This document shows positions 1 to 64,000 of a DNA stretch of 64,000 nt, piece by piece. Every line of letters begins with the position of its first letter. Position 1 is the stretch's first letter. Under the pieces are notes generated by a model that had not been told where the DNA came from, did no database searches, and was given only the letters and a program-made list of their open reading frames with translations. The position numbers were made by a program, and so were the translations under genes. This DNA comes from Cyanobium sp. AMD-g (GTDB lineage: Bacteria > Cyanobacteriota > Cyanobacteriia > PCC-6307 > Cyanobiaceae), in NCBI RefSeq assembly GCF_024346395.1, contig NZ_JAGQCW010000002.1, positions 372,001-436,000 of the forward strand, read 5' to 3'.

Positions 1-1
1 G

Positions 2-505
2 GAGTTCAGCCTGGCTCGGCTGGCGGCGCTGCCGCTGCCGATCACCCTGGTCAGCCACCACCGGGCCCACCAGGTCCTGGCGCGACCCCTGGGGGACGGG
101 CTGGGTCACCCGATCAGCCTCCTGGCGGAGCCGCCGCCCCGGGAGGGTCCGCTGCTGGCCCTCGAGCGTCTGATGGCGCACCACCCCGGCCAGGGCCTGT
201 TGCTTTGCCCGGTGGACATGCCCTGGTTGGAGGCGGCCGCCCTCGAGGCCCTGCTGGAGGCCACGGCCGCTGCCCCTGGCCCCGCCCCGATCCACCTGGC
301 CCATGACGGCCAGCGGCTGCAGCCGCTGCTGGGGGTTTACCCCGCCCATGCCGCCCGCCGCCAGCGGCTGCGGGCCTTCACGGCGGCGGGCGGCCGGCGG
401 CTGCAGGACTGGCTGGCGGAGGAGGTGGTGGTGCCGGTGCCGCTGCCGCCGGAGGGTCTGCGCAACGCCAACCGGCCCGACGACGTCACCGGCCTGTGGC
501 CCTAG
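2..505 (+). CDS. mobA: Molybdenum cofactor guanylyltransferase MobA, 5' end missing
   Basis: The reading frame is open from the first base of the window and ends at a TAG at 503-505, so the N-terminal part with the nucleotide-binding loop lies outside. The visible 167 codons fit the NTP_transf_3 fold of MobA: a strand-rich stretch (LPLPITLVSH), a GPLLALERL segment typical of the central helix, and the metal/nucleotide aspartate in LLLCPVDMPW. MobA joins GMP to molybdopterin to give the bis-MGD cofactor in the cytoplasm. It is followed after 10 nt by moaA, which suggests one transcript, and it faces an FdhF/YdeP-type enzyme that would need this cofactor. IspD-like or GlmU-like enzymes share the fold, but the moaA neighbour favours MobA. 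Confidence 0.82.
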   Translation, partial: EFSLARLAALPLPITLVSHHRAHQVLARPLGDGLGHPISLLAEPPPREGPLLALERLMAHHPGQGLLLCPVDMPWLEAAALEALLEATAAAPGPAPIHLAHDGQRLQPLLGVYPAHAARRQRLRAFTAAGGRRLQDWLAEEVVVPVPLPPEGLRNANRPDDVTGLWP

Positions 506-515
506 CTTGCCTGCC

Positions 516-1568
516 ATGGCGGAGCGTCCCCTGGATCTGCATGGCCGGCCCCTGGGGGTGCTGCGGCTGTCGCTGACGGCCCGTTGCAACCTGGCCTGCC
601 CCTACTGCTGCCCGGATCTGGAGGATCCGCCCGACCTGCTGACCCTGGCGGAACGGGTGGCGCTGGTGGAGGCGACCGTGGGCCTGGGGGTGCACACCCT
701 GCGCCTCACCGGCGGTGAGCCCCTGCTGCACCGGCGCCTGGAGGAGCTGATCGCGGCCCTGCAGCCGCTGCGGCAGCGCGAACCCCATGATCCCCGCGGC
801 GCCCTGCGGGAGATCGCCCTCACCAGCAACGGTGTGCTGCTGGGCGCCGAGCGGGCCCGGCAGCTGAAGGAGGCGGGGCTCGATCGGATCACCCTCAGCC
901 TCGATGGCACCGACGGGGCCAGCGTGGCCCGCATGGCCGGCCTGGGGGGCGCGGCCGCCGGCGGGGCGGTGCTGGAGAAGGTGCTCGCGGCGATCCGCCA
1001 CGCCCGGGCGGCCGGCTTTGATCCGGCCCGCGGGGAGCTGAAGCTGAATGCGGTGATCACGCGCTCGGGCAATGCCGACCAGCTGCTGCCCCTGGCGGAG
1101 CTGGCCCGGCAGCAGGGGCTGGAGTTGCGCCTGATCGAATTCATGGACGTGGGCAACCGCAACGGCTGGGCGCCGGAACAGGTGCTGCCGGCGGCGGAGA
1201 TGGTGGCCCGCATCGGGGCGGCCTGGCCGCTGGAGCCGGTGGGCCGCACCCCCCACGGCACCGCCAGCCGCTGGCGCTACCGCGACCGGGACGGGCTGCA
1301 CCTGGCGGTGGTGGCCTCGATCACGGCGCCCTTCTGCGGCGACTGCAACCGGCTGCGGATCACCGCCGACGGGGTGGCCTACAGCTGCCTGTTCGCCGCC
1401 AACGGCACCGACTTGCGCCCCTGGCTGCGGCCCCGGTCCGAGCCGGCTCGGTTGCGACAGGCGCTGGAAGGGCTGTGGCGGGCCCGGAGCGATCGCTGGA
1501 GCGAGGAGCGCCAGGAAGCGGCGGATCAGCGGCCGGCGCCGGCGGAAATGGCCTATCTGGGGGGCTGA
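516..1568 (+). CDS. moaA: GTP 3',8-cyclase MoaA (molybdopterin step 1)
   Basis: Radical SAM enzyme that converts GTP to 3',8-cyclo-GTP in molybdopterin synthesis. The ATG at 516 gives 350 aa; an upstream in-frame start at 303 would overlap mobA and adds only low-complexity residues. The N-terminal SAM cluster motif CxxxCxxC is at Cys24, 28 and 31. The C-terminal second [4Fe-4S] site is Cys274, Cys277 and Cys291 (CxxC then 13 residues then C). The protein ends in the double glycine known to be needed for MoaA activity. The length is slightly above the usual 325-340 aa. The gene starts 10 nt after mobA, and its last 16 nt overlap the 3' end of the convergent oxidoreductase gene. Confidence 0.95.
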   Translation: MAERPLDLHGRPLGVLRLSLTARCNLACPYCCPDLEDPPDLLTLAERVALVEATVGLGVHTLRLTGGEPLLHRRLEELIAALQPLRQREPHDPRGALREIALTSNGVLLGAERARQLKEAGLDRITLSLDGTDGASVARMAGLGGAAAGGAVLEKVLAAIRHARAAGFDPARGELKLNAVITRSGNADQLLPLAELARQQGLELRLIEFMDVGNRNGWAPEQVLPAAEMVARIGAAWPLEPVGRTPHGTASRWRYRDRDGLHLAVVASITAPFCGDCNRLRITADGVAYSCLFAANGTDLRPWLRPRSEPARLRQALEGLWRARSDRWSEERQEAADQRPAPAEMAYLGG

Positions 1569-3835
1569 GCGGCTCCGGGCGCTGGAGCCAGCGCCCCCCG
1601 CACCAGCACCGGCACCCGCTTGAAGGCCGGGGTACCGCATCGGGGGTCGATCACGGCCTTCATGATCACGTTCACCTCCGGGTAGAACATCAGCGCCGCC
1701 CCTTCGCGGATCTCGCCGGGGATGATTTCGACGCCCTCGAGGGCGCCCGCCTCCCCCTGCACCGTCACCCGCTGGTGGGCCGCCAGGCCGCAGCGGCGCA
1801 GGTCGGCCCGGTTCATCAGGATCGTGTGGCGGTGGGGCATGCCCCGGTAGCTGTCGCCGGCCTTGTAGACGACGGTGTTGTGCTGGCCGTAGCTGCGGGC
1901 CGTGATCAGGGCCAGCACCAGGCCGGTTTCCCCCGGCCCGAGGCCGCCGAAGTGCTCCGCCTCCGGCAGCGTGAGTTCGGGCAGGGGGGTCGGCGCCACC
2001 CGGGCCCGGCCGCTGGGGGTGGGGAAGTGGGGGGTGTCGAACAGGCGCCCCTCGACGCTGAACTCCTGCCGGGTGGCATCGATGCGGGCGATCGGGCCGT
2101 AGCCGGGCACGGTGCGGCCGATCAGGTCCCGCACGTAGGACGGATCCTGCAGCCGCCCCCAGTCGATCGGATCGGTGCCCATCAGCCGACGGGCCAGTTC
2201 GGCCAGGAAGGCCACCTCGCTGATCAGGTCCGCCCGCTGCAGGTGGGTGGTGCCCGGTTCGTTGAGGCGCACGTAGTTGTTGCCCGATTCGGTGGTGGTG
2301 CGGTGCGGCGTCTCGAAGCGGTTGAACACCGGCAGCACCAGGGTCTGGCGGGCCGCCAGGCCGTGGAAATGGCCCTGGTTGGGCTTGGTGGCCAGATACA
2401 GGATCGTGTCGATGCGGCCCAGGGCGCGCTTCGCCTCGGCGCTGTCGGGGTTGGCGCCCCAGAGGTTGCCCCCCAGACACAGCAGCGCGTCGACCCGGCC
2501 GGCATCGGCGGCCGCGATCAGGGCGCGGGTGTCGTAGCCGGGCACCCGGCTCAGGGGCCGGCCCAGCAGCTGCTCGAGGGCCTGCTGCATCTCCGAGCGC
2601 AGCTTGACCGTGACCCCCATCGAGCCGAAGCCCTGCACGTTGGAGTGGCCCCGGATCGGCATGGTGCCGGCGCCGGGCCGGCCCACGTTGCCGCTGAGCA
2701 GGGCGGTGTTGGCGATCGCCTGCACGTTGTCGATGCCGTTGGCGTGGTGGGTGATCCCCATCGCCCAGGCGAACACCACGCCCCGGGCCGCGGCGATCAC
2801 GGCGGCGGCGTGCTCCAGTTCCTGGCGGCTGAGGCCGCAGCTGGCGGTGATCGCCTCCCAGGAGGTGCGATCCAGCTGCTCCAGCAGCGCTTCCCAGCCC
2901 TCGGCGTGGGCGGCCAGAAAGTCGCGCTTCACGGCGCCAGCCTCCAGCAGGGCCTTCTGCAGCCCCAGGAACACGGCCGTGTCGCTGCCCGGCACGGGCT
3001 GCAGGAACAGGGAGGCGATCTCCGAGCCCGCCAGCATCGAGCGGATCGGGAAGGCGGGGGAGCCGAACTTGAGCAGCCCCACCTCGATCACCGGGTTGAT
3101 CACGATCACCGTGCCGCCCCGCTGGCGCAGCTTGATCAGCTCGTTCATCAGCCGCGGGTGGTTGGCCGGGGCGTTGGAGCCCACCAGCACCACGCAGTCG
3201 GCCTGCTGCAGGCTCTCCAGGCTCACCATCGAGGTGCCGGAGCCGAAGACGGCATTGAGCCCCACGGTGGACGGGGCGTGGCAGAGGTCGGAGCAGTCGG
3301 CCAGGTTGTTGGAGCCCATGGCCCGCAGCAGCAGCTGCAGCAGGTAGGCGGCCTCGTTGGAGGAGCGGCCCGAGCTGTAGGAGGCCACCCGCTCCGGCGG
3401 CACCCGGAAGGCGGCCTCGGCGATGGCGAACACGTCGTCCCAGCCGATGCGCTCGTAGTGGCTGCGGCCCTCCCGCAGCAGCAGGGGGTGGCTGAGGCGG
3501 CCGAGGCGGTCGGCCTCCATCGAGCTCAGGGCCTGGAGCTCCGTCAGGCTGCGGGTGCCGAACACCCCCTGGGACACCGCCGGCTGCAGCTCGGCCATGA
3601 TCGCTTCGACGCTCTTGAGGCAGCGCTGCAGCGGCTCCCCCAGCTCGTCGCGGAAGCCGCCGTGCTGGCCGCCGGTGCCCCAGGCGCAGGAGAGGCAGGC
3701 GCTCTTGTGGTTGAGGGTCTGCCAGAGCCTGGGGCCCCGGGGACTGAGGGTGGCCCTGGCCCAGCCGTCGATCAGGGGCCAGCCGCCGCCCTGGCCGGGC
3801 GTGGCGGCATCGGCGGGGCTGGCGTTGTCGCTCAT
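1553..3835 (-). CDS. FdhF/YdeP family molybdopterin oxidoreductase
   Basis: A 760-aa protein of the molybdopterin (DMSO reductase) superfamily that matches the FdhF/YdeP branch. A cysteine pair CLSC (Cys47, Cys50) near the N terminus replaces the full four-cysteine cluster of true formate dehydrogenases. A central loop NNLADCSDLCH carries a cysteine where FdhH has selenocysteine as Mo ligand. Cofactor-binding stretches such as GGNLWGANPD, TTESGNNYVRLNEPG and the C-terminal ARSYGQHNTV segment are present. There is no signal peptide, so it is cytoplasmic. YdeP is linked to acid resistance in E. coli, but the substrate of the family is unknown. It is convergent with mobA-moaA. The ATG at 3835 is the only sensible start. 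Confidence 0.85.
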   Translation of the reverse strand: MSDNASPADAATPGQGGGWPLIDGWARATLSPRGPRLWQTLNHKSACLSCAWGTGGQHGGFRDELGEPLQRCLKSVEAIMAELQPAVSQGVFGTRSLTELQALSSMEADRLGRLSHPLLLREGRSHYERIGWDDVFAIAEAAFRVPPERVASYSSGRSSNEAAYLLQLLLRAMGSNNLADCSDLCHAPSTVGLNAVFGSGTSMVSLESLQQADCVVLVGSNAPANHPRLMNELIKLRQRGGTVIVINPVIEVGLLKFGSPAFPIRSMLAGSEIASLFLQPVPGSDTAVFLGLQKALLEAGAVKRDFLAAHAEGWEALLEQLDRTSWEAITASCGLSRQELEHAAAVIAAARGVVFAWAMGITHHANGIDNVQAIANTALLSGNVGRPGAGTMPIRGHSNVQGFGSMGVTVKLRSEMQQALEQLLGRPLSRVPGYDTRALIAAADAGRVDALLCLGGNLWGANPDSAEAKRALGRIDTILYLATKPNQGHFHGLAARQTLVLPVFNRFETPHRTTTESGNNYVRLNEPGTTHLQRADLISEVAFLAELARRLMGTDPIDWGRLQDPSYVRDLIGRTVPGYGPIARIDATRQEFSVEGRLFDTPHFPTPSGRARVAPTPLPELTLPEAEHFGGLGPGETGLVLALITARSYGQHNTVVYKAGDSYRGMPHRHTILMNRADLRRCGLAAHQRVTVQGEAGALEGVEIIPGEIREGAALMFYPEVNVIMKAVIDPRCGTPAFKRVPVLVRGALAPAPGAAQPPR

Positions 3836-3958
3836 GGGGCCGGCCGGAGTTGCCCCTCACTCTGGCCGCTGGGCTCCCCGGGTGGGGGGCCTCGGCCCAC
3901 CTCCGGGTGGCGCCCGGCCCAGCGAGAATCGGGCCAGCGTTGGAACGAGGCGGCGCCC

Positions 3959-4408
3959 ATGATCAGGCATTTCGACCACGTCACCGTCGTCGTGCGTGAC
4001 CTGGCAGCGGCCCGGCGCTTCTTCGGGCTGCTGGGCTTCGTGGAGGACAAGGCCGTGCTGATCAGCGGGCCCCAGTTCGCCGACTACATGGGGGTGGAGG
4101 GCATCGAGGCCGACCACGTGACGCTCGTGCTGGCCGGCGCCACGCCGCGGCTGGAGGTGCAGCTGCTGCACTACCGCCACCCGGAGCCCCTGCCCGAGCC
4201 GGCCATGGACAACCTGGCCCGGGTGGGTTTCAACCACATCTGCTTCGCCGTCGACGACCTGGAGGCCACGGTGGCCCGGCTGCGGGCCGGGGGTGTGGAG
4301 CTCCGCAACGCCGTCATGGAGTTCCATCACCGCAAGCTGGTCTTTCTCCGGGGGCCGGAGGGCATCACGGTGGAACTGGCGGAATGGAAGGGCGGCGCCG
4401 CCCCCTAG
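3959..4408 (+). CDS. VOC (glyoxalase/bleomycin resistance) family protein
   Basis: 149 aa with two vicinal-oxygen-chelate beta-alpha-beta units. The first begins RHFDHVTVVVRD (a His in the first strand) and the second contains NHICFAVDDLEAT and ends GITVELAEW, giving the His/Glu pattern typical of the metal site. The ATG at 3959 has AACGAGG about 12 nt upstream. Members act as glyoxalases, dioxygenases, epimerases or resistance proteins, and the sequence alone does not tell which. The stop codon shares the palindrome CTAG with the stop of the convergent glutaredoxin gene. Confidence 0.85.
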   Translation: MIRHFDHVTVVVRDLAAARRFFGLLGFVEDKAVLISGPQFADYMGVEGIEADHVTLVLAGATPRLEVQLLHYRHPEPLPEPAMDNLARVGFNHICFAVDDLEATVARLRAGGVELRNAVMEFHHRKLVFLRGPEGITVELAEWKGGAAP

Positions 4409-4701
4409 CTGGCGACCGCCAGCAGCGCATCCAGCCGGCCCTGGCGCTCCAGGGTGTAGAGGTCGTCGCAGCCGCCCACGTGGGCCCCGTCGATGAAGAC
4501 CTGGGGCACCGAGCGCCGGCCGTCGCTGCCCCGGGCCACCATGGCGTCGCGGGCGTCCTCGTCGCCATCGATGACGTACTCGGTGTAGGTGACGCCCTTG
4601 CGGTCGAGGAGCTGCTTGGCCCGGATGCAGAACGGGCAGAAGCGCCAGGTGTAGATCTCGACCTTGGGCATGGAGGGCACGGGTGACTCAGGTTTAGCCA
4701 T
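4405..4701 (-). CDS. grxC: Glutaredoxin 3
   Basis: 98 aa with a thioredoxin fold: strand VEIYTW, dithiol active site CPFC (Cys22, Cys25), the SVPQVF segment with the cis-proline that binds glutathione, and the GGCDDL glutathione-binding turn. It reduces disulfides and mixed glutathione disulfides in the cytoplasm. A second in-frame ATG at 4671 would give an 88-aa protein starting MPKVEIYTW, closer to the usual 82-90 aa for GrxC, and may be the true start. The gene is convergent with the VOC gene, and both stops lie inside one CTAG. Confidence 0.93.
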   Translation of the reverse strand: MAKPESPVPSMPKVEIYTWRFCPFCIRAKQLLDRKGVTYTEYVIDGDEDARDAMVARGSDGRRSVPQVFIDGAHVGGCDDLYTLERQGRLDALLAVAS

Positions 4702-4788
4702 TCTGTCGAAATGGCACCGGCCCGGACGTCATGGAGTTGACGCACACCCTCCGGGAGTGGGTCCCCCACCAACCTTTGAGTCCCCACC

Positions 4789-5130
4789 ATGCAGTACGCC
4801 GTTCTGATCTACGAAAGCGAGCAGGACTTCGCCGACCGTCCCGGCCTGATGCCGGCCTATGCCGCCTACTCCCGGGCCCTGGCCGAGGCCGGCCACATGG
4901 CCGGCGGTGAGGCCCTCCAGCCCACCCACACAGCCACCACCGTGCGCCTGCGCCACGGCGAGCGGCAGGTGCAGGACGGGCCCTTCCCCGACAGCAAGGA
5001 GCAGCTGGGCGGCTTCTTCCTGATCGATGTTCCCGACCTCGACGCCGCCCTCACCTGGGCCGCCCGCTGCCCGGCGGCGGAGCGCTGCGCCGTGGAGGTG
5101 CGGCCCGTGCTCGCCATGGAAGCCCCCTGA
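4789..5130 (+). CDS. DGPF/YCII-domain protein, partner of an ECF42-type sigma factor
   Basis: 113 aa with the YCII (DGPF) fold. The signature DGPFPDSKEQLGGF is at about residues 63-76 and an N-terminal MQYAVLIYE strand is typical of the family. The catalytic role of these ferredoxin-like proteins is not settled. Genes of this type are characteristic neighbours and probable targets of ECF42 sigma factors, and here the next gene is exactly such a sigma factor, beginning 2 nt after this stop codon. The two are therefore almost certainly co-transcribed and translationally linked. Confidence 0.88.
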   Translation: MQYAVLIYESEQDFADRPGLMPAYAAYSRALAEAGHMAGGEALQPTHTATTVRLRHGERQVQDGPFPDSKEQLGGFFLIDVPDLDAALTWAARCPAAERCAVEVRPVLAMEAP

Positions 5131-5131
5131 G

Positions 5132-6370
5132 ATGGAGGGGCGGCGGGCGGCGGACCTGGCGGCACGGCAGTCCTTCGGCAAGCTGGTGGCCTGGCTCACC
5201 GCCCGCTGCGGCGATGTGGCGGCGGCGGAGGACGCCCTGGGCGATGCCTTCCTCGCCGCCCTGCGGCGCTGGCCCAGCGAGGGGGTGCCCCGGGCCCCCG
5301 AGGCCTGGCTGCTGGTGGTGGCCCGGCGGCGTCTGATCGACCGGGCCCGCCGCGACCGGACCCTGGAGCAGCTGCTGCCGGAGCTGGACGCCGCGGCCCC
5401 CGGCCTGGATCTGGACACCTCTGCGAACGCCATGGAGATTCCCGACGAGCGGCTGCGGCTGCTGTTTCTCTGCGCCCACCCGGCGATCGATCCGGGGATC
5501 CAGGCGCCACTGATGCTCCAGACCGTCCTGGGGCTCAACGCCTCCCGGATCGCCGCCGCCTTCCTGGTGGCACCGGCCACCATGGGTCAGCGGCTGGTGC
5601 GGGCCAAGGCCAAGATCCGCGACGCCGGCATCCCCTTCGTGCTGCCGGACGTCGAGGCCCTGCCGGCCCGCTCGGCGGCGGTGCTGCAGGCGATCTACGC
5701 CGCCTACACCAGCGGCTGGAATGGCATGGGCGGAGACGGCCGTGACCGGGGGCTGACCCAGGAGGCGGTGCTGCTGGCGCGGCTGTGCGCCGACCTGCTG
5801 CCCGAGGAGCCGGAGGCCCGCGGCCTGCTCGCCCTGCTGCTGCACTGCCAGGCGCGCCACGGGGCCCGGCGGGCCGCTGACGGCAGCTACGTGCCGCTGC
5901 TGGAGCAGGAGCCGGGGCAGTGGGACGCCGCCCTGATCGCCGAAGCCGAGGGGGCCCTGACCCAGGCCTCCCGGGCGGGGCGGCCCGGGCGCTTCCAGCT
6001 GGAGGCGGCGATCCAGTCGCTGCATGCCCATCGCGCCGTCAGCGGCAGGGTCGACTGGCCGGCCCTGCTGGGGCTCTACGACGCCCTGCTGGCCCTGGCC
6101 CCGAGTGCGGGGGGCCGGGTGAGCCGGATCGCCGTGCTGGCCGAGCTGGCGGGCCCCGCCGGCGCCCTGGCCGAACTGGAGGCTCTGGCGGCCGCCGAGC
6201 AGGCCCTGCGGGAGCACCAGCCCTGGTGGGCGCTGCGGGCCCACCTGCTGCAGCGGACCGGCCAGGACAGCCAGGCGCAGCAGGCCTACCGGCGCGCCAT
6301 CGCCCTGGCGGATGATCCGGCGGTGCGGGCGTTCCTGGGCCAGCGGGCCGGCGCTGATCGCCCTGGCTAG
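5132..6370 (+). CDS. ECF42-type RNA polymerase sigma factor with C-terminal TPR-like extension
   Basis: 412 aa. The N-terminal ~170 residues are sigma-70 regions 2 and 4: the core-binding helix with AEDALGDAFLAALRRWP, then a region 4 helix-turn-helix around ASRIAAAFLVAPATMGQRL. The remaining ~240 residues are the helical extension (DUF6596/SnoaL-free type) of ECF42 proteins, containing AIYAAYTSGWN and ending in a TPR-like repeat (QRTGQDSQAQQAYRRAI). In this group the extension replaces an anti-sigma factor. An ATG at 5132, one base after the upstream TGA, gives a compact start; the frame is open to 5027, but that would overlap the DGPF gene. It probably regulates the DGPF gene and itself. Confidence 0.9.
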   Translation: MEGRRAADLAARQSFGKLVAWLTARCGDVAAAEDALGDAFLAALRRWPSEGVPRAPEAWLLVVARRRLIDRARRDRTLEQLLPELDAAAPGLDLDTSANAMEIPDERLRLLFLCAHPAIDPGIQAPLMLQTVLGLNASRIAAAFLVAPATMGQRLVRAKAKIRDAGIPFVLPDVEALPARSAAVLQAIYAAYTSGWNGMGGDGRDRGLTQEAVLLARLCADLLPEEPEARGLLALLLHCQARHGARRAADGSYVPLLEQEPGQWDAALIAEAEGALTQASRAGRPGRFQLEAAIQSLHAHRAVSGRVDWPALLGLYDALLALAPSAGGRVSRIAVLAELAGPAGALAELEALAAAEQALREHQPWWALRAHLLQRTGQDSQAQQAYRRAIALADDPAVRAFLGQRAGADRPG

Positions 6371-6404
6371 GACGGACAACAGCCGACGGCCCCTGGAGTC
6401 ACCG

Positions 6405-6782
6405 ATGCGCTCTGATCTGCCCGGCGGCCTGACGGCCTACAAACGCACGCCCACCTTTGACGCGGAGACCGTGCCGGCGGGTCTGCGGGCGCAGCACAGC
6501 ACCAAAGCGGGGGTGTGGGCGCGGGTCGTGGTGCTGGAGGGCTCGCTGCCGTTCCGGTTGCTGGAGCCCGACGAGGAGATGGTGGTGCTGACACCCGAGC
6601 GGCCCGGCATCGTGGCGCCCACCCAGTTGCACCGAGCCGAGCCCGGCCCGGGCGTGCGGTTCTACGTGGAGTTTCACCGGGCCGGACCGCCGCTCACGCC
6701 GCCTGACGCGGCCGGATCCCGTAGCGATGGCGCACCTCCTCCAGTGGCCGGGGGAAGTCGTCCCAGGGATCCCAGTCGCTGA
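6405..6782 (+). CDS. DUF1971 (TehB-like N-terminal) small protein
   Basis: 125 aa from the ATG at 6405. The first ~95 residues match DUF1971: YKRTPTFDAETVPAGL, KAGVWARVVVLEG, and the closing VRFYVEFHR. This cupin-like domain occurs alone and fused to tellurite methyltransferase TehB; its role alone is unknown. The last ~30 residues (Pro/Gly/Arg-rich, from about 6690) look non-conserved and overlap the 3' end of the convergent Coq4-like gene by 89 nt. The normal stop may have been lost, so the frame runs on into the neighbour. Confidence 0.75.
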   Translation: MRSDLPGGLTAYKRTPTFDAETVPAGLRAQHSTKAGVWARVVVLEGSLPFRLLEPDEEMVVLTPERPGIVAPTQLHRAEPGPGVRFYVEFHRAGPPLTPPDAAGSRSDGAPPPVAGGSRPRDPSR

Positions 6783-7665
6783 TCAGGTCACGGGTGACGC
6801 CGAGGCCGTGTTCCAGGCCGCGGAAGATCACCTCCGGATCGGCCTGGCCGGTTTCGGCCGCCGTGACGGGGGTGGAGCCGATCCCCAGCTGGAACTGGGC
6901 CAGGGCGAACAGGATCGTGAAGAAGGGGTCGTTGCGGCCGAAGCCGGCCTGGAAGCCGAGCACGCCGCATTCCTCGCTGGGGCTGGTGCCGTAGCCGCCG
7001 AGCACGTGGCAGCAGTCGTGGCGCACCACCGGTGGCGGCGGCCCGCCCAGCTCGCCGGGAACGCTGAAGCCGTTGGCACCGATGAAGGCCAGGTAGGCCC
7101 GGCCGAGGCTGCCTTCGGGCAGGTCCGCCAGGGTCCGGTAGCGGCGGGCGAGGGCCGGATCCTCCTGCTTCAGCAGCGAGCGGGCGATCTGCAGGGCTCC
7201 GGCGGGGCCCTCATCGCGCAGGTAGGCCGCGGCGGCCCCCCGCTGGAACCCCCGCCGGACGATGTCGAGGCGCACCAGGTTGAACTGGTGCTCGAGCACG
7301 TGGCGGAAGGCCTGCACCGGGGCATCGTCGATCCCGAGCGCCCGTGCCGTGGCCTCCAGCCGGGCCAGGCGGGCCTCGCCGGGGGAGTCCTCGAGCAGGG
7401 CCAGGACAGTCATGCCGCGCAGGATCCGCTGGCGCCATTCGGGCTCCGGCACCGCCGCCGCCAGCTGCTCCGGCGTCAGGGGCTCCAGCTCCTCGAGCGG
7501 AATGGGCAGCCGGATCAGGTGGTCGCGGATGGCGGTGATCGTGCGCAGGGCCATGGGGCTGGGCGGCCCGCCTTCGGCGGCGATCGCCAGCAGGCTGCCC
7601 AGGCCGGCCCGGCCGATGGCCTCACGGCGTTCCGGGGGCGGTTGGGCGGAGAGGAGGGGGTTCAT
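6694..7665 (-). CDS. Protein with TerB-like N-terminal and Coq4-like C-terminal domains
   Basis: 323 aa. Residues ~10-120 are helical and resemble the TerB-like fold (LLAIAAEGG then MALRTITAIRDHL). The C-terminal half carries the Coq4 metal signature HDxxHx11E as His216, Asp217, His220 and Glu232, preceded by the LPEGSLGR segment also seen in Coq4 proteins. Coq4 acts in quinone biosynthesis in ubiquinone-producing organisms. Cyanobacteria make plastoquinone, so the role here is open. No membrane segment or signal peptide is seen. It lies 5 nt downstream of katG on the same strand and may be co-transcribed with it. A second Coq4-like gene is at 59846. Confidence 0.75.
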   Translation of the reverse strand: MNPLLSAQPPPERREAIGRAGLGSLLAIAAEGGPPSPMALRTITAIRDHLIRLPIPLEELEPLTPEQLAAAVPEPEWRQRILRGMTVLALLEDSPGEARLARLEATARALGIDDAPVQAFRHVLEHQFNLVRLDIVRRGFQRGAAAAYLRDEGPAGALQIARSLLKQEDPALARRYRTLADLPEGSLGRAYLAFIGANGFSVPGELGGPPPPVVRHDCCHVLGGYGTSPSEECGVLGFQAGFGRNDPFFTILFALAQFQLGIGSTPVTAAETGQADPEVIFRGLEHGLGVTRDLISDWDPWDDFPRPLEEVRHRYGIRPRQAA

Positions 7666-7855
7666 GGCGTTCAGGCCAGCTCGAAGCGGTCGAGGTCCAT
7701 GACCTTGCTCCAGGCGGCCACGAAGGCGGCCACGAAGTGTTCAGCGGCGTCGGCGGAGCCGTAGACCTCGGCGATCGCCCGCAACTGGGCGTTGGAGCCG
7801 AAGATCAGGTCGACGCGGCTGGCGATCCACTTCAGATCACCGGTGTGGCGATCGC
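7580..7855. repeat. Cluster of three HIP1 octamers
   Basis: GCGATCGC at 7580-7587, 7771-7778 and 7848-7855. This palindrome is the HIP1 element over-represented in many cyanobacterial genomes. Further copies I found by eye: 1489, 2712, 10692, 15045, 23855, 39631, 39976 and 54123. Confidence 0.7.
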
Positions 7856-9893
7856 GGCCCTCGAAGCTGTCCTCCGCCTCGGAGGTCGCCGTCCAGGTGG
7901 TGCCCATGTCGAGCAGGTTCACGAAGAAGTCGTTGCTGAGGGTCTCGGGGCGGTGGGTGAAGACCCCATGCCGTGACTTGCCGTGGTTGGCATCGAGCAC
8001 CCGCAGGCCCCCCACCAGCGCCGTCATTTCCGGGGCGGTGAGGGTGAGCAGCTGGGCCTTGTCGATCAGCAGCTCCTCGGCGGAGGCCGGCAGGCCTGGC
8101 CGCAGGTAGTTGCGGAAGCCGTCGGCCTTCGGTTCGAGCACGGCGAAGGAGGCCACATCCGTCTCGTCCTGGGAGGCATCCATGCGCCCGGGGGTGAAGG
8201 GCACCGTCACCACGTGGCCGCCGCGACGGACCGCCTCCTCAATGCCGGCGCAGCCGCCGAGCACGATCAGATCGGCCAGGGAGATGCGTTTGCCATCGGA
8301 CTGGGAGCCGTTGAAGGCCTGGCGGATTGCCTCGTAGGCCTCAAGGGCCCGGGCCAGCTTGGCGGGCTGGTTCACCTCCCAGTCCTTCTGGGGGGCCAGC
8401 GCCAGCCGGCCGCCGTTGGCGCCGCCGCGCTTGTCGGAGCCGCGGAAGCTGGCGGCCGCGGCCCAGGCGGTGGCCACCAGCTGGGAGATGGGCAGCCCCG
8501 CCGCCAGGATCCGCCCCTTGAGCTCGGCGATGTCGCCAGCGTCCACCAGGGGGTGGTCGACGGGCGGAATCGGGTCCTGCCAGAGCATCACCTCCTCCGG
8601 CACCAGGCTGCCCAGGTAGCGGGAGCGGGGCCCCATGTCCCGGTGCACGAGCTTGAACCAGGCGCGGCGGAAGGCCTCCCCCAGCTGGTCGGGGTTGGCA
8701 TGGAACCGCCGGGAGATCTCCAGGTAGGCCGGATCGACCCGCAGGGAGAGATCGGTGGTGGCCATCATCGGCGCGTGGCGCTTCGACGGGTCGTGGGCAT
8801 CGGGCACGGTGCCGGCAGCCGCCGGATCGGTGGGCCGCCACTGCCAGGCCCCGGCCGGACTCTTCTCCAGCTCCCACTCGTAGCCGAACAGGTTGTCGAA
8901 GTAGCCGCCGTCCCACTGGATGGGGTTGGCGGTCCAGGCGCCCTCCAGGCCGCTGGTGGTCGTGTCGTCCCCCTTGCCGCTGCCGAAGCGGTTGCGCCAG
9001 CCCAGCCCCTGCTCCACCAGGCTGGCCGCCTCGGGTTCCGGCCCCACCAGGTCCGGATCACCGGCCCCGTGGCACTTGCCGAAGGTGTGGCCCCCGGCGA
9101 TCAGGGCGACGGTCTCCTCGTCGTCCATCGCCATGCGGGCGAAGGTCTCACGGATGTCCCGCGCGGCGGCGAGGGGATCGGGCTCGCCGTTGGGCCCCTC
9201 GGGGTTCACGTAGATCAGCCCCATCTGCACGGCACCCAGCGGATCCTCCAGCTCGCGGTCGCCGCTGTAGCGCTTGTCCCCCAGCCATTCGGTCTCCGGG
9301 CCCCAGTCGATGTCGATCTGCGGCTCCCAGACGTCCTGCCGGCCGCCGGCGAAGCCCAGGGTGGGCAGGCCCATCGATTCGATGGCGCAGTTGCCCGCGA
9401 AGATGATCAGGTCGGCCCAGGAGAGGGCGCTTCCGTACGTCTGCTTGATGGGCCAGAGCAGGCGCCGCGCCTTGTCGAGGTTGCCGTTGTCGGGCCAGCT
9501 GTTGAGGGGGGCGAAGCGCTGGGTGCCGGAGCCGGCGCCGCCGCGGCCGTCGTGGATCCGGTAGGTGCCGGCGCTGTGCCAGGCCATGCGCACGAAAAAC
9601 GGCCCGTAGTGGCCGTAGTCGGCCGGCCACCAGTCCTGGGAGGTGGTCATCAGGGCGACCAGGTCCTGCCGCAGGGCCTCCAGATCAAGCCTCCTGAAGG
9701 CCTGGGCGTAGTTGAAGCCCGTGCCCATCGGATCGACCAGGGGCGAGTGCTGATGCAGCACCGCCAGGTTCAGCTGCCGCGGCCACCAGTCCCGGTTGGA
9801 GCGAGCCCCGGCCGTGCTGCCGCGGAGCTTGCCGTGCAGGAAGGGACATTGGCCGCTGGCGTCGCCACCGGCCTCGGGGGAGAGTCCTTCCAT
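7671..9893 (-). CDS. katG: Catalase-peroxidase KatG
   Basis: 740 aa, normal length for the two-domain class I haem peroxidase. The distal site Arg102, Trp105, His106 ([12 protein letters not shown]) is intact, the GLIYVNPEG tyrosine that joins the Met-Tyr-Trp adduct is present, and the proximal His lies in [10 protein letters not shown]. The C-terminal, non-haem-binding duplicate domain (from about residue 430) is complete. It destroys hydrogen peroxide in the cytoplasm and is the main catalase of many freshwater picocyanobacteria. The Coq4-like gene follows 5 nt later. The 5' flank to the next divergent gene is about 100 nt and should hold its promoter. Confidence 0.97.
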
Positions 9894-9996
9894 CCGCCGC
9901 TACTGCGTAGGTTCTGAATGTAGGAGTGGAATCGAGATCAAGAAACCGGACGTCCTGGAGACACCCAGGTGGATCGGCTCACAATGAGACCAGACC

Positions 9997-10560
9997 GTGC
10001 CATTCGGCGCCCCCATGACAGCCCCTGCCCGTGCCGCCGGATCGACGACCGGGTTTCTGGAGGAATCCCCAGGCAACCGGTCCGCCATGCGGTTGATGTG
10101 TCTGCTGGCCCTGCTGGCATCGATCGGCTTCGCCGCGGTCACGATGGTGCGCAGCGCGCCGATACTGACCAGGGATTCGGCCGGCCAGGAGACGCTCACC
10201 GCTCCGCCCCGGGACGACACAGGGATCGTCATCAGCTTCGCCTTCCTGTTGGCGGCCTTTGCTCCCAAAGTGCTGCAGAAGTTCGCCGAGCAGCGCCTTG
10301 GTGACCTCAAGACCTCCGGCCTGCGGGAACTGGTGCTCGACGCTGTCTCCGGCTCCATGGACCGCCCGCCCGCTGCGGCCGCCACCCCCACTCCAACGGA
10401 AGATCCCCGCCTGCGTCAGCTGCTGGAGGAGGTGGAGCGGCTGCGGGCCGAGATCGAGCGCAGCCGCACCCCCATCCAGGTGAGCCCGGCCACCCCCGTC
10501 GCGCCGCCGGTGGCGGCCCTGACGCCCCTGGAGCGCATCCGCCTGGGGGGAAGCCTCTGA
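9997..10560 (+). CDS. Small membrane protein, holin-like by position, coupled to a lysozyme gene
   Basis: 187 aa, not recognised as a known family. Two hydrophobic segments are visible (MRLMCLLALLASIGFAAVTM at ~residues 31-50 and IVISFAFLLAAFAP at ~77-90), followed by a charged, partly coiled-coil tail (RLRQLLEEVERLRAEIERSR, then Pro/Ala-rich). In-frame starts also exist at 10015 and 10087; the last would put the first membrane helix at the N terminus. The stop codon overlaps the start of the lysozyme/L,D-transpeptidase gene (TGATG), so the two are translationally coupled. Two helices plus a charged tail next to a muralytic enzyme recalls a phage holin, but homology is not shown. Confidence 0.65.
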   Translation: MPFGAPMTAPARAAGSTTGFLEESPGNRSAMRLMCLLALLASIGFAAVTMVRSAPILTRDSAGQETLTAPPRDDTGIVISFAFLLAAFAPKVLQKFAEQRLGDLKTSGLRELVLDAVSGSMDRPPAAAATPTPTEDPRLRQLLEEVERLRAEIERSRTPIQVSPATPVAPPVAALTPLERIRLGGSL

Positions 10561-11990
10561 TGCCCTACATCACCGCCCGCCAGGATGCGGGGCTCAGCCC
10601 CAGCCCCGCCGCCGCCGATGCGGACTCCTACGTGGCGTCCGGCTCCCGCATCGCCGTGGCCTGGGTGCGTCCTGCCCCCGGCACGGACCTGGCGATCGCC
10701 CGGCTGGCGGGGCCCTACACCTGCCCCGGCGGCGCCGTGCCGCTGCCGGATGGCGAGCAGCGCTACCTCAATCCCGCCCGTTTCATCATTCCCGATGAGG
10801 CCTGGCTGCCGGCGTCCGGTGGCGGGGCACTGCCCCCGGAGGTGGCCCAGCTCAACCACCACTACGAGGGCTGCCGGCTCCAGGCCTACCCCGATCCCCG
10901 CACCGGCGGCGCCCCGATCACGATCGGCTGGGGCAGCACCTTCTACCAGGACGGCTCCCCGATCCGGCTGGGGGATGTGATCACCCAGGAGCAGGCCGAC
11001 GCGCTCTACGAGCACAACTGCCGCGAGCGCTTCTGGAAGGTGCTCGAGGCCACGATCCCCTTCTGGGCGGAGATGGGGGATCGGCAGCGGGCTGCCCTGT
11101 GCAGCTTCGCTTACAACAACGGTGCCCATTTCCATGGCGACGGGTATCACGACACCCTCGATCGCCAGCTGCGGGATCGCCGCTGGCCGGCCGTTCCCGC
11201 GGCCCTGATGCTCTACCGCAATCCCGGCGAGACGGTGGAGGTGGGGCTGGGCCGTCGCCGCCGGGCCGAGGGGCTGGTGTGGGGCGGCATGGAGCCCGCC
11301 GTGGCCTGCGCCCAGGCGGAGCGGGAGATCCGCACCCCGGCCGACTGCGAAGCCTGGGAGCAGCGGCTGAAGCAGGAGGCCGCCGGCCCGGCATCGGCGG
11401 CCAAGGCCCTCACGGCTCCGCCCGCCGCCTCCGCTGCTCCCCCGCCCGCCGCCGATCGTCCCGCCGACCTTCCCGGGCTGGTTGGTCCCAGGAAGACGCC
11501 CCGGGACTTCGGCTTCAGCGGCTCCGACAGCCATGTGGTGGTCAACGACGTCAGCGAGACAGCCCGGGCCTACGACGTGGAGGGCCGGCTGCTGTGGGAG
11601 ATCCCGGCGCTGGCCCGCGGCCAGGGCCGGGAGGACCAGTACCAGGACACCTCCACCGACACGCCGCCGGGGATCTACCGCATCGCCAAGAAGGTCTACC
11701 GGGATTACGAGCAGGATCCCAGCCCCACCTACTCCGCCGACCGCTGCAGCTATGGCTGGTACAGCTTCGATCTGGAGGATCTGGAGATGCAGGAGCGGCG
11801 TTTCGGCCGGGCCGGGATCATGGTGCACGGCGGCGGCAGCGCCTGCGGCTGGCCCGGGGCCTGGGCGCCGCGCCAGCCCCTCCACGCCACCCTGGGCTGC
11901 GTGCGGCTGCACAACGAGGATCTGCGCGACAGGTTGCTGCCGCTCGTGGAGCAGGGCACCGTCTACGTGTCGGTGTACCAGGAGGCCTGA
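10560..11990 (+). CDS. Two-domain cell-wall enzyme: GH24-type lysozyme + YkuD-like L,D-transpeptidase
   Basis: 476 aa. After ~90 residues of unclear fold comes a phage-type lysozyme (GH24) domain at about residues 95-240: LNHHYEGCRLQAYPD with the catalytic Glu followed eight residues later by the Asp, then ITIGWGST and the helix DRQRAALCSFAYNNG typical of this family. An Ala/Pro linker (~275-305) leads to a YkuD-type domain (~310-476) with IMVHGGGS and the catalytic cysteine in LHATLGCVRLHNED. One domain would cut glycan chains and the other would form or exchange peptide crosslinks. No signal peptide is seen, so export may depend on the coupled upstream membrane protein. The ATG overlaps the previous stop (TGATG). 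Confidence 0.85.
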   Translation: MPYITARQDAGLSPSPAAADADSYVASGSRIAVAWVRPAPGTDLAIARLAGPYTCPGGAVPLPDGEQRYLNPARFIIPDEAWLPASGGGALPPEVAQLNHHYEGCRLQAYPDPRTGGAPITIGWGSTFYQDGSPIRLGDVITQEQADALYEHNCRERFWKVLEATIPFWAEMGDRQRAALCSFAYNNGAHFHGDGYHDTLDRQLRDRRWPAVPAALMLYRNPGETVEVGLGRRRRAEGLVWGGMEPAVACAQAEREIRTPADCEAWEQRLKQEAAGPASAAKALTAPPAASAAPPPAADRPADLPGLVGPRKTPRDFGFSGSDSHVVVNDVSETARAYDVEGRLLWEIPALARGQGREDQYQDTSTDTPPGIYRIAKKVYRDYEQDPSPTYSADRCSYGWYSFDLEDLEMQERRFGRAGIMVHGGGSACGWPGAWAPRQPLHATLGCVRLHNEDLRDRLLPLVEQGTVYVSVYQEA

Positions 11991-12031
11991 GCCAGCCGCC
12001 ATACGCTCCCTGTTCAGCCATCGGAGTCCCC

Positions 12032-12976
12032 ATGGCGACCGCTGACCTTGTATCCCTCGGGTCCGGCGTCCTGGCCGCCGGTGTGGGCGGGGAGCTTTTC
12101 GTGCGTGGCTCCGTGGGCCTGGCCCACTGGGCACGCCTGTCACCCGGGATCGTCGGGGCCACGGTGGCGGCCTTCGCCACATCCAGCCCGGAGCTGTCGG
12201 TGGCCACCATGGCGGCGCTCGAAGGCAAGCCCCAGATCGCGCTGGGGGATGCCCTCGGAAGCAACGTCGTCAATGTGGCCCTGATCCTGGGCCTCACGCT
12301 GGCGATCTCAGGGCAGCGCATGCCTGCCGAGAGCTCCCGTCGCGATCTGCCCGTGGCCTTGGCGGGCCCGCTGTTGACAGGGCTGTTGCTTCTCGATGGC
12401 AGCCTCTCGCGGGTTGATGGCGCCCTGCTTCTGGGTGTGTTCCTTTTGTGGATGACCGGCGTGCTGCTGGAGGTGCGACGACAACGCAGCGTCGCCGAGG
12501 TGCATCGGGGGGAGCGGCGCGGGTGGCCGGCCGTCCTGTCCTGTGCTGTCGGCCTGGGGCTTCTGCTGGTGGCCGGAAGGCTAGTGGTGTTGGGGGCCCG
12601 GGGTCTTGCCCAGTCCTTCGGCATCGATGCCTTCCTGGTTGGCGCCACCCTTGTGGCGATCGGCACCTCGATGCCGGAGCTGGCCACGTCGCTGATCGCG
12701 ACCTGGCGGGGCCACACTGAGGTCGGTCTGGGGACGATCCTCGGCAGCAACATCTTCAACGGGCTCTGGGTGGTGGGCGTCGCCGCCACCATCACCCCGA
12801 TCGCCGTACCGGTCCAGGAGGTGCAGCTGGTCCTTGGCTTCGGCCTCGCCGCGCTGTTCCTGCTGATCCTCCCCAAAGGGTCTGACGTCCTGCAACGCCG
12901 GCGCGGCTGGCTGCTGCTGACCATGTACAGCGTTTATGTCCTGGCGATCGTGCGTGGCCGAGGGCTGATCGGTTGA
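12032..12976 (+). CDS. CaCA family Ca2+/Na+ (or cation/H+) exchanger
   Basis: 314 aa with about ten membrane segments and two inverted alpha repeats: the first with ATSSPELSVA ... ALGDALGSNVVNVALILG, the second with AIGTSMPELATSLIA ... GLGTILGSNIFNG. The Ser-Pro-Glu and Gly-Ser-Asn motifs are the ion-binding signatures of the YrbG-like branch. It exports calcium from the cytoplasm against Na+ or H+. The ATG at 12032 has GGAG 8-9 nt upstream. It starts 41 nt after the lysozyme gene. Confidence 0.9.
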   Translation: MATADLVSLGSGVLAAGVGGELFVRGSVGLAHWARLSPGIVGATVAAFATSSPELSVATMAALEGKPQIALGDALGSNVVNVALILGLTLAISGQRMPAESSRRDLPVALAGPLLTGLLLLDGSLSRVDGALLLGVFLLWMTGVLLEVRRQRSVAEVHRGERRGWPAVLSCAVGLGLLLVAGRLVVLGARGLAQSFGIDAFLVGATLVAIGTSMPELATSLIATWRGHTEVGLGTILGSNIFNGLWVVGVAATITPIAVPVQEVQLVLGFGLAALFLLILPKGSDVLQRRRGWLLLTMYSVYVLAIVRGRGLIG

Positions 12977-13030
12977 GGTTTTGCGGACTGTGGTACGCCC
13001 CTACCCTGACGGCAACGCCATGGCTCCGGC

Positions 13031-13366
13031 ATGCCCACCTCCCTCGCCCTGCTGCTCCTGGCGCTCCTGAACGCCACACCGGGACTGGCGGCGGCGCAGC
13101 CCAAGAGTGGGGAACTCAGCCCACGGGAAGAGTTCATGGTGATGGTGGGGGTGGGCTCCGGGTACATGAGCGCCCTCTGCAACCTGGAGAAGGACGGCTT
13201 CATTTCCACCGCCACCCGCGCCAAGCTGGCCCAGGCGCAGCTGGACATCATCGGCGGCGATCCCTCCACCAAGGACGACCTGGAAGGGGTGCTCGCCGGC
13301 ATGAAGGGCGTCGAGGAGGACAAGGACCTATGCCCCAGCCAGGTGCTGCCGCCGCGACGGAAATGA
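13031..13366 (+). CDS. Small secreted protein, unknown function
   Basis: 111 aa. Residues 1-22 are a clear signal peptide (MPTSLALLLLALLNATPGLAAA). The mature part has two cysteines (ALCNLEKDGF and DLCPSQVL) that could form one disulfide, and a mostly helical, charged sequence. It resembles small exported proteins of picocyanobacteria, but I cannot name a domain. It lies 54 nt after the CaCA gene and 19 nt before the SulP gene, on the same strand. Confidence 0.75.
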   Translation: MPTSLALLLLALLNATPGLAAAQPKSGELSPREEFMVMVGVGSGYMSALCNLEKDGFISTATRAKLAQAQLDIIGGDPSTKDDLEGVLAGMKGVEEDKDLCPSQVLPPRRK

Positions 13367-13385
13367 GCACCGGCGGGGGACGCTG

Positions 13386-15098
13386 ATGGAGCCGCCCGAA
13401 CGCCTGGCCAGGGTGTTGCCGGGCCTCGCGCAGCTGCTGGGCTACCAGCGCAGCTGGCTGCGGCCCGATCTGCTGGCGGGCGTCACCGTGGCCGCCTACC
13501 TGGTGCCCCAGTGCATGGCCTACGCCGAAGTGGCCGGGCTGGCGCCGGTGGCGGGTCTGTGGGCGATCCTGCCGCCGCTGCTGCTCTATGCCCTCCTGGG
13601 GTCCTCGCCCCAGCTGTCCGTGGGGCCGGAGTCCACCACCGCCGTGATGACGGCGGCGGCGGTCGGGCCGCTGGTGGCGGGCGATCCCCTCGCCTACGCC
13701 GGTTTCTGCAGCCTGCTCGCCCTGTTGGTGGGGCTGGTCTGCTGTGTCGGCGCCTGGGCCCGGCTGGGTTTCCTCGCTGACCTGCTCTCCCGGCCGATCC
13801 TGGTGGGCTACCTGGGCGGCGTGGCCCTGATCATGATCGGCGGTCAGCTGGGCCGGGTCAGCGGCCTGATGCTGCAGGCCAATTCCAGCCCCGCCCAGCT
13901 GCTGGAACTGCTGGGCCGCCTGGGGGAGATCCACCGGCCCACCCTGCTGCTGGCCCTGGGGGTATTGGTGTTTCTCCTGCTGGTGCAGCGCCGTTTCCCC
14001 CAGGCTCCGGCTCCCCTGCTGGCGGTGCTGCTGGCCATGGCGGTGGTGGCTGTGGCCCACCTGGACCAGCGGGGGGTGGCGGTGATCGGCGCCATCCCGG
14101 CCGGGCTGCCCCACCTGTCCCTGCCGCCACCGGTGTCGGGCGACCAGATCCGCTCCCTGCTGACGGCGGCGGTGGGCATCGCCCTGGTGGGCTACTCCGA
14201 CAACGTGCTCACGGCACGGGCCTTCGCCGCCCGGGGCGGCTACCGCATCGACGCCAACCAGGAACTGCTGGCCCTCGGCAGCCTCAACCTGGGCAACGGG
14301 ATGCTGCAGGGCTTTCCGGTGAGCAGCAGCGGCAGCCGCACCGCCATCGGCGATTCCCTTGGCAGCCGCTCCCAGCTGTTCTCCCTGGTGGCGCTGGCGA
14401 TGGTGCTGGCGGTGCTGCTGTGGCTGCGGCCGGTGCTGGCCCTGTTCCCCACGGCGGCCCTGGGGGCGATTGTCATCTATGCCGCCCTGCGCCTGATCGA
14501 CATCCCCGAATTCCTGCGGCTGCACCGCTTCCGCCCCAGCGAATTCCGCCTCGCCCTGATCACCCTGGTGGGGGTGCTGGCCACCGACCTGCTCACCGGC
14601 GTGGCCCTGGCGGTGGGGCTGTCGGTGATCGATCTGTTCGCCCGGCTGGTGCGTCCCCATGACGCCGTGATGGGGATCGTGCCCCGGCTGGCGGGCCTGC
14701 ACGACGTGCGCGACTGGGAGGGGGCGCGCACCATCCCGGGCCTGGTGCTGTTCCGCTTCGATGCCCCGCTCTGCTTCGCCAACGCCGAGCACTTCCGCCA
14801 GCGGGTGCTGGCGACCATCGCTGCCGAGTCCCAGCCGGTGGCCTGGTTCGTGCTCAACGCCGAGGCGATCGTGGAGATCGACATCACGGCGGCCGACGTG
14901 CTCCAGGAACTGCAGCGGGAGCTGACCGCCCGGGGCATCACCTTCGCGCTGGTGCGGGTCAAGCAGGACCTCTACGCCCAGCTGGAGCGGGCCGGCCTGG
15001 TGGAGCGCATCGGGGCGCGCCTGTTCTTCCCCACCCTGCCCACGGCGATCGCGGCCTTCCAGGCCCGGACGACCGGCGTGCCGCTGCCCGGCCCATGA
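13386..15098 (+). CDS. SulP family anion transporter with STAS domain
   Basis: 570 aa, the usual length. The membrane domain (~residues 1-420) starts with the SulP signature GVTVAAYLVPQCMAYAEVAGLAP, continues with SVGPESTTAVM and contains the SGSRTAIGDSLGSRSQLFSL stretch of the substrate site. A C-terminal STAS domain (~440-560) contains WFVLNAEAIVEIDITAADVL. The substrate may be sulfate or bicarbonate (as for BicA); the sequence does not settle this. Its stop overlaps the start of the NDH-SelD gene by 4 nt (15095-15098), so the two are probably one transcript; an additional role in selenate entry is possible but unsupported. Confidence 0.92.
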   Translation: MEPPERLARVLPGLAQLLGYQRSWLRPDLLAGVTVAAYLVPQCMAYAEVAGLAPVAGLWAILPPLLLYALLGSSPQLSVGPESTTAVMTAAAVGPLVAGDPLAYAGFCSLLALLVGLVCCVGAWARLGFLADLLSRPILVGYLGGVALIMIGGQLGRVSGLMLQANSSPAQLLELLGRLGEIHRPTLLLALGVLVFLLLVQRRFPQAPAPLLAVLLAMAVVAVAHLDQRGVAVIGAIPAGLPHLSLPPPVSGDQIRSLLTAAVGIALVGYSDNVLTARAFAARGGYRIDANQELLALGSLNLGNGMLQGFPVSSSGSRTAIGDSLGSRSQLFSLVALAMVLAVLLWLRPVLALFPTAALGAIVIYAALRLIDIPEFLRLHRFRPSEFRLALITLVGVLATDLLTGVALAVGLSVIDLFARLVRPHDAVMGIVPRLAGLHDVRDWEGARTIPGLVLFRFDAPLCFANAEHFRQRVLATIAAESQPVAWFVLNAEAIVEIDITAADVLQELQRELTARGITFALVRVKQDLYAQLERAGLVERIGARLFFPTLPTAIAAFQARTTGVPLPGP

Positions 15099-17233
15099 AC
15101 GCCGCTTCCGAGTGCCACCTGCTGGTCCTGGCGGGGGGCGGCCACAGCCACGTGCTGGTGCTGCGGCGCTGGCTGATGCGCCCCCGCACCCGGCCACCGC
15201 GCACCCGCCTCATCCTGGTGAGCCGCCACGGCAACGCCCTCTATTCGGGCCTGCTGCCCGCCGTGGTGGCGGGGCTGGAGCCCCTGGAGGCCGCCGCCAT
15301 CGACCTGCGCCGCCTCTGCACCCTGGCCGGGGTCGTGTTCGTGCAGGCGGAGATCACCGGGCTCGACCCGGCGGCCCGGGAGCTGCGGCTGGCGGGCCGT
15401 CCGCCCCTGCGCTTCGACCGGCTCAGCCTCGATCTGGGCGCCGTGACCGCCACCTCGGGAGGGTCGGCGGGGGAGGCGATGGCCGTCAAGCCGCTGGAGC
15501 CCTTCCTGGCCTGGGCGGAGCGGCGCCGTGCCGGCGAGCCCCTGGTGATCCGGGGGGGCGGGGCCGCCGCCGTGGAGCTGGCCCTGGCCTTCCGGGCCCG
15601 GGGGATGGCCTGCGAGCTGCTGCTCCAGGGGGAGTCGTTGCATCTGGGCTCGGCGGCGGCGAACCGGGCCGGTGAACGGCTGCTGGCCCAGGCCGCCATC
15701 CCGATCCAGCGGCGGGCACCGGCGGAGGCCCCGGCCGATCTGGCCTGCACCGGCAGCCGCGCCCCCGCCTGGCTGGCGGCCGCCGGCCTGCCGGTGGACC
15801 CCGGCAGCGGCCGGGTGCTGACCCAGTCCAGCCTGGCGGTGATCGGCCATCCGGCCCTGTTCGCCAGCGGCGACTGCGGCCTGATCGCCGCCGACCCCCG
15901 GCCCCCCTCGGGGGTGTGGGCGGTGCGCTCGGCGCCGGTGCTGGCGGCGAACCTGCGCCGCAGCCTGGCCGAACCCGCCCGGCCGCTGCGGCCCTGGCGG
16001 CCCCAGGCGCGGGCCCTGCAGCTGCTGGGCGACGGCGGCTGGCACCCCGCTGGCCCCCGGGCCCTGGCGTTCTACGGGCCCGTGGCCCTGGGGCCATCGG
16101 CGTGGATCTGGCGCTGGAAGCAGCGCATCGATCGGGCCTTCATGGCCCGTTTCGCCGCGCTCCAGCCCATGGCCGCGGCTCCCATGGCCTGTCGCGGCTG
16201 CGCCGCCAAGCTGGGGGCCGCCCCCCTGGCGGCCGCCCTGGCCCGCCTCGACCCCGACGGAGCGCCGCGGCCGGTGGAGGACGCGGCCGTGGTGGGCAGC
16301 GACGCCGACGGCGAGCTGCTGCTGCAGAGCGTTGATGGCTTCCCAGCCCTGGTGGACGACCCCTGGTTGAACGGGCGGCTCACCGCCCTGCATGCCTGCA
16401 GCGACCTCTGGGCCAGCGGCGCCGCCGTGGACAGCGTGCAGGCCCTGGTGACGGTCCCGGAGGCGTCGGCGTCCGTGCAGGAGGAGCTGCTGCTGCAGAC
16501 CCTGGCCGGGGTGTGCTCGGTGCTCGATCCCCTCGGCGCCGCCCTGGTGGGTGGCCACACCCTGGAGGGCCGCGACGGGGCGGGGCTGGCCCTGGCCCTG
16601 ACCGTGAACGGCCGGGTGGCGCCGGCGGCCCACTGGGGCAAGGGGCCGCTGCGGCCCGGCGAGGTCCTGCTGCTCAGCCGGCCCCTGGGCAGCGGCGTGC
16701 TGTTCGCCGCGGCCATGGCCGGCGCCGCCGCACCCGCCTGGATGGAGGCCCTGCTGGAGGCGATGCAGCACAGCCAGGCGCCCCTGGTGCCGCTGCTGGC
16801 CGCCCACGGCTGCCGCGCCTGCACCGACATCACCGGCTTCGGCCTGCTGGGCCACCTCGGCGAGATGCTGGACGCCGGCGGCCCGGGGGTGGCGGTGGAG
16901 CTGGAGGCCGCCGCCATCTCCGCCTGGCCCGGCGCCCTGGAGCTGCTGGAGCGGGGCTTCGCCAGCACCCTGGCCCCCGCCAACGCCGCCGCCCTGGCCC
17001 TGCTGGAGGGGCCCGTGCGGCTGGTGGGGGCCGGGCGGCACGCGCCACCGGCGGCGCTGGCGGAGCTGCTGATCGACCCCCAGACCTGCGGACCGCTGCT
17101 GGCGGCGCTGCCGGCGGCGGTGGCGCCGGCGGCCCTGGCGGCCCTGCGCGGCGCCGGCTTCGGGGCGGCGGCCGTGATCGGGCGGGTGGTCAGTCGGCGG
17201 GGGGCTGCTGCAGCGTCACCAGCCCCCGGCTGA
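15095..17233 (+). CDS. selD: Fusion of FAD/NAD(P) oxidoreductase (NDH-like) with selenophosphate synthetase
   Basis: 712 aa in two parts. Residues ~1-345 are a pyridine-nucleotide-disulfide oxidoreductase-like domain: dinucleotide-binding LVLAGGGHSHV, a second Rossmann motif VIRGGGAAAVELALA, and FASGDCG for FAD. Residues ~362-705 are SelD: catalytic cysteine and lysine in ACRGCAAKLG (Cys369, Lys372), VQALVTVPE, GGHTLEGRDG and TDITGFGLLGH. SelD makes selenophosphate from selenide and ATP. The oxidoreductase half is known from cyanobacterial SelD fusions and may reduce selenium to selenide for SelD. The convergent mnmH gene is the consumer, and the 3' ends of the two genes overlap by 44 nt. Confidence 0.93.
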   Translation: MNAASECHLLVLAGGGHSHVLVLRRWLMRPRTRPPRTRLILVSRHGNALYSGLLPAVVAGLEPLEAAAIDLRRLCTLAGVVFVQAEITGLDPAARELRLAGRPPLRFDRLSLDLGAVTATSGGSAGEAMAVKPLEPFLAWAERRRAGEPLVIRGGGAAAVELALAFRARGMACELLLQGESLHLGSAAANRAGERLLAQAAIPIQRRAPAEAPADLACTGSRAPAWLAAAGLPVDPGSGRVLTQSSLAVIGHPALFASGDCGLIAADPRPPSGVWAVRSAPVLAANLRRSLAEPARPLRPWRPQARALQLLGDGGWHPAGPRALAFYGPVALGPSAWIWRWKQRIDRAFMARFAALQPMAAAPMACRGCAAKLGAAPLAAALARLDPDGAPRPVEDAAVVGSDADGELLLQSVDGFPALVDDPWLNGRLTALHACSDLWASGAAVDSVQALVTVPEASASVQEELLLQTLAGVCSVLDPLGAALVGGHTLEGRDGAGLALALTVNGRVAPAAHWGKGPLRPGEVLLLSRPLGSGVLFAAAMAGAAAPAWMEALLEAMQHSQAPLVPLLAAHGCRACTDITGFGLLGHLGEMLDAGGPGVAVELEAAAISAWPGALELLERGFASTLAPANAAALALLEGPVRLVGAGRHAPPAALAELLIDPQTCGPLLAALPAAVAPAALAALRGAGFGAAAVIGRVVSRRGAAAASPAPG

Positions 17234-18230
17234 TCAGCTCGCGGGCCGCCTCCGGTGCCGCCAGACCGCCCAGATCCACCGCCGAGCAGGCATGGCCGTC
17301 CAGGTCGTGGTCGTAGCAGCGGTCGTAGTAATCGAGCATCTGCCGGCAGGCGGTGGCCCAGTCGCCCTGCTCGATCGCGTCGAGGGCCAGGGCGGTGCGC
17401 TGGGGTCCCAGCCGCTTGGCGATCCGCCGGGTGGCCTCCGCCAGGGCGAGGGGATCCTGGGCGCCGTAGATCTCCACCAGGTGGTCGACCCGCTCCTTGA
17501 GGGGCCGCTCCACCGCCAGCACCGGCGCGGCCTTCATCTGGTGCCACAGGCCGGCGGGAATGCGGCAGCGGCCCACCATGGCGCTCTCGGCCTCCAGCCA
17601 GATCTGCTCCGCCCCGGCCAGGGGGGCCAGGGCGGCGGCCAGCCGGTTCTCGTAGTGCTCGCTGCTGGGCTGCTCCGGCAGCCCGAGCCCGCCGAAGCTG
17701 CTGCCGCGGTGGTGGGCCAGACCCTCCAGATCCACCACCGCCGCCCCCTGCTCCTGCAGGGCCAGCAGCAGTTCGGTCTTGCCGCTGCCGGTGCGGCCTC
17801 CCAGCAGATGCACGGGCCAGGGCCGCTCGAACAGCTCCAGCACCCAGCGCCGGTAGCTCTTGTAGCCCCCCTCCAGCAGCAGCACCGGCAGCTCCAGCTG
17901 CTGGGCCAGCCAGGCGACGCTGCCCGAACGCATGCCGCCGCGCCAGCAGTGCAGCCGCAGGGGCGCCCCGGCCGAGCGCTCGCTCCAGGCCACCAGTTCG
18001 GCCGCCAGGACCTCCATCCGCGGACCCACCACGGCCAGCCCCCGCCGCACGGCGGCCTGGCGGCCCTGCTGCTTGTAGAGGGTGCCCACCTCGGCCCGCT
18101 CCCCATCGCTGAACAGGGGCAGATTGGCGGCCCCGGGAATGTGGCCCTGGCGGAACTCGGCCGGCGTGCGCACGTCGAGCAGCGCGCCGCCTGCCGCCAG
18201 GAACGCATCGATGGGAAGGCAGGGCGCCAT
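17190..18230 (-). CDS. mnmH: tRNA 2-selenouridine synthase MnmH (SelU/YbbB)
   Basis: 346 aa. An N-terminal rhodanese domain carries the catalytic cysteine in HCWRGGMRS (Cys95). A P-loop domain follows, with Walker A GGRTGSGKT at residues 144-152. The length and order match MnmH, which geranylates 2-thiouridine at the wobble position and exchanges sulfur for selenium using selenophosphate. The ATG at 18230 is preferred; the frame is open further upstream, but the extra residues are low-complexity and overlap the divergent binding-protein gene. Pairing with selD, without selA/selB or a Sec tRNA in view, points to selenium use in tRNA. Confidence 0.93.
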   Translation of the reverse strand: MAPCLPIDAFLAAGGALLDVRTPAEFRQGHIPGAANLPLFSDGERAEVGTLYKQQGRQAAVRRGLAVVGPRMEVLAAELVAWSERSAGAPLRLHCWRGGMRSGSVAWLAQQLELPVLLLEGGYKSYRRWVLELFERPWPVHLLGGRTGSGKTELLLALQEQGAAVVDLEGLAHHRGSSFGGLGLPEQPSSEHYENRLAAALAPLAGAEQIWLEAESAMVGRCRIPAGLWHQMKAAPVLAVERPLKERVDHLVEIYGAQDPLALAEATRRIAKRLGPQRTALALDAIEQGDWATACRQMLDYYDRCYDHDLDGHACSAVDLGGLAAPEAARELISRGLVTLQQPPAD

Positions 18231-18324
18231 GGGGCTCGCGGCTGGGACGGGGGCGCCTGGCGATGAGGAAGGCCGCGGGCCGGCACCCACCTGCTGGCCA
18301 TAGTGGAACAACGGCCAACACCCC

Positions 18325-19284
18325 TTGCCCTTCCCGATGCTTCTCCGGATCCGTGCCACCGCCAGCGCCGCCCTGATGGGGGTGTCGCTGGCGCTGCTGC
18401 CCCTGCTGGCGCCCGCCCCCGCCCCCCTGCCCGGCCTGCTGGCTCCGGCGGCGGCCCAGCAGAGCCAGAAGGTGCTGCGCATCGGCGCCATCCCCGACCA
18501 GAAGCCCGAGACACTCAACCGGCTCTACCCGCTGGTGGCCACTGAACTCAGCCGTCAGCTGGGGGTGAAGGTGGTCTACGTGCCGGTGGTCGACTATGCC
18601 GCCGCCGTCACCGCGTTCCGCACCGGTGGCCTGGATCTGGTCTGGTTCGGCAGTCTCACGGGGGTGCAGGCGCGCCTGCAGAAGCCCGGCGCCCTGGTGA
18701 TCGCCCAGCGCGACATCGACGCGTCGTTCCAGAGCGTCTTCATCGCCAACACCAGCAGTGGCCTCAAGCCGATCAGCAACGTGAAGGGGTTGTCGGAGCT
18801 GAAGGGCAAGCGCTTCAGCTTCGGCTCGGAGAGCTCCACCTCCGGCCGCCTGATGCCCCAGTTCTATCTGACGCAGGCCGGGGTCAAGCTGAGCGACTTC
18901 GCCGGCGGTGCCCCCGGCTTCAGCAGCAGCCATGACGCCACGATCGCCCTGGTGCAGAGCGGCGCCTACCAGGCCGGCGCGGTCAGCGAAGAGGTCTGGC
19001 GCAGCAGCCTCAGTGAGGGCAAGGTCAACCGCGCCAAGGTCGTGTCGATCTGGAAAACCCCCGGTTATCCCAATTACCACTGGATTGCCCAGCCCGATCT
19101 CGACAAGCGCTTCGGCAAGGGCTTCACCACCCGGATGAGGACAGCGATCCTCAGCTGGCGCCCCAGCAATCCAAAGCAGAAGGAGGTGCTGGCGTTGTTC
19201 GGCGCCCAGCGGTTCATCCCCGCCAATGCGGCGGCCTACAGCCCTATCGAGAAGGTGGGCCGCCAGATCGGCAAGATCCGCTGA
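18325..19284 (+). CDS. PhnD-type periplasmic binding protein, putative selenate/selenium oxyanion transporter
   Basis: 319 aa. A long N-terminal signal peptide ends near AAAQQS (~residue 46). The mature part is a PhnD/SsuA-like type II binding protein: LRIGAIPDQKPETLNRLYPL, YVPVVDYAAAVTAFRTG, DLVWFGSLTGVQA, and SFGSESSTSGRLMPQ, which lines the oxyanion pocket. The family is close to phosphonate-binding proteins; a subgroup next to selD/mnmH genes is annotated as putative selenate-binding, which fits this position beside mnmH and selD. Its ATPase and permease appear to be the genes at 22686 and 23453, 3.4 kb away. Phosphonate or phosphite remain alternatives. Confidence 0.85.
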   Translation: MPFPMLLRIRATASAALMGVSLALLPLLAPAPAPLPGLLAPAAAQQSQKVLRIGAIPDQKPETLNRLYPLVATELSRQLGVKVVYVPVVDYAAAVTAFRTGGLDLVWFGSLTGVQARLQKPGALVIAQRDIDASFQSVFIANTSSGLKPISNVKGLSELKGKRFSFGSESSTSGRLMPQFYLTQAGVKLSDFAGGAPGFSSSHDATIALVQSGAYQAGAVSEEVWRSSLSEGKVNRAKVVSIWKTPGYPNYHWIAQPDLDKRFGKGFTTRMRTAILSWRPSNPKQKEVLALFGAQRFIPANAAAYSPIEKVGRQIGKIR

Positions 19285-19394
19285 TCCGCCTCGGCCGCTG
19301 GAACCGCCTCGGGCACGGCCGCAGCACCGGGGCGGCCGGGCTGGCCCTGGCTGCCCTGCTGGGGGCGCCTGGGGCCGCGGCCGCCAGCGCCTGT

Positions 19395-20489
19395 GTGCCC
19401 GCCGGCGCCTGGGTGGAGCCCAGCGCCGCCGGTCCCCGCACCGTGGCGGCGGGCGAGCTGCTCGATCGCCTGGCCCGGCGTCCGGTGGTGCTGCTGGGGG
19501 AACGCCACGACAGCGCTGCCCACCACCGCTGGCAGCTGGCCACGCTCCAGGCGCTGCAGGAGCGCAGCCCCGGCCTCAGCCTCGGCCTGGAGATGGTGCC
19601 GCGCCGGCTGCAGCCGGTGCTCGACCGCTGGGTGGCCGGGGCCCTGGAGGAGCGCGCCTTCCTCGACGCCCTCGACTGGCCGGCCATCTGGGGCCACGAC
19701 GCCGACCTCTACCTGCCGATCCTGCGCTTCGCCCGCGACCGGCGGCTGCCGCTGCTGGCCCTGAACGTGGAGCGCCGGCTGGTGCGGCGGGTGCGGGCCG
19801 AGGGCTTTGCGGCGGTGCCCGCCGGCGAGCGGGAGGGGGTGGGGCGACCGGCACCGGCCAGCGCGGCCTACCGGGCCCAGCTGCACCGGCTCTGGCGGCA
19901 GCATCCCTTCGTGCCCAGCGGCGGCCAGGGGCTGCCGGGGCTGGAGGACCCCTCCTTCGGCCGCTTCGTGGAGAGCCAACTGCTCTGGGACCGGGCCATG
20001 GCCGAGGCCATCGCCGCGCAGCGCCGCCGGCGCCCCGGCGCCCCGGTGGTGGCCCTGATCGGCAACGGTCACCTGGCCGGTGGCCACGGCGTGCCCCACC
20101 AGCTGCGGGCCCTTGGCCTGGCGGAGGCGGCCTGGCTGCTGCCCTGGGAGGACAACCTCGACTGCGCGGCGCTGCAGCCGGCTCTGGCGACGGCGGTGTT
20201 CGGGGTGGTGACGCCACCGCCGGCGGGCCTGCGGCTGGGGGTCTACCTGGAAACCCACGGCGGCCGGGTGGAGATCCGCCAGGTGGCCCCCGGCTCGCTG
20301 GCGGAGCGCTCCGGCCTGCGGGTGGGCGATGGAATCACGGCGATCGACGGCCAGCCCGTGAGCAGCGCCCGCCAGGTGATCGAGCGGGTGACGGCGCACC
20401 CGGTGGGCCGGCCCCTCGGCCTCACCCTGCGACGGGATGGCCGGCTCCTGCCGCTGCAGCTGGCCCTGCCCCTGGCGCCGGGCCCCTGA
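19395..20489 (+). CDS. ChaN-like haem/iron-regulated protein with C-terminal PDZ domain
   Basis: 364 aa from the GTG at 19395. Residues ~15-270 are a ChaN domain: VVLLGERHDSAAHHRWQL, LGLEMVPRR, and VVALIGNGHLAGGHGVP, with histidines that bind haem in known members. A PDZ domain follows (~275-355: GLRLGVYLETHGG ... LAERSGLRVGDGITAIDGQPV). The frame stays open upstream to 19281 and encodes a good signal peptide (LALAALLGAPGAAAASAC), but it has no ATG, GTG or TTG; only CTG at 19281 or ATC at 19284 could start it. The real protein is probably exported and begins there, overlapping the previous stop. Confidence 0.8.
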   Translation: MPAGAWVEPSAAGPRTVAAGELLDRLARRPVVLLGERHDSAAHHRWQLATLQALQERSPGLSLGLEMVPRRLQPVLDRWVAGALEERAFLDALDWPAIWGHDADLYLPILRFARDRRLPLLALNVERRLVRRVRAEGFAAVPAGEREGVGRPAPASAAYRAQLHRLWRQHPFVPSGGQGLPGLEDPSFGRFVESQLLWDRAMAEAIAAQRRRRPGAPVVALIGNGHLAGGHGVPHQLRALGLAEAAWLLPWEDNLDCAALQPALATAVFGVVTPPPAGLRLGVYLETHGGRVEIRQVAPGSLAERSGLRVGDGITAIDGQPVSSARQVIERVTAHPVGRPLGLTLRRDGRLLPLQLALPLAPGP

Positions 20490-20504
20490 GAGCTCGCTCC
20501 GGCC

Positions 20505-21170
20505 CTACCAGGGCAACACCTGGCCGTTGGCGTGCCAGAAGCTGCCGCTGGTCTCGAGGCTGAGGGCGTCGATGCGGGCCAGCAGGCCGCGCACCGATTC
20601 CTCGGTGCTGATGCCCTGGGCGCTGAAGCCCGTCATGCGGGTGCTCACCAGACCGGGGTGGAGCAGGGCCACGGCGATGCCGCGGGGGCGCAGGTCGATG
20701 GCCAGGGACTTGCCCGCCATGTTGAGCGCCACCTTCGACATCCGGTAGCCGTAGGCGCCGCCGGAGCCGTTGTCGTCGATCGAGCCCATGCGACTGGTCA
20801 TCAGGATCACCTTGGCGCCCTCGCCCAGATGGCCCAGCAGGGCCTGGGTGAGCCGAAGGGGGGCGATGGCGTTCACCTCGAACTGGCGCCGCAGGCTGTC
20901 GACGTCGAGGTCTTCCAGGCTGGTGCGCTCGAGCAGACCGGCATTGAGGATCAACCCATCGATGGCCAGCGGGCCAAGCCGGCCCACCAGATCGGCGATG
21001 GCGGCCCCGTCGGTGAGGTCGACCCCCGCCTCGATGCGCACCCCGAGCGCCTCCAGTTGCGGCGACGGGCTGCGGCAGACGGCCACCACCGTTTCGCCCC
21101 TGGCCTGGAGCTGGCGGCAGTACTCCAGGCCGATGCCGCGGTTGGTGCCGGTGATCAGATACGTGGCCAT
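20505..21170 (-). CDS. Short-chain dehydrogenase/reductase (CsgA-like SDR)
   Basis: 221 aa from the ATG at 21170. The cofactor motif TGTNRGIG is at residues 8-15, the NAG motif is in LILNAGLL, the catalytic Ser is in ILMTSRMGS and the Tyr/Lys pair is in YGYRMSK. The small size and NRGIG sequence resemble the C-factor (CsgA) subgroup of classical SDRs. The substrate is unknown. A longer frame to 21236 would run into the CDF gene. It lies 34 nt downstream of the CDF gene on the same strand. Confidence 0.88.
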   Translation of the reverse strand: MATYLITGTNRGIGLEYCRQLQARGETVVAVCRSPSPQLEALGVRIEAGVDLTDGAAIADLVGRLGPLAIDGLILNAGLLERTSLEDLDVDSLRRQFEVNAIAPLRLTQALLGHLGEGAKVILMTSRMGSIDDNGSGGAYGYRMSKVALNMAGKSLAIDLRPRGIAVALLHPGLVSTRMTGFSAQGISTEESVRGLLARIDALSLETSGSFWHANGQVLPW

Positions 21171-21204
21171 GGCGGGTCTTGCGGATGCCTGGATCGTATG
21201 GGCC

Positions 21205-22113
21205 TCAACCCTCCTCCCAGCGGAACCCCTGGTCATCCCAGGCCCTGGGGTCCTCGATCGGTTCGAGGTGGGTCAGCACATCGCTGCGGGGCAGGGCGAT
21301 GGCGATCTCCTCTTCCAGCCGCTCGCAGAGGTCATGGCCGGCCTGCACGGTCCAGTGGCCCGGCACCAGCACGTGCAGGGCGACGAAGCGGCGCGATCCG
21401 GCCACCCGGGTGCGCAGGGCATGGAAGCGGATCTGCTCCGATTCATGGGAGGCCAGCAGCGCCTCCAGCTTTTCCTGTTCGTCGCTGGGCAGCGAGCGGT
21501 CCAGCAGGCCGGTGGCCGTCTCCCTCAGCAGATTCCAGCCGGTGAGGGTGATGTTGAGCGCCACGGCGATGGCGATGATCGGGTCGAGGATCGTCAGGCC
21601 GGTGAGCTTCACCAGGCCGATGCCCAGCAGCACGCCGGCGGAGGTCCAGACGTCGGTGAACAGATGGTGGGCGTCGGCCCGCAGGGTGATCGAGTGGAAG
21701 TGGCGGGAGGCCCGCAGCAGCACCCAGGCCACCACGCCGTTGAGCAGCGTCGCCACCAGGGAGAGGGCCATGCCCAGCCCCAGCTGCTCCAGGGGCTCAG
21801 GAGCCTGCAACCGCCCCACGGCGGCGTGGATGATCGCCAGGGCCGCCAGCACGATCAGCACGCTCTCCAGGCCGCTGGAGAAGTACTCGGCCTTGAAGTG
21901 GCCGTAGTGATGGGTGCGGTCGGCGGGCTTGGCGGCCAGGCTCAGGGCCCAGAAGGCCCCCAGGGCGGCCACCAGGTTCACCCCGGATTCCATCGCGTCC
22001 GAGAGCAGGCCCACCGATCCGGTGTATCGCCAGGCCGCCGTCTTCAGCACGATGGTGGCCACCGCGGCCGCCACCGACAGGAGGATGTAGGAGCGGGGGG
22101 ACGCGAAGGGCAT
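21205..22113 (-). CDS. Cation diffusion facilitator (CDF) metal efflux protein
   Basis: 302 aa. Six membrane segments with the CDF metal sites: SDAMESGVN (Asp/Glu in TM2), the HHYGHFKAEY motif after TM2, and RADAHHLFTDVWTS in TM5, where HxxxD binds the metal. A cytoplasmic C-terminal domain (~residues 205-300) with LHVLVPGHWTVQAGHDLCERLE follows. It exports divalent metals (Zn, Fe, Mn or Co) out of the cytoplasm. The TM5 HxxxD pattern is compatible with a Zn or Fe/Zn exporter, but the metal cannot be assigned with confidence. Confidence 0.93.
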   Translation of the reverse strand: MPFASPRSYILLSVAAAVATIVLKTAAWRYTGSVGLLSDAMESGVNLVAALGAFWALSLAAKPADRTHHYGHFKAEYFSSGLESVLIVLAALAIIHAAVGRLQAPEPLEQLGLGMALSLVATLLNGVVAWVLLRASRHFHSITLRADAHHLFTDVWTSAGVLLGIGLVKLTGLTILDPIIAIAVALNITLTGWNLLRETATGLLDRSLPSDEQEKLEALLASHESEQIRFHALRTRVAGSRRFVALHVLVPGHWTVQAGHDLCERLEEEIAIALPRSDVLTHLEPIEDPRAWDDQGFRWEEG

Positions 22114-22196
22114 GGGTTCGGACCGGGCGGCAGGCGGAGGACGCCGCGGGGCCTTGCTCGCCCAGCCTGGTCGCGGCGCCCCGAGCCGTCAGCCCG

Positions 22197-22571
22197 TCAG
22201 GCCGAGGGACGTTCGGCCACCAGCAGCAGGCCCCCCATGATCGAGAGGTTCTTCAACAGCGCGATCCGCTCCTGGGGGTCACTCACATCGTTGTGGAAGA
22301 TCAAGGTGGTGGGCACCAGGAACAGCAGCAGCAGGATCGCCCCGAGCCGCACCCGGATGCCGCTGATCACCAGCACCGAACCCACGGCCATCAGCGCCAT
22401 GGCCGCCGCCAGCAGCACCGGCGCGAGCGGCAGGCCCCGGCCGGCCATCATCCCGGCCACGCCGGCGAAGCCCGTCAGCTTGCCGATCACCGCATGGAGG
22501 AACACCAGGCACAGCAGCACCCGCGCGATGCCATCGAGGAGGGAGGGTCTCGAGCCGGTGGAGGAGGTCAT
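22197..22571 (-). CDS. DoxX family membrane protein
   Basis: 124 aa with four membrane helices and the DoxX pattern: RVLLCLVFLHAVIGKLTGF at the start and ALLKNLSIMGGLLLV at the end. The ATG at 22571 follows AGG-rich sequence in the antisense direction. DoxX proteins associate with redox or detoxification complexes in the membrane; the function of this one is unknown. It is on the opposite strand to the ABC transporter genes and separates the CDF gene from them. Confidence 0.85.
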   Translation of the reverse strand: MTSSTGSRPSLLDGIARVLLCLVFLHAVIGKLTGFAGVAGMMAGRGLPLAPVLLAAAMALMAVGSVLVISGIRVRLGAILLLLFLVPTTLIFHNDVSDPQERIALLKNLSIMGGLLLVAERPSA

Positions 22572-22685
22572 CGGTGGCCATGCGGATGGGGAGATTCTGC
22601 TGGCCGCCCCGCGGGCCTGGCAGGCCAAGGGGCCAAGGCCTGACGACTGGCAATCTGGACCGAGCCTTTGCTGTTGACATCTCCG

Positions 22686-23456
22686 ATGGCCGCCGGCCCC
22701 CCCACCGCCGTGCTCGCGCTGCGGGGCATTTGTGTCCGCGGCCGCGGGCGGCCCCGGCTGGAGGACGTCGACCTGAGCCTGGCCCCCGGTGAGCGGGTGG
22801 CGTTGCTGGGGGCCAGCGGCGCCGGCAAGAGCACCCTGCTGGCGGTGGCCAACGGCCTGCTGGCGCCGGCGGCGGGCACGGTGCTCTGGGAGGGCCAGCC
22901 CCCCGCCCGCTCCCGCCGCGGCCGGCGCCGCCAGCAGGCCCGCATCGGCACCCTCTGGCAGGACCTGCGTCTGATCGAGGAGCTGACCGTCCAGCAGAAC
23001 CTCAACGCCGCCCGCCTGGCCCGCTGGGGCTGGCCCCGGGCCCTGCTCAACCTGCTGCTGCCGCTGGACAGCGACGCCTGCGCGGCGGCCCTGCGGGCGA
23101 TGGATCTGGATCCGGCCCTGCTGGAGCAACCGGTGACGGCCCTCTCCGGCGGCCAGCGCCAGCGGGTGGCGATGGCCCGGCTGCTGCGCCAGGAGCCCAC
23201 CCTGCTGCTGGCCGATGAGCCGCTCGCCAGCCTCGATCCGCGCCTGGCCGGCGAGCTGCTGGCCCTGCTGCTGGCCCAGGCGGCGGCCCCCCGGGCCCTG
23301 CTGCTGAGCCTGCACCGCCCCGACCTGCTCAAGGGCTTCGATCGGGCCGTGGGCCTCAAGGACGGCCGGGTGCTGTTCGACGGGCCGGTGGCTCAGGTGA
23401 ACGCCGCCCTGCTGGCGGACCTCTACGGGGGCACCCCGCCCGGCGCGCCCCCTTGA
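22686..23456 (+). CDS. ABC transporter ATP-binding protein, PhnC-like
   Basis: 256 aa. Walker A GASGAGKST at residues 42-50, signature LSGGQRQRV at ~156, Walker B LLLADEP with DPLASLDP next to it, and the switch histidine in LLLSLHRPD. It resembles phosphonate-type ATPases (PhnC) rather than general importers. The ATG at 22686 fits best; a TTG at 22668 in frame is less likely. The gene's stop overlaps the TTG start of the permease (TTGA). It is the probable energiser of the PhnD-type binding protein at 18325. Confidence 0.9.
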   Translation: MAAGPPTAVLALRGICVRGRGRPRLEDVDLSLAPGERVALLGASGAGKSTLLAVANGLLAPAAGTVLWEGQPPARSRRGRRRQQARIGTLWQDLRLIEELTVQQNLNAARLARWGWPRALLNLLLPLDSDACAAALRAMDLDPALLEQPVTALSGGQRQRVAMARLLRQEPTLLLADEPLASLDPRLAGELLALLLAQAAAPRALLLSLHRPDLLKGFDRAVGLKDGRVLFDGPVAQVNAALLADLYGGTPPGAPP

Positions 23457-24997
23457 AGCCGGCCCCGCCGCTGCTGATGCTGCTGCCGGCCCTGGTGCTG
23501 GTGCCCCTGGCCGTCCTGCTGCCGCCGCTGGTGCACGGGGGTGGCTGGGAGCTGATCGGCGCCTTTGCGCTGGCGGCGGTGACCCCCTCGCTGGATCCGG
23601 TGGTGCTGGCGTCGCTGCTGAAGGGTCTGGCGGTGACGGCCGGCATGGCCCTGCTGGGCTGGGCCGGCAGCCTGGTGCTCGGCCTGCTGCTGGGCGTGGC
23701 CAGCTCCCGCATCGTGTGGCGCACCCTGACGGGCAGCGGCGTGCCGGCGGAGCTGATCCGTCGCCTGCTGGCCCTGCCCCGGGCGATCCACGAGCTGATC
23801 TGGGGGCTGCTGCTGCTCCAGCTGGTGGGGCTGCAGCCGGCAGTGGCGGTGCTGGCGATCGCCCTGCCCTTCGGTGCCCTGGTGGCCCGGGTGCTCTCCG
23901 ACCTGCTCGATGCCCTGCCCACCAGCGGCCTGGAGGCCCTGCGGGCGGCGGGCGCCCCGGCCCCGGCGGCCCTGCTCACGGCCCTGGGGCCGGCCCTGCT
24001 GCCGGGGGTGCTCAGCTACGGCGGCTACCGGCTGGAGTGCGCCCTGCGCAGCGCCACCCTGCTGGGGGTGTTCGGCCTCGGGGGCCTGGGCACCGACCTC
24101 AAGCTCACGCTGCAGTCGCTGGAGTTCCATGAACTCTGGAGCGGCCTCTGGCTGCTGCTGGCGGTGATGCTGGCCCTGGAGGGGGCCATCAGCCTGCTGC
24201 GGCGGCGCTGGCTGCTGCCCGGCCGGTTCGCGCTGGCCCGGCGGGGGGTGGGCGAACGCAGCCGCGAGATGCTGCTGGTGCTGGCGGCCCTGCTGCCCCT
24301 CTGCGTCCTGGTGGGGCGCGGCCTGGGGGTGGACCCGGCGGCCCTGCTCAGCTGGCAGCCCCTGCCGGGCCTGGGCGGCGGCGACTGGGCCGCCACCGCG
24401 GCCCTGCCCTGGCCGCGGCTGGTGGGCGGCACCCTGCTGCTCACCGCCCTGGCGGCCAGCATGGCGGTGGGGCTGGCGCCGCTGCTCCTGCTCGTGGTGG
24501 CTCCGGTGGGCTGGGCCCGGCAGGGGCTGCGGCTGCTGTGGGCCCTGGGGCGGCTGTGGCCGCCGCCCCTCACGGCCCTGCTGCTGCTGTTCGTGCTGGA
24601 GCCTGGGGTGATCACCGCCGCCCTGGCCCTGGGGTTCCACAACCTGGGGGTGCTGGGCCGGTTGCTGCTGGAGAGTGCCGACGCCACCGACCCGGCCGTC
24701 GAGGAGGCCCTGGTCTGCGGCGGCAGCGGGCAGCGGCTGGCCCTGCTCTACGGCCGCTTCAGCGCCCTGGCCAGGCCCTACCTGGCCTACGGCGCCTATC
24801 GGGCCGATGTGATCCTGCGGGAGTCGGTGGTGGTGGGCCTGGTGGGGGCGACCGGGCTGGGCAGCCAGCTGCTGGAAAGCCTCAGCTCCTTCGCCTGGGA
24901 CCAGCTGCTGGCGCTGGTGGCGGTCTATGCCCTGCTCACCCTGGTCGGCGAGGACCTCAGCGACCGGGCGCGCCACCGCTGGTTGCGGGTGGCCTGA
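23453..24997 (+). CDS. ABC transporter permease, two PhnE-like domains fused
   Basis: 514 aa, about twice a normal PhnE. Two BPD_transp_1 domains follow each other: the first (~residues 55-230) with an EAA-like loop SGLEALRAAGAPAPAALLTAL, the second (~330-505) with EEALVCGGSGQRLALLYG. Each contacts the ATPase, so a single chain can replace the usual homodimer. Start TTG at 23453 overlaps the ATPase stop, typical of coupling. Together with the ATPase and the binding protein at 18325 it would import an oxyanion (selenate, selenite or phosphonate). Confidence 0.88.
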   Translation: MKPAPPLLMLLPALVLVPLAVLLPPLVHGGGWELIGAFALAAVTPSLDPVVLASLLKGLAVTAGMALLGWAGSLVLGLLLGVASSRIVWRTLTGSGVPAELIRRLLALPRAIHELIWGLLLLQLVGLQPAVAVLAIALPFGALVARVLSDLLDALPTSGLEALRAAGAPAPAALLTALGPALLPGVLSYGGYRLECALRSATLLGVFGLGGLGTDLKLTLQSLEFHELWSGLWLLLAVMLALEGAISLLRRRWLLPGRFALARRGVGERSREMLLVLAALLPLCVLVGRGLGVDPAALLSWQPLPGLGGGDWAATAALPWPRLVGGTLLLTALAASMAVGLAPLLLLVVAPVGWARQGLRLLWALGRLWPPPLTALLLLFVLEPGVITAALALGFHNLGVLGRLLLESADATDPAVEEALVCGGSGQRLALLYGRFSALARPYLAYGAYRADVILRESVVVGLVGATGLGSQLLESLSSFAWDQLLALVAVYALLTLVGEDLSDRARHRWLRVA

Positions 24998-25031
24998 GGG
25001 GCCATGGTGGGGCCGCCGCCGCGATGCCGCG

Positions 25032-25697
25032 ATGCCCGCCTCGCCCGCCCATCCAAGCGAGACGGCGCCACCGTTCACCCACCGCTTTCTGCATCGCGTC
25101 GAACCGGCGGGGCTGGCGGCCTTCCTGGCCATGGAGGACCGGCTGATGGCGGCGGCCCGGCGTCATCCGGGCTTCGTGGCCGAAACCGCCCCCTCGCCCT
25201 TAGGTCGTGAACCCCATCACGGCAGGTTGCTGTACGCGTCGGAGCTGAGCTTCACCACCCCCGCCGCGTTCATGGGCTGGATGGACTGCCAGGAACGGCG
25301 CGATCTGCTCAGCGCCGCCGAGCGCGGTGGCTACCGCTACGAAGGCCACTCCGACTGGGAGGGCTACGCCCGTTGGCTGGGGGCGGCCGGCCGTGCCGCC
25401 GTGCCCACCTGGAAGGTGAACCTGCTGGTGCTGGTGGTGCTCTATCCCACCGTGGCGGTGTTGCGGGTGCTGCTGCGGCCCCTGCCGCTGGATGGTCCCA
25501 CCGGCCTGCTGCTGGGCAATGCCTTCAGCGTGGCGCTCACTGGCTGGTGGCTGGTGCCCTGGATCAGCCGCCGCTGCCTGCCCTGGCTGGAGGGCAGCGG
25601 CAGCCGCCTTGGCCGCAGGCTGACCCTGGCGACGCTCCTGGCGAGCCTGGTGCTGATGCTGCAGTTGTTCCGGGCCCTGCCCGCCACCAGCACCTGA
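25032..25697 (+). CDS. ABM (antibiotic biosynthesis monooxygenase) superfamily membrane protein
   Basis: 221 aa. Residues ~15-115 form an ABM-like ferredoxin fold (HRVEPAGLAAFLAMEDRLMAAA, YASELSFTTPAAFMGWM, then WEGYARWLG). Three hydrophobic segments follow (VNLLVLVVLYPTVAVLRVLL, LLLGNAFSVALTGWWLVPW, LATLLASLVLMLQLF). This pairing of a soluble ABM domain with a C-terminal membrane anchor is known in cyanobacteria and other bacteria; its function is unknown. The ATG at 25032 is 34 nt after the permease gene. Confidence 0.82.
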   Translation: MPASPAHPSETAPPFTHRFLHRVEPAGLAAFLAMEDRLMAAARRHPGFVAETAPSPLGREPHHGRLLYASELSFTTPAAFMGWMDCQERRDLLSAAERGGYRYEGHSDWEGYARWLGAAGRAAVPTWKVNLLVLVVLYPTVAVLRVLLRPLPLDGPTGLLLGNAFSVALTGWWLVPWISRRCLPWLEGSGSRLGRRLTLATLLASLVLMLQLFRALPATST

Positions 25698-25726
25698 GCG
25701 CCCTGCCCAGGGCACCTGCCGGGATC

Positions 25727-26218
25727 TCAGTAGCGGACGCGGTCGGGTCTGGCCTGGTAGGCCTTCCAGACCTCCACCGCCTCCTCCCTCAAAATCTGGT
25801 GAAGCCGGATGGAGCGCTTCTCCTTGGGCAGGGCGAGCTGCTCGTAGATCGGGCGATCATCGAAATCACCGTATTCGAGGGCATCTTCCACGGTGGCTGC
25901 GTAGTAAACCTCCTCGATGCCGGCCCAGTAGCAGGTGGCCATGCACATCGGACAGGGCTCGGCGGAGGTATAGAGAATGCAGCCGGGCAGCTTGAAACTC
26001 TGCAGGGTGATGCAGGCCAGCCGGATCGCCTCCATTTCCCCGTGCCAGGTGGGATCGTGGCTCGCCACGACCCGGTTCATCCCCTGGGAGATGACCACCC
26101 CCTCCTTGACGATCACCGCGCCGAAGGCTCCGCCGGTGCCGTAATCGATGGCGGCTTTTCGCGACAGCTGGATGGCCTGGCGGATGAAGGTTTCGTGTTC
26201 CGCCATCGTTGAAGCCAT
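25727..26218 (-). CDS. Guanine deaminase / nucleoside deaminase
   Basis: 163 aa of the cytidine/deoxycytidylate deaminase fold. The zinc site is HGE (His59, catalytic Glu61) and PCPMC (Cys89, Cys92). The C-terminal part with AGIEEVYYAATVEDALEYGD is typical of guanine deaminases of the GuaD type; a tRNA adenosine deaminase is less likely. The ATG at 26218 is supported by a strong Shine-Dalgarno (GGAGGAAAGTTC then ATG); an internal ATG at 26206 is poorer. It converts guanine to xanthine in purine salvage. Confidence 0.88.
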   Translation of the reverse strand: MASTMAEHETFIRQAIQLSRKAAIDYGTGGAFGAVIVKEGVVISQGMNRVVASHDPTWHGEMEAIRLACITLQSFKLPGCILYTSAEPCPMCMATCYWAGIEEVYYAATVEDALEYGDFDDRPIYEQLALPKEKRSIRLHQILREEAVEVWKAYQARPDRVRY

Positions 26219-26240
26219 GAACTTTCCTCCGGCCGGATCA
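26208..26240 (-). promoter_or_regulatory. Strong ribosome binding site of the deaminase gene
   Basis: On the minus strand, GGCCGGAGGAAAGTTC precedes the ATG at 26218, with GGAGGA about 6-7 nt before the start codon. This is one of the few near-consensus Shine-Dalgarno sequences in the window and decides the start site. Confidence 0.7.
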
Positions 26241-26292
26241 GCGTACCGTTGATGGCCATGCCAGTCCCCTTGCGCGAACGATCGAGCGTGCA

Positions 26293-26698
26293 TTGAAGCT
26301 GTGGCGCTCGGCTCGGCTGGGGCTGGCCTGGGGGGTGATCCTGGCGGCCATGGCCGGCCCAGTCGGTGTGGCGCTACGGCTGCCGGGGCCAGGAGGTGTA
26401 CGACGTGCCGCCCCAGTGCTGCGATCAGACCAGCGTGCTCTTCGATGCCGAGGGCAGGGTGATCGACGCCCCGGATGGCCAGCTCCAGACCATCGGCCAG
26501 GGGGATCTGCTCCTGCGCCAGCGGTTGATCGACGCAGCGCGCTGGCAGGCCGAACTCCCCAGGAGCTCTACAAGGAATCCGAGTTCTGTTCTTCCCGCCC
26601 TGGAATATAACCATGTCAGAGCCCAGATCTGTCCAGTAAAAGCCATCCACCTCAGTCCAGTCACACCACGGCAGTTGCAAAGTCGCCCAAGCGAATAG
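26293..26698 (+). pseudogene. Small secreted DUF6970-like protein, frameshifted
   Basis: Frame 1 from a TTG at 26293 encodes a signal peptide (MKLWRSARLGLAWGVILAAMAG) and then turns into meaningless Arg-rich sequence. Frame 2 from about 26357 encodes SVWRYGCRGQEVYDVPPQCC followed by DQTSVLFDAEGRVIDAPDG, which resembles the DUF6970 pattern (Cys pair before a DAEG loop with a PDG turn). Reading on needs a shift of one base, somewhere in the GGCCGGCCC run at about 26352-26360. The frame-2 part ends at 26698 with a non-conserved tail. Either a real mutation or a sequencing slip. It is divergent from the deaminase gene. Confidence 0.6.
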
Positions 26699-26712
26699 AC
26701 GTTCTAATCGTC

Positions 26713-28152
26713 TTAGAAGCTGAACTTTGCCCGGAGAGCCGCCACGGCTTCCGTGGCGAAATTGGCCTTGCCTGGATCGATCACCTGCAGGTCGGCTGTC
26801 AGGATGAACCAGGGGGTGAGGGCGAAGTTGTAGTAGATCTCAAGCCCCTTTTCGTTGTCGAGGGGGAGCTGAGGATCAAGAGTTTGTTCTAGCGCGTTGC
26901 TCCAATTGTAGTAATAGATGCCGATCCCGAAGCCGTCATAGGGACGGTTAGCGAACATCCCCTCGCCGGTGATTCCCCCGACGAACGACCAGCCGATCGG
27001 ATTGGGATTGCCTCGTGTGGCTGCGACCTTGCCGTAAACGCCAATTCCTTTTCCAGGCCTCACTCTGCTTGGGAAGATCATATGACCAAACTGAAGACTC
27101 AGATTATCGGGATAGGTGGGGGCATTGATTTTTAGATCAGAGGGTAGCAAGACGCTGCGTAGATCGACTGAATCCTTGCTGCTGAAGGTGTAGGTCAATC
27201 CAAAGTTTGAAGCGCGACCCCAGGCCCGACCATTCCATTGGGCTGAGAGCGACACATTCACACCATCTCTGAACAGACCATCCAGCCAATAGTTGGTGGT
27301 CTGGTCAGAAGGATCGAACACCATGGCCGAGAGGCTCACCTCGCCGATCTTCTGGGCAAGCAGGCCACCCATGATCACCGGTGGTACCACTCCGCTGGGC
27401 GGTGCCACGAAGGCCAGATTCATGAAACGATCGATTCCCCAGCCGCCGAAGAACGGATCGTTGGCGAGCAGGTCGATCGCATTGATCTTCCCCAGTAGCA
27501 GGCTGGTACCGCCCCAGCGCTGGCTGTAATACAACGACGTGGCCTCCAGTCGCTCAGGGCTGCCGAGCGGCAGGATGGCACCAGCATTCACTGGCCACAG
27601 GGCTCCGCCCCGGAAACCGGGAACCCGGCCGCCCTCCATCTCCAGGTGCACATGGAATCCGCCACCACGCCACAGCCCCAGCTTCGTGGTGTCGAGATCG
27701 ATCAGGGCATCGAGGCGGCCGCCCGTGAGGAACTTGGTCCCGCGACCATCCTCCGAGGTGAATGACCCCACATCCCCTGACCACTGTCCCTGGTAGAAGC
27801 CGGTGGCCCAGAGCCGCAGGTTCACACCACTTTTCGCGAGATCGCTGCGGGCGCCCCACCAGTCGCCCGAGAAGGTGGAGCGATTCCAGAAGCTTGGCTC
27901 CTCTTTGGGGGCTGCTACGGGCGTGGGGGTTGCCTGCTCAGCGGTCCCAGCTTCAGAAGGTGCTCCGCCGGCGTCGGCTTCGGCAACGGCAGGTGAACCC
28001 TCGAGGCCCGGGGGCAAGGTCCCATCAAGAGCCACGCCCTGTGCCCTGATCGGCGTGGGGATCGTGGCGGAGAGTGTCGCCACCAAGACCCCTCCAAGGA
28101 TTGCTGAGGACCGCAAGCCCGTCCGATGGAGAACACTTCGAAGCTTGGACAT
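26713..28152 (-). CDS. Carbohydrate porin, OprB family
   Basis: 479 aa. A signal peptide ends near PIRAQG (~residue 39), followed by a low-complexity Ala/Pro/Glu region (~45-85) and an OprB-type beta barrel: FSGDWWGARSDLAKSGVNLRLW, GGRLDALIDLDTTKLGLW, LLLGKINAIDLLANDPFFGGWG, and a C-terminal strand ending ALRAKFSF with the terminal Phe needed for outer membrane insertion. It would form a sugar-permeable outer membrane pore. It lacks the SLH domain found in the major cyanobacterial porins. The DNA is noticeably less GC-rich than most of the window, which suggests a different history. Confidence 0.92.
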   Translation of the reverse strand: MSKLRSVLHRTGLRSSAILGGVLVATLSATIPTPIRAQGVALDGTLPPGLEGSPAVAEADAGGAPSEAGTAEQATPTPVAAPKEEPSFWNRSTFSGDWWGARSDLAKSGVNLRLWATGFYQGQWSGDVGSFTSEDGRGTKFLTGGRLDALIDLDTTKLGLWRGGGFHVHLEMEGGRVPGFRGGALWPVNAGAILPLGSPERLEATSLYYSQRWGGTSLLLGKINAIDLLANDPFFGGWGIDRFMNLAFVAPPSGVVPPVIMGGLLAQKIGEVSLSAMVFDPSDQTTNYWLDGLFRDGVNVSLSAQWNGRAWGRASNFGLTYTFSSKDSVDLRSVLLPSDLKINAPTYPDNLSLQFGHMIFPSRVRPGKGIGVYGKVAATRGNPNPIGWSFVGGITGEGMFANRPYDGFGIGIYYYNWSNALEQTLDPQLPLDNEKGLEIYYNFALTPWFILTADLQVIDPGKANFATEAVAALRAKFSF

Positions 28153-28437
28153 TGCGGCGTTACCCCCCCCAACAAAAGTACCCTATTGCAATTTTCCAGT
28201 CCTATCAGGAATCCAGGACACTCGGAAGGCCATGGTTGAGAGTTCTCCGTTCACGACCTAATTCAGCCCTTGACAAGTCGGATGGAACGCGTGATTCCGC
28301 CATCGAATGTCACGGCAGTCAACGCCTGGTTGACAGCGAGGAAGATCAGCGACCAGCATTGAATCTTTAGGTCATGCTCAACCGGTGATCGGCGCTCCGC
28401 TGGATCATCTCCAACCCAGGAACCCAGGTACGCCGTC
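28153..28437. other. Divergent intergenic region between porin and amidohydrolase
   Basis: About 285 nt, clearly AT-richer than the flanks, with a run of C at 28163-28170 that gives the porin a G-rich sequence upstream of its ATG on the minus strand. It should contain both divergent promoters; I cannot assign -35/-10 boxes with confidence. No ORF of protein-like composition is present. Confidence 0.4.
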
Positions 28438-30144
28438 ATGCATCGTCGGATCATTGGAGCTTTCGCAGCCTCCGTTCTGCTCACGCCGATGGCGTTGGCC
28501 CAGACCAGCACCAGCACCAGCGGCAGCGCCGATGTGATCCTTCGGGGCGGGCCGATCGTCACGGTCAACGATCGTCAGCCCAAGGCAGAGGCCGTGGCGG
28601 TCAGGAACGGGACCATCCTCGCGGTCGGCGACGACAAGGCTGTCTTGAAGCTGAAGGGACCCAACACCAAGGTGATCAACCTCGGTGGCAAGACCCTGAT
28701 GCCCGGCTTCATCGATGGCCATGCCCACGCCCAGCAGTTCGGCACCCAGGCCGTCGGCGCCAACCTGCTCGCCCCTCCGGACGGCGCGGTCAACACCATG
28801 GACGATCTCGTGGCAAGACTGAAAACCTTCGCCGCCGGACCCGACGTGGGGCTGACCGGTTGGATCTTCGGTGTCGGCTATGACGATGCCCTGCTCGGCC
28901 GACATCCCACCCGCTCAGACCTCGACAAGGTCTCGACCACCGTTCCGGTGATGGCAACCCACATCTCGGGTCATTTCGCGGCGGTCAACACGCTTGGCTT
29001 GAAGATGATTGGTTTCAACGCCAGCACGCCCAACCCCGAAGGTGGCGTCATCCGCCGCGAGGCCGACGGCAAAACCCCGAACGGCGTGCTGGAGGAGCTT
29101 GCAGCCATGCCCTACATGGTCAGGTTCCTCACGCCCACGACCCAAAAGGGCAAGGACTATTTCCTCAAACGTGGGCTGGAGATGGCCAAGAGCTATGGCT
29201 ACACCACCACCAACGAAGGTCGCATGTTCGGCTCCATGAACAGCGACATGGAGAGTGTGGCAAAGCGCGGTCTTGTCGATATCGACTTCATCGGTTGGAT
29301 GGACTACTCCAACCGCGCTGAGCTCGATAGAGCGTTCAGCAAGACCTATTCCAACCGCTATCGGCTAGGGGGCCTGAAGATCACTCTCGACGGCTCGCCC
29401 CAGGGCCGCACCGCCTGGCGCACTGTTCCCTACCTCATCCCCCCTGATGGCCAGAAGCCTGGCTACAAAGGCTATCCCGCCATCCCCGACACCAAGCAGG
29501 TCCAGGCCTATCTCGATGAGGCCTATGCCAAGGGTTGGCCGGTCAAGGTCCACACCAACGGCGATGCCGCCATCGATCAGCTGTTCGCGGCGCTGCGTCC
29601 GGTGGTCGCCAAGTATGGCGTCAAGCCCGGTCAGACGATCCTGGTTCACGGCCAGTTCATCCGCCCGGATCAGGTGAAAGAGCTGAAATCGCTCGGCATC
29701 TTCCCTTCAATGTTCCCTATGCACACGTTTTACTGGGGCGACTGGTACAAGCAGATCGTCGGCCCGGAACAGGCTGCCCGGATCTCGCCCATGCGCTCGA
29801 TCCTGACATCGGGTTTGCACGCGACCAGCCACACCGACGCACCGGTTGCGCTTCCCAACCTGATGCAAGTCGCGTGGGCAACCGTGAATCGCACGTCACG
29901 CTCGGAAACAGTCATTGGCCCCGACGAGCGCGTGACCCCTTACGAGGCGATGAAAATGATCACCCTCTGGGGCGCCGAGCAGTTCGGCGAACAGGCGACC
30001 AAGGGCTCCATCGAGCCTGGCAAATTGGCCGACCTGGTGATCCTCTCCGATAACCCCCTCACGCTTGACCCGATGAAGATCAACAAGATCGTCGTGCTGG
30101 AGACCATCAAGAATGGGAAGACTGTGTACAAGCGAGGACAATGA
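28438..30144 (+). CDS. Exported amidohydrolase (amidohydrolase 3 / YtcJ-like)
   Basis: 568 aa. Signal peptide MHRRIIGAFAASVLLTPMALAQ, a Ser/Thr linker, then a metal-dependent amidohydrolase: TLMPGFIDGHAHAQQ with the HxH metal pair (~residue 94-96), VKVHTNGDAAIDQ with the further metal histidine, LVHGQFIRPDQ, and SHTDAPVALPN with the catalytic aspartate. The C terminus GSIEPGKLADLVILSDNPL is the usual closing beta-sandwich motif. It probably hydrolyses amide bonds of an unknown compound in the periplasm. Like the porin it is less GC-rich than the window average, and it has the look of a gene acquired from proteobacteria. Confidence 0.9.
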   Translation: MHRRIIGAFAASVLLTPMALAQTSTSTSGSADVILRGGPIVTVNDRQPKAEAVAVRNGTILAVGDDKAVLKLKGPNTKVINLGGKTLMPGFIDGHAHAQQFGTQAVGANLLAPPDGAVNTMDDLVARLKTFAAGPDVGLTGWIFGVGYDDALLGRHPTRSDLDKVSTTVPVMATHISGHFAAVNTLGLKMIGFNASTPNPEGGVIRREADGKTPNGVLEELAAMPYMVRFLTPTTQKGKDYFLKRGLEMAKSYGYTTTNEGRMFGSMNSDMESVAKRGLVDIDFIGWMDYSNRAELDRAFSKTYSNRYRLGGLKITLDGSPQGRTAWRTVPYLIPPDGQKPGYKGYPAIPDTKQVQAYLDEAYAKGWPVKVHTNGDAAIDQLFAALRPVVAKYGVKPGQTILVHGQFIRPDQVKELKSLGIFPSMFPMHTFYWGDWYKQIVGPEQAARISPMRSILTSGLHATSHTDAPVALPNLMQVAWATVNRTSRSETVIGPDERVTPYEAMKMITLWGAEQFGEQATKGSIEPGKLADLVILSDNPLTLDPMKINKIVVLETIKNGKTVYKRGQ

Positions 30145-30405
30145 ACAGATGAACGGCTAGATCTTGCCTGCGTAGGCTAAACAATCAGCTGTGGCGGATG
30201 GCCAAACGCTGAACCGGGGCGAGAGTATTGGCTGTTGGTGCTCTACATCTTGTTGGCATTGCTCAGGTATCCAGCTGCAGTGCAATCACCGTGATCGCAA
30301 AGCCGTGGTCACGCAGGTAGTGGGTGATCACGCCGTTGGCTTGGCTGCGGGCGTAGGGCCGAAAGGAGCGACCAGCGGGACCATCGAAGCGAGCCGCCAC
30401 CCTGA
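30145..30405. other. Intergenic region with a possible short gene remnant on the minus strand
   Basis: 261 nt. On the minus strand, between about 30400 and 30263, a frame reads PAGRSFRPYARSQANGVITH and continues LRDHGFAITVIALQ before a stop. It has protein-like composition but no start and no match that I can name. It may be a leftover of an old gene end. Nothing else is visible. Confidence 0.3.
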
Positions 30406-32163
30406 TCAGCCCCGCCCGACCAGCTCCAGGCCATCGGCCAGGGGGATCCCCTCCCGCTGGAAGCGGGCCACCAGACGCCCCTGCAGCTCACGGGCGCAGG
30501 CCCACTGCTCGCCGGTCACCGTGGTGAGCAGGACGCTCACGGTGATGCCCAGCGGGCCCGTGGCACTGACGCCCCGCAGCAGCGGGGGCGCCAGCAGCCG
30601 GGGCCCCCAGGTGGGGTCGGCGTGGAAGAGGGCGAGCTCCTCGGCCACCACCGCCAGGGCCTGGCCGATGGAGGTGCAGCGGTGGGAGATCAGCAGCTTC
30701 ACCTCCTCCCCGGAGCGCAGCTTGGTGTGGTTGACCACCCGGTCGAAGGCGCTGTTCTGGACCACGGCCACCCGGTGGTCGAAGCAGTGCAGCTGGGTGC
30801 TCAGCACACCCACATCCACCACGTCCCCCTCGAGGCCATCAATCTCCACCCAGTCGCCGATGGCGTAGCGGTCTTCGATCAGCACGGCGAGGCCGGCGAC
30901 GAAGTCCCGCAGCAGGCCCTGGAACACCAGCGCCAGGCCACCCAGCACGGCGCCGCCGGCCAGCAGCAGCGAGGAGGAGGCGGCGCGGATGCCGGGAATG
31001 TCGATCAGGATCCAGCCCGCCGCCACCAGGATGCAGGCCAGATCGATCAGGCGGTGGCTCACCCGCAGCAGGCTGCGGTGCCGCTGCTCCCGCCGAGCCT
31101 GCTCCTCCACCGGCACCCTGGCGCCGTCGGCCCACTGGTGCAGCAGAAAGGTGGCCAGGGCGCGGGCCAGCAGGGCGCCCAGCCCCACCATCAGCACCTT
31201 GAGGAGGGAATGAACCGGCTGGAGCAGCAGTTGCAGACCCAGGGGCACCTTGCCCGGGACCGCCATCACCCCCAGGGCCAGCATGACCATCAGCTGCAGC
31301 AGCACCAGCAGCAGCAGCACCAGCCCGACGACCTGATGAAGCTGAAGGCGTTGCTCCAGGGCCCGATCAGGGGTGGGGCTGCGGCGGCTGACGAGTCCGG
31401 CGCAGCGCTGCCGGTTCCTGCGCCACAGCCAGAGGGTGGCTGTGGTGAGCAGGGCCAGAGCCAGCTGCACCGTGAGGGTGATCTGCCAGCGGCGGCGCAG
31501 ATCGGCCGGCTGCATCACCTGGCGGGCATGGCGCAGGCGGCTCTGCAGCCGCCGCTGCCAGCGTTCCCCCAGGTCCAGGGCGCTGGTGCCGTTGAGGCTG
31601 GCATCGGCCCGGGTGACCGTGAGCAGCGGCAGGGGTTCGGAGCGTTCCGGCACCCTGGCCTCCAGCACCACATCTCCCCCCGGCAGCTGCCGGCGCTCCA
31701 CCACCAGTCGGTCCGGGGCGCTTCCCGTCACCCGCTGGAGCGGCGACGGCTCACAGGCCTCCCCACTCCCCCCCAGCAGCCGCACCAGGATCCACTCGGC
31801 GATCTGTTCGCTCTCGCTGCAGAGGTGCTCGGGGTCGTAGAGGAGCCGCAGGTTGCCTTCGATCACCTCGGCGCGGCGCCGGGCGTCGGGGGCATTGTCC
31901 TGATGGCCCACCACCGGAGAGGCCACGGTGAGGGCGGGAACGCCGAGGATCCGCACCTTGGCCAGCTCGAAACTGCCGGCGGCCACCGCGCCGCCCTGGT
32001 CGGCGGGGCCTGTCCCGGGCCCACGGGCCCCGTTGCCATCGGCTGCGGTGGCCGCACCCGCCCCAGCCGGCGGCAGCCACCAGAGGCCGACGCTGAGCAG
32101 GAGAGCGAGGGCTCCCAGCCACCAGGGGCGCGCCGCACGATGCCACCAGGAGCGAGCCCTCAC
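30406..32163 (-). CDS. Mechanosensitive ion channel, MscS family, with large N-terminal region
   Basis: 585 aa. A signal-like N terminus (WWLGALALLLSVGLWWLPPAGAGA), a ~170-aa soluble region unique to longer MscS forms, then several membrane helices (~220-390) leading into the MscS core: ASSSLLLAGGAVLGGLALVFQGLLRDFVAGLAVL as the pore-lining helix, followed by the beta domain RYAIGDWVEIDGLEGDVVDVGVLSTQL. The C-terminal mixed domain ends near LELVGRG. It releases solutes on osmotic downshock. Its start overlaps the moaB stop (ATGA, 32160-32163). Confidence 0.9.
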   Translation of the reverse strand: MRARSWWHRAARPWWLGALALLLSVGLWWLPPAGAGAATAADGNGARGPGTGPADQGGAVAAGSFELAKVRILGVPALTVASPVVGHQDNAPDARRRAEVIEGNLRLLYDPEHLCSESEQIAEWILVRLLGGSGEACEPSPLQRVTGSAPDRLVVERRQLPGGDVVLEARVPERSEPLPLLTVTRADASLNGTSALDLGERWQRRLQSRLRHARQVMQPADLRRRWQITLTVQLALALLTTATLWLWRRNRQRCAGLVSRRSPTPDRALEQRLQLHQVVGLVLLLLVLLQLMVMLALGVMAVPGKVPLGLQLLLQPVHSLLKVLMVGLGALLARALATFLLHQWADGARVPVEEQARREQRHRSLLRVSHRLIDLACILVAAGWILIDIPGIRAASSSLLLAGGAVLGGLALVFQGLLRDFVAGLAVLIEDRYAIGDWVEIDGLEGDVVDVGVLSTQLHCFDHRVAVVQNSAFDRVVNHTKLRSGEEVKLLISHRCTSIGQALAVVAEELALFHADPTWGPRLLAPPLLRGVSATGPLGITVSVLLTTVTGEQWACARELQGRLVARFQREGIPLADGLELVGRG

Positions 32164-32675
32164 GGCGCCTGATCGGCAGATTCGGTGAGCCGCGGCAGCA
32201 GCTGCACCAGGTTGCAGGGGCGGGTGCTGGCGTCGAGCTGGGCGCGGATCAGCCGGTCCCAGGCGGTGGACACCGCATCGAGGGAGCCGGGCAGCACGAA
32301 CACCACGGTGCCGTTGGCCACCCCGGCCAGGGCACGGCTTTGCAGGGTGCTGGTGCCGATCGTCTCAAAGGACAGCACCCGGAACAGCTCGCCGAAGCCC
32401 TCGATGGTCTTGTCGAGCAGGGGCGCCACCGCCTCCGGGGTGCCGTCGCGACCGGTGAGGCCGGTGCCGCCGGAGCTGATCACCACCTGCACGGCGGGAT
32501 CGGCGATCCAGCGGCTCAGCTCGGCGCGGATGCGGTAGCGGTCGTCGGGCACCAGGGTGCGCTGCGCCAGCCGGTGGCCGGCCGCCTCCAGCCGCTGCTG
32601 CAGGGCATCGCCCGAGGGGTCGTCGGCGAGGCTGCGGCTGTCGGAGACCGTGAGCAGGGCGATGGAAAGGCTCAA
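32160..32675 (-). CDS. moaB: Molybdenum cofactor biosynthesis protein MoaB
   Basis: 171 aa of the MoaB/MogA (MoCF_biosynth) fold: [12 protein letters not shown] at the start, the substrate loop [20 protein letters not shown], and the [19 protein letters not shown] motif. The protein adenylylates molybdopterin before molybdate insertion. Together with mobA and moaA at the left end of the window it completes part of the Mo-cofactor pathway, although these genes are 30 kb apart. It overlaps the MscS start by 4 nt. Confidence 0.92.
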
Positions 32676-32705
32676 GGCCGGAGCGCAGCAGGCACCCCAT
32701 TGTGA

Positions 32706-33725
32706 TCAGGCCGCCACCGCCTCCACCACCGCCACCGGTGACGGGGTCGGGTGGATCCCCGCCAGCCGCAGGCCGGCGCGCTCCAGCAGCTGCGCGTACT
32801 CCGTGGGGGTGCGTTCCCGGCCGCCCTCGGTCATCACCAGCATGTTGAGATCGAGCAGCTTGCCCGGGGCCGGATCGTTGCCCGGGGGGATCACTTGCTC
32901 GAGGATCAGCAGCCGCCCGCCGGGGGCCAGCCCGGCGCGGATGTGGCCGAGGATCGTCAGGCAGGCGTCATCGCCCCAGTCGTGGAGGATGTGCTTGAGC
33001 AGGTAGGTGTCGCCGCCGGCCGGCACGCTGGCGAAGAAATCGCCAGCGGCGACGCTGAAGCGCCCCTCCAGCTCCGGCGGCACCACCACCGGCGCCACCA
33101 CCGCCGGCTGGTCGAAGAGGGTGCCGCGCAGATGGCCGTGGTGGCGCAGCACGGTCTGCAGCAGTCCGCCGCGGCCGCCGCCCACGTCGACCAGGTGGCG
33201 GTCGGCGCTGAAGTCCCAGGCCGCCAGCAGCCCCTCGGTCTCGACGCGGGAGAAGTCGGTCATGGCGCCGTCGAAGATGGCGCCGCGCTCGGGGTTGTGG
33301 CCGTACCAGTCGAAGACGGGTTCGCCGAAGTGGTGGCGGAAGGCGCTCTCGCCGCTGCGGACGCTGTGGAGCAGGTCGGTCCAGGCGTCGTAATGCTCGC
33401 CGCCGAGCATGCGCATGAACTGGCGCAGGGAGCCGGGGTGGTCGCTGCGCAGCAGTTCGGCCAGGGGGGTGAGCACGAAGCGGCGCGGCTGGCTCTCGCT
33501 CTCGGCGAACACGCCCAGGCTGGCCAGGCCCCGCAGCAGCCGGAACAGGGACTCGCCGTCGGCGCCGCAGCGGCCGGCGAGCTCCTCGGCCGTCAGGCCG
33601 TCGGGGCCGGCGGCCGCCAGATGGTCGGCGACCGCCAGCTCGGCGGCCACATGCAGCATCTGGGTGATCCAGTTGCCGCAGGCCAGCTGGAGGAAAAGGC
33701 CGGAGAGATCCGCGCTGGGGTCCAT
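32706..33725 (-). CDS. SAM-dependent O-methyltransferase (COMT-like)
   Basis: 339 aa. An N-terminal winged-helix dimerisation domain (~residues 10-100: MLHVAAELAVADHLAAAGPDGLTAEELA) precedes a class I methyltransferase domain with SAM motif LVDVGGGRGGLLQTVL at ~178, HILHDWGDDACLTIL, and GGRLLILEQVIPP. The catalytic HDWGDD histidine is that of the plant-type O-methyltransferase family (Methyltransf_2). The substrate could be a phenolic or pigment-related hydroxyl group; not predictable here. No biosynthetic cluster is nearby. Confidence 0.88.
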   Translation of the reverse strand: MDPSADLSGLFLQLACGNWITQMLHVAAELAVADHLAAAGPDGLTAEELAGRCGADGESLFRLLRGLASLGVFAESESQPRRFVLTPLAELLRSDHPGSLRQFMRMLGGEHYDAWTDLLHSVRSGESAFRHHFGEPVFDWYGHNPERGAIFDGAMTDFSRVETEGLLAAWDFSADRHLVDVGGGRGGLLQTVLRHHGHLRGTLFDQPAVVAPVVVPPELEGRFSVAAGDFFASVPAGGDTYLLKHILHDWGDDACLTILGHIRAGLAPGGRLLILEQVIPPGNDPAPGKLLDLNMLVMTEGGRERTPTEYAQLLERAGLRLAGIHPTPSPVAVVEAVAA

Positions 33726-33750
33726 GGGGGTCGGGCAGGCGCCAGCCGTT

Positions 33751-35277
33751 CTACAGCGTGATGGAGGCCCCGCGGTAGGGCCGCCATTCCCCTTGGGCCT
33801 TCTCCGCCACCAGCGGTACGAGCGTGAGTTTCAGTGGGGTGCCGGCCGCCACCTCCACCCGCAGGGCGGAGTAGGCGCGGCGCAGGGCGGAGCCCCGGCC
33901 GCTGCGGCCGAGGAAGAGGCGGGAGCGGGCCACGACACGCTCGGCACCGGGTGGACCCTCCAGCAGTTCGGGCCCCTCCGGCCGCTGGCGGCGCAGGCTG
34001 TAGCCGCTGCCACCGCAGATCAGCCACGGAATGTGGGCATCACCATGGCCGGTGTCGGCGGTCTGGAGAAACTCCATGCAGTGGGCATGGCCGCTCAAGG
34101 CCAGATCAAGCAGGGGCCGGCCAGCCGGCCGATCGCCGAGGGCGGCGGCGACGCGATCCAGCACGCCGCGCAGCCGGGCCCGCACCGCCAAGGTCTGGCC
34201 CTGGTCCCACTTGCTGGTTTCGGTGACGACGGGGGGATGGTGCAGCACCAGCAGCCGGCCCCGCACGTGCGGGTTGCGCCAGGAGGCGATCAGGGCGTCG
34301 GCGAACCAGTCGAGCTGGGCGTCATCCACCGCCGGCGGACCTCCTTCGAGCTGCTTGTCGATGTCCCGGACCTGCTCATCGAGCTGCTCGGCCTTGGCGG
34401 CCCGGTCGTCGCGGGTGTCCTCGTCGCCGCCGAGGGGGCCGAGGGAGAGCAGCAGGGTGGCCCGTTCCGCTTCCAGTCGCTGGCGGCGCCGGCGCAGCTG
34501 GCCGTCGTCGGCGCCGGCCGGCAGGGGCTGGTTGAAGGTGTTGGAGTCGAGGGCGAACACATCCACCCCGGCCCAGCGGAAGCAGTAGTGGCGGTGGGGC
34601 AGGCGGGTGAAGGCGCCGGGGCGGTAGAGCAGGCAGCGGGCCCCGTCGACCGTGGCGGTGCGGGTGCGGGCGATGTGCTCCTCCAACTCGGCCTCGGGCA
34701 CGGCGCCAAGCCCATCGAGGAAGGCGCGGGCCCAGGCCTGGCCCACGAAGGAGCCGTGCCAGCCCACATCCAGATCCAGCCAGGTCCGCAGCAGGCGCCG
34801 TGGCGGCGCCGTCAAGCCGGCGAGCAGCCCCAGCGGCAGCGGCAGGTCGTAGTAGTCGTGGTTGCCGAGCACCGGCAGGAACGGCACCTTGAACACGAGC
34901 CGGTCGTAGCGCAGCCGGCGCCAGTCCTCGCCGCCCACGATCCACTCGCGGTAGGGGCGGATGAAGTTGTCCGGGTACTGCTCACTGGAGCCCACCTGAT
35001 AGACGACATCACCGGTGTGGAGCAGGAAGCGGGCATCGGCGCCATGGGCGAGCAGCTGCTGCGCCACCCGCCGCTGGGGGGTGTCGCGGCGGTGCAGACC
35101 GGTGCCGCTGTCGCCGAGCACGAGGAAGGAGAAGGCCTCGGGGGTGCCCGGATCGCCTTCGATCGCCAGGCGGCAGGGGTCGATGCCCTGGCGGGCGAGG
35201 GCGGGATGGCCCCAGCGCACCCGTTCAGCCATTCGCTGGATCTTGGTGGTGATCCCCGCTTCGGAGGCCAGGTTCAT
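33751..35277 (-). CDS. Calcineurin-like metallophosphoesterase
   Basis: 508 aa. All metal motifs are present in order: LVLGDSGTG (first Asp), LLHTGDVVYQVG, VLGNHDYYD, LLVLHHPP, and LALSGHAHCMEF. A predicted coiled-coil stretch (~260-340) with many Arg/Glu interrupts the fold, between DSNTFNQ and LDWFADAL. No signal peptide is seen. It lies 10 nt after the lipid kinase gene and 25 nt before the methyltransferase gene, all on the minus strand. Substrate unknown (phosphodiester or phosphomonoester). Confidence 0.87.
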   Translation of the reverse strand: MNLASEAGITTKIQRMAERVRWGHPALARQGIDPCRLAIEGDPGTPEAFSFLVLGDSGTGLHRRDTPQRRVAQQLLAHGADARFLLHTGDVVYQVGSSEQYPDNFIRPYREWIVGGEDWRRLRYDRLVFKVPFLPVLGNHDYYDLPLPLGLLAGLTAPPRRLLRTWLDLDVGWHGSFVGQAWARAFLDGLGAVPEAELEEHIARTRTATVDGARCLLYRPGAFTRLPHRHYCFRWAGVDVFALDSNTFNQPLPAGADDGQLRRRRQRLEAERATLLLSLGPLGGDEDTRDDRAAKAEQLDEQVRDIDKQLEGGPPAVDDAQLDWFADALIASWRNPHVRGRLLVLHHPPVVTETSKWDQGQTLAVRARLRGVLDRVAAALGDRPAGRPLLDLALSGHAHCMEFLQTADTGHGDAHIPWLICGGSGYSLRRQRPEGPELLEGPPGAERVVARSRLFLGRSGRGSALRRAYSALRVEVAAGTPLKLTLVPLVAEKAQGEWRPYRGASITL

Positions 35278-35287
35278 GGGGCCCCGT

Positions 35288-36592
35288 TCACGGTGGCGGC
35301 ATCGGTGCGAACACGGTCAGGGCGCCGGGCAGGCAGGTGAAGGTCACCGGGTCGGCTTCGAGCATCTCTCCATCGATCACCAGCTTCTGGGGCGGATCGG
35401 TGGTGATCGTGATCTTTCTGGCCCGCAGACACAGAAGATCGGGGTGGTTGGCAGGCGATTGCACCACGGCGGATGTCAGCAGAGAGGCGAGGGCATTGAG
35501 TCCCTGCAGCCGCGTGGTGGGCGAGGCGATGGTGATCTCCAGCAGGCCGTCGTCGGGGATCACCCGCCCGAAGCCCTGGGCCAGAACGGAGGTGGGTGGG
35601 GCCACGTTGGCCACGGTGATGGCGGCCGCCTGCACCTCGGTGACGAGGCCGTCGATCTCGAAGCGGGCCTGGAACGGCTGTTGGGTCGCGAGTTGCTGCG
35701 CTCCGGCGAGCACGTAGGCGAGCGGGCCGAGCATCGTCTTGAGCTCGCGTGTGGCCCGGTCCACCATTCCGGCCTCGAAGCCCAGCCCCGCCAGCAGGGT
35801 CATGGGCACATCGTTGCAAAGGGCTGTGTCCACGACGACGGTGTGGCCGGCCAGGATGGTGTCGCAGGCGCCGACCAGGTCGGTGGGGATACCGAGCGCC
35901 GAAGCGAAGGCGTTGGCCGTGCCACGGGGGATCACGCCAAGGGGAATGCCGGTCCCTGCCACCGCCCCTGCCACCGCCGAGACGGTGCCATCTCCCCCCG
36001 AAGCCACGATCATCACGTTGCCGGCATCGGCGGCGGGGCGAGACTCCAGCAGGTCAACCAGTTCCCGGGTCTGCTCGGCTGGGTCAACGCCTGCTCGGGT
36101 GAGCAGCACCGTGACGAGGAACTGGGGTTCGAGGATCGAACGGATCAGGGCCAGGTCGGCATTCGGATCCCCTTGGCCGGCCACGGGATTGAAGATGAGG
36201 TAAGCCGCGCGGCCGTGGGCCAGGCCCCGCATCAGCAGATCGGCCGTCGCGGCACTGAGCGCCAGGGGCACCGAGGCCAGATCACAGGCGCGCAGCAGCA
36301 GCCGGGCGTCGGGCGGTGTGCCAGGCGGCGCCTCCGGATCGAGGAAGGCCAGCACCAGATCCACGCCACCGGCGAGCACGCGGGCGGCCAGATGGATGTC
36401 GCCGCCATCGGCGAGCGGCTCAAACGCCGTGACCGTTAAGTGGGATGTGCGGGGATCGCCCTGGAGCCGCCCGGCCAGTTCGGTGGTGGCGATAAGGGGG
36501 AAACCGGCGACAGCGATGGCCTGTCGATCAAGCCACTCGAGCAGCGCCTCGTGGCGCGACTCACTCGCCAGCAATGCCAGAGCTTGGGTCAT
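35288..36592 (-). CDS. Fusion: methylglyoxal synthase-like domain + YegS/DagK-type lipid kinase
   Basis: 434 aa. Residues 1-~128 are methylglyoxal synthase-like: the GGD motif with the catalytic aspartate survives (PLADGGDIHLAARVL), as does DARLLLRACD, but the HD pair near the N terminus is SE here and the TGTTG phosphate loop is ATTELAG. The domain may therefore be regulatory. Residues ~130-434 are a diacylglycerol kinase-type domain: FNPVAGQG, VASGGDGTVSAVAGAV and IPRGTANAFASALG, all intact. The kinase would phosphorylate a lipid at the membrane. The metallophosphatase gene follows after 10 nt. Confidence 0.88.
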   Translation of the reverse strand: MTQALALLASESRHEALLEWLDRQAIAVAGFPLIATTELAGRLQGDPRTSHLTVTAFEPLADGGDIHLAARVLAGGVDLVLAFLDPEAPPGTPPDARLLLRACDLASVPLALSAATADLLMRGLAHGRAAYLIFNPVAGQGDPNADLALIRSILEPQFLVTVLLTRAGVDPAEQTRELVDLLESRPAADAGNVMIVASGGDGTVSAVAGAVAGTGIPLGVIPRGTANAFASALGIPTDLVGACDTILAGHTVVVDTALCNDVPMTLLAGLGFEAGMVDRATRELKTMLGPLAYVLAGAQQLATQQPFQARFEIDGLVTEVQAAAITVANVAPPTSVLAQGFGRVIPDDGLLEITIASPTTRLQGLNALASLLTSAVVQSPANHPDLLCLRARKITITTDPPQKLVIDGEMLEADPVTFTCLPGALTVFAPMPPP

Positions 36593-36875
36593 GGCCTCTC
36601 ACGCTAGGTGGGTATGGCTCCCTGCCCTTCCAGGGCATGCCGGGGAAGCCAGACGGTGGCCTGGGCCATGGAGACGTTGGGATCAACGTACGGGTGGCCT
36701 TAGAGAACGAAGAACCAGTCTCTTCGAGAGGTGAATGGGCTGGCTGCGGATTTGCAGATGGGCCGCAATCAAGAGTCGCATCTTGCAGGCCACGATCGGC
36801 GTGAATGGTTGGCACTGCCCCACGCTGTCAACGAAGACCTTCGAGGGCGACAGCAGTCGTGGAGGCTAGTCATTC
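36593..36875. other. Intergenic region without a recognisable gene
   Basis: 283 nt of lower GC content between the lipid kinase start and the HAD pseudogene. It should hold the promoter of the minus-strand group (lipid kinase onward). I see no protein-like ORF, repeat or tRNA. Confidence 0.4.
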
Positions 36876-37841
36876 ATGATGGTGTTGCACAACGATCGCC
36901 TGATGGCAACTTCAGCGGCTGATCCCCTGCCTTCCTGGAACAACGGCCCGACCAAGCAGCGGCTGCTGGCGTTCATCGCCAAGGTGACAGAGGAGGACTC
37001 TGACAGCTTCATGCCAAGGGCTGAACGCATCGCAGTCCATGACAACGATGGCACGCTCTGGCCGGAGAATCCGATGCCGTTCCAAGCTGCTTTTGCCATC
37101 GATCAATGAAGTAGGCGTGTTCGTAAAGAGCCTGCACTTGGCTCGGATCACATGGTCCAGGCCGCGTTGGCCGGCGATGTTGAAACACTCCTGAAAGGCC
37201 ATCGCTTTGAAGGTCTGATGCAGGTCCTGGCACTCACCCATGCTGGGATGACGATCGGTGAGTTCCACGCTGCCGTCGAAGCCTGGTTCACCTCGGCCAC
37301 CCATCCGCGCTACAGCAGGCCCTATGTGGACCTCACCTATCTGCCGATGCAGGAGCTGCTGCGCCATCTGCGGGCCAATGGCTTCAAGAACTTCATTGTT
37401 TCTGGTGGTGGCACGGATTTCATGCACGTCTGGGCGGAGCGTGTTTACGGCATCCCCCCGGAGCAGGTGCTGGGTTCAACGGCACGGACGACGTTTGAGC
37501 TTCGTGAGGGCGGACCAGTACTGACAAAAACTCTCGATCAGTTGTTCGTCAACGACAAGGAAGGCAAGCCAGTGATGATTCACCAGTTCATCGGCAGACG
37601 ACCGATTCTATGTTGCGGCAATAGCGATGGTGACCTGGCGATGTTGCAATACACCACGATCAGCAATCCGCGACCGAGCTTCGGTCTGCTTGTCCACCAC
37701 ACCGATGGTGAGCGCGAATATGCCTACGACGCCGTGAAGAAAAGCACTGGCAGGCTGGTCGATGCCCTCAAGGAGGCTCCAGGTTGCGGCTGGCTGGTTG
37801 TGGACATGAAGCATGACTGGACTGTCGTTTTTCATGACTAG
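36876..37841 (+). pseudogene. HAD family phosphatase interrupted by an in-frame TGA
   Basis: One HAD gene in a single reading frame, cut by TGA at 37107-37109. The first part (from 36876, or better the ATG at 36903: MATSAADPLPSWNNG) has the DxD motif of HAD enzymes in VHDNDGTLWPENPMP. After the stop the same frame continues SRRVRKEPALGSDHMVQ then the cap and core: MQVLALTHAGMTIGEFHAAV, NFIVSGGGTDFMHVWAERVYG (motif II Ser), and CCGNSDGDLAMLQY (motif III/IV). No frameshift is needed. Without a readthrough the product is a fragment, so the gene is probably dead unless the TGA is a sequencing error. Confidence 0.8.
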
Positions 37842-38460
37842 GTGCCAGCCAAGTCCGGCCTGCAGGCAGGATTGCGGGCGCAATTTCTGCTCGCTAACGC
37901 CGCCAAGGTCAAGCAGGCGCTGGCGTTGCTCGGCACGGTCCAGGTGGTGATGGTGGAGGCCCATGGGGCAAGGGACTAGGGGTGGTCCACCACGGCCGTG
38001 ACGACCCAATCATGACAAGCGATCCCACTGACGCGCAGCAGATCGAGTTCTAGAAGCAGCAGGACTTTCTCAAACACAGCAGCGACACTTCCCTGCCTGG
38101 CAATCTCAAGACATCCGATCACGTCCAGCGGGCGGCCCGCTTTGCAGCGTTGCTGCCTGAACCAAAAGCGAGCGGGAAGCTGTTGCGAGCATGCTGGCCA
38201 TCATTCGCAATGGCTCCGCTCCCTTTGGTGCGCCCTGCAAGGGCTTTGGTATTGACAACACGGAGTACCGCACGGCGATGAATCTCACCGACAAGCGCTC
38301 CTTCTTTGAGCTCACAACCAGCCCCAATGTGCTTTGGGTGAGCCGTGAGTGGTTTGACCTGACACCCGGTGCATCGACGATGATTCTCAACCCCGATGCC
38401 AAGGCGTTATCCGGTGACGGGACCGGGACGTTCAAGAAGGCTTTGACGGCGCCCTTCTGA
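37842..38460 (+). pseudogene. Remnant of a linear amide C-N hydrolase (choloylglycine hydrolase family), 5' part missing
   Basis: Three pieces of one gene, none with a proper start. Piece 1, 37842-37979: LRAQFLLANAAKVKQALALL then VQVVMVEAHG, stop TAG. Piece 2, 37982-38177 in another frame: VVHHGRDDPIMTSDPTD, TAG at 38051, then DFLKHSSDTSLPGNLKTSDH. Piece 3, ~38170-38460: EREAVASMLAII, SAPFGAPCKGFGI, NTEYRTAMNLTDKRSFFELT and LTPGASTMILNP. These match the order of the C-terminal half of choloylglycine hydrolase-type proteins. The N-terminal half with the catalytic Cys2 is absent, joined directly to the HAD pseudogene, and ~20-25 codons between pieces 1 and 2 are deleted. Clearly dead. Confidence 0.8.
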
Positions 38461-38603
38461 GTGTTGCTGACGTGCTTCACTGTCTGCCGTGGCGCGTCGT
38501 TCAGGAGGCGGCGAGCAAGCTGTTGCCTCTGCCGCGGAGGACGATGGCCCCCGCGAGCTCCTAGCGTCAGGCATTCTCAGCCCACCAGCGTCTCAAGACC
38601 GTC

Positions 38604-39158
38604 ATGACGACGCAGTACTACACCGCCTCAAGCCTTGATGGCTTCGTCGCCACCGAAGACGACTCGTTGGAGTGGCTGTTCCCTCTGGGCGATGTCAAGG
38701 AGGCGGGCTATCCGGCCTTCATTGCCCAGGTTGGTGCGATTGCCATGGGAGCCTCTACGTATGAATGGATGCTGCACCATTCCGACAAAGTTGTGGAGGA
38801 TTCTGGTTCCGCCTGGCCCTTCACCCAGCCCTGCTGGGTCTTCACCCATCGCGTGCTTCCCGGCATTGACGGAGCTGATATTCGCTTCGTCCAGGGCAGT
38901 GTCCAGGACGTCCACCCAGCGATGCTGGAGGTGGCGGCGGGGATGAACATCTGGATCGCCGGCGGCGGGGCACTTGCGGTGCAGTTTCATGATGCCGGGT
39001 TGCTGGATGAGGCCATCATCCAGATCGGTTCCGTCACCCTTGGCCAGGGCAAGCCGCTCTTCCCCCGTCGGGCGACCAACCCACCCTGGCGGTTGCTGTC
39101 GGTGCGCCAGATCGGCTCGGGTCTGGCCGAGCTGCATTACGCGCTGCCAGGTCGTTGA
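38604..39158 (+). CDS. Dihydrofolate reductase-like (RibD C-terminal type) protein
   Basis: 184 aa of the DHFR/RibD_C fold: MTTQYYTASSLDGFVATEDDS at the N terminus, AIAMGASTYEWML for cofactor binding, and IWIAGGGALAVQFHDAGLLDEAIIQI. The family includes reductases acting on pterins and flavins; members like this one are of unknown substrate and lack folate-specific residues. ATG at 38604 with GACCGTC upstream, no strong Shine-Dalgarno. Monocistronic after the pseudogene remnant. Confidence 0.85.
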   Translation: MTTQYYTASSLDGFVATEDDSLEWLFPLGDVKEAGYPAFIAQVGAIAMGASTYEWMLHHSDKVVEDSGSAWPFTQPCWVFTHRVLPGIDGADIRFVQGSVQDVHPAMLEVAAGMNIWIAGGGALAVQFHDAGLLDEAIIQIGSVTLGQGKPLFPRRATNPPWRLLSVRQIGSGLAELHYALPGR

Positions 39159-39240
39159 TGGCTCGCTCCACGGCCTCCTTCCCGCGCTGGGCGCGGGTGA
39201 GAATCATGGCGACGGTCATTCAGGCCATGGCTAGCCGCTG

Positions 39241-40116
39241 ATGCAGAACAGCGTCTTCACGGTGGTCCTGCTGCCCCTGGCGCTGGCCATCGTCATGCTG
39301 GGCATGGGCCTCAGCCTGGTGCCCGAGGACTTCCGGCGCATCACCCGCTACCCCAGGGCGGTCGCGGTGGGCACGGTCTGCCAGACCCTGGTGCTGCCGC
39401 TGCTGGGGGCCCTGATCGCCCTGGTGGTGCCCATGGAGCCGGTGATGGCGGTGGGACTGGTGGTTGTGGCCGTGTGTCCGGGCGGGCCGTCGTCGAACCT
39501 GATGACCTACCTGGCCCGGGGGGATGTGGCCCTTTCGGTGACGCTGACGGCCGTGAGCAGCATCGTCACGGTGGTCACGATTCCGCTGTTCACCAACCTG
39601 GCCCTCCAGCATTTCCTGGGGGAAGGGGCCGCGATCGCGTTGCCGATCGGCACCACCATGCTGCAGATCGTGCTGATCACCCTGCTGCCGACGGCCATCG
39701 GCATGGCCATCCGCCACCGCTTCCCCGGGCCGGCCCGACGCCTTGAGAAACAGATGGGCCGCCTGGCCGGAGGCCTGCTGGCGCTGATCATCCTGCTGCT
39801 GTTCATCCGTGAGGCCCCCAAGCTGCCGGGGTTTCTGGCCCAGATGGGGCTGGCCATCGCCCTGCTCAACCTGCTGGCCATGCTGGCGGGCTTCCTGGCC
39901 GGCCGGCTGTTCCGGCTACCGCTGGCCCAGCAGGTGTGCATCGCGATCGAAGTGGGGATTCAGAACGGCACCCTGGCGATCGCCATCACGGCTGGTCTGC
40001 TCAACAATCCCGACATGGCCGTGCCGGCGGCGGTCTACAGCCTGCTGATGTACGTGTCCGGCTTTGGCGCGGTCCTCTGCGGCAGGCGTCTGATCCCTGC
40101 GGTGCGCCGGGCCTGA
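39241..40116 (+). CDS. Bile acid:sodium symporter family (BASS) transporter
   Basis: 291 aa with nine or ten membrane helices. Family signatures: GMGLSLVPEDFRRI (start of the repeat), VVAVCPGGPSSNLMTYLARGD (substrate/Na site crossover), and the matching VGIQNGTLAIAI in the second half. Bacterial BASS proteins carry pyruvate, pantoate, bicarbonate (SbtA is unrelated) or other organic acids. The substrate is not known. Neighbouring choloylglycine hydrolase remnant does not imply bile acid use. Confidence 0.9.
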   Translation: MQNSVFTVVLLPLALAIVMLGMGLSLVPEDFRRITRYPRAVAVGTVCQTLVLPLLGALIALVVPMEPVMAVGLVVVAVCPGGPSSNLMTYLARGDVALSVTLTAVSSIVTVVTIPLFTNLALQHFLGEGAAIALPIGTTMLQIVLITLLPTAIGMAIRHRFPGPARRLEKQMGRLAGGLLALIILLLFIREAPKLPGFLAQMGLAIALLNLLAMLAGFLAGRLFRLPLAQQVCIAIEVGIQNGTLAIAITAGLLNNPDMAVPAAVYSLLMYVSGFGAVLCGRRLIPAVRRA

Positions 40117-40191
40117 TCTCTGAGCGCAGGCCCGAACCACCCAAGGTGGAGCAGGCTCAGGTCTGTCCTGTCGATCCCCTGGAGTGAACCC

Positions 40192-40473
40192 TTGGATCAC
40201 GTTCTGATCATCCACGCCGTAAAGGACTACGAGGTGTGGAAACACGTGTTCGACGCGGCGGCAAGCCTGCGCCATGACGCCGGCGAGCGATCGTTCCAGG
40301 TGCTCCGTGACGCGAACGACCCCAACAAAGTGGTGCACTTCTCCCGGTGGGATTCGATCGCCAAGGCGAAGGCGTTCTTCGAGTCCCCCCAGCTGGTGGA
40401 GATTCGTCGGCAGGCTGGCGTCGCATCTCCTGAGTTCCTTTATCTGCATCAGCTGGAGGCGGGCACGCTGTGA
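40192..40473 (+). CDS. ABM-like small protein
   Basis: 93 aa starting at TTG 40192, with CTGGAG about 9 nt upstream supporting this start. A single antibiotic-biosynthesis-monooxygenase-like ferredoxin fold: VLIIHAVKDYEVWKHVFDAA, KVVHFSRWDSIAKAKAFFES, and SPEFLYLHQLE. Such proteins occur as homodimers with cyclase, monooxygenase or haem-degrading activity; none can be assigned. It is 75 nt downstream of the BASS gene and may be co-transcribed. Confidence 0.78.
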   Translation: MDHVLIIHAVKDYEVWKHVFDAAASLRHDAGERSFQVLRDANDPNKVVHFSRWDSIAKAKAFFESPQLVEIRRQAGVASPEFLYLHQLEAGTL

Positions 40474-40580
40474 CAGCTGGTGCCTGCCCCCATGCGCGCC
40501 AATCTCCCCGGCCGTGGGTGCCCGGCGACGTCAGCCCCTGGTCTCCCTCTGGCAGCATGACTGTTGTTTCGGGTTGAGCC

Positions 40581-40685
40581 GTGACGAGCCGCCGACCGCT
40601 TCCCAGCGCACTGGCGGCGATGGCGGGCCTGTTCGCCAGCCATGCTGAGGCATCGGGCGGTGCCTCCAGCCGCGGACCGCACTGA
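40581..40685 (+). CDS. Possible 34-aa signal-peptide-like ORF coupled to the next gene
   Basis: A GTG at 40581 opens a 34-codon frame (TSRRPLPSALAAMAGLFASH then AEASGGASS) that looks like a signal peptide with an A-x-A cleavage site. Its TGA (40683-40685) overlaps the ATG of the decapeptide-repeat gene (TGATG). Similar N termini begin short DUF3721 proteins. It could be a leader peptide or the relic of an exported N terminus; expression is unproven. Confidence 0.3.
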   Translation: MTSRRPLPSALAAMAGLFASHAEASGGASSRGPH

Positions 40686-41173
40686 TGCCACAAACCGTTC
40701 CGCCGGAGTCTCGGCCCGATGCGTTCCGGTCAGCCTGCGTTGGCCGGCCGAAGATCGTGGCCATCGGCATCGCCCCTCTTGGCATCATCTCGATCGGCAT
40801 CGTCCCCATGGGGGTGATCAGCATCGGCGTCGTGCCGATGGGCGTGCTGAGCCTGGGGGCGGTGGCGATGGGGGTGATCAACGCCTCCGTGGTGGGCATG
40901 GGCATCCTGATCGCCGGGGTGAACGTGATGGGCGTCTGGTGGGTGGGGATGGAGGGGATGGGTCCCTACCGCCTGGGGAGCCCCAGCGGCCAGGTGCACC
41001 ACCACCACAGCCGTGACCACGACCACAGCCAGGGCCACGGCCAGGGCCAGACGAACCTCTACGCCTATCCCAGCCGCGACGAGGCCCTGAGGAAGGCGAA
41101 GGAACTCGGCTGCGAAGGGGCCCATGCCATGGGCTCCCTCTGGATGCCCTGCGCGGAGCACCCGTCCCCCTGA
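40685..41173 (+). CDS. Decapeptide-repeat protein with His-rich linker and C-terminal DUF3721 domain
   Basis: 162 aa. Residues ~24-93 are seven near-identical 10-residue repeats of the form [IV]xSIG[IV]VPMG, with a Met/Leu-Gly pair at 32-33, 42-43, 52-53, 62-63, 72-73, 82-83 and 92-93. A His-rich linker (VHHHHSRDHDHSQGHGQGQ, 104-122) follows, then a DUF3721 domain (~125-160) with YAYPSRDEALRKAKELGCEG then AHAMGSLWMPC. DUF3721 is a small Cys/His domain of unknown role common in picocyanobacteria. The repeats could form a beta-helix or a glycine-zipper membrane segment; the linker suggests metal binding. Confidence 0.8.
   Translation: MPQTVPPESRPDAFRSACVGRPKIVAIGIAPLGIISIGIVPMGVISIGVVPMGVLSLGAVAMGVINASVVGMGILIAGVNVMGVWWVGMEGMGPYRLGSPSGQVHHHHSRDHDHSQGHGQGQTNLYAYPSRDEALRKAKELGCEGAHAMGSLWMPCAEHPSP
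40754..40963 (+). repeat. 30-bp direct repeat array inside the DUF3721 gene
   Basis: About seven 30-bp units encoding the decapeptides; units such as CATCGGCATCGTCCCCATGG and CATCGGCGTCGTGCCGATGG show that the similarity is visible at DNA level and not only in protein. The first three or four units are best conserved and later ones drift (INASVVGMG, LIAGVNVMG). Confidence 0.75.
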
Positions 41174-41175
41174 AC

Positions 41176-41661
41176 TCAGTCCAGGGCCTTGAACATCACC
41201 AGGGCATCCACATCGCCCAGCCGGGGATGGCGGAAGGCGCCGGGCAGATGGCCGATGGTGCGGAAGCCGTTGCGGCTCCAGGCGGCCACGCCGGCGGTGT
41301 TGGTGCTCACCACCAGGTTGAACTGCATCGCCGTGAAGCCCCGCCGCCGGGCCTCCTCCTGGGAGTGGCGGCAGAGGGCATGGCCCACCCCCCGGCCCCT
41401 GGCGGCCTCGGCCACCACGTAGCCGGCGTTGGCCACGTGGGCGCCCAGGCACGGCTGGTTGGGCCGCAGGTAATAGGTGCCCAGGATGGCGCCGTCCGCA
41501 TCGGTGGCCACGAAGGTGGCGGCGACGGCCCCCACCCAGGCCTGACGGGCGGCGTCGCTGTCGATGGCCGGGTCGTGGGGGAAGGTTTCGCCGGCCCGGA
41601 ACACCGGCTCCAGCACCGCCCACACCCCTGGCCAGTCGGCCGGTTCGAACGCCCGGATCAT
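41176..41661 (-). CDS. GNAT family N-acetyltransferase
   Basis: 161 aa. The acetyl-CoA pyrophosphate loop is EAARGRGVGHALCRH (R/QxxGxG/A), preceded by the strand ANAGYVVA and followed by AMQFNLVVSTNTAGVAAWSRNGFRTIG, typical of GNAT motif B. The target (amino acid, aminoglycoside, protein) is unknown. Start ATG at 41661 overlaps the OsmC-like stop by 4 nt, so the two are one transcript. It is convergent with the DUF3721 gene, 2 nt apart. Confidence 0.88.
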   Translation of the reverse strand: MIRAFEPADWPGVWAVLEPVFRAGETFPHDPAIDSDAARQAWVGAVAATFVATDADGAILGTYYLRPNQPCLGAHVANAGYVVAEAARGRGVGHALCRHSQEEARRRGFTAMQFNLVVSTNTAGVAAWSRNGFRTIGHLPGAFRHPRLGDVDALVMFKALD

Positions 41662-42095
41662 CCCGCCGCTTGCACCACGATCGATTTGGTCACCGTACCG
41701 GGCAGATTCCGCGACACCGGACAGACCTTCATGCGCCGCTCCAGGAAGGCCCGGCTGGGCTCATCCAGTACGGGCGTCGCCGCCCCATCGGTCGCCTCCA
41801 GCCGCACCTGGAACGTGCCCTCCACCGCCTCGACCATCCAGTCGGCGGAGGCGGTCACGCTCAGCACCCCGTCCACCGCCGCCAGGGGCAGGTGCCGCTC
41901 GAGGGCGTTGGCCACCAGGTAGTGGTGCTGGCAGAGCAGCAGCGACAGCAGGAAGAGCCGGAAGCCGGGGGTCTGCAGGCTGGGCTCCAGCCGCTGCCAC
42001 GGCTCCTGCTCGCCGTTGCGGACGTCGACGCTCAGGCTGTCGCCGGCGGCGCCGTGGCGGCTCTGCAGCTGGAACTGGAACAGGAGCTGGCTCAT
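41658..42095 (-). CDS. OsmC-like protein
   Basis: 145 aa. The C-terminal ~30 residues contain the OsmC-type second cysteine motif (FLERRMKVCPVSRNLPGTV), and FRLFLLSLLLCQHHYLVANALERH holds the first cysteine (C..H) in the long central helix. OsmC/Ohr proteins reduce organic peroxides with these two cysteines. The sequence is a divergent member; the N-terminal beta sheet is short. ATG at 42095 overlaps the TauE stop by 4 nt, putting TauE, OsmC-like and GNAT in one transcript. Confidence 0.7.
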   Translation of the reverse strand: MSQLLFQFQLQSRHGAAGDSLSVDVRNGEQEPWQRLEPSLQTPGFRLFLLSLLLCQHHYLVANALERHLPLAAVDGVLSVTASADWMVEAVEGTFQVRLEATDGAATPVLDEPSRAFLERRMKVCPVSRNLPGTVTKSIVVQAAG

Positions 42096-42922
42096 GGCTG
42101 GTGCGGGACGGCGTGGGTGGCGGGATCGGCGGCGCTGAGGCTGCGCTGGCGCTCGAGGGCTTCGGCGCCCGTGAGCAGCGCCGAACCGACCAGCAGGGCA
42201 GCGAAGCCCCGGCGCAGGTGGCGATCCGACAGGTGCGGGGCCAGGGCCTGGCCGGCGATCGCCCCCACCAGCCCACCCACCACCAGGGGGCCGAGCAGCG
42301 GCAGGCCGGCCGTGGGCCAGTGCCCCAGGGCGGCCAGGGCCACGAGGCTGTTGGTGGCAATCAGGATCAGGCTGGTGCCGCTGGCCAGGGACATCGGCAG
42401 ACCGGCCAGCAGCACCAGGGCGGGCACGATGGCGAAGCCGCCGCCGACGCCGGCGATGCCGGTCAGCAGGCCCACCAGCACCCCCTGGCCCGCCAGGGCC
42501 AGGGGTGATCCCCCGGGTCGCGGGGCGGCGGTGGCGGTGCCGACCGTGCTGCGTGAGCGGCTGGAGAGCAACCAGGCGGCCACCAGGGCGGCGGCGGTGA
42601 ACACGGCCAGCTGTATGGGCTCGGAAACCTGGCCGTGCTTCACCAGGGTGCCTCCGATCCAGCTGCCCGCCAGGGCCGGCACCCCCAGGAGCAGGGCGGG
42701 CCGGGGCGCCACCTGGCGTCGCCGCAGGTAGGGGCCGGCATTGGCCAGCGCCAGCAGGGTGACGGCCAGGAGCGAGAGCGGCACCGCCTCGCGGGTGGGC
42801 AGCCCGGCGCCGCTGATCAGCAGGGGCAGCAGCAGGATCGAGCCGCCGGCCCCGAGCACCGCCAGCAGGAAGCCGATCAGGGCGCCCCCACCGGCCATCA
42901 GCAGCAGAACGGCCGCACTCAA
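42092..42922 (-). CDS. TSUP/TauE-SafE family membrane transporter
   Basis: 276 aa from a TTG at 42922, which includes the full first helix (AAVLLLMAGGGALIGFLLAVLGAGGS); the first ATG, at 42898, would cut it. Two four-helix repeats, the first with GAGGSILLLPLLI, the second with GLLTGIAGVGGGFAIVPALVLLAGL, are the signature of the family. It exports sulfite, sulfoacetate or other organosulfur anions, or imports similar ones. It is divergent from an ArsR gene, a layout also seen for sulfide- or metal-responsive regulators. Downstream genes are OsmC-like and GNAT. Confidence 0.88.
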   Translation of the reverse strand: MSAAVLLLMAGGGALIGFLLAVLGAGGSILLLPLLISGAGLPTREAVPLSLLAVTLLALANAGPYLRRRQVAPRPALLLGVPALAGSWIGGTLVKHGQVSEPIQLAVFTAAALVAAWLLSSRSRSTVGTATAAPRPGGSPLALAGQGVLVGLLTGIAGVGGGFAIVPALVLLAGLPMSLASGTSLILIATNSLVALAALGHWPTAGLPLLGPLVVGGLVGAIAGQALAPHLSDRHLRRGFAALLVGSALLTGAEALERQRSLSAADPATHAVPHQP

Positions 42923-43181
42923 GGACGCACCCGGTTCCAGGGCATCACGGCCAGCAGGCGGGCCATGCCGCAAACGGCGGCGGCCTGGGGGACGGGGGGA
43001 CCTGACGCCATGGACGCAACCTGCCTGGACATTTATGACTGTACACGCATACAACGACGAGGGAGTGGCAGCGGTGGCGCTGCAGGTCGCTGCAGAGGGC
43101 TGCTCCATTGCGGAACCGTTCCGCTCCCCACCACGGCCGGGGAAAGCCTGCATAATTCTTCTAGCGTCATAACCTTCTGTC
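42923..43181. promoter_or_regulatory. Divergent regulatory region between TauE/SafE and ArsR genes
   Basis: 259 nt. Near the ArsR start a candidate -10 CATAAT sits at 43151-43156, and two short direct repeats (GTCAT, at 43167 and 43178) flank AACCTTCT, just where an ArsR operator would lie. On the other side, TTTATGACTGTACACGCATA at about 43032-43051 is the most AT-rich part. No clear -35 box. Assignments are tentative. Confidence 0.35.
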
Positions 43182-43526
43182 ATGGGCGTTGCCGGCCCCG
43201 GTTCCATTCCCAGTCCTGAGCTGCTGGAGGAGTTCAGCCAGTTCTTCCGCCTGCTGAGTGAACCGGCCCGGCTCCAGCTGCTCTGCCATCTGCGCCAGGG
43301 TCCGGCCGATGTCGCCTCCCTGATCGAGGCCACCGGCTTCAGCCAGTCCCACATCAGCCGCCAGCTGTCCCAGCTGCAGCGGGCTGGCCTGGTGACCTGC
43401 GACCGGGACGGGGTCCGGCTCATCTACCGGGCCGACACCGAGCTGGTGGAGGAACTCTGCGACCTGGTTCAGAAACGCATGAAGCAACGCCTTCAGCAGC
43501 AGCTGGACCAGCTTCAGACCGCCTGA
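43182..43526 (+). CDS. ArsR/SmtB family transcriptional regulator
   Basis: 114 aa. Winged helix-turn-helix: FFRLLSEPARLQLLCHL, GPADVASLIEATGFSQSHIS then RQLSQLQRAGLVTCDRDGVR, and a C-terminal coiled coil (KRMKQRLQQQLDQLQ). The recognition helix FSQSHISRQLSQL is complete. No cysteine pair of the SmtB/CadC metal site is evident (the two cysteines are in the HTH helix CHL and CDRDG), so the signal may be redox or sulfide as for BigR/SqrR. It probably represses the divergent TauE gene. Confidence 0.9.
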   Translation: MGVAGPGSIPSPELLEEFSQFFRLLSEPARLQLLCHLRQGPADVASLIEATGFSQSHISRQLSQLQRAGLVTCDRDGVRLIYRADTELVEELCDLVQKRMKQRLQQQLDQLQTA

Positions 43527-43553
43527 GCGCGGCCGCGGCCTTGGGGCCCAGGA

Positions 43554-44105
43554 TCAGAGCCAGTGCACCGGGTAGGCGGAGGCGCCCCTGACCCCACGGC
43601 TGAACAGCCAGGCGAGCAGCACCAACAGCACGGAGCCGGAAAGCACGGGAAACAGCACGAAACCTGTTCCTGCCTTGAGGAAGACCCCGAGGAAGGCGAC
43701 GCCGCCGGCGGGTGGATGCAGGCAGCGGCACCGCTGTCCCACCACGATCGTGAGTCCCACGGCTAGGGCGACCCCCCAGGCACCATCCCAGCCGCCGCTC
43801 ACCACCAGCCAGGCGATCAGGCCCGCCAGTCCGTTGCCGAGCACGATGTTGCGGGGCTGGGCCAGGGGACTGCGGGGATGGCCGAACAGCAGCACCGAGG
43901 AGGCCCCGAGGGGAGCGGCCATCAGGAGGTAGCCGCTCCAGGCGCTGAGTCCGCCGAGCAGGCCCAGCGACAGCAGGGCCCCCAGCCAGGAGAAGGCCAG
44001 GTGGTCGCGGGTGAACCTCGGCTGGTAGGCCCGCCCCCGCTCCCGTTCGCCGTGAACGGAGGCCCTCAGCTGCCCCAGCCAGTGGCGAGCAACAGGGGAA
44101 TCCAT
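43554..44105 (-). CDS. HPP family membrane protein
   Basis: 183 aa from the ATG at 44105 (a frame to 44195 is open but adds only polar residues). Four membrane helices and the HPPAGG motif that names the family, here in CLHPPAGGVAFLG, plus GASSVLLFGHPRSPLAQPRN. HPP proteins in cyanobacteria include a nitrite transporter (NIT1 type). The role is not certain. It is between the ArsR gene and the cytochrome gene, divergent from the latter. Confidence 0.88.
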   Translation of the reverse strand: MDSPVARHWLGQLRASVHGERERGRAYQPRFTRDHLAFSWLGALLSLGLLGGLSAWSGYLLMAAPLGASSVLLFGHPRSPLAQPRNIVLGNGLAGLIAWLVVSGGWDGAWGVALAVGLTIVVGQRCRCLHPPAGGVAFLGVFLKAGTGFVLFPVLSGSVLLVLLAWLFSRGVRGASAYPVHWL

Positions 44106-44280
44106 CGATGCTTCAGGAAGGGGTCGGCCTTCGGCCGTCAACGTATCGGCCCGGAGGGTCATCTCAGGCCACCGGGGCATAGACGTGTGGATCATTGTCG
44201 CGATCCGCCTGTTCCAACCGTGTGGCAGCGGTCACCAAGACATCCATCAGACTGGTGCCGGGTCCTGCACCTGCCTGTCA

Positions 44281-44892
44281 GTGATCGCCACGTCCCCCTC
44301 CCCTGCCCGAGGCCCCAGCCCCCTGTGGACCCGGGCCTTCCACGCCTTCAACCTGCTGGTGCTTCTGCTGATGGCCGCTAGCGGCCTGCAGATCTACAAC
44401 GCCAATCCGGTTTTCGGCGGGAGGGAAGGGGCCACCGTGCCCGAGCTGTTCACCCTGGGCGGCTGGCTGGCCGGTGGCCGCGATTGGCACTTCGGCATCA
44501 TGGGTCTCTATGGGGCCAATCTGGGGCTCTGGATCGGTCTGCTGCTGCAGCGGCGCCATCGGCGACTGGCCGGTACGGGTGATCTGGGCACCCTGCGCAG
44601 CAGCGTCAACCCCCCCAGACGGCGCCTGGCCAGCCACCGGATCACGTACACCCTGATGCTGATCGTGCTGGCCTTCAGCCTGATCACCGGACTGGCCATG
44701 TACAAACCGGCCCAGTTGTGGTGGCTGGTGTCGCTGTTCGCCTTCGCCGAGCCCGCCGGTCACTCCAGCTGGCAGACCCTGCGGGTGTGTCACCTGGCCA
44801 CCATCCCGGCCATCGCCCTGCTGCTGGTGGCGCACGTGGTGCTCTCCTGGCGGGTGGGAGGCCTGCGGCTCTTGCGGGCGATGTTTCTCTGA
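44281..44892 (+). CDS. Cytochrome b561-like membrane haem protein, partner of a Mo oxidoreductase
   Basis: 203 aa starting at GTG 44281 (the frame is open from 44185, but the extra residues are atypical). Four membrane helices with histidines that would ligate two haems: FHAFNLLVLLL, HFGIMGLYGANLG, SHRITYTLMLIVLAFS and CHLATIPAIALLLVAHVVL. This is the bacterial b561/YedZ-like module that delivers electrons to or from the next gene. The Mo enzyme starts 17 nt later. Confidence 0.85.
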   Translation: MIATSPSPARGPSPLWTRAFHAFNLLVLLLMAASGLQIYNANPVFGGREGATVPELFTLGGWLAGGRDWHFGIMGLYGANLGLWIGLLLQRRHRRLAGTGDLGTLRSSVNPPRRRLASHRITYTLMLIVLAFSLITGLAMYKPAQLWWLVSLFAFAEPAGHSSWQTLRVCHLATIPAIALLLVAHVVLSWRVGGLRLLRAMFL

Positions 44893-44908
44893 AGGATGGT
44901 CCGCTGAG

Positions 44909-45619
44909 ATGGCTTCTTCCTCCGACCCCCTGAGTCGCCGCCGGTCCCTGGGCCTGCTGCTTGGGGGCGGCTCGTCCCTGCTGCTCGGTGGCTGTGCCCT
45001 CAACGACTGGAGCGAGACGGTGGGGGAGGCCACCCAGCCGCTGAACGAACGGATCGAGGCTCTGCTCCAGGGGAAGCGCAAGCTGCCCGAGTTCCGTCGC
45101 AGCCAGGTGGAGCCCACGGCCCTACTGATCAACAGCTTCAACGGCATGCCCGAGATCGCGCCTGGCAGCTACCGGCTGGCCGTCAACGGGGTGGTGAGCC
45201 GTCCGCTGCAGCTGGATCTGGCGGCCCTGGCCGCGCTGCCCCAGCAGGAGTGCGTCATCCGCCACGTCTGCGTGGAGGGCTGGGCGGCGATCGTCGCCTG
45301 GTCGGGACCGCGGCTGGCCGATGTGCTGGCCCTGGCGGGCCCCTCTCCCCTGGGCGCCTATCTGGCGATCCGATCGGCCGATCAGTACTTCGAAACCTGG
45401 GATCTGGCCTCCGCCCGGCACCCCCAGACCCTGCTCGCCACCCACATGAACGGGGTACCGCTGCCCGCGGCCAACGGCGCTCCTGTACGACTCGCCAGCC
45501 CCATCAAGCTCGGCTACAAGCAGAGCAAGTGGGTCACCGGCCTCGAACTGATGACCAGCCTGGGTGAACGGCTGGGCACCTGGGAGGACCAGGGCTACGA
45601 GTGGTTCGCCGGGCTCTGA
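44909..45619 (+). CDS. Molybdopterin-dependent oxidoreductase, sulfite oxidase/YedY (MsrP)-like
   Basis: 236 aa. An N-terminal twin-arginine-like stretch (SRRRSLGLLLGGGSSLLLGG) is joined to a lipobox with Cys29 (LLLGGCAL). The sulfite oxidase fold shows the Mo-ligating cysteine in RHVCVEGWAAIVAWSG (Cys121), and ANGAPVRLASPIKLGYKQSKWV. Length and lack of a dimer domain fit YedY/MsrP, a periplasmic sulfoxide reductase. The b561-type protein encoded upstream would supply electrons. It depends on the mobA/moaA/moaB products, although YedY enzymes use plain molybdopterin. Confidence 0.87.
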   Translation: MASSSDPLSRRRSLGLLLGGGSSLLLGGCALNDWSETVGEATQPLNERIEALLQGKRKLPEFRRSQVEPTALLINSFNGMPEIAPGSYRLAVNGVVSRPLQLDLAALAALPQQECVIRHVCVEGWAAIVAWSGPRLADVLALAGPSPLGAYLAIRSADQYFETWDLASARHPQTLLATHMNGVPLPAANGAPVRLASPIKLGYKQSKWVTGLELMTSLGERLGTWEDQGYEWFAGL

Positions 45620-45634
45620 GGGCTACGCCGGCCC

Positions 45635-46885
45635 TCAGGGCCGCACCAGCCCTGTGGGCACGTCCTTCTGGCCGGCTTCGCGCAGCAACTCCTGAATTGT
45701 CCGTTCGGAGGTGTCGTAGGCGCCTTCTCCGAAATGAGTACGCCGGATACGGCCCTGGCTGTCGATGAAATAGAAGGCCGGCCAGTACCTGTTGTTGAAG
45801 GATTTCCAGATGGCGAAGTTGTTGTCGATCACCACCGGATAGGTGAGGCCCAGCTTGCGGACGGCGGCTCGCACATTGCCGAGGTCGCGCTCGAAGGCGA
45901 ACTCGGGGGAATGAACACCGATCACTACCAGGCCGTGGTCCTTGTACTTGCTGGCCCAGGCCCGCACATGGGGCAGGGTGCGCAGGCAGTTGATGCAGGA
46001 GTAGGTCCAGATGTCCACCAGCACCACCTTCCCCCAGAGCTGGTCGCGGCTGAGGGGCGGCGAATTGAGCCAGGTGGCCCCCTTCGGAAAGGGCGGCAGC
46101 GTGCCCAGCACGGGCAGGCGGCTCAACGCAGGGGCGCTCTCGCTGGCTGCCTCGGGGGGCGGAATTCTGGCGAGCAGGGCCTGCTCGAGTCGGTTGGTGT
46201 CCGCCAGGGCCCAGCCGGCGAAGGCGGTCTGTTCCAGGCCCATGGTGCTCACCCCCACCGCCGCAAGCACGGCGGCCCCCAGCCCGCGGCGCAGCCAGAC
46301 ACCGGCCCCCAGCGAGCGTCTGAGAGTGTTGGCCAGTCGACCGCCGGCCAGCAGTGCTACCGCCAGGGAGGTGGCAGCACCCAGGCCGTAGGCCAGCAGG
46401 AGCAGCAGGGCGGTGCCGGTGTTGTCCCCCCGCAGGGCCGCTCCGGTGAGGATCATCCCAAGGATCGGCCCGGCGCACGGAGCCCACAGCAGCCCAACCG
46501 CCACCCCCAGCAGGGCCGAGGCGGCGATGGCCTCGCCCCGCCGTTGCGCTCGATCGGAGCGGCGCGAAAGGCTGGCGCCCAGGCTTACCAAGGGCCGGCT
46601 GAGTCGATCGGCCAAGGCCGGCCAGAGCAACGCGAGGCCGAACAGGGCCAGCAGCGCCAGGGCCGCCATCCGCCCCCACCGGTGGGCCTGCACCACCCAG
46701 CTGCCGCCCAGGACCGCCAGGCTCGCCATGGCGGCGAAGGTCAACACCATGCCGGCCAGCAGGGGCAGGGTGTTGCTCCGGAAGGAATGACCCACCCGGC
46801 TGAACACGAAGGGCAGCACAGGCAGGATGCAGGGGCTAAGGATGGTCAGCAGGCCGGCGAGATAGGCCAGCAAGGGCAGGGCCAT
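45635..46885 (-). CDS. CcdA/DsbD-type membrane protein fused to a thioredoxin-like (TlpA) domain
   Basis: 416 aa from the ATG at 46885. Residues ~1-225 are a CcdA-like membrane domain: LTILSPCILPVLPFVFSRVG with the cysteine of the first repeat and LLWAPCAGPILGMILTG with the second. Residues ~285-416 form a periplasmic thioredoxin domain with VDIWTYSCINCLRTLPHVRAW (CxxC variant CINC) and VVIGVHSPEF. The pair passes reducing equivalents across the membrane to periplasmic disulfides, for example for cytochrome maturation. Located next to the Mo/b561 genes but on the other strand. Confidence 0.88.
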   Translation of the reverse strand: MALPLLAYLAGLLTILSPCILPVLPFVFSRVGHSFRSNTLPLLAGMVLTFAAMASLAVLGGSWVVQAHRWGRMAALALLALFGLALLWPALADRLSRPLVSLGASLSRRSDRAQRRGEAIAASALLGVAVGLLWAPCAGPILGMILTGAALRGDNTGTALLLLLAYGLGAATSLAVALLAGGRLANTLRRSLGAGVWLRRGLGAAVLAAVGVSTMGLEQTAFAGWALADTNRLEQALLARIPPPEAASESAPALSRLPVLGTLPPFPKGATWLNSPPLSRDQLWGKVVLVDIWTYSCINCLRTLPHVRAWASKYKDHGLVVIGVHSPEFAFERDLGNVRAAVRKLGLTYPVVIDNNFAIWKSFNNRYWPAFYFIDSQGRIRRTHFGEGAYDTSERTIQELLREAGQKDVPTGLVRP

Positions 46886-46935
46886 GGTGGGAGGGGAAAG
46901 GAAGACCCTGGCCCGCGGGGACTGTGGCGCCGCCC

Positions 46936-47655
46936 TCAGGGGGCTGCGGGAGCCACCGCTGGAGTGGGTGACGGGCAGCGCATCGCCTTGTAGTCGCAGG
47001 CGTAGACGGTGGCTTTCTGCCAGCTGAGCGGAATCTCGAGCAGATCCCTGGGCCCTGTGAGGCCCTGGGCGAGGAAGATCAGCGCCGCCAGGAGGTTGGC
47101 GCTGATGTGCAGCCGTCGCCAGCGCAGGTGCCGGTGGATCTCGGGGCGGCTGGCCACCGAGAACAGCATCAGCCCGACCAGACCGATGCCCCCCCAGAAA
47201 TGCGACTGCCAGAACACCGGTTCCAGGGGGTTGTCGCTGCGACGGAACACCTCGGGCTGCAGGCCCAGGCCGATCGCTCCGGCCCAGCAGAGCAGGGCGA
47301 AGCTGGCCCGGTAGAGGGGCCGCTTCACGCGCCACAGCGCGGCCAGCGCCACCACCGAGCCGGCCAGCACTAGCACCAGCATCGCCAGCCTCGGCAGTCC
47401 CCCCTCGAAGGCCGCCAGGGGGTGCTTCGTCGCGATCACCACCGCTTCGGCGATCAACACGATCGCCACCACGGCCGCAGCCAACCACTGGCCCAGATCG
47501 ACATGGTCCCGGCCCACGGTGGGGGGATGCTTGACCTGGGTGAGGCGGCGGTCACGGGTCTGGCGCGCCAAGCGCAGCACCATGCCCAGCAGGGGGTAGA
47601 CGAGCACCACCGCCAGGGCGGGGTGGAGCAGCCAGAGCCAGTCAACGGCGTTCAT
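46936..47655 (-). CDS. DUF4079 membrane protein
   Basis: 239 aa, about six membrane helices. LLHPALAVVLVYPLLGMVLRL at the start, and HKxHPxxxG-type loop KHPPTVGRDHVDLGQWL, then FWGGIGLVGLMLFSV and LRWRRLHISANLLAALIFL. DUF4079 proteins are nearly restricted to cyanobacteria and plants; their conserved histidines suggest haem binding as in b561-like proteins. Function unknown. It lies 7 nt downstream of the start of the DM13 gene region, same strand. Confidence 0.87.
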   Translation of the reverse strand: MNAVDWLWLLHPALAVVLVYPLLGMVLRLARQTRDRRLTQVKHPPTVGRDHVDLGQWLAAAVVAIVLIAEAVVIATKHPLAAFEGGLPRLAMLVLVLAGSVVALAALWRVKRPLYRASFALLCWAGAIGLGLQPEVFRRSDNPLEPVFWQSHFWGGIGLVGLMLFSVASRPEIHRHLRWRRLHISANLLAALIFLAQGLTGPRDLLEIPLSWQKATVYACDYKAMRCPSPTPAVAPAAP

Positions 47656-47662
47656 CCGCGGC

Positions 47663-48166
47663 TCAGGGCTTGAGGGGTGCCCAGGCCATGGTGGCGTTGA
47701 ACTTCTGGCACCAGATCAGCACCGATTTCTGGGCCTTGAGGTCGATCGAGGCGGGGATCACGTAGCTCTGGCCCCCCTTGCTGGATTTCAGCTTCGAGAG
47801 CAGCGTGTAGCTGCCGGGCTTGAGGGGAAAGGCGGGAGCCTTGCTCATCGCCAGGGGCGTGGCGGAGGGGCTGAAGGCCACCCAGAGATCGGGGGCCATG
47901 TCGTTGGTCTTGAAGTCGCCGCTGAGGGTGAGCACCGTCCTGCCGCCCTGCTCGCTGATCGAGAAGCCGCCGCTGACCGGAGCCTCCGCCTTGCGGAAGC
48001 TGCCGCTGGCCTTCGCCATGGCCTGGGCCACCGAACCCAGGACGGGGGTGATCGGCGCGACCTGGGGGAGGCCGAGGCTGCGGGCGGGGAGGACGGTGCC
48101 GGAGAAGGCCGCCGCCGCCACCAGGGTGAGGGCGCCGGTGAGGACGGTGCGGGGGGAGCGGGTCAT
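47663..48166 (-). CDS. DM13 domain-containing exported protein
   Basis: 167 aa from the ATG at 48166. Signal peptide (RTVLTGALTLVAAAAFSGTV). The mature part has a DM13-like fold (~residues 60-165): VSGGFSISEQGGRTVLTLSG, DMAPDLWVAFS, and a closing QKSVLIWCQKFNATMAWAPL, with the conserved Cys near the C terminus. DM13 is proposed to be a redox domain accepting electrons from a DOMON/b561 partner; DUF4079 immediately downstream is a natural candidate. Confidence 0.82.
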   Translation of the reverse strand: MTRSPRTVLTGALTLVAAAAFSGTVLPARSLGLPQVAPITPVLGSVAQAMAKASGSFRKAEAPVSGGFSISEQGGRTVLTLSGDFKTNDMAPDLWVAFSPSATPLAMSKAPAFPLKPGSYTLLSKLKSSKGGQSYVIPASIDLKAQKSVLIWCQKFNATMAWAPLKP

Positions 48167-48276
48167 GGTGAATGCGGTGTGAGGGGCGAGGGACAGGCCG
48201 GGCGTTGCGTCGCCAGAACCCGCGCTCACCAGCAGATACCCCTGACCGGCCGCTCCGGATTGGATCCGGAGCCGGT

Positions 48277-49197
48277 TCAGGTGATCGGCACGGTGCGGTC
48301 GAGGGCGTCGAGATTCACCAGGCGGCGCCCCCGGCTGTCGATGGACACCAGATCGGCGAAGGTCCGGCCCTGGAGAATGTTCTCGATGCGGTAGTGGTGG
48401 ACCTGGAGCAGTGACGATCCCGTCACTTCGTCGGAACCCTCCACCAGCACCATCAGGGCACCGCTGACCCGGGCGATAGCGTCAAGACCCAGCTGGACAA
48501 GGGGACTCTCCGGGGTGAGCGGATGGCTCAGCACCGCCGTCACATGCAGCTGGGGCGTGGAGGCGTTCAGCAGCGGCAGCGGGTGCACACGGCGTTGCCA
48601 CAGCCCCGGTTCCACTTCCTCATCGACGAACAGGGCCATCGTGTACGACACCTTCAACCAGTAGCTGGGGTCGGCGGTGACGAAGCGGCAGCTGAGGTGA
48701 CCACCGGGCCAGGAGCTCAGGCACAGCTGGCGGCTGAAGCGCAACGGGGAATCCACCTGGGTGAAGCGCAGGAAGAACAGGCCCGTGACCATGGCGGTGG
48801 TCAGGATGCCGACGATCCGCTGGCCCGCCGCCAGGCCCAGGGTGTAGGGGGAGTTGACCCCGGCGGACTGGAAACTGGCGCTGAACATGTTCTGCAGGGC
48901 GAAGATGCCGCTCGCAGACAACCCCATCGCCCCGTCGGCCTCCACATGGCCTGGATCCAGCTGAAACGCCAAAGCGAAGATCAGCACCTCCGCCAGGTAG
49001 ATCAGCGTCATCGCCAGAAAGAAGACCGGCCAGGGCATCCGCATCGCCATCGACACCGGCTGGCGCCAGAGGCTGGTCCAGGGGCTGCGCTGGTGGTCGA
49101 GTGTGCGGCGCGCCGGCCGTGACAGCTGGCTCAGGATCGTGGGGAGGCGCACAACAACGACCCGATGTCGACGCCCGGAACAGTAGGAGCGCTCCAT
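48277..49197 (-). CDS. Inward-rectifier K+ channel-like (Kir) protein lacking a canonical selectivity filter
   Basis: 306 aa from the ATG at 49197; later GTG codons at ~residues 13-16 are alternatives. The Kir order is clear: slide helix SPWTSLWRQPV, TM1 ~57-78 (VFFLAMTLIYLAEVLIFALA), pore helix ~98-110, TM2 ~123-143 (GQRIVGILTTAMVTGLFFLR), the short linker QVDSPLRFSRQ, and a beta-sheet C-terminal domain ending with GRTFADLVSIDSRGRRLVNL. The expected TVGYG filter is replaced by SFQSAGVNSP (~108-117), so potassium selectivity is doubtful. Function unknown; it is divergent from an EamA transporter, with 9 nt between the starts. Confidence 0.75.
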   Translation of the reverse strand: MERSYCSGRRHRVVVVRLPTILSQLSRPARRTLDHQRSPWTSLWRQPVSMAMRMPWPVFFLAMTLIYLAEVLIFALAFQLDPGHVEADGAMGLSASGIFALQNMFSASFQSAGVNSPYTLGLAAGQRIVGILTTAMVTGLFFLRFTQVDSPLRFSRQLCLSSWPGGHLSCRFVTADPSYWLKVSYTMALFVDEEVEPGLWQRRVHPLPLLNASTPQLHVTAVLSHPLTPESPLVQLGLDAIARVSGALMVLVEGSDEVTGSSLLQVHHYRIENILQGRTFADLVSIDSRGRRLVNLDALDRTVPIT

Positions 49198-49206
49198 CCT
49201 GGGCAG

Positions 49207-50205
49207 ATGACGGTGCCGATTTCGATGGGCAGCACTCGGCGGCCGGTCCCGGGTCTGCTGCCGCTGCTGCTCTATGTGCTGCTGCGGGGGCTGGATGCCA
49301 CCGTGCTCAAGGGACTGCAGGAGCTCGGTCTGGCCAATCCGGTGCAGGGCGAGAACCCGATCAGTTTCTGCAACGTGTTCTTCCTGGCCCAGCTCACGGT
49401 GGCTCTGGCGGCGCTGATCCCCGGACGGCGCAGCCTGGGCAACGACCTGGCGCAGCTGGGGCCAGCTGACCGGCGCCTGCTCGCCCTCCACGGCGGCCTG
49501 GGCCTGTTCCTCGGGCCCGTGGCCTACTACCTCGCCCTGGAATCCCTGTCGGTGATCAGCCAGACGCTGCTGTTCGCCCTGGTGTTGCCCGTCTCCGCCG
49601 TGCTGGCGCGCTGGCTGCTCGGGGAGGCGCTCCCCGCCGGCTTCCGGCTCAGCCTGGTGCTGATCGGTGCCGGGCTGGTGCTGCCCCAGGCAGCCACGGC
49701 CATGGGCAGCGGCCGGATGGATGACGCCGCCGGCCTCGCGTGGGCCCTGGTGGGGGTGCTGGCCTTCGCCGGCTCGGCCGTCAGCGGCCGCGCCATCGCC
49801 GCCCGCCGCTGGCCGGCATCGGTGGCTGTCGGCGTTCCCACCCTGCTGAGCGCCCTGGTCTTCGCGGCCATCGCCCTGGTGCTGTTCGGACCGCAGCATT
49901 TCCTGCTGTTGCGCCTCTGGTGGGTGGTGGGGGTGATCGGCCTCTACGCCATCACCCTCTCCCTGGGCCGCGAACTGGCCTTGCGCCAGGCCTATCGCCG
50001 CTGCAGCGTGGCGGTCGTCTCCCTCTGGAGCTCCCTGGCCCTGGTGGTGGCGGTCCTCAGCGCCGCCCTGTTGCTGGGGGAACCGCTGGGCATCCCCGTG
50101 CTGGCCGGTGCGGCCCTGGTGCTGGCCGGTGTGTTCGTCAGCCGCCGGCCGGGCCCCATCCGATCGCGGCCTTCGCCGGTATCCGAAGCACGGCACCCCC
50201 GCTGA
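49207..50205 (+). CDS. EamA (DMT superfamily) transporter
   Basis: 332 aa, ten membrane helices in two EamA repeats (~residues 15-150 and 175-320). Typical features: LRGLDATVLKGLQ, ALESLSVISQTLLFALVLPVS, and WSSLALVVAVLSAALLLGEP closing each half. It moves an unknown small molecule across the inner membrane. The ATG at 49207 was chosen over 49165, because the latter would overlap the divergent gene. The C-terminal tail is Arg/Pro-rich. The sigma factor gene starts 13 nt later. Confidence 0.88.
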   Translation: MTVPISMGSTRRPVPGLLPLLLYVLLRGLDATVLKGLQELGLANPVQGENPISFCNVFFLAQLTVALAALIPGRRSLGNDLAQLGPADRRLLALHGGLGLFLGPVAYYLALESLSVISQTLLFALVLPVSAVLARWLLGEALPAGFRLSLVLIGAGLVLPQAATAMGSGRMDDAAGLAWALVGVLAFAGSAVSGRAIAARRWPASVAVGVPTLLSALVFAAIALVLFGPQHFLLLRLWWVVGVIGLYAITLSLGRELALRQAYRRCSVAVVSLWSSLALVVAVLSAALLLGEPLGIPVLAGAALVLAGVFVSRRPGPIRSRPSPVSEARHPR

Positions 50206-50218
50206 ACACCCCCCGGTC

Positions 50219-50800
50219 GTGAATCCCTCCGACGCCGAAGCCCCCCCCCGCCGTCCCCCCCTGCGGGGCGCCCTCGAGGGTGCCACCGATGCTGCCGCCG
50301 ATCTGGCGGAGTTGTACGACAGCTGCAGCGGTCCGGTGTACCGCCTGGCCCTGCGGTTGTGCCGCTCCAGCCACGAAGCCGAAGACCTCACCCATGACGT
50401 CTTCCTGCGCTACTGGCAGCAGGGGCGTTACGACCCGGCCCGGGGTCCGGTTCTGGCCTATCTGCTGCTGCTGACGCGCTCGATGGCCATCAACCGCCTC
50501 AACCAGCGCGCCAACCGCTGGCAGCTGGTGCAACGCTGGTCGGAGCACCTGTTCCCAGCGGCCGTGCCAACGCCCCACGACCGTGCCGAATCCGAGGATC
50601 TGGCCGAGAGGGTGCGGGGCGCCCTCGCGGCCATCCCCGCCAACCAGCGTCAGGTGCTGGAGATGGCCTACTACGAGGGGCTGAGCCAGTCGGCGATCGG
50701 CGCGCTGCTGAAGCTGCCCCTCGGCACCGTCAAGACCCGCGCCCGCCAGGGGCTGATCCGCCTGCGCGCCCTGCTTCACGACTCGCCCGACCAGCCATGA
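50219..50800 (+). CDS. ECF RNA polymerase sigma factor
   Basis: 193 aa starting at GTG 50219. Region 2 has ELYDSCSGPVYRLALRLCRS and HEAEDLTHDVFLRYWQQGRY, region 4 has AIPANQRQVLEMAYYEGLSQ then SAIGALLKLPLGTVKTRARQ. It belongs to the RpoE/SigK-like ECF group with an adjacent anti-sigma gene: its stop overlaps the anti-sigma ATG (50797-50800). The double ChrR-type cupin gene follows. The set resembles a singlet-oxygen/oxidative stress regulon such as RpoE-ChrR. Confidence 0.92.
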   Translation: MNPSDAEAPPRRPPLRGALEGATDAAADLAELYDSCSGPVYRLALRLCRSSHEAEDLTHDVFLRYWQQGRYDPARGPVLAYLLLLTRSMAINRLNQRANRWQLVQRWSEHLFPAAVPTPHDRAESEDLAERVRGALAAIPANQRQVLEMAYYEGLSQSAIGALLKLPLGTVKTRARQGLIRLRALLHDSPDQP

Positions 50801-51498
50801 CATCCGACACCACCCCTGCCGACGCCGACCGCATCGACGCCCTGCTGGCAGGCCATGCCCTGGGAGACCTGGAAGAAGCCGAGCGGGAGCAGCTGGCCGT
50901 GCTGCTGCGGCAGCGGCCCGAGCTACGCCTGCGCCAGGAGGAGTTCAGCACCACCCTGGAATTGCTGCCGCTGGCGCTGCCGGCCACGGCGGAGCCTCCC
51001 GCCGCCCTGCGCCGGCGCCTGCTGCAACCCCGCCCCCAGCGGGGTCAGTGGCGGCGTTGGCTGGGCCCCTCCCTGCTGGCCGTCGGCGTGCTGCTGCTGG
51101 GCGGTGAGCTCTACCAGACCCGCCAGCAACTGGCTGACCTGCAGCGGCAGTGGCCGCCACCCGCCCTGCCCGGTGAACGCCGGATGTTGCCCCTGCAGGC
51201 GGTGCAGCCTGGCCAGACGGCCTCGGGGGAGGTGCTGGTCACCGGCAACCGCACCCACAACCTGCTGAAGCTCACCGACCTGCCGGCGTTGCCGCCCCAT
51301 CACACCTACCGGCTCTGGGCCACCGTGAAGGGGCGGACCGTGGGATGCGTCCATTTCGTGCCCAACGTCCGCGGCCAGGTGGCCATGCCCATCCCCCTGT
51401 CGCCCACCAGCGAGGCCAGCGGAGTCAGCATCAGCGTCGAGGGCGACCCCACCGGCACGGTCCCCAGGGGACCCATGGTGCTCACCAGTTCGATCTGA
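50797..51498 (+). CDS. Membrane anti-sigma factor, RskA-like
   Basis: 233 aa. The N-terminal ~75 residues form an anti-sigma domain (DALLAGHALGDLEEAEREQL), then one membrane helix (~86-106, WLGPSLLAVGVLLLGGELYQ) and an extracytoplasmic RskA C-terminal domain with HHTYRLWATVKGRTVGCVHF and GVSISVEGDPTGTVPRGPMV. It holds the upstream sigma factor at the membrane until a signal releases it. The zinc-binding HxxxCxxC pattern of ZAS anti-sigmas is not seen. The cupin gene begins 3 nt later. Confidence 0.88.
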   Translation: MTSDTTPADADRIDALLAGHALGDLEEAEREQLAVLLRQRPELRLRQEEFSTTLELLPLALPATAEPPAALRRRLLQPRPQRGQWRRWLGPSLLAVGVLLLGGELYQTRQQLADLQRQWPPPALPGERRMLPLQAVQPGQTASGEVLVTGNRTHNLLKLTDLPALPPHHTYRLWATVKGRTVGCVHFVPNVRGQVAMPIPLSPTSEASGVSISVEGDPTGTVPRGPMVLTSSI

Positions 51499-51501
51499 TC
51501 C

Positions 51502-52191
51502 ATGGCCGTCTTTCCCTTCCCTACCGACGTGCATGCCGATCTGGGCCAGCGGGCCGTCGTCGACAGCGATGCGCTGCCCTGGCTCCCCTCCCCCCTGGCC
51601 GGGGTGGAGCGGCGCCTGCTGGATCGCGACGGCGGCGAGGTCGCCCGGGCCACCTCGCTCGTCCGCTACGCCCCCGCCAGCAGCTTTTCCCCCCATCGCC
51701 ACGGCGGCGGCGAAGAGTTCCTTGTGCTGGAGGGTGTCTTTTCGGATGAGCACGGTGACTACGGCCCGGGCACCTACGTGCGCAACCCGGTCGGCTCCGC
51801 CCATGCCCCCTTCAGTGCGGCCGGCTGCACCATCCTGGTGAAACTGCGGCAGATGGATCCGGCCGACCAGACGCGGGTCGTGATCGACACCCGGCGCTCT
51901 GTCTTCGTGCCTGGCCTGGTCGCGGGCCTGACCGTGCTGCCCCTGCACGGCTTCGGGACCGAACAGGTGGCCCTGGTGCGCTGGCAGCCGGACACCCGCT
52001 TCCCTCTCCACGCCCATCCCGGGGGCGAGGAGATCTTCGTGCTCGACGGGGTGTTCGAAGACGAGCAGGGTGCCTATCCGGCGGGCACCTGGCTGCGCAA
52101 CCCGCCCGGCAGCCGCCATGCGCCCTTCAGTGGCAGCGGCTGCCTGATCTGGGTCAAGACCGGCCACCTTGGCCAGGCGAGCTCTGCCTAG
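51502..52191 (+). CDS. Double ChrR-type cupin protein
   Basis: 229 aa with two cupin domains: first (~residues 45-115) PHRHGGGEEFLVLEGVF with His65, His67, Glu71 and His101 as metal ligands, second (~150-225) HAHPGGEEIFVLDGVF and GSRHAPFSG. Both resemble the C-terminal domain of ChrR, the zinc anti-sigma factor that senses singlet oxygen, but the N-terminal ZAS part is missing. With the neighbouring sigma/anti-sigma pair it may act as the sensing element or as an oxidative-stress effector. Its stop is within a CTAG shared with the convergent permease. Confidence 0.88.
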   Translation: MAVFPFPTDVHADLGQRAVVDSDALPWLPSPLAGVERRLLDRDGGEVARATSLVRYAPASSFSPHRHGGGEEFLVLEGVFSDEHGDYGPGTYVRNPVGSAHAPFSAAGCTILVKLRQMDPADQTRVVIDTRRSVFVPGLVAGLTVLPLHGFGTEQVALVRWQPDTRFPLHAHPGGEEIFVLDGVFEDEQGAYPAGTWLRNPPGSRHAPFSGSGCLIWVKTGHLGQASSA

Positions 52192-53036
52192 GAGACTGCA
52201 GGCCCGCCCCGCCATGGAGCCAGTGCCAGGGCGGTGAGGAAGCCCACCAGCTGGGCGATCACCACGCTCGGGCCCGACGGCAGGGCGAAGGCGGCCGAGA
52301 GCAGCAGGCCCAGCACGGCGCAGGCGGCCCCCAGCCCGGCGGCCAGGACCACATAGGTGTCGAAGCGGCGGCTCACCAGCCGCGAGGCGCAGGCGGGGAT
52401 GACCACGAAGGCGCTGATCAGCAGCACCCCCACCGCTTTGACCGAGATGGCCACCACCACGGCCAGCAGGATCAGGAACAGCAGCCGGTGCACGGAGACC
52501 GCGACCCCTCGGGAACGGGCCAGGGGTTCGTCGAGGGTGAGCAGCACCTGGTCGCGCCGGGTGAGGGCGAGGTAGCCGGTGGTGACGACAAGCAGAAGCC
52601 CGATCAGGCCGAGGTCGAGCCAGGTGACCCCCAGGATGTCGCCGAAGAGCAGCTGCTGGATGCCGCCCTTGTAGACCCGCAGCAGGCTCAGGGCCACCAC
52701 GGCCATGGCCAGCGATGAGGAGTAGACGATGTTCAGCAGGGCATCCGCCGGCAGGCGGCTGCGTTGCACCAGCTGGTTCGTCATCAGGGCGAAGAGCACC
52801 GCAAAGGGGATCAGCACCAGGGTGGGATCGATGCCCAGCAGGATGCCCAGGGTGATGCCGAGCAGGGCGGAATGCCCCAGGGCATCACTGAAGAAGGAGA
52901 GCTGGCGCAGCACCGCGAAACTGCCCAGCACGCCGCCGAGGGCGCCGCTCAACAGCCCGCCGAGAAGGGCCCGCTGCATGAACGGCAGCTGCAGCAGGTC
53001 CACCAGGGTCGATCCCTCCGTCATGTCCATGGCCAT
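52188..53036 (-). CDS. Zn/Mn ABC transporter permease (ZnuB/MntB-like, ABC-3 family)
   Basis: 282 aa with eight or nine membrane helices. Signatures: FMQRALLGGLLSGALGGVLG, RQLSFFSDALGHSALLGITLG, and the C-terminal AFVVIPACASRLVSRRFDTYV. It imports Zn2+ or Mn2+ with an ATPase and a binding protein, neither of which is in this window; they may lie elsewhere. ATG at 53036; a second ATG four codons later is possible. Convergent with the cupin gene at a shared CTAG. Confidence 0.9.
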   Translation of the reverse strand: MAMDMTEGSTLVDLLQLPFMQRALLGGLLSGALGGVLGSFAVLRQLSFFSDALGHSALLGITLGILLGIDPTLVLIPFAVLFALMTNQLVQRSRLPADALLNIVYSSSLAMAVVALSLLRVYKGGIQQLLFGDILGVTWLDLGLIGLLLVVTTGYLALTRRDQVLLTLDEPLARSRGVAVSVHRLLFLILLAVVVAISVKAVGVLLISAFVVIPACASRLVSRRFDTYVVLAAGLGAACAVLGLLLSAAFALPSGPSVVIAQLVGFLTALALAPWRGGPAVS

Positions 53037-53074
53037 CGGCCCAGGGTACCCAGGCTGCCCGGGCTCCCCTGATG

Positions 53075-53191
53075 TCAGGAGGCAGCGTGGGCCAGGGCCT
53101 CGCCGACCAGGGCCAGGGAAGCCGCCAGCAGCACCAGGCGACCGGCCCGACAGAACAGGCGTGAGGTGACGACGAAACCCATCGGGATCAT
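53075..53191 (-). CDS. Possible 38-aa hydrophobic peptide
   Basis: A short ORF of 38 codons, MIPMGFVVTSRLFCRAGRLV then LLAASLALVGEALAHAAS, with one membrane-like helix. It starts 34 nt after the stop of the 70-aa gene on the same strand. Composition is plausible for a small membrane peptide, but no family is recognised. Confidence 0.3.
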   Translation of the reverse strand: MIPMGFVVTSRLFCRAGRLVLLAASLALVGEALAHAAS

Positions 53192-53225
53192 TGGCGTGCT
53201 CCGGTTCAGGGCAAGGGGAAAAGGT

Positions 53226-53438
53226 TCAGCGGCTCGTCGTCTGCAGGGGGCGGAGGTCCGGCAGGGCCACGGAGAAGGCGGGGGATCCGTGGCGGGTCAG
53301 GGGCCAGCGCCGCACCCAGCAGCTGTCGGTTTCTTCGTCGATGCTGATGACCTGGTAAGTGCCGCCCTGGCGACTGCTCAGCTGTACGAAGCCGCCAGGG
53401 TGGGGAGCTGCGGAGGAATGGGGGGTGGGGTAAGGCAT
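53226..53438 (-). CDS. Small cyanobacterial protein, unknown function
   Basis: 70 aa. The central part (GGFVQLSSRQGGTYQVISID then EETDSCWVRRWPL) looks like a small beta barrel and has the look of short conserved proteins of Synechococcus/Cyanobium. The ATG at 53438 is chosen; an upstream start at 53463 would be in a different frame. No signal peptide. Function unknown. Confidence 0.6.
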   Translation of the reverse strand: MPYPTPHSSAAPHPGGFVQLSSRQGGTYQVISIDEETDSCWVRRWPLTRHGSPAFSVALPDLRPLQTTSR

Positions 53439-53707
53439 GGGTCAGACCACGCATCAGCCCCAAACGTAACAGAAAGTTGCAGAATCATTGACGGCAACCC
53501 CCTTGGTGTGCATTCCAAGTCACATGGTGGCCGTTCCGTCCCCATCAATGCGTAACCCCCTCGGGCCGGGCCCAAGGGGGTCACTGTGCGAAAGCAGTTG
53601 GGAGTTGATCGGTCTCCCTGCTCCACAAGATTGTTCTAGATCAGCAGTAACGGCTACAGCGCAGGCCTGCACATTCCTTCACAGGCCAGCTGCCGTTCGC
53701 GATCGGC
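53439..53707. other. Intergenic region with strong hairpin
   Basis: 269 nt between the 70-aa protein start and the cyAbrB stop. It is AT-richer than average and holds the hairpin described separately, plus a weaker one (CTTGG at 53503 with CCAAG at 53515). It may hold the promoter of the minus-strand small genes or a small RNA; no ORF is convincing. Confidence 0.4.
53555..53581. other. Strong hairpin
   Basis: ACCCCCT pairs with AAGGGGGT (7 bp, with one mismatch before a further GGG/CCC stem). The loop is about five bases. No U-run follows on either side, so it is not a classic Rho-independent terminator; it may end the cyAbrB or small-gene transcripts or belong to a small RNA. Confidence 0.45.
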
Positions 53708-54076
53708 TCACTCGTCGTCGTCGGAGCCGCCCACCGGCACCAGGCGAATCGCCTTGCGACCCAGCTTGATTTCGAACTCGTCGCCCGGCTCGAGGCCCAG
53801 CATGGCGGTGTAGGCCTTGCCCACCAGCAGGTTGCCGTTGAACTGAACCTTGGCGGTATAACCGAGTTTGCGGCCGGCCTTGGTGGCCGCCTTGCCCACG
53901 CCGTCGCCGAGGTTGATCCCCTTGGCATCGAGAAGCGCTTCGTAGAAAGCCGTGAAGTTCAGCCTTTCATTGCCGTCCTTCTTGGTGCTCACGTAGCCAC
54001 AGCTGCGGACCAGATCCGATTTTGAAGCGTCTCCGAGCTCTTTCACCTTGGCGAGCAGATCGGCACCTTTGAGCAT
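53708..54076 (-). CDS. cyAbrB transcriptional regulator
   Basis: 122 aa from the ATG at 54076 (MLKGADLLAKVKELGDASK). The N-terminal ~65 residues are the cyAbrB-specific helical part; the C-terminal AbrB-like swapped beta barrel is GYTAKVQFNGNLLVGKAYTA then MLGLEPGDEFEIKLGRKAIR. cyAbrB proteins are global regulators of carbon and nitrogen metabolism and cold acclimation, unique to cyanobacteria; this supports the taxonomic assignment. It ends with the acidic tail SDDDE. A -10-like TACAAT lies upstream. Confidence 0.93.
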   Translation of the reverse strand: MLKGADLLAKVKELGDASKSDLVRSCGYVSTKKDGNERLNFTAFYEALLDAKGINLGDGVGKAATKAGRKLGYTAKVQFNGNLLVGKAYTAMLGLEPGDEFEIKLGRKAIRLVPVGGSDDDE

Positions 54077-54104
54077 GATGCAATGGCGGTTGGTATTGGA
54101 TGAA

Positions 54105-54110
54105 ATTGTA
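54105..54110 (-). promoter_or_regulatory. Candidate -10 box of cyAbrB
   Basis: On the minus strand, TACAAT (54110 to 54105) lies about 29 nt before the ATG at 54076. The -35 region 17 nt further up (CTGGCG) is weak. HIP1 palindrome 54123-54130 overlaps this spacer. A likely sigma-70-type promoter giving a ~20-nt leader. Confidence 0.4.
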
Positions 54111-54280
54111 CATCTTGGGCCTGCGATCGCCAGTTGGGCCAGGTGCGGCTCTCCCCGCCCTCCGTCCCTATGCATTGCCGCCGCTCTGGTGTCGGCGGCT
54201 GTACTCTCCCCACCGATCGGTGGCCATGGCCGCAGGGATGCAATTCGACTGCGCGGGCTAACCTCAAGCCCGCCATCCCC

Positions 54281-55513
54281 TCAGCTCTTCGGTGGACCCT
54301 CCACCTGATACTGCACCTGCTGGGGAAAGGGGATCTCGATCCCCCGGTCCCGGAAGGCCCGCCAGATGCCGGCCTGGACTTCGCTGCAGATGGAGACGTT
54401 ATCCATCGGATTGGCGATCCAGAAGCGCAGGGCGTAGTCGATGGAGGAATCGCCATAGCGGAGCAACAGGCCCTTTGGCGCCGGGCTGGCCAGAATGCGT
54501 TTCTGGCTGCGGGCCGTCGCCTCCAGCAGGGCGATCACCTCCTCCGGATCATGGTGGTAGGCCGCGCTCACCAGCACCTGGCTGCGCCGCAGCGTGTCGC
54601 TGCCCGTGTAGGTCACGGTGGTGCTGGTGAAGAACGTCTGGTTCGGGATCACCAGTTCGGCGTTATCACGGTCGCGCCAGAGCACGGCGGCGCGCAGGCC
54701 GAGGCTGCGCACTTCGCACGGATCACCATCGATGAACAGCACCTCACCGGGCCGCACAGACCCCTCGAACAGCAGCCACAAACCACTGACGAAATTGGAG
54801 AAGACTTCCTTGATGCCGAAGCCCAGGCCCACCGAGAGGCCACCGGCCACCGCCAGGATCGCCGTGCGGTTGAATCCCACGTGATCGAGGGCCCAGACGA
54901 TTCCTAAGGCCACTGCCGCATAACGAATCATCAGGGCCAGGGCGCGGCGGCTGCCGTTGCTGATGCCCACACTGCGCTGCACCAGCCAGGCCATCCCCTG
55001 GGCCGGCGGTCCCGTCCCCATGGCCAGCACATACAGGATCAGCACCGCCAGCAAAAAGCTGCCCAGGGTCACTTCCGAGCCGAACCATTCGCCGATGGGG
55101 ATCAGGGCCAGATCCTGGGGGTTGTCGAACACCCGGATCACCAGCAGTACGGCGACCAGGAGGTACGCCGGGCGGATCAGCCGGGTTTCGAGCAGTTGCA
55201 TCTGCTGGGGCTGGATGAAGCGGCCCAGCAGCAGGCGCATCCCGCCAAGGCCCAGCCAGCCGAGGTAGAGCAACAGCCCCAGCAACAGCAGCCCGTAAGG
55301 CTGGCCGCCCAGCTCAAGGGCCAGCGACAGCAGGCCCAGCAGGCTGGGGATCATCAGCTTCGGACGCCCTGCCGGGGGAAACCGGCGGGCCAGCCGCCGG
55401 CCCAGGGGGCCCTGGCCGAGGAACACGAGCAGCAGCAGGATCACCTGGACGCGCACCTCGATGCGCTGCAGGTAGCCGAACCAGCCGATGATCTCCAGGA
55501 GCAGCAGGTTCAT
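54281..55513 (-). CDS. Mechanosensitive ion channel, MscS family
   Basis: 410 aa with several membrane helices and the MscS core: TAILAVAGGLSVGLGFGIKE (pore helix), NFVSGLWLLFEGSVRPGEVL (beta domain entry), then DNAELVIPNQTFFTSTTVTY. It is longer than E. coli MscS (286 aa) owing to three or four extra N-terminal helices. Its ATG overlaps the stop of the upstream SBP-like gene (55510-55513), so the two are translationally coupled; this suggests a channel with an accessory lipoprotein. Confidence 0.9.
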   Translation of the reverse strand: MNLLLLEIIGWFGYLQRIEVRVQVILLLLVFLGQGPLGRRLARRFPPAGRPKLMIPSLLGLLSLALELGGQPYGLLLLGLLLYLGWLGLGGMRLLLGRFIQPQQMQLLETRLIRPAYLLVAVLLVIRVFDNPQDLALIPIGEWFGSEVTLGSFLLAVLILYVLAMGTGPPAQGMAWLVQRSVGISNGSRRALALMIRYAAVALGIVWALDHVGFNRTAILAVAGGLSVGLGFGIKEVFSNFVSGLWLLFEGSVRPGEVLFIDGDPCEVRSLGLRAAVLWRDRDNAELVIPNQTFFTSTTVTYTGSDTLRRSQVLVSAAYHHDPEEVIALLEATARSQKRILASPAPKGLLLRYGDSSIDYALRFWIANPMDNVSICSEVQAGIWRAFRDRGIEIPFPQQVQYQVEGPPKS

Positions 55514-56832
55514 CGGGACCTCTCGCTTCCCAGCAGCTGGATCAGGCCCTTGAGGGTGTCCTGCTGGCTCAGGTCATCAAACAGGAACCGGGTGAGCAAC
55601 GCCTGCCAGGCGTCCCTCTGGCTCTTGCTGCTTCCCTCCACCAGGCGGATCGTCGAGCGCCGCAGCGATTGTTGTCGCCCCTCCACCATGGCGGCCACCA
55701 CGGAGGAACTGCGCACCGGCGGCGCCACTTCCCGATTCACCGGCAGCACGTACTGGCTGCGCGACACCATGTCCCTCTGGTGCAAGGGGCTGATGGCGAA
55801 GCGCGCCAGGGCCAGGGCCAGCTGGCGCTGGACCGGACTGGAGTTGACCCCGAAGGCAAGCACCCGCTCCCGGGTGATCGGGCTGGCGCCGCCGAACGGC
55901 CCGGAGGGCAGGGGGGCCACGCCAAGGTTCTTGCCCATGTGCGAACGAAGCCGGGTGATGTTGATGCTGCGGCAGGGAATCCAGTCGAGGGCGCCCGCCA
56001 TCAACTCCTTCAGCAATTCCGTCTCGGTGGGATAGAAGGTGATGTGCTGTTGCTGGTCCGCCTGGCGCAGCCACTGCAGCCAGTTCTGCAGGCTTGTCTG
56101 CGTCAACGGCGTTGCCGGTGCCCCGGCCAGCAGATTGCCAACAGCGTCGATCGCTCCGAGGGGGCCCAGGGTCCAGGCCAGGTTCACCGCATCAAGAGAC
56201 AGCCCCACTTCCATTCCCTTGGCGCTGTAGGCCAGCAGCTCGGAGAGGGTGGCGGGGCTGCGCTGGACGCTGCGTCGATCGAAGCAGGCCACCTGGGGCT
56301 GCAGTTCCATGGGGAGGCCGGTCAGGGTTCCATCCGCGCGACGCACGCGCAGCACGGAACCGGCATCCAGCTGATCCAGCACGGTGGCCGGGAAGGACAC
56401 GGTGTTGATCAGCCGTTCACGGGCCAGCTCCTGGGCCGTGGCTTCGTTCACCACCAGCAGGTCCGGGCTGAGGCCGGTGCGGTTGCGCACGAGCAGTTCT
56501 CTGCGCAAGTTCTCCTCCGGGAACACCTCCACCTGAAGTCGGACCCCCGGCTGCAGGGTGCGGAACGACGCCTGCAGCAGGGCCGTGCGTTGACGGACTT
56601 CCTTCTGGAGTTCGGTGTCCAGGGCCTCCTGGCTGACGCCGACGGCGATGTAGAGCGTGCCCTCCAGTGGCCGGAGCATGGGCTGCATGCGGTGGCCCCT
56701 GCACCCCCCGAGGAAAGCCAGCAACGGGAGGAGAAGCCCTGCGGCGATCACCTGGATGGCCACCGGCCGACGACCCCGACCGGTTGGGGCTTCACCGGTC
56801 AGGGTGGGGTGGCGACGGCAGAAGGGAATCAC
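55510..56832 (-). CDS. Solute-binding-protein-like lipoprotein coupled to MscS
   Basis: 440 aa. The lipobox is LLAFLGGC (Cys44) after a long N terminus. The mature part resembles a type II (extracellular) binding protein with GTLYIAVGVS, LSPDLLVVNEATAQELARER, LAYSAKGMEVGLSLDAVNLA, GKNLGVAPLPSGPFGGASPI and RSQYVLPVN, as in ABC importers for sugars, but no ABC ATPase or permease is near. Co-occurrence with MscS by ATGA overlap suggests another use, perhaps channel modulation. No specific substrate is predictable. Confidence 0.75.
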   Translation of the reverse strand: MIPFCRRHPTLTGEAPTGRGRRPVAIQVIAAGLLLPLLAFLGGCRGHRMQPMLRPLEGTLYIAVGVSQEALDTELQKEVRQRTALLQASFRTLQPGVRLQVEVFPEENLRRELLVRNRTGLSPDLLVVNEATAQELARERLINTVSFPATVLDQLDAGSVLRVRRADGTLTGLPMELQPQVACFDRRSVQRSPATLSELLAYSAKGMEVGLSLDAVNLAWTLGPLGAIDAVGNLLAGAPATPLTQTSLQNWLQWLRQADQQQHITFYPTETELLKELMAGALDWIPCRSINITRLRSHMGKNLGVAPLPSGPFGGASPITRERVLAFGVNSSPVQRQLALALARFAISPLHQRDMVSRSQYVLPVNREVAPPVRSSSVVAAMVEGRQQSLRRSTIRLVEGSSKSQRDAWQALLTRFLFDDLSQQDTLKGLIQLLGSERSR

Positions 56833-56882
56833 ACCGGGAGGCTAGGGGTGTTCGCCGCGGCGGGCACCCCAGCCGTGACCGA

Positions 56883-57137
56883 TCAGTCCTCCGGGTAGAG
56901 CAGCTCGGCGAGTTCGTCGGGGTCCACGTCGTAGACCCGCGCCAGGGTCGTCTCGATCGCGCTGGTCACCACGTCCGGCAGGAAACGCATCGCGTTGAGG
57001 GCGTCGTCGGCGATGTCGTCGGTGAGGAGTTTCTCGCCCCCCAGCTTCTCGTCGTTGATCACGGCCATCACCCAGCTCTGGTAGGCGGTGACGAGATCGG
57101 CGAACTCGAGCTCAGGATCGTTCAGATCGAGGGCCAT
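56883..57137 (-). CDS. Small acidic cyanobacterial protein, unknown function
   Basis: 84 aa from the ATG at 57137 (MALDLNDPELEFADLVTAYQ). Mostly helical, rich in Asp/Glu, without signal peptide or known motif. It resembles proteins found in Synechococcus/Cyanobium but its role is not known. The frame is open further upstream to 57221, but those residues would overlap the divergent gene at 57200. Confidence 0.7.
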   Translation of the reverse strand: MALDLNDPELEFADLVTAYQSWVMAVINDEKLGGEKLLTDDIADDALNAMRFLPDVVTSAIETTLARVYDVDPDELAELLYPED

Positions 57138-57199
57138 CGGGCGTCTCCAGGGACGGACGTTGCTTCTGCAGTTTGCCGCCTGGTCGTCAGGATGGATGG

Positions 57200-57661
57200 A
57201 TGGATCAGGAACCCCTGCCATCGGTGGCCTCCCTGCAGGGCACCCTGTTCGACTTCGCCATCGCCGAGCTGGTGCGCGGCCATCGCGAGAGCTTCCCGCC
57301 CCTGTGGACGGCCGAGAGCTGGGCCAAACTGATGATCTGGCTGGCCCTCAGTTGTGGCTGCTCCGGCGAGGCCCGGGCCCTGGAGGCCTTCGCGGCCGCC
57401 CTGGGTCCGGCGCTCACGGCCCGGATGCGGCGCCTGTTCTTCGAGCGGGAGCTGCCCGAGCTGAACCTGCGGGTGATGGCCGATCCGGCCGAGCAGCAGG
57501 TGCTGCTGCTGCCGTTGGACGCCGGTCTCGACGTCGACTTCGGTGCGGCGGAGACCGCCCTCCAGGCCGTGGGCCTCACCGACCGCGTGACCCCCGATCG
57601 CAGCCGCTGGCAGTCGCTGGAGGCGCTGCTGGCGGTGCCGTGGCAGTCCGTGAGCGGCTGA
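57200..57661 (+). CDS. Conserved cyanobacterial protein, unknown function
   Basis: 153 aa from the ATG at 57200 (MDQEPLPSVASLQGTLFDFA); an upstream start at 57173 adds nine residues. Distinct segments include ESWAKLMIWLALSCGCSGEA and FFERELPELNLRVMADPAEQ, which I associate with a family present in many picocyanobacteria. No membrane helix or signal peptide. Function unknown. Confidence 0.68.
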   Translation: MDQEPLPSVASLQGTLFDFAIAELVRGHRESFPPLWTAESWAKLMIWLALSCGCSGEARALEAFAAALGPALTARMRRLFFERELPELNLRVMADPAEQQVLLLPLDAGLDVDFGAAETALQAVGLTDRVTPDRSRWQSLEALLAVPWQSVSG

Positions 57662-57741
57662 GGCGGGGCCATGCCGCATTCCCAGCGGATGCTGGCTGAG
57701 TTGAGGTTCTAGGTTGCCCTCCAGCGAGATCCCTGGCGCGG

Positions 57742-58404
57742 ATGCGGCTGATCGGCAGCTTTGAGGATCCCGGCTACGTGGCCCTGGCCGATGCGGCGAT
57801 GGCGTTCTTCGATCGTCGCAGCGACCTGCAGCGCAGCGGCGTGGCCTTCTCCTTCGGCAGCGGCAGCGATCCCGGCACAGGTGCGGAGCCTGGGGCGGCG
57901 GGTGATCCCGGCAAGATCTCCACCGACATCAGCCTGGTGTGGCTCGACCGCTCCGACCCCGAGGCCCAGGGCCTGGCGGACGTGATCATGCGGGGTGTGT
58001 CCGCTGGCCTGAAGCGCTACCTGGCCGAGCGCCCCCTGTTCCTCTCCTGCTGTCCGGAGCGTTCCCTGTTCGTCAATCCGATCTTCAACCTGCAGCGCTA
58101 TGCGCCGGGGGAGGGGTTCTACAGCTGGCACTGTGACTGGAACACCAGCGACGAGGCGACCGAGCCCATCCGCAGGGTGCTGGCCTGGATTCTCTACCTC
58201 AACACGGTGCCGGACGGTGGCACGGAATTCCACTGGCAGGACCACCATGTCGAGGCGGTCAAGGGGAAGCTGGCCATCTTTCCCGCCAGCCTGTCCCACC
58301 TGCATCGGGGCCGCATCAGCCAGAGCCACACCAAGACCATCGCCACCGGCTGGATCAACGTCGGTTCGCTGGATGCCTACGTGGCCCGTCTCGCCGCCGC
58401 TTGA
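57742..58404 (+). CDS. 2-oxoglutarate/Fe(II)-dependent oxygenase (prolyl 4-hydroxylase-like)
   Basis: 220 aa. The iron site is HxD (His130, Asp132 in FYSWHCDWNTS) with a distal histidine near LSHLHRGRIS (~186-188), in the 2OG-FeII_Oxy (P4Hc) fold; the Lys/Arg for 2-oxoglutarate may be in the following SHTKTIATGW. It hydroxylates an unknown protein or small molecule in the cytoplasm. A Gly/Pro/Asp insert (~41-60) may be a loop. ATG at 57742; no strong Shine-Dalgarno. It is convergent with the acyltransferase gene, 3 nt apart. Confidence 0.87.
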   Translation: MRLIGSFEDPGYVALADAAMAFFDRRSDLQRSGVAFSFGSGSDPGTGAEPGAAGDPGKISTDISLVWLDRSDPEAQGLADVIMRGVSAGLKRYLAERPLFLSCCPERSLFVNPIFNLQRYAPGEGFYSWHCDWNTSDEATEPIRRVLAWILYLNTVPDGGTEFHWQDHHVEAVKGKLAIFPASLSHLHRGRISQSHTKTIATGWINVGSLDAYVARLAAA

Positions 58405-58407
58405 GGC

Positions 58408-59778
58408 TTACCCCAGCGCCGAGGGCACGATCAGCCGCTGCAGCCGGAGGGCCAGCTCCTCGGTGAGCGCCTGCACCGCCTGGCGGCGATCACGGCGGTA
58501 GTCCGCCATCCGATCGTCCACCACGATCGGTGCGTCGATGCTGATCCGCGCCCGCAGCCGGCCCAGCCGTGGGCGCTGGTTGGCGGTCTGGCCCTGGATC
58601 CGGCACTGGGTGTCCCAGAGCAGCAGCAGCGTGTCGGCGAAGCGCTCCTGGCTGGGCCGCTCGCGCACATAGCTGCCGCTCACGGCCACAAACGACTCCA
58701 CCACGCGCATGTGCCACAGCTGGGCCTCGGTTTCCGCCGCCAGCCGGTCGGCCAGTCCCTGGGCCAGGGGGCTCAGGGGCGTGGCGTTGGCGGGCTGGGG
58801 AGGGTAAAGCCGATCCCAGCCCGCCTGCTCCAGCCGCCGGCAGCGGTCGGTGAGGCTGCCGCTGGGTTGCAGCCCGAAGGACAGCTCCACCCGCCGCAGC
58901 GACAGATCCATCAACCGCTGCAGCCGGGGCCCGAAGGGGGTCGTGGCGGCCTCCGCCGCCGGGACGTCCCCGTCCGGCAGGCAGAGGTGCACCTTGTCGC
59001 GGTAGAAGGCCTCCATCTGCTCAAGCATGCGCTCCCCGAGCCGCACCAGTCGCTCCAGCAGCCGGGCGGCGGCCAGGTCGTGGCTGGGGTCGGGGCCCAG
59101 GCCCGCCCCCTCCTCCAGGCGGCAGAGCAGGGCCTCGATCGCCCCCCAGATCGGTGTGGTGTAGCTGTACTGCAGCCCGATCGGCAGCAGGTCCATGCGT
59201 TCGCGGCGACCGGCGTCGGCGAGGTCGGCCGCCGTCCAGAAAGCGAGCTGGGCGGTGCCGGGCTCCAGGGGGCTGAGCAACTCGTTGTGGCCATTGGTGG
59301 CCCCTTCCGGCGCCAGGGCGAAGGGGTGGGGGCCGTCCAGCAGCAGGCGCCGGGCCGTGCGCAGGGCCGGCAGATCCAGCTTGCTGCGCTGGATCGAGCC
59401 GCCCCCCAGGTGCGTGAACAACCAACCCATCCCCGCCCCGGCCCAGAGGGGAATGCCGCGGTCGAACAGGAACTGGCCGGTGGGGGCCGGATCGAAGCGC
59501 AGGCCCTGCCGCCGCCCCGCCCTCGCCAGTTCCACCCACAGCAGCTGGGCCATGCTGAGGGGGTCATCGAGGCTGGGATGCCGGAAGGCGAGCAGCAGCC
59601 GGCTCTCCCTGGCCTGGAAGGAGCGCATCGCCTCCACGAGCGAGGCCATGCCGTCCACCTCCACCGTGTCGATCCGGCAGCGCCAGCGCAGCCACAGCGG
59701 CAGCACCAGCCGCCCCACCGCCAGCACCCGGCCATCGAGCCTGGGGGGCAGGAATTCCAGGGGTGGGGCGGTGGCCAT
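58408..59778 (-). CDS. 1-acyl-glycerol-3-phosphate acyltransferase-like (PlsC) protein
   Basis: 456 aa, longer than typical PlsC (~250 aa). The catalytic HxxxxD-type motif is FRHPSLDDPLS (~residue 65-72), the glycerophosphate-binding part GIPLWAGAGMG and the FALAPEGATNG motif (EGxxN, as in EGTR) follow. The C-terminal ~230 residues have no recognised domain and are helical. It could acylate a lysophospholipid or another glycerolipid. ATG at 59778. It is convergent with the oxygenase gene and divergent from the Coq4-like gene. Confidence 0.78.
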   Translation of the reverse strand: MATAPPLEFLPPRLDGRVLAVGRLVLPLWLRWRCRIDTVEVDGMASLVEAMRSFQARESRLLLAFRHPSLDDPLSMAQLLWVELARAGRRQGLRFDPAPTGQFLFDRGIPLWAGAGMGWLFTHLGGGSIQRSKLDLPALRTARRLLLDGPHPFALAPEGATNGHNELLSPLEPGTAQLAFWTAADLADAGRRERMDLLPIGLQYSYTTPIWGAIEALLCRLEEGAGLGPDPSHDLAAARLLERLVRLGERMLEQMEAFYRDKVHLCLPDGDVPAAEAATTPFGPRLQRLMDLSLRRVELSFGLQPSGSLTDRCRRLEQAGWDRLYPPQPANATPLSPLAQGLADRLAAETEAQLWHMRVVESFVAVSGSYVRERPSQERFADTLLLLWDTQCRIQGQTANQRPRLGRLRARISIDAPIVVDDRMADYRRDRRQAVQALTEELALRLQRLIVPSALG

Positions 59779-59845
59779 GGCCGGAGGTTAGGCGGGCAGA
59801 AATGGGGAGAATGGCTCCTCGACCAGCTGCTGGCCCGACTGCTCC

Positions 59846-60547
59846 ATGAAGATCGATCCCTCCCTGCGGTACCAGGCGCTGCGCACGGCCGTGGGGGTGC
59901 TGGAGACCGCCCGCGATCCCGAGCACACCCTCACCCACGCCCTGCCGATGCTGGATCTGCTGACCAATTCCCCCCTCGGCGAACGGGGTCGGGAGCAGCT
60001 GCTGGCGGATGACGCGCTGCGCGCCCTGGCGGAGGAGCGCTACTGGGGGCCCTGGCCCTCGGCCGAGGAGCTGGCCCGGATGCCGGCCGGCAGCCTTGGC
60101 CGGCTCCACCAGGAGCGCTTTGAGCGGCTCGGGCTCCATGCCGTCCCCCCGCCCGACACCAGCAGCATGGATGGCCCCGGGGCCTATCTGCAGCTGCGGT
60201 TGCGGGCCACCCATGATCTCCACCATGTGGTGCTGGCGATCCCGTCGGATGTGGCCGGCGAGGCCAGCGGTTCGGCCTACTACGCTTCCGCCCTGCGCCA
60301 GCCGGGGTCGATTGCTGTGCTGACCGCGTGGATGGTCCACGGCTATGTGGCCCCTGAAGAGGATGCACGGATCTGGGACGGCATCCGCTTCGGACTGGAG
60401 GTGGCCCGCCGTCTGGGCCCCCGCCTGCTGGCGATGCGCTGGGAGGAGGGCTGGACCACCCCCATCGCCACCTGGCGTGAGCGGCTCGGTCTCGACGCGC
60501 TGCTGCAGGCCAGCCCATTCCCTGAGGAACTGGCCCTGATGGGCTGA
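59846..60547 (+). CDS. Coq4-like protein
   Basis: 233 aa, all of Coq4 size. The metal signature HDxxHx11E is complete: His123, Asp124, His127 and Glu139 (RATHDLHHVVLAIPSDVAGE). The upstream ARMPAGSLGRLHQERFERLG segment matches Coq4. In ubiquinone-making organisms Coq4 helps assemble the quinone synthesis complex (with decarboxylation/oxidation activity). Cyanobacteria lack ubiquinone, so a role with plastoquinone or another prenyl compound is a guess. The second Coq4-like gene of the window is at 6694. Confidence 0.83.
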   Translation: MKIDPSLRYQALRTAVGVLETARDPEHTLTHALPMLDLLTNSPLGERGREQLLADDALRALAEERYWGPWPSAEELARMPAGSLGRLHQERFERLGLHAVPPPDTSSMDGPGAYLQLRLRATHDLHHVVLAIPSDVAGEASGSAYYASALRQPGSIAVLTAWMVHGYVAPEEDARIWDGIRFGLEVARRLGPRLLAMRWEEGWTTPIATWRERLGLDALLQASPFPEELALMG

Positions 60548-60565
60548 GGTGCCGCACCCCTCCCC

Positions 60566-61075
60566 TCAGCGCAGTTCGAGGGGGGTGATCGGCCCCTCGC
60601 CCCGCTTCACCCCCAGCCGGATCGGCCGGGGCGGACCCTGGGCTGGCAGGGTCACCTCCACCCAGAGCTGCTCGCCGGCCGGGCGGCGGGAGGGATCGGC
60701 CACGCCGGGTGGGATGAAGTAGGCCACCGAGGGCCCCAGGCGCCAGCCTTCGCCCTGCGGTGTCGCCGGCAGGCTCTCCGAGCGGGGGGTGGCGTCCGTG
60801 GCCAGGGTGGCCCGCACCCGGTCGGCCTCGCTGCGCAGCACCAGCCGCTCCCCCGACCAGGGCCTGGACTGGCCGGCCGGCACTTCGGGGGCCGGCACCA
60901 GCAGGGCCAGGTTCACGTAGCGCCCCCGGATCGGCAGGTGGGGATCCACCGGCTCGCTCAGCATCCAGCCACGGGGCAGGGTGGCCCGATCCAGCAGCAG
61001 CTGGCCCCCCAGGCTCAGCAGCAGTCCGCCCTGCAGCAGGGCCACCAGCAGGCCGCGCGCCGGCCCGGGGATCAT
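60566..61075 (-). CDS. GDYXXLXY domain-containing membrane-anchored protein
   Basis: 169 aa from the ATG at 61075. One N-terminal membrane helix (GLLVALLQGGLLLSLGGQLL) then a soluble domain with the GDYxxLxY-like motif IRGRYVNLAL (~residue 48-57), where Asp is Arg here, and GVADPSRRPAGEQLWVEVTL. This family is usually encoded with DUF2157 proteins, exactly as here: the upstream DUF2157 stop overlaps this start by 4 nt. The role is unknown, possibly a membrane complex. Confidence 0.82.
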   Translation of the reverse strand: MIPGPARGLLVALLQGGLLLSLGGQLLLDRATLPRGWMLSEPVDPHLPIRGRYVNLALLVPAPEVPAGQSRPWSGERLVLRSEADRVRATLATDATPRSESLPATPQGEGWRLGPSVAYFIPPGVADPSRRPAGEQLWVEVTLPAQGPPRPIRLGVKRGEGPITPLELR

Positions 61076-62235
61076 GGGGTCCCCCTGGCGATGGCCCGGG
61101 CCACGAGCCGGCGGCGCAGCAGCTCCAGGCCCCAGCCGCCGCCGAGGAACAGCACCCCCAGCCCGATCAGGCTGGCGGAACGCCCCAGGCTGTCCATCAC
61201 CTGGGACACATAGAAGGCCAGCACGTCGATGGCGATCAGGGCGGCGCCGAGGTTGACCCGCTCGGAGCGGCCCTCCATCACGCCCCAGGCCACCAGCAGC
61301 AGCCCGCCGACCGCCCACCACAGATAGGTGAACACGCCGGCGTCCTGCTGGGTGGACCAGGCCAGCGCCACCCCCGGCAGCAGCCAGCCGATCGCCACCG
61401 CCAGGGGCCAGGCGCGACGGCCCCGCAGGCGCAGGCCCAGCAGCAGGGGGCCCCCCAGGGCGACGGTCCAGCCGACGAGCGCCAGGGGCAGCGGCAAGGT
61501 GGCGGTGGTGGGGCCCCCGTGGCTGAGCAGTTGCCAGAGCAGGCCCGCCGGCAGCAGCCCCAGGCCTCCCAGCCAGAGCAGCACCCGCCGCGGCGCCGGG
61601 GCGGGGCCCGCCCCCGCCGGCGCCGCCAGATAACAGAGGCTGAGCAGCACCAGGCCCGCCGCCGGCGCCAGCACGGCCGTCGGATCCCCGGATCCCTGCT
61701 GCAGTCCCTCGCTGGCGGCATCGACGGCCCGCTGCCATTCACCGAGCAGCCAGGCCGGCCCCAGCAGGGCCAGCAGCGCCAGCTGGGGCCACTGGCGCAG
61801 CAGCACCCAGCCCAGGCCCGCGCCGATGGCCCAGAGCAGCAGCCCCAGGGGCCAGTGGGCCTCGAGATGGAACAGCTGGCCGGCCAGGAACAGGCCCGCC
61901 CCCAGGGTCACCGTGCCCACGCCGTGCAGGCTCACCGCCAGGGGCGGGAAGCGGCGCTCCACGGCGCCGCCTCCCCCGTGCAGGCCCACCACCAGCGCCA
62001 GCAGCAGGCCGAAGCGCTGGCCGGGCCCGAGGGCCGCCCAGTGGGTGGAGACGAACAGCAGCAGCCCGGCGGCCACCAGCACGCCCCCCAGGGCGACCGC
62101 CACCAGCACCGGCACCCGCAGCCGCGGGCGGCCGGGCTGGGCCCGCTCCCAGGCCCGGATCGCCTCGGCGCCGGCGGCATCGATCAGGCCCGCCTGCCGC
62201 CAGCGCTCCAGCCGTGATTCCCAGCCGTCAGCCAT
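61072..62235 (-). CDS. DUF2157 membrane protein
   Basis: 387 aa. A short cytoplasmic N terminus ([20 protein letters not shown], the typical DUF2157 start) and about ten to twelve membrane helices, including [20 protein letters not shown] and the [20 protein letters not shown] segment. DUF2157 is a family of unknown function found with GDYXXLXY proteins. Start ATG at 62235. It is divergent from valS; the interval is 60 nt. Confidence 0.87.
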
Positions 62236-62295
62236 GGGCCCAGGCTAGGAGTGGCCACCCTTTTGCGACCATGGGCCCACTGCCCCAGGCCCCCC

Positions 62296-64000
62296 GTGTC
62301 CGCCGAGCCCCTGCCCAAGACCTACGACCCGGCCGCCACCGAGGCGCGCTGGCAGGCGGCCTGGGAGGCGGCCGGCGCCTTCCACCCCGACCCCACGGCG
62401 CCCGGAGAACCCTTCTCGGTGGTGATCCCGCCGCCGAACGTGACCGGCAGCCTGCACATGGGCCACGGCTTCGAGACGGCCCTGATCGACACGATCGTGC
62501 GTTTCCAGCGCCTGCAGGGGAAGAACGTGCTGTGCCTGCCCGGCACCGACCACGCCTCGATCGCGGTGCAGACGCTGCTGGAGAAGCAGATCAAGGCGGA
62601 AGGCGGCAGCAAGGACGACCTGGGACGCGACGCCTTCCTGGAGCGGGCCTGGGCCTGGAAGGGGGAGAGCGGCGGCACGATCGTGGGCCAGCTGCGCCGG
62701 CTCGGCTATTCGGTCGACTGGCGCCGTGAGCGCTTCACCCTCGACCCGGGCCTGAGCGCGGCGGTGGTGGAGGCCTTCGTGCGCCTGCACGAGCAGGGGC
62801 TGATCTACCGCGGCGAATACCTGGTCAACTGGTGCCCGGCCTCGGGATCGGCGGTGAGCGATCTGGAGGTGGAGATGAAGGAGCTGGACGGCCACCTCTG
62901 GCACTTCCGCTATCCGCTTTCCGGTGGCCCTGCCGCCGACGGCACCGACCACCTGGTGGTGGCCACCACCCGCCCCGAGACCCTGCTGGGCGACACCGGC
63001 GTGGCGGTGCATCCCACCGATCCGCGCTACGCCGCCCTGGTGGGCCAGACGATCACCCTGCCCCTGGTGGGACGCCAGATCCCGATCGTGGCGGATGAGC
63101 ACGTGGATCCGGCCTTCGGAACGGGCTGCGTCAAGGTGACCCCCGCCCACGACCCCAACGACTTCGCCATCGGCAGCCGCCACGGCTTGCCCCTGATCAC
63201 GGTGATGGCCAAGGACGGCAGCATGAACACGGCGGCCGGCCGCTTCGCCGGCCTGGACCGCTTCGAGGCCCGCAAGGCGGTGGTGGCGGCGATGGAGGCC
63301 GAGGGCTTTCTGGTGAAGGTGGAGCCCCACCGCCACAGCGTGCCCTTCTCCGATCGCGGCAAGGTGCCGGTGGAGCCGCTGCTCTCCACCCAGTGGTTCG
63401 CCCGGGCCGAACCGCTGGCCGCCCGCTGCCGCGAGGCGCTCGATGGCGGCGCGCCCCGCTTCGTGCCCGAGCGCTGGGAGAAGGTCTACCGCGACTGGCT
63501 CACCGACATCCGCGACTGGTGCATCAGCCGCCAGCTCTGGTGGGGCCACCGCATCCCCGCCTGGTTCGTGGTCAGCGAGACCGGCGGCGTGATCACCGAG
63601 GCCACGCCCTACGTGGTGGCCCGCGATGCCGCCCAGGCCCGCGCCAAGGCGGTGGCGCAGTTCGGTGACGCCGGCCGGGAGCTGCAGCTGGAGCAGGACC
63701 CGGACGTGCTCGACACCTGGTTCTCCAGCGGCCTGTGGCCCTTCTCCACCCTGGGCTGGCCCGAGACGCAGGCCGCCGATCTGGCCCGGTGGTACCCCAC
63801 CAGCGTGCTGGTGACGGGTTTCGACATCATCTTCTTCTGGGTGGCCCGCATGACGATGCTGGCGGGCGCCATGCAGCCCCTCGGCGCCGGCCAGCCCTGG
63901 ATGCCCTTCGCCGACGTGATGATCCACGGCCTGGTGCGGGACGAGAACAACCGCAAGATGAGCAAGAGCTCCGGCAACGGCATCGATCCGCTGCCGCTGA
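62296..64000 (+). CDS. valS: Valyl-tRNA synthetase ValS, 3' end outside window
   Basis: 568 codons of the frame starting at GTG 62296 ([20 protein letters not shown]); no stop before the window end. Class I signatures are in order: [17 protein letters not shown] with HMGH (HIGH-type, residues 54-57), the editing (CP1) domain beginning near GHLWHFRYP with [53 protein letters not shown], and KMSKS at 554-558. It charges tRNA-Val in the cytoplasm. The C-terminal anticodon domain and coiled coil would lie beyond 64000. It is divergent from the DUF2157 gene. Confidence 0.96.

Follow-up and report, generated by a model that had tools for sequence, protein, structure and literature searches.

A cyanobacterial clade of Kir-fold proteins with a conserved loop in place of the potassium selectivity filter

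A filterless Kir gene in Cyanobium sp. AMD-g

The window analysed here is a stretch of 64,000 nucleotides from Cyanobium sp. AMD-g (contig NZ_JAGQCW010000002.1, positions 372,001 to 436,000). It contains a gene for a Kir-type protein without a K+ selectivity filter, surrounded by the genes listed in Table 1. The initial annotation of 48277-49197 gave no strand; the plus-strand frame holds stops, and the coding frame is on the minus strand, where 704 codons are open. Homologues suggest that the upstream portion of this frame is spurious and that translation begins at the GTG of V16 (49152). In the homologous loci L032-L034, the ATG of M1 of the AMD-g protein has no counterpart, and the GTG at V16 is kept. 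Residues are nonetheless numbered from MERSYC, at 49197.

Table 1. Genes and residues of the filterless Kir locus, in window coordinates
Feature	Position	Strand	Basis or remark
Cytochrome b561-type membrane protein, beside Moco enzyme	44185..44892	+	open frame; true start probably later
Molybdopterin oxidoreductase	44909..45619	+	best NCBIfam match MsrP, under its cutoff
DsbD_TM (CcdA-like) + redoxin/thioredoxin-like fusion	45635..46885	-	domain matches, synteny
DUF4079 membrane protein	46936..47655	-	Pfam PF13301; synteny
DM13-domain protein, next gene	47663..48166	-	Pfam PF10517; synteny
Filterless Kir (NirBac-like) gene	48277..49152	-	start probably GTG 49150-49152; possible upstream ATG 49195-49197
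Cys170	48688..48690	-	modelled strand 167-174; 26/26 filterless proteins
Cys159	48721..48723	-	modelled strand 158-160; 26/26 filterless proteins
Phe142, bundle-crossing gate position	48772..48774	-	alignment with KirBac1.1 Phe146
S106-A107-S108-F109-Q110, five residues at TxGYG position	48868..48882	-	ungapped KirBac1.1 alignment and homologue alignment
EamA-type transporter, divergent neighbour	49207..50205	+	frame open from 49165; start uncertain
ECF-type sigma factor	50108..50800	+	frame runs into that of EamA; real start probably later
RskA-type anti-sigma factor	50797..51498	+	

The Kir fold

The Kir-like parts named by the initial annotation are borne out. Slide helix, TM1, pore helix, TM2, the LRFSRQ linker and the Kir cytoplasmic domain are all found, from the sequence, Pfam IRK_C and an AlphaFold model. 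Against PDB chains, phmmer matches the AMD-g protein to KirBac1.1 (7swj, 1p7b) with an E-value of 3.8e-20; the alignment is gap-free from the slide helix to TM2 and covers residues 41-293, most of the length. KirBac3.1 and then eukaryotic Kirs are the next matches. A profile of the filterless clade described below matches KirBac1.1 at 1.3e-35.

In the profile search that the initial annotation had proposed, IRK_C scores 25.4 bits with the AMD-g protein, above its cutoff of 22.5. This domain is present in 26/26 filterless proteins, for which Pfam gives no other family at E ≤ 0.01. PF01007, the Pfam model of the membrane part, has a single match in the AMD-g genome, elsewhere than the filterless gene: it is blind to the filterless clade. 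A search of the AMD-g protein against NCBIfam gave no match at E ≤ 0.01.

The AlphaFold model (72 rows, mean pLDDT 82.9, pTM 0.71) has KirBac3.1 as its closest structure (Foldseek 2.5e-23), with 264 residues aligned at an rmsd of 3.3 (VIA Z 22.1). With its slide helix, two transmembrane helices, pore helix and cytoplasmic beta domain, the protein belongs to the Kir/KirBac (IRK) fold family.

A clade without the filter

Relatives were sought in 386 genomes of the phylum, of which 73 matched, in 400 genomes of the family (75 matched) and in the contigs of named genomes (7 loci). Short fragments aside, identity values split into two ranges with a gap between them: 44-100%, at 27 places in 27 genomes, and 31% or less. 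One of the 27 places, in G411, is interrupted. The set used for the tree comprises 126 proteins, 26 without GYG and 100 with it, the latter being the fetched, distinct and long-enough filter-bearing matches. L002 (the same as AMD-g), L051 (broken), the second piece of L160 and the short L065, L102 and L074 were dropped beforehand.

GYG occurs in 0/26 proteins of the filterless clade, whereas 100/100 of the others carry [ST][IV]GYG (SIGYG in 69, TIGYG in 22 and TVGYG in 9). The filter change is thus fixed in a clade, all 26 distinct open relatives being without the filter. Sequencing error or a frameshift, with intact filters in the homologues, had been named as what would overturn the initial annotation; it is ruled out, since separate genomes contribute 26 distinct open sequences with the loops of the clade.

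The 26 filterless proteins are monophyletic in a FastTree phylogeny (approximate likelihood), with a support of 1.0 and a stem of 1.99 substitutions per site. They group, at a support of 0.887, with 38 filter-bearing proteins that all come from the same family, f1, which we take to be the Cyanobiaceae; its named strains with a filterless Kir belong to Synechococcus, Cyanobium and Aphanothece. The 38 proteins alone have a support of 0.36, so that the filterless clade could be their sister group or could branch from within them; with so long a stem, it may also be misplaced. The grouping with filter-bearing proteins of its own family suggests, in a tree built without NirBac sequences, that the clade arose independently of those bacterial filterless Kirs. 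KirBac6.1 of Synechocystis (slr5078) is likewise a cyanobacterial Kir homologue, but it has TVGYG and lies inside the filter-bearing set, represented by L164, the pSYSM_M ion-channel gene that we took to be slr5078.

The replacement loops and the gate

The TxGYG filter of Kir/KirBac K+ channels is absent from the AMD-g protein. The initial annotation had recognized this, though it placed the change at residues 108-117; the position of TVGYG is S106-Q110 (SASFQ), which begins two residues before that stretch does.

Within the clade the loop is of two types, A (n=15, including AMD-g) and B (n=11). Type A mostly reads F-x-L-Q-N-L-F-S-A-S-F-[QR], with VASLS in L050, and type B mostly F-x-x-[ED]-x-F-F-A-N-[GAT]-F-[NDST], followed by P-D-S. 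Each type has its own fixed residues: A107 and S108 in 15/15 proteins of type A, N107 and F109 in 11/11 of type B. Residues 96-119 carry a net charge of -1 to +1 in type A and -1 to -3 in type B. Five positions that are invariant in the filter-bearing set (100/100) survive in few filterless proteins or in none, S100 in 5/26, T103 in 0/26, G108 in 8/26, G110 in 0/26 and P114 in 9/26, and the filter tyrosine has become phenylalanine in 25/26. We also considered a Trk/Ktr-type filter, whose TAGFN the SAGVN of AMD-g resembles. It was rejected: only AMD-g has glycine at residue 113, where the 14 remaining type A proteins have R, M, K or E.

In contrast to the filter, the gate position is conserved. 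F142 aligns with F146 of KirBac1.1, which we take to be the bundle-crossing gate phenylalanine, and it is found in 26/26 filterless and 100/100 filter-bearing proteins. The filterless clade shares with KirBac1.1 and KirBac3.1 the fold and the gate phenylalanine, and with KirBac1.1 an ungapped pore alignment; it differs from both in having no K+ filter and in altered positions of the linker and cytoplasmic domain.

AlphaFold predicts the pore loop at low confidence. The model blocks of residues 81-120 have pLDDT values of 65, 70, 63 and 76, and those of a filter-bearing paralogue 95, 94, 81 and 96, from a different input alignment.

Selection and loss

We estimated dN/dS from pairwise counts within five groups of close filterless genes and two groups of filter-bearing ones. 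For residues 38-300 it is 0.11-0.24 in four of the five filterless groups, the fifth (B2) being saturated at synonymous sites, and 0.11 and 0.18 in the two filter-bearing groups. TM1 (0.08-0.12) and TM2 (0.04-0.33) follow the same trend: the filterless clade is under purifying selection, both membrane helices included. For the open copies, a decaying gene can be rejected on this ground.

The constraint on the pore is not uniform. In two filterless groups, TM2 is as high as 0.20 and 0.33, compared with 0.05-0.06 in filter-bearing ones; in the AMD-g group the pore helix is at 0.31 and the filter loop at 0.25, compared with 0 and 0.03-0.10. Since the transmembrane helices are under purifying selection and F142 is invariant, the pore-forming part is maintained, although in some groups less strictly than among Kirs with a filter.

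The filterless gene can also be lost, because some genomes of the family have only an interrupted or partial remnant of it (L063, L064, L065, L066, L067, L068 and L069; G411, G533, G608 and others). The remnants of G533 and G608 have contig positions near DM13 and the Moco gene.

A cysteine pair in the cytoplasmic domain

The cytoplasmic domain had been called conserved. It is kept as a domain throughout the clade, as the IRK_C matches attest, but many of its positions have been switched and fixed anew. W180, Y185, N211, Q216 and Q265 are each present in 26/26 filterless proteins. C159 and C170 occur together in 26/26 filterless proteins and in 0/100 filter-bearing Kirs; the pair is a new feature relative to the latter. 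In 14/26 filterless proteins these are the sole cysteines, by columns aligned to AMD-g. H167, near C170, is found in 24/26, with Cys and Tyr in the remaining two. The hairpin strands around the two cysteines are not identical between the AlphaFold models of the filterless protein and of a filter-bearing paralogue.

Redox genes around the filterless gene

Gene neighbourhoods were compared at 21 filterless loci (L103-L122 and AMD-g, of the 27 places found). As a control we took some of the filter-bearing paralogues of these genomes, 16 loci in 15 genomes, in stretches of 15.5-16.5 kb. Seven probes detect redox neighbours at 17/21 filterless loci and 0/16 filter-bearing loci; at 4/21 filterless loci none of the seven is found. 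Two of the probes, for peroxidase and ferredoxin reductase, were chosen after the type B loci had been seen; the five derived from AMD-g alone give 15/21, with the AMD-g locus itself among the 21. Some filterless stretches are shorter (9-10.5 kb), which biases against the linkage, and the type A loci are mutually related, so that the 21 loci amount to fewer than 21 independent events.

In type A, the slot of the filterless gene within the same-strand set varies among three internal orders: ahead of DM13 (AMD-g, L035), behind the redoxin fusion (L105-L107), or between DUF4079 and the redoxin fusion (L108-L110). In type B, the filterless, b561 and Moco genes stand in line in L116 and L118, and DUF4079 and DM13 are near in L112, L116, L120 and L121. 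A flavin/2Fe-2S reductase adjoins the filterless gene in L112 and is near it in L116, L120 and L121. A KatG-like peroxidase, as two matched stretches, is adjacent or near in L114 and L115; in L114 (5500-8548, single-contig genome G181) only a few bases separate the end of this peroxidase gene (PF00141) from the filterless Kir that follows on its strand.

Co-occurrence was also counted over whole genomes (at least 90% complete), uncorrected for kinship. The Moco gene, with fragments and weak hits excluded, occurs in 16/23 filterless genomes and 19/228 others, DM13 in 18/23 and 45/228, and a filter-bearing Kir in 15/23 and 38/228.

Regulatory genes stand beside the redox genes as well. In AMD-g, an ECF sigma factor, an RskA-type anti-sigma factor and a ChrR-type cupin lie in a row at 50108-52191. 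L111 excepted, the type A loci compared have sigma and anti-sigma genes close to the filterless Kir, with the anti-sigma gene alone in L037.

Relation to NirBac and probable function

Filterless Kirs are already defined as a kind by NirBac1.1, 1.2 and 2.1, proteins of Kir architecture without TxGYG (Zubcevic et al. 2015, PMC4607889). They are described from three genes, plus two near-identical ones, in two genera, with the cellular role left open. NirBac1.1 and 1.2 are tetrameric. Their cation flux is non-selective, monovalent and activated by POPG: NirBac1.1 conducts Na+, K+, Rb+, Cs+ and Li+ alike, and NirBac1.2 favours Na+, K+ and Rb+ (PMC4607889). By its sequences, the cyanobacterial clade fits the structural half of this definition, a Kir/KirBac architecture with a pore loop lacking TxGYG; the likeness is one of description rather than of sequences compared. 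NirBacs carry unrelated loops inside one close family, NirBac2.1 reading TTGTD at the filter, and the present clade has two loop types. They differ in their hosts, Anaeromyxobacter and Gemmatimonas for NirBac, with no cyanobacterial lineage named in the accessible part of PMC4607889. Conduction has been measured for NirBac, and the cyanobacterial proteins are known as sequences. A clade-wide cysteine pair and gene linkage characterize the cyanobacterial proteins, and neither is described for NirBac in that part of the report.

In the KirBac, NirBac, weaver and DM13 literature, with few subscription papers covered, we found no earlier report of a filterless cyanobacterial Kir clade. The cysteine pair (26/26 against 0/100) and the redox neighbours (17/21 against 0/16) are new here. 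That the Kir K+ filter can be lost stably under selection is shown by an entire clade, which offers two natural replacement loops on one backbone; many of its genomes also contain filter-bearing paralogues that can serve as controls. The gene context points to redox stress, and the role of a filterless Kir in a cell becomes testable in cultured cyanobacteria.

The residue mutated in GIRK2 weaver, G156S, is presumably the first glycine of GYG, equivalent to S108 of type A. Ser108 thus replaces this glycine as the weaver serine does, and the weaver mutant loses K+ selectivity (PMC9001731). On the precedent of NirBac and weaver, we favour, at about even chances, a Kir-fold channel whose filter has been swapped for a conserved loop, conducting monovalent cations with K+ selectivity slight or absent, and possibly regulated by redox state. 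Of the options raised by the initial annotation, a non-selective channel is the best supported by these analogies; for anion conduction we found no positive evidence.

We infer a single origin of the lineage, probably through duplication of a Kir gene, with exchange of the K+ filter for a new conserved pore loop, as in NirBac. A Kir-like tetramer would most likely assemble, retaining a bundle-crossing gate driven by the cytoplasmic domain. Monovalent cations would pass with little or no preference for K+. More tentatively, the gate might respond to oxidation or to a bound metal through C159 and C170; the clade-specific pair and the linkage to redox genes suggest it. Such a redox-regulated cytoplasmic domain would face a problem of compartments. 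Cysteines in the cytosol are normally reduced, and the cytoplasm is probably not where the CcdA-like, DM13 and Moco proteins of the linked genes act.

It is possible, if doubtful, that the Kir fold has been kept as a membrane sensor or scaffold for a lipid, redox state or ligand, with ion conduction gone. The changed filter-defining Thr and Gly positions, the residues newly fixed in the cytoplasmic domain, the relaxed pore loop and TM2 of some groups and the low-confidence loop prediction are all in its favour. Purifying selection on TM1 and TM2, the invariant gate phenylalanine and the loop residues fixed in each type speak for a working pore, and NirBacs with unrelated loops do conduct (PMC4607889).

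A more specific proposal, which we consider unlikely, is a redox-gated leak without K+ selectivity, independent of NirBac, whose cysteine pair would open or close the pore under the stress of the linked envelope redox system (MsrP-like, b561, DM13, CcdA-like and KatG-like). It would have two alternative pore loops, of which one is close to neutral and the other acidic.

The filterless protein could instead be a subunit that co-assembles with the cell's own filter-bearing Kirs, changing their activity or silencing it. Two such paralogues lie on other contigs of the AMD-g genome, and 13/14 good-quality type A genomes have one; however, none was detected in 7/9 good-quality type B genomes, single-contig G181 included, which makes an obligate heteromer unlikely for type B. 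The paralogues are only ~25-31% identical to the filterless proteins. Nor are the two kinds of gene adjacent: they are ~32 kb apart in G482, the one shared contig among the type A genomes checked, and over 1 Mb apart in G270. Altogether, we regard co-assembly as very unlikely.

TbIRK of Trypanosoma brucei, a eukaryotic, acidocalcisomal Kir homologue without the canonical signature, is a caution to the poorly selective channel that we prefer, since with its GGYVG filter it stays selective for K+ over Na+ by >7-fold (PMC5429665). A K+ preference kept through a different backbone geometry is nevertheless very improbable in the filterless clade: type B mostly keeps G108-F109 (8/11), but the type A loop, that of AMD-g included, has neither GYG glycine, with Gln, Arg or Ser at the second.

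Two minor observations concern other parts of the family and of the gene. L101 (G511) and L071 (G513) are short filter-bearing Kir homologues, with frames of 280 and 270 aa and an ATIGY filter, distinct from the SIGYG type that is common in the family. The slide-helix codons (49039-49086, residues 38-53) of the eight closest type A genes have a pS of 0.067, compared with 0.30 in the cytoplasmic domain; over these 16 codons, this possibly reflects an RNA-level or overlapping constraint.
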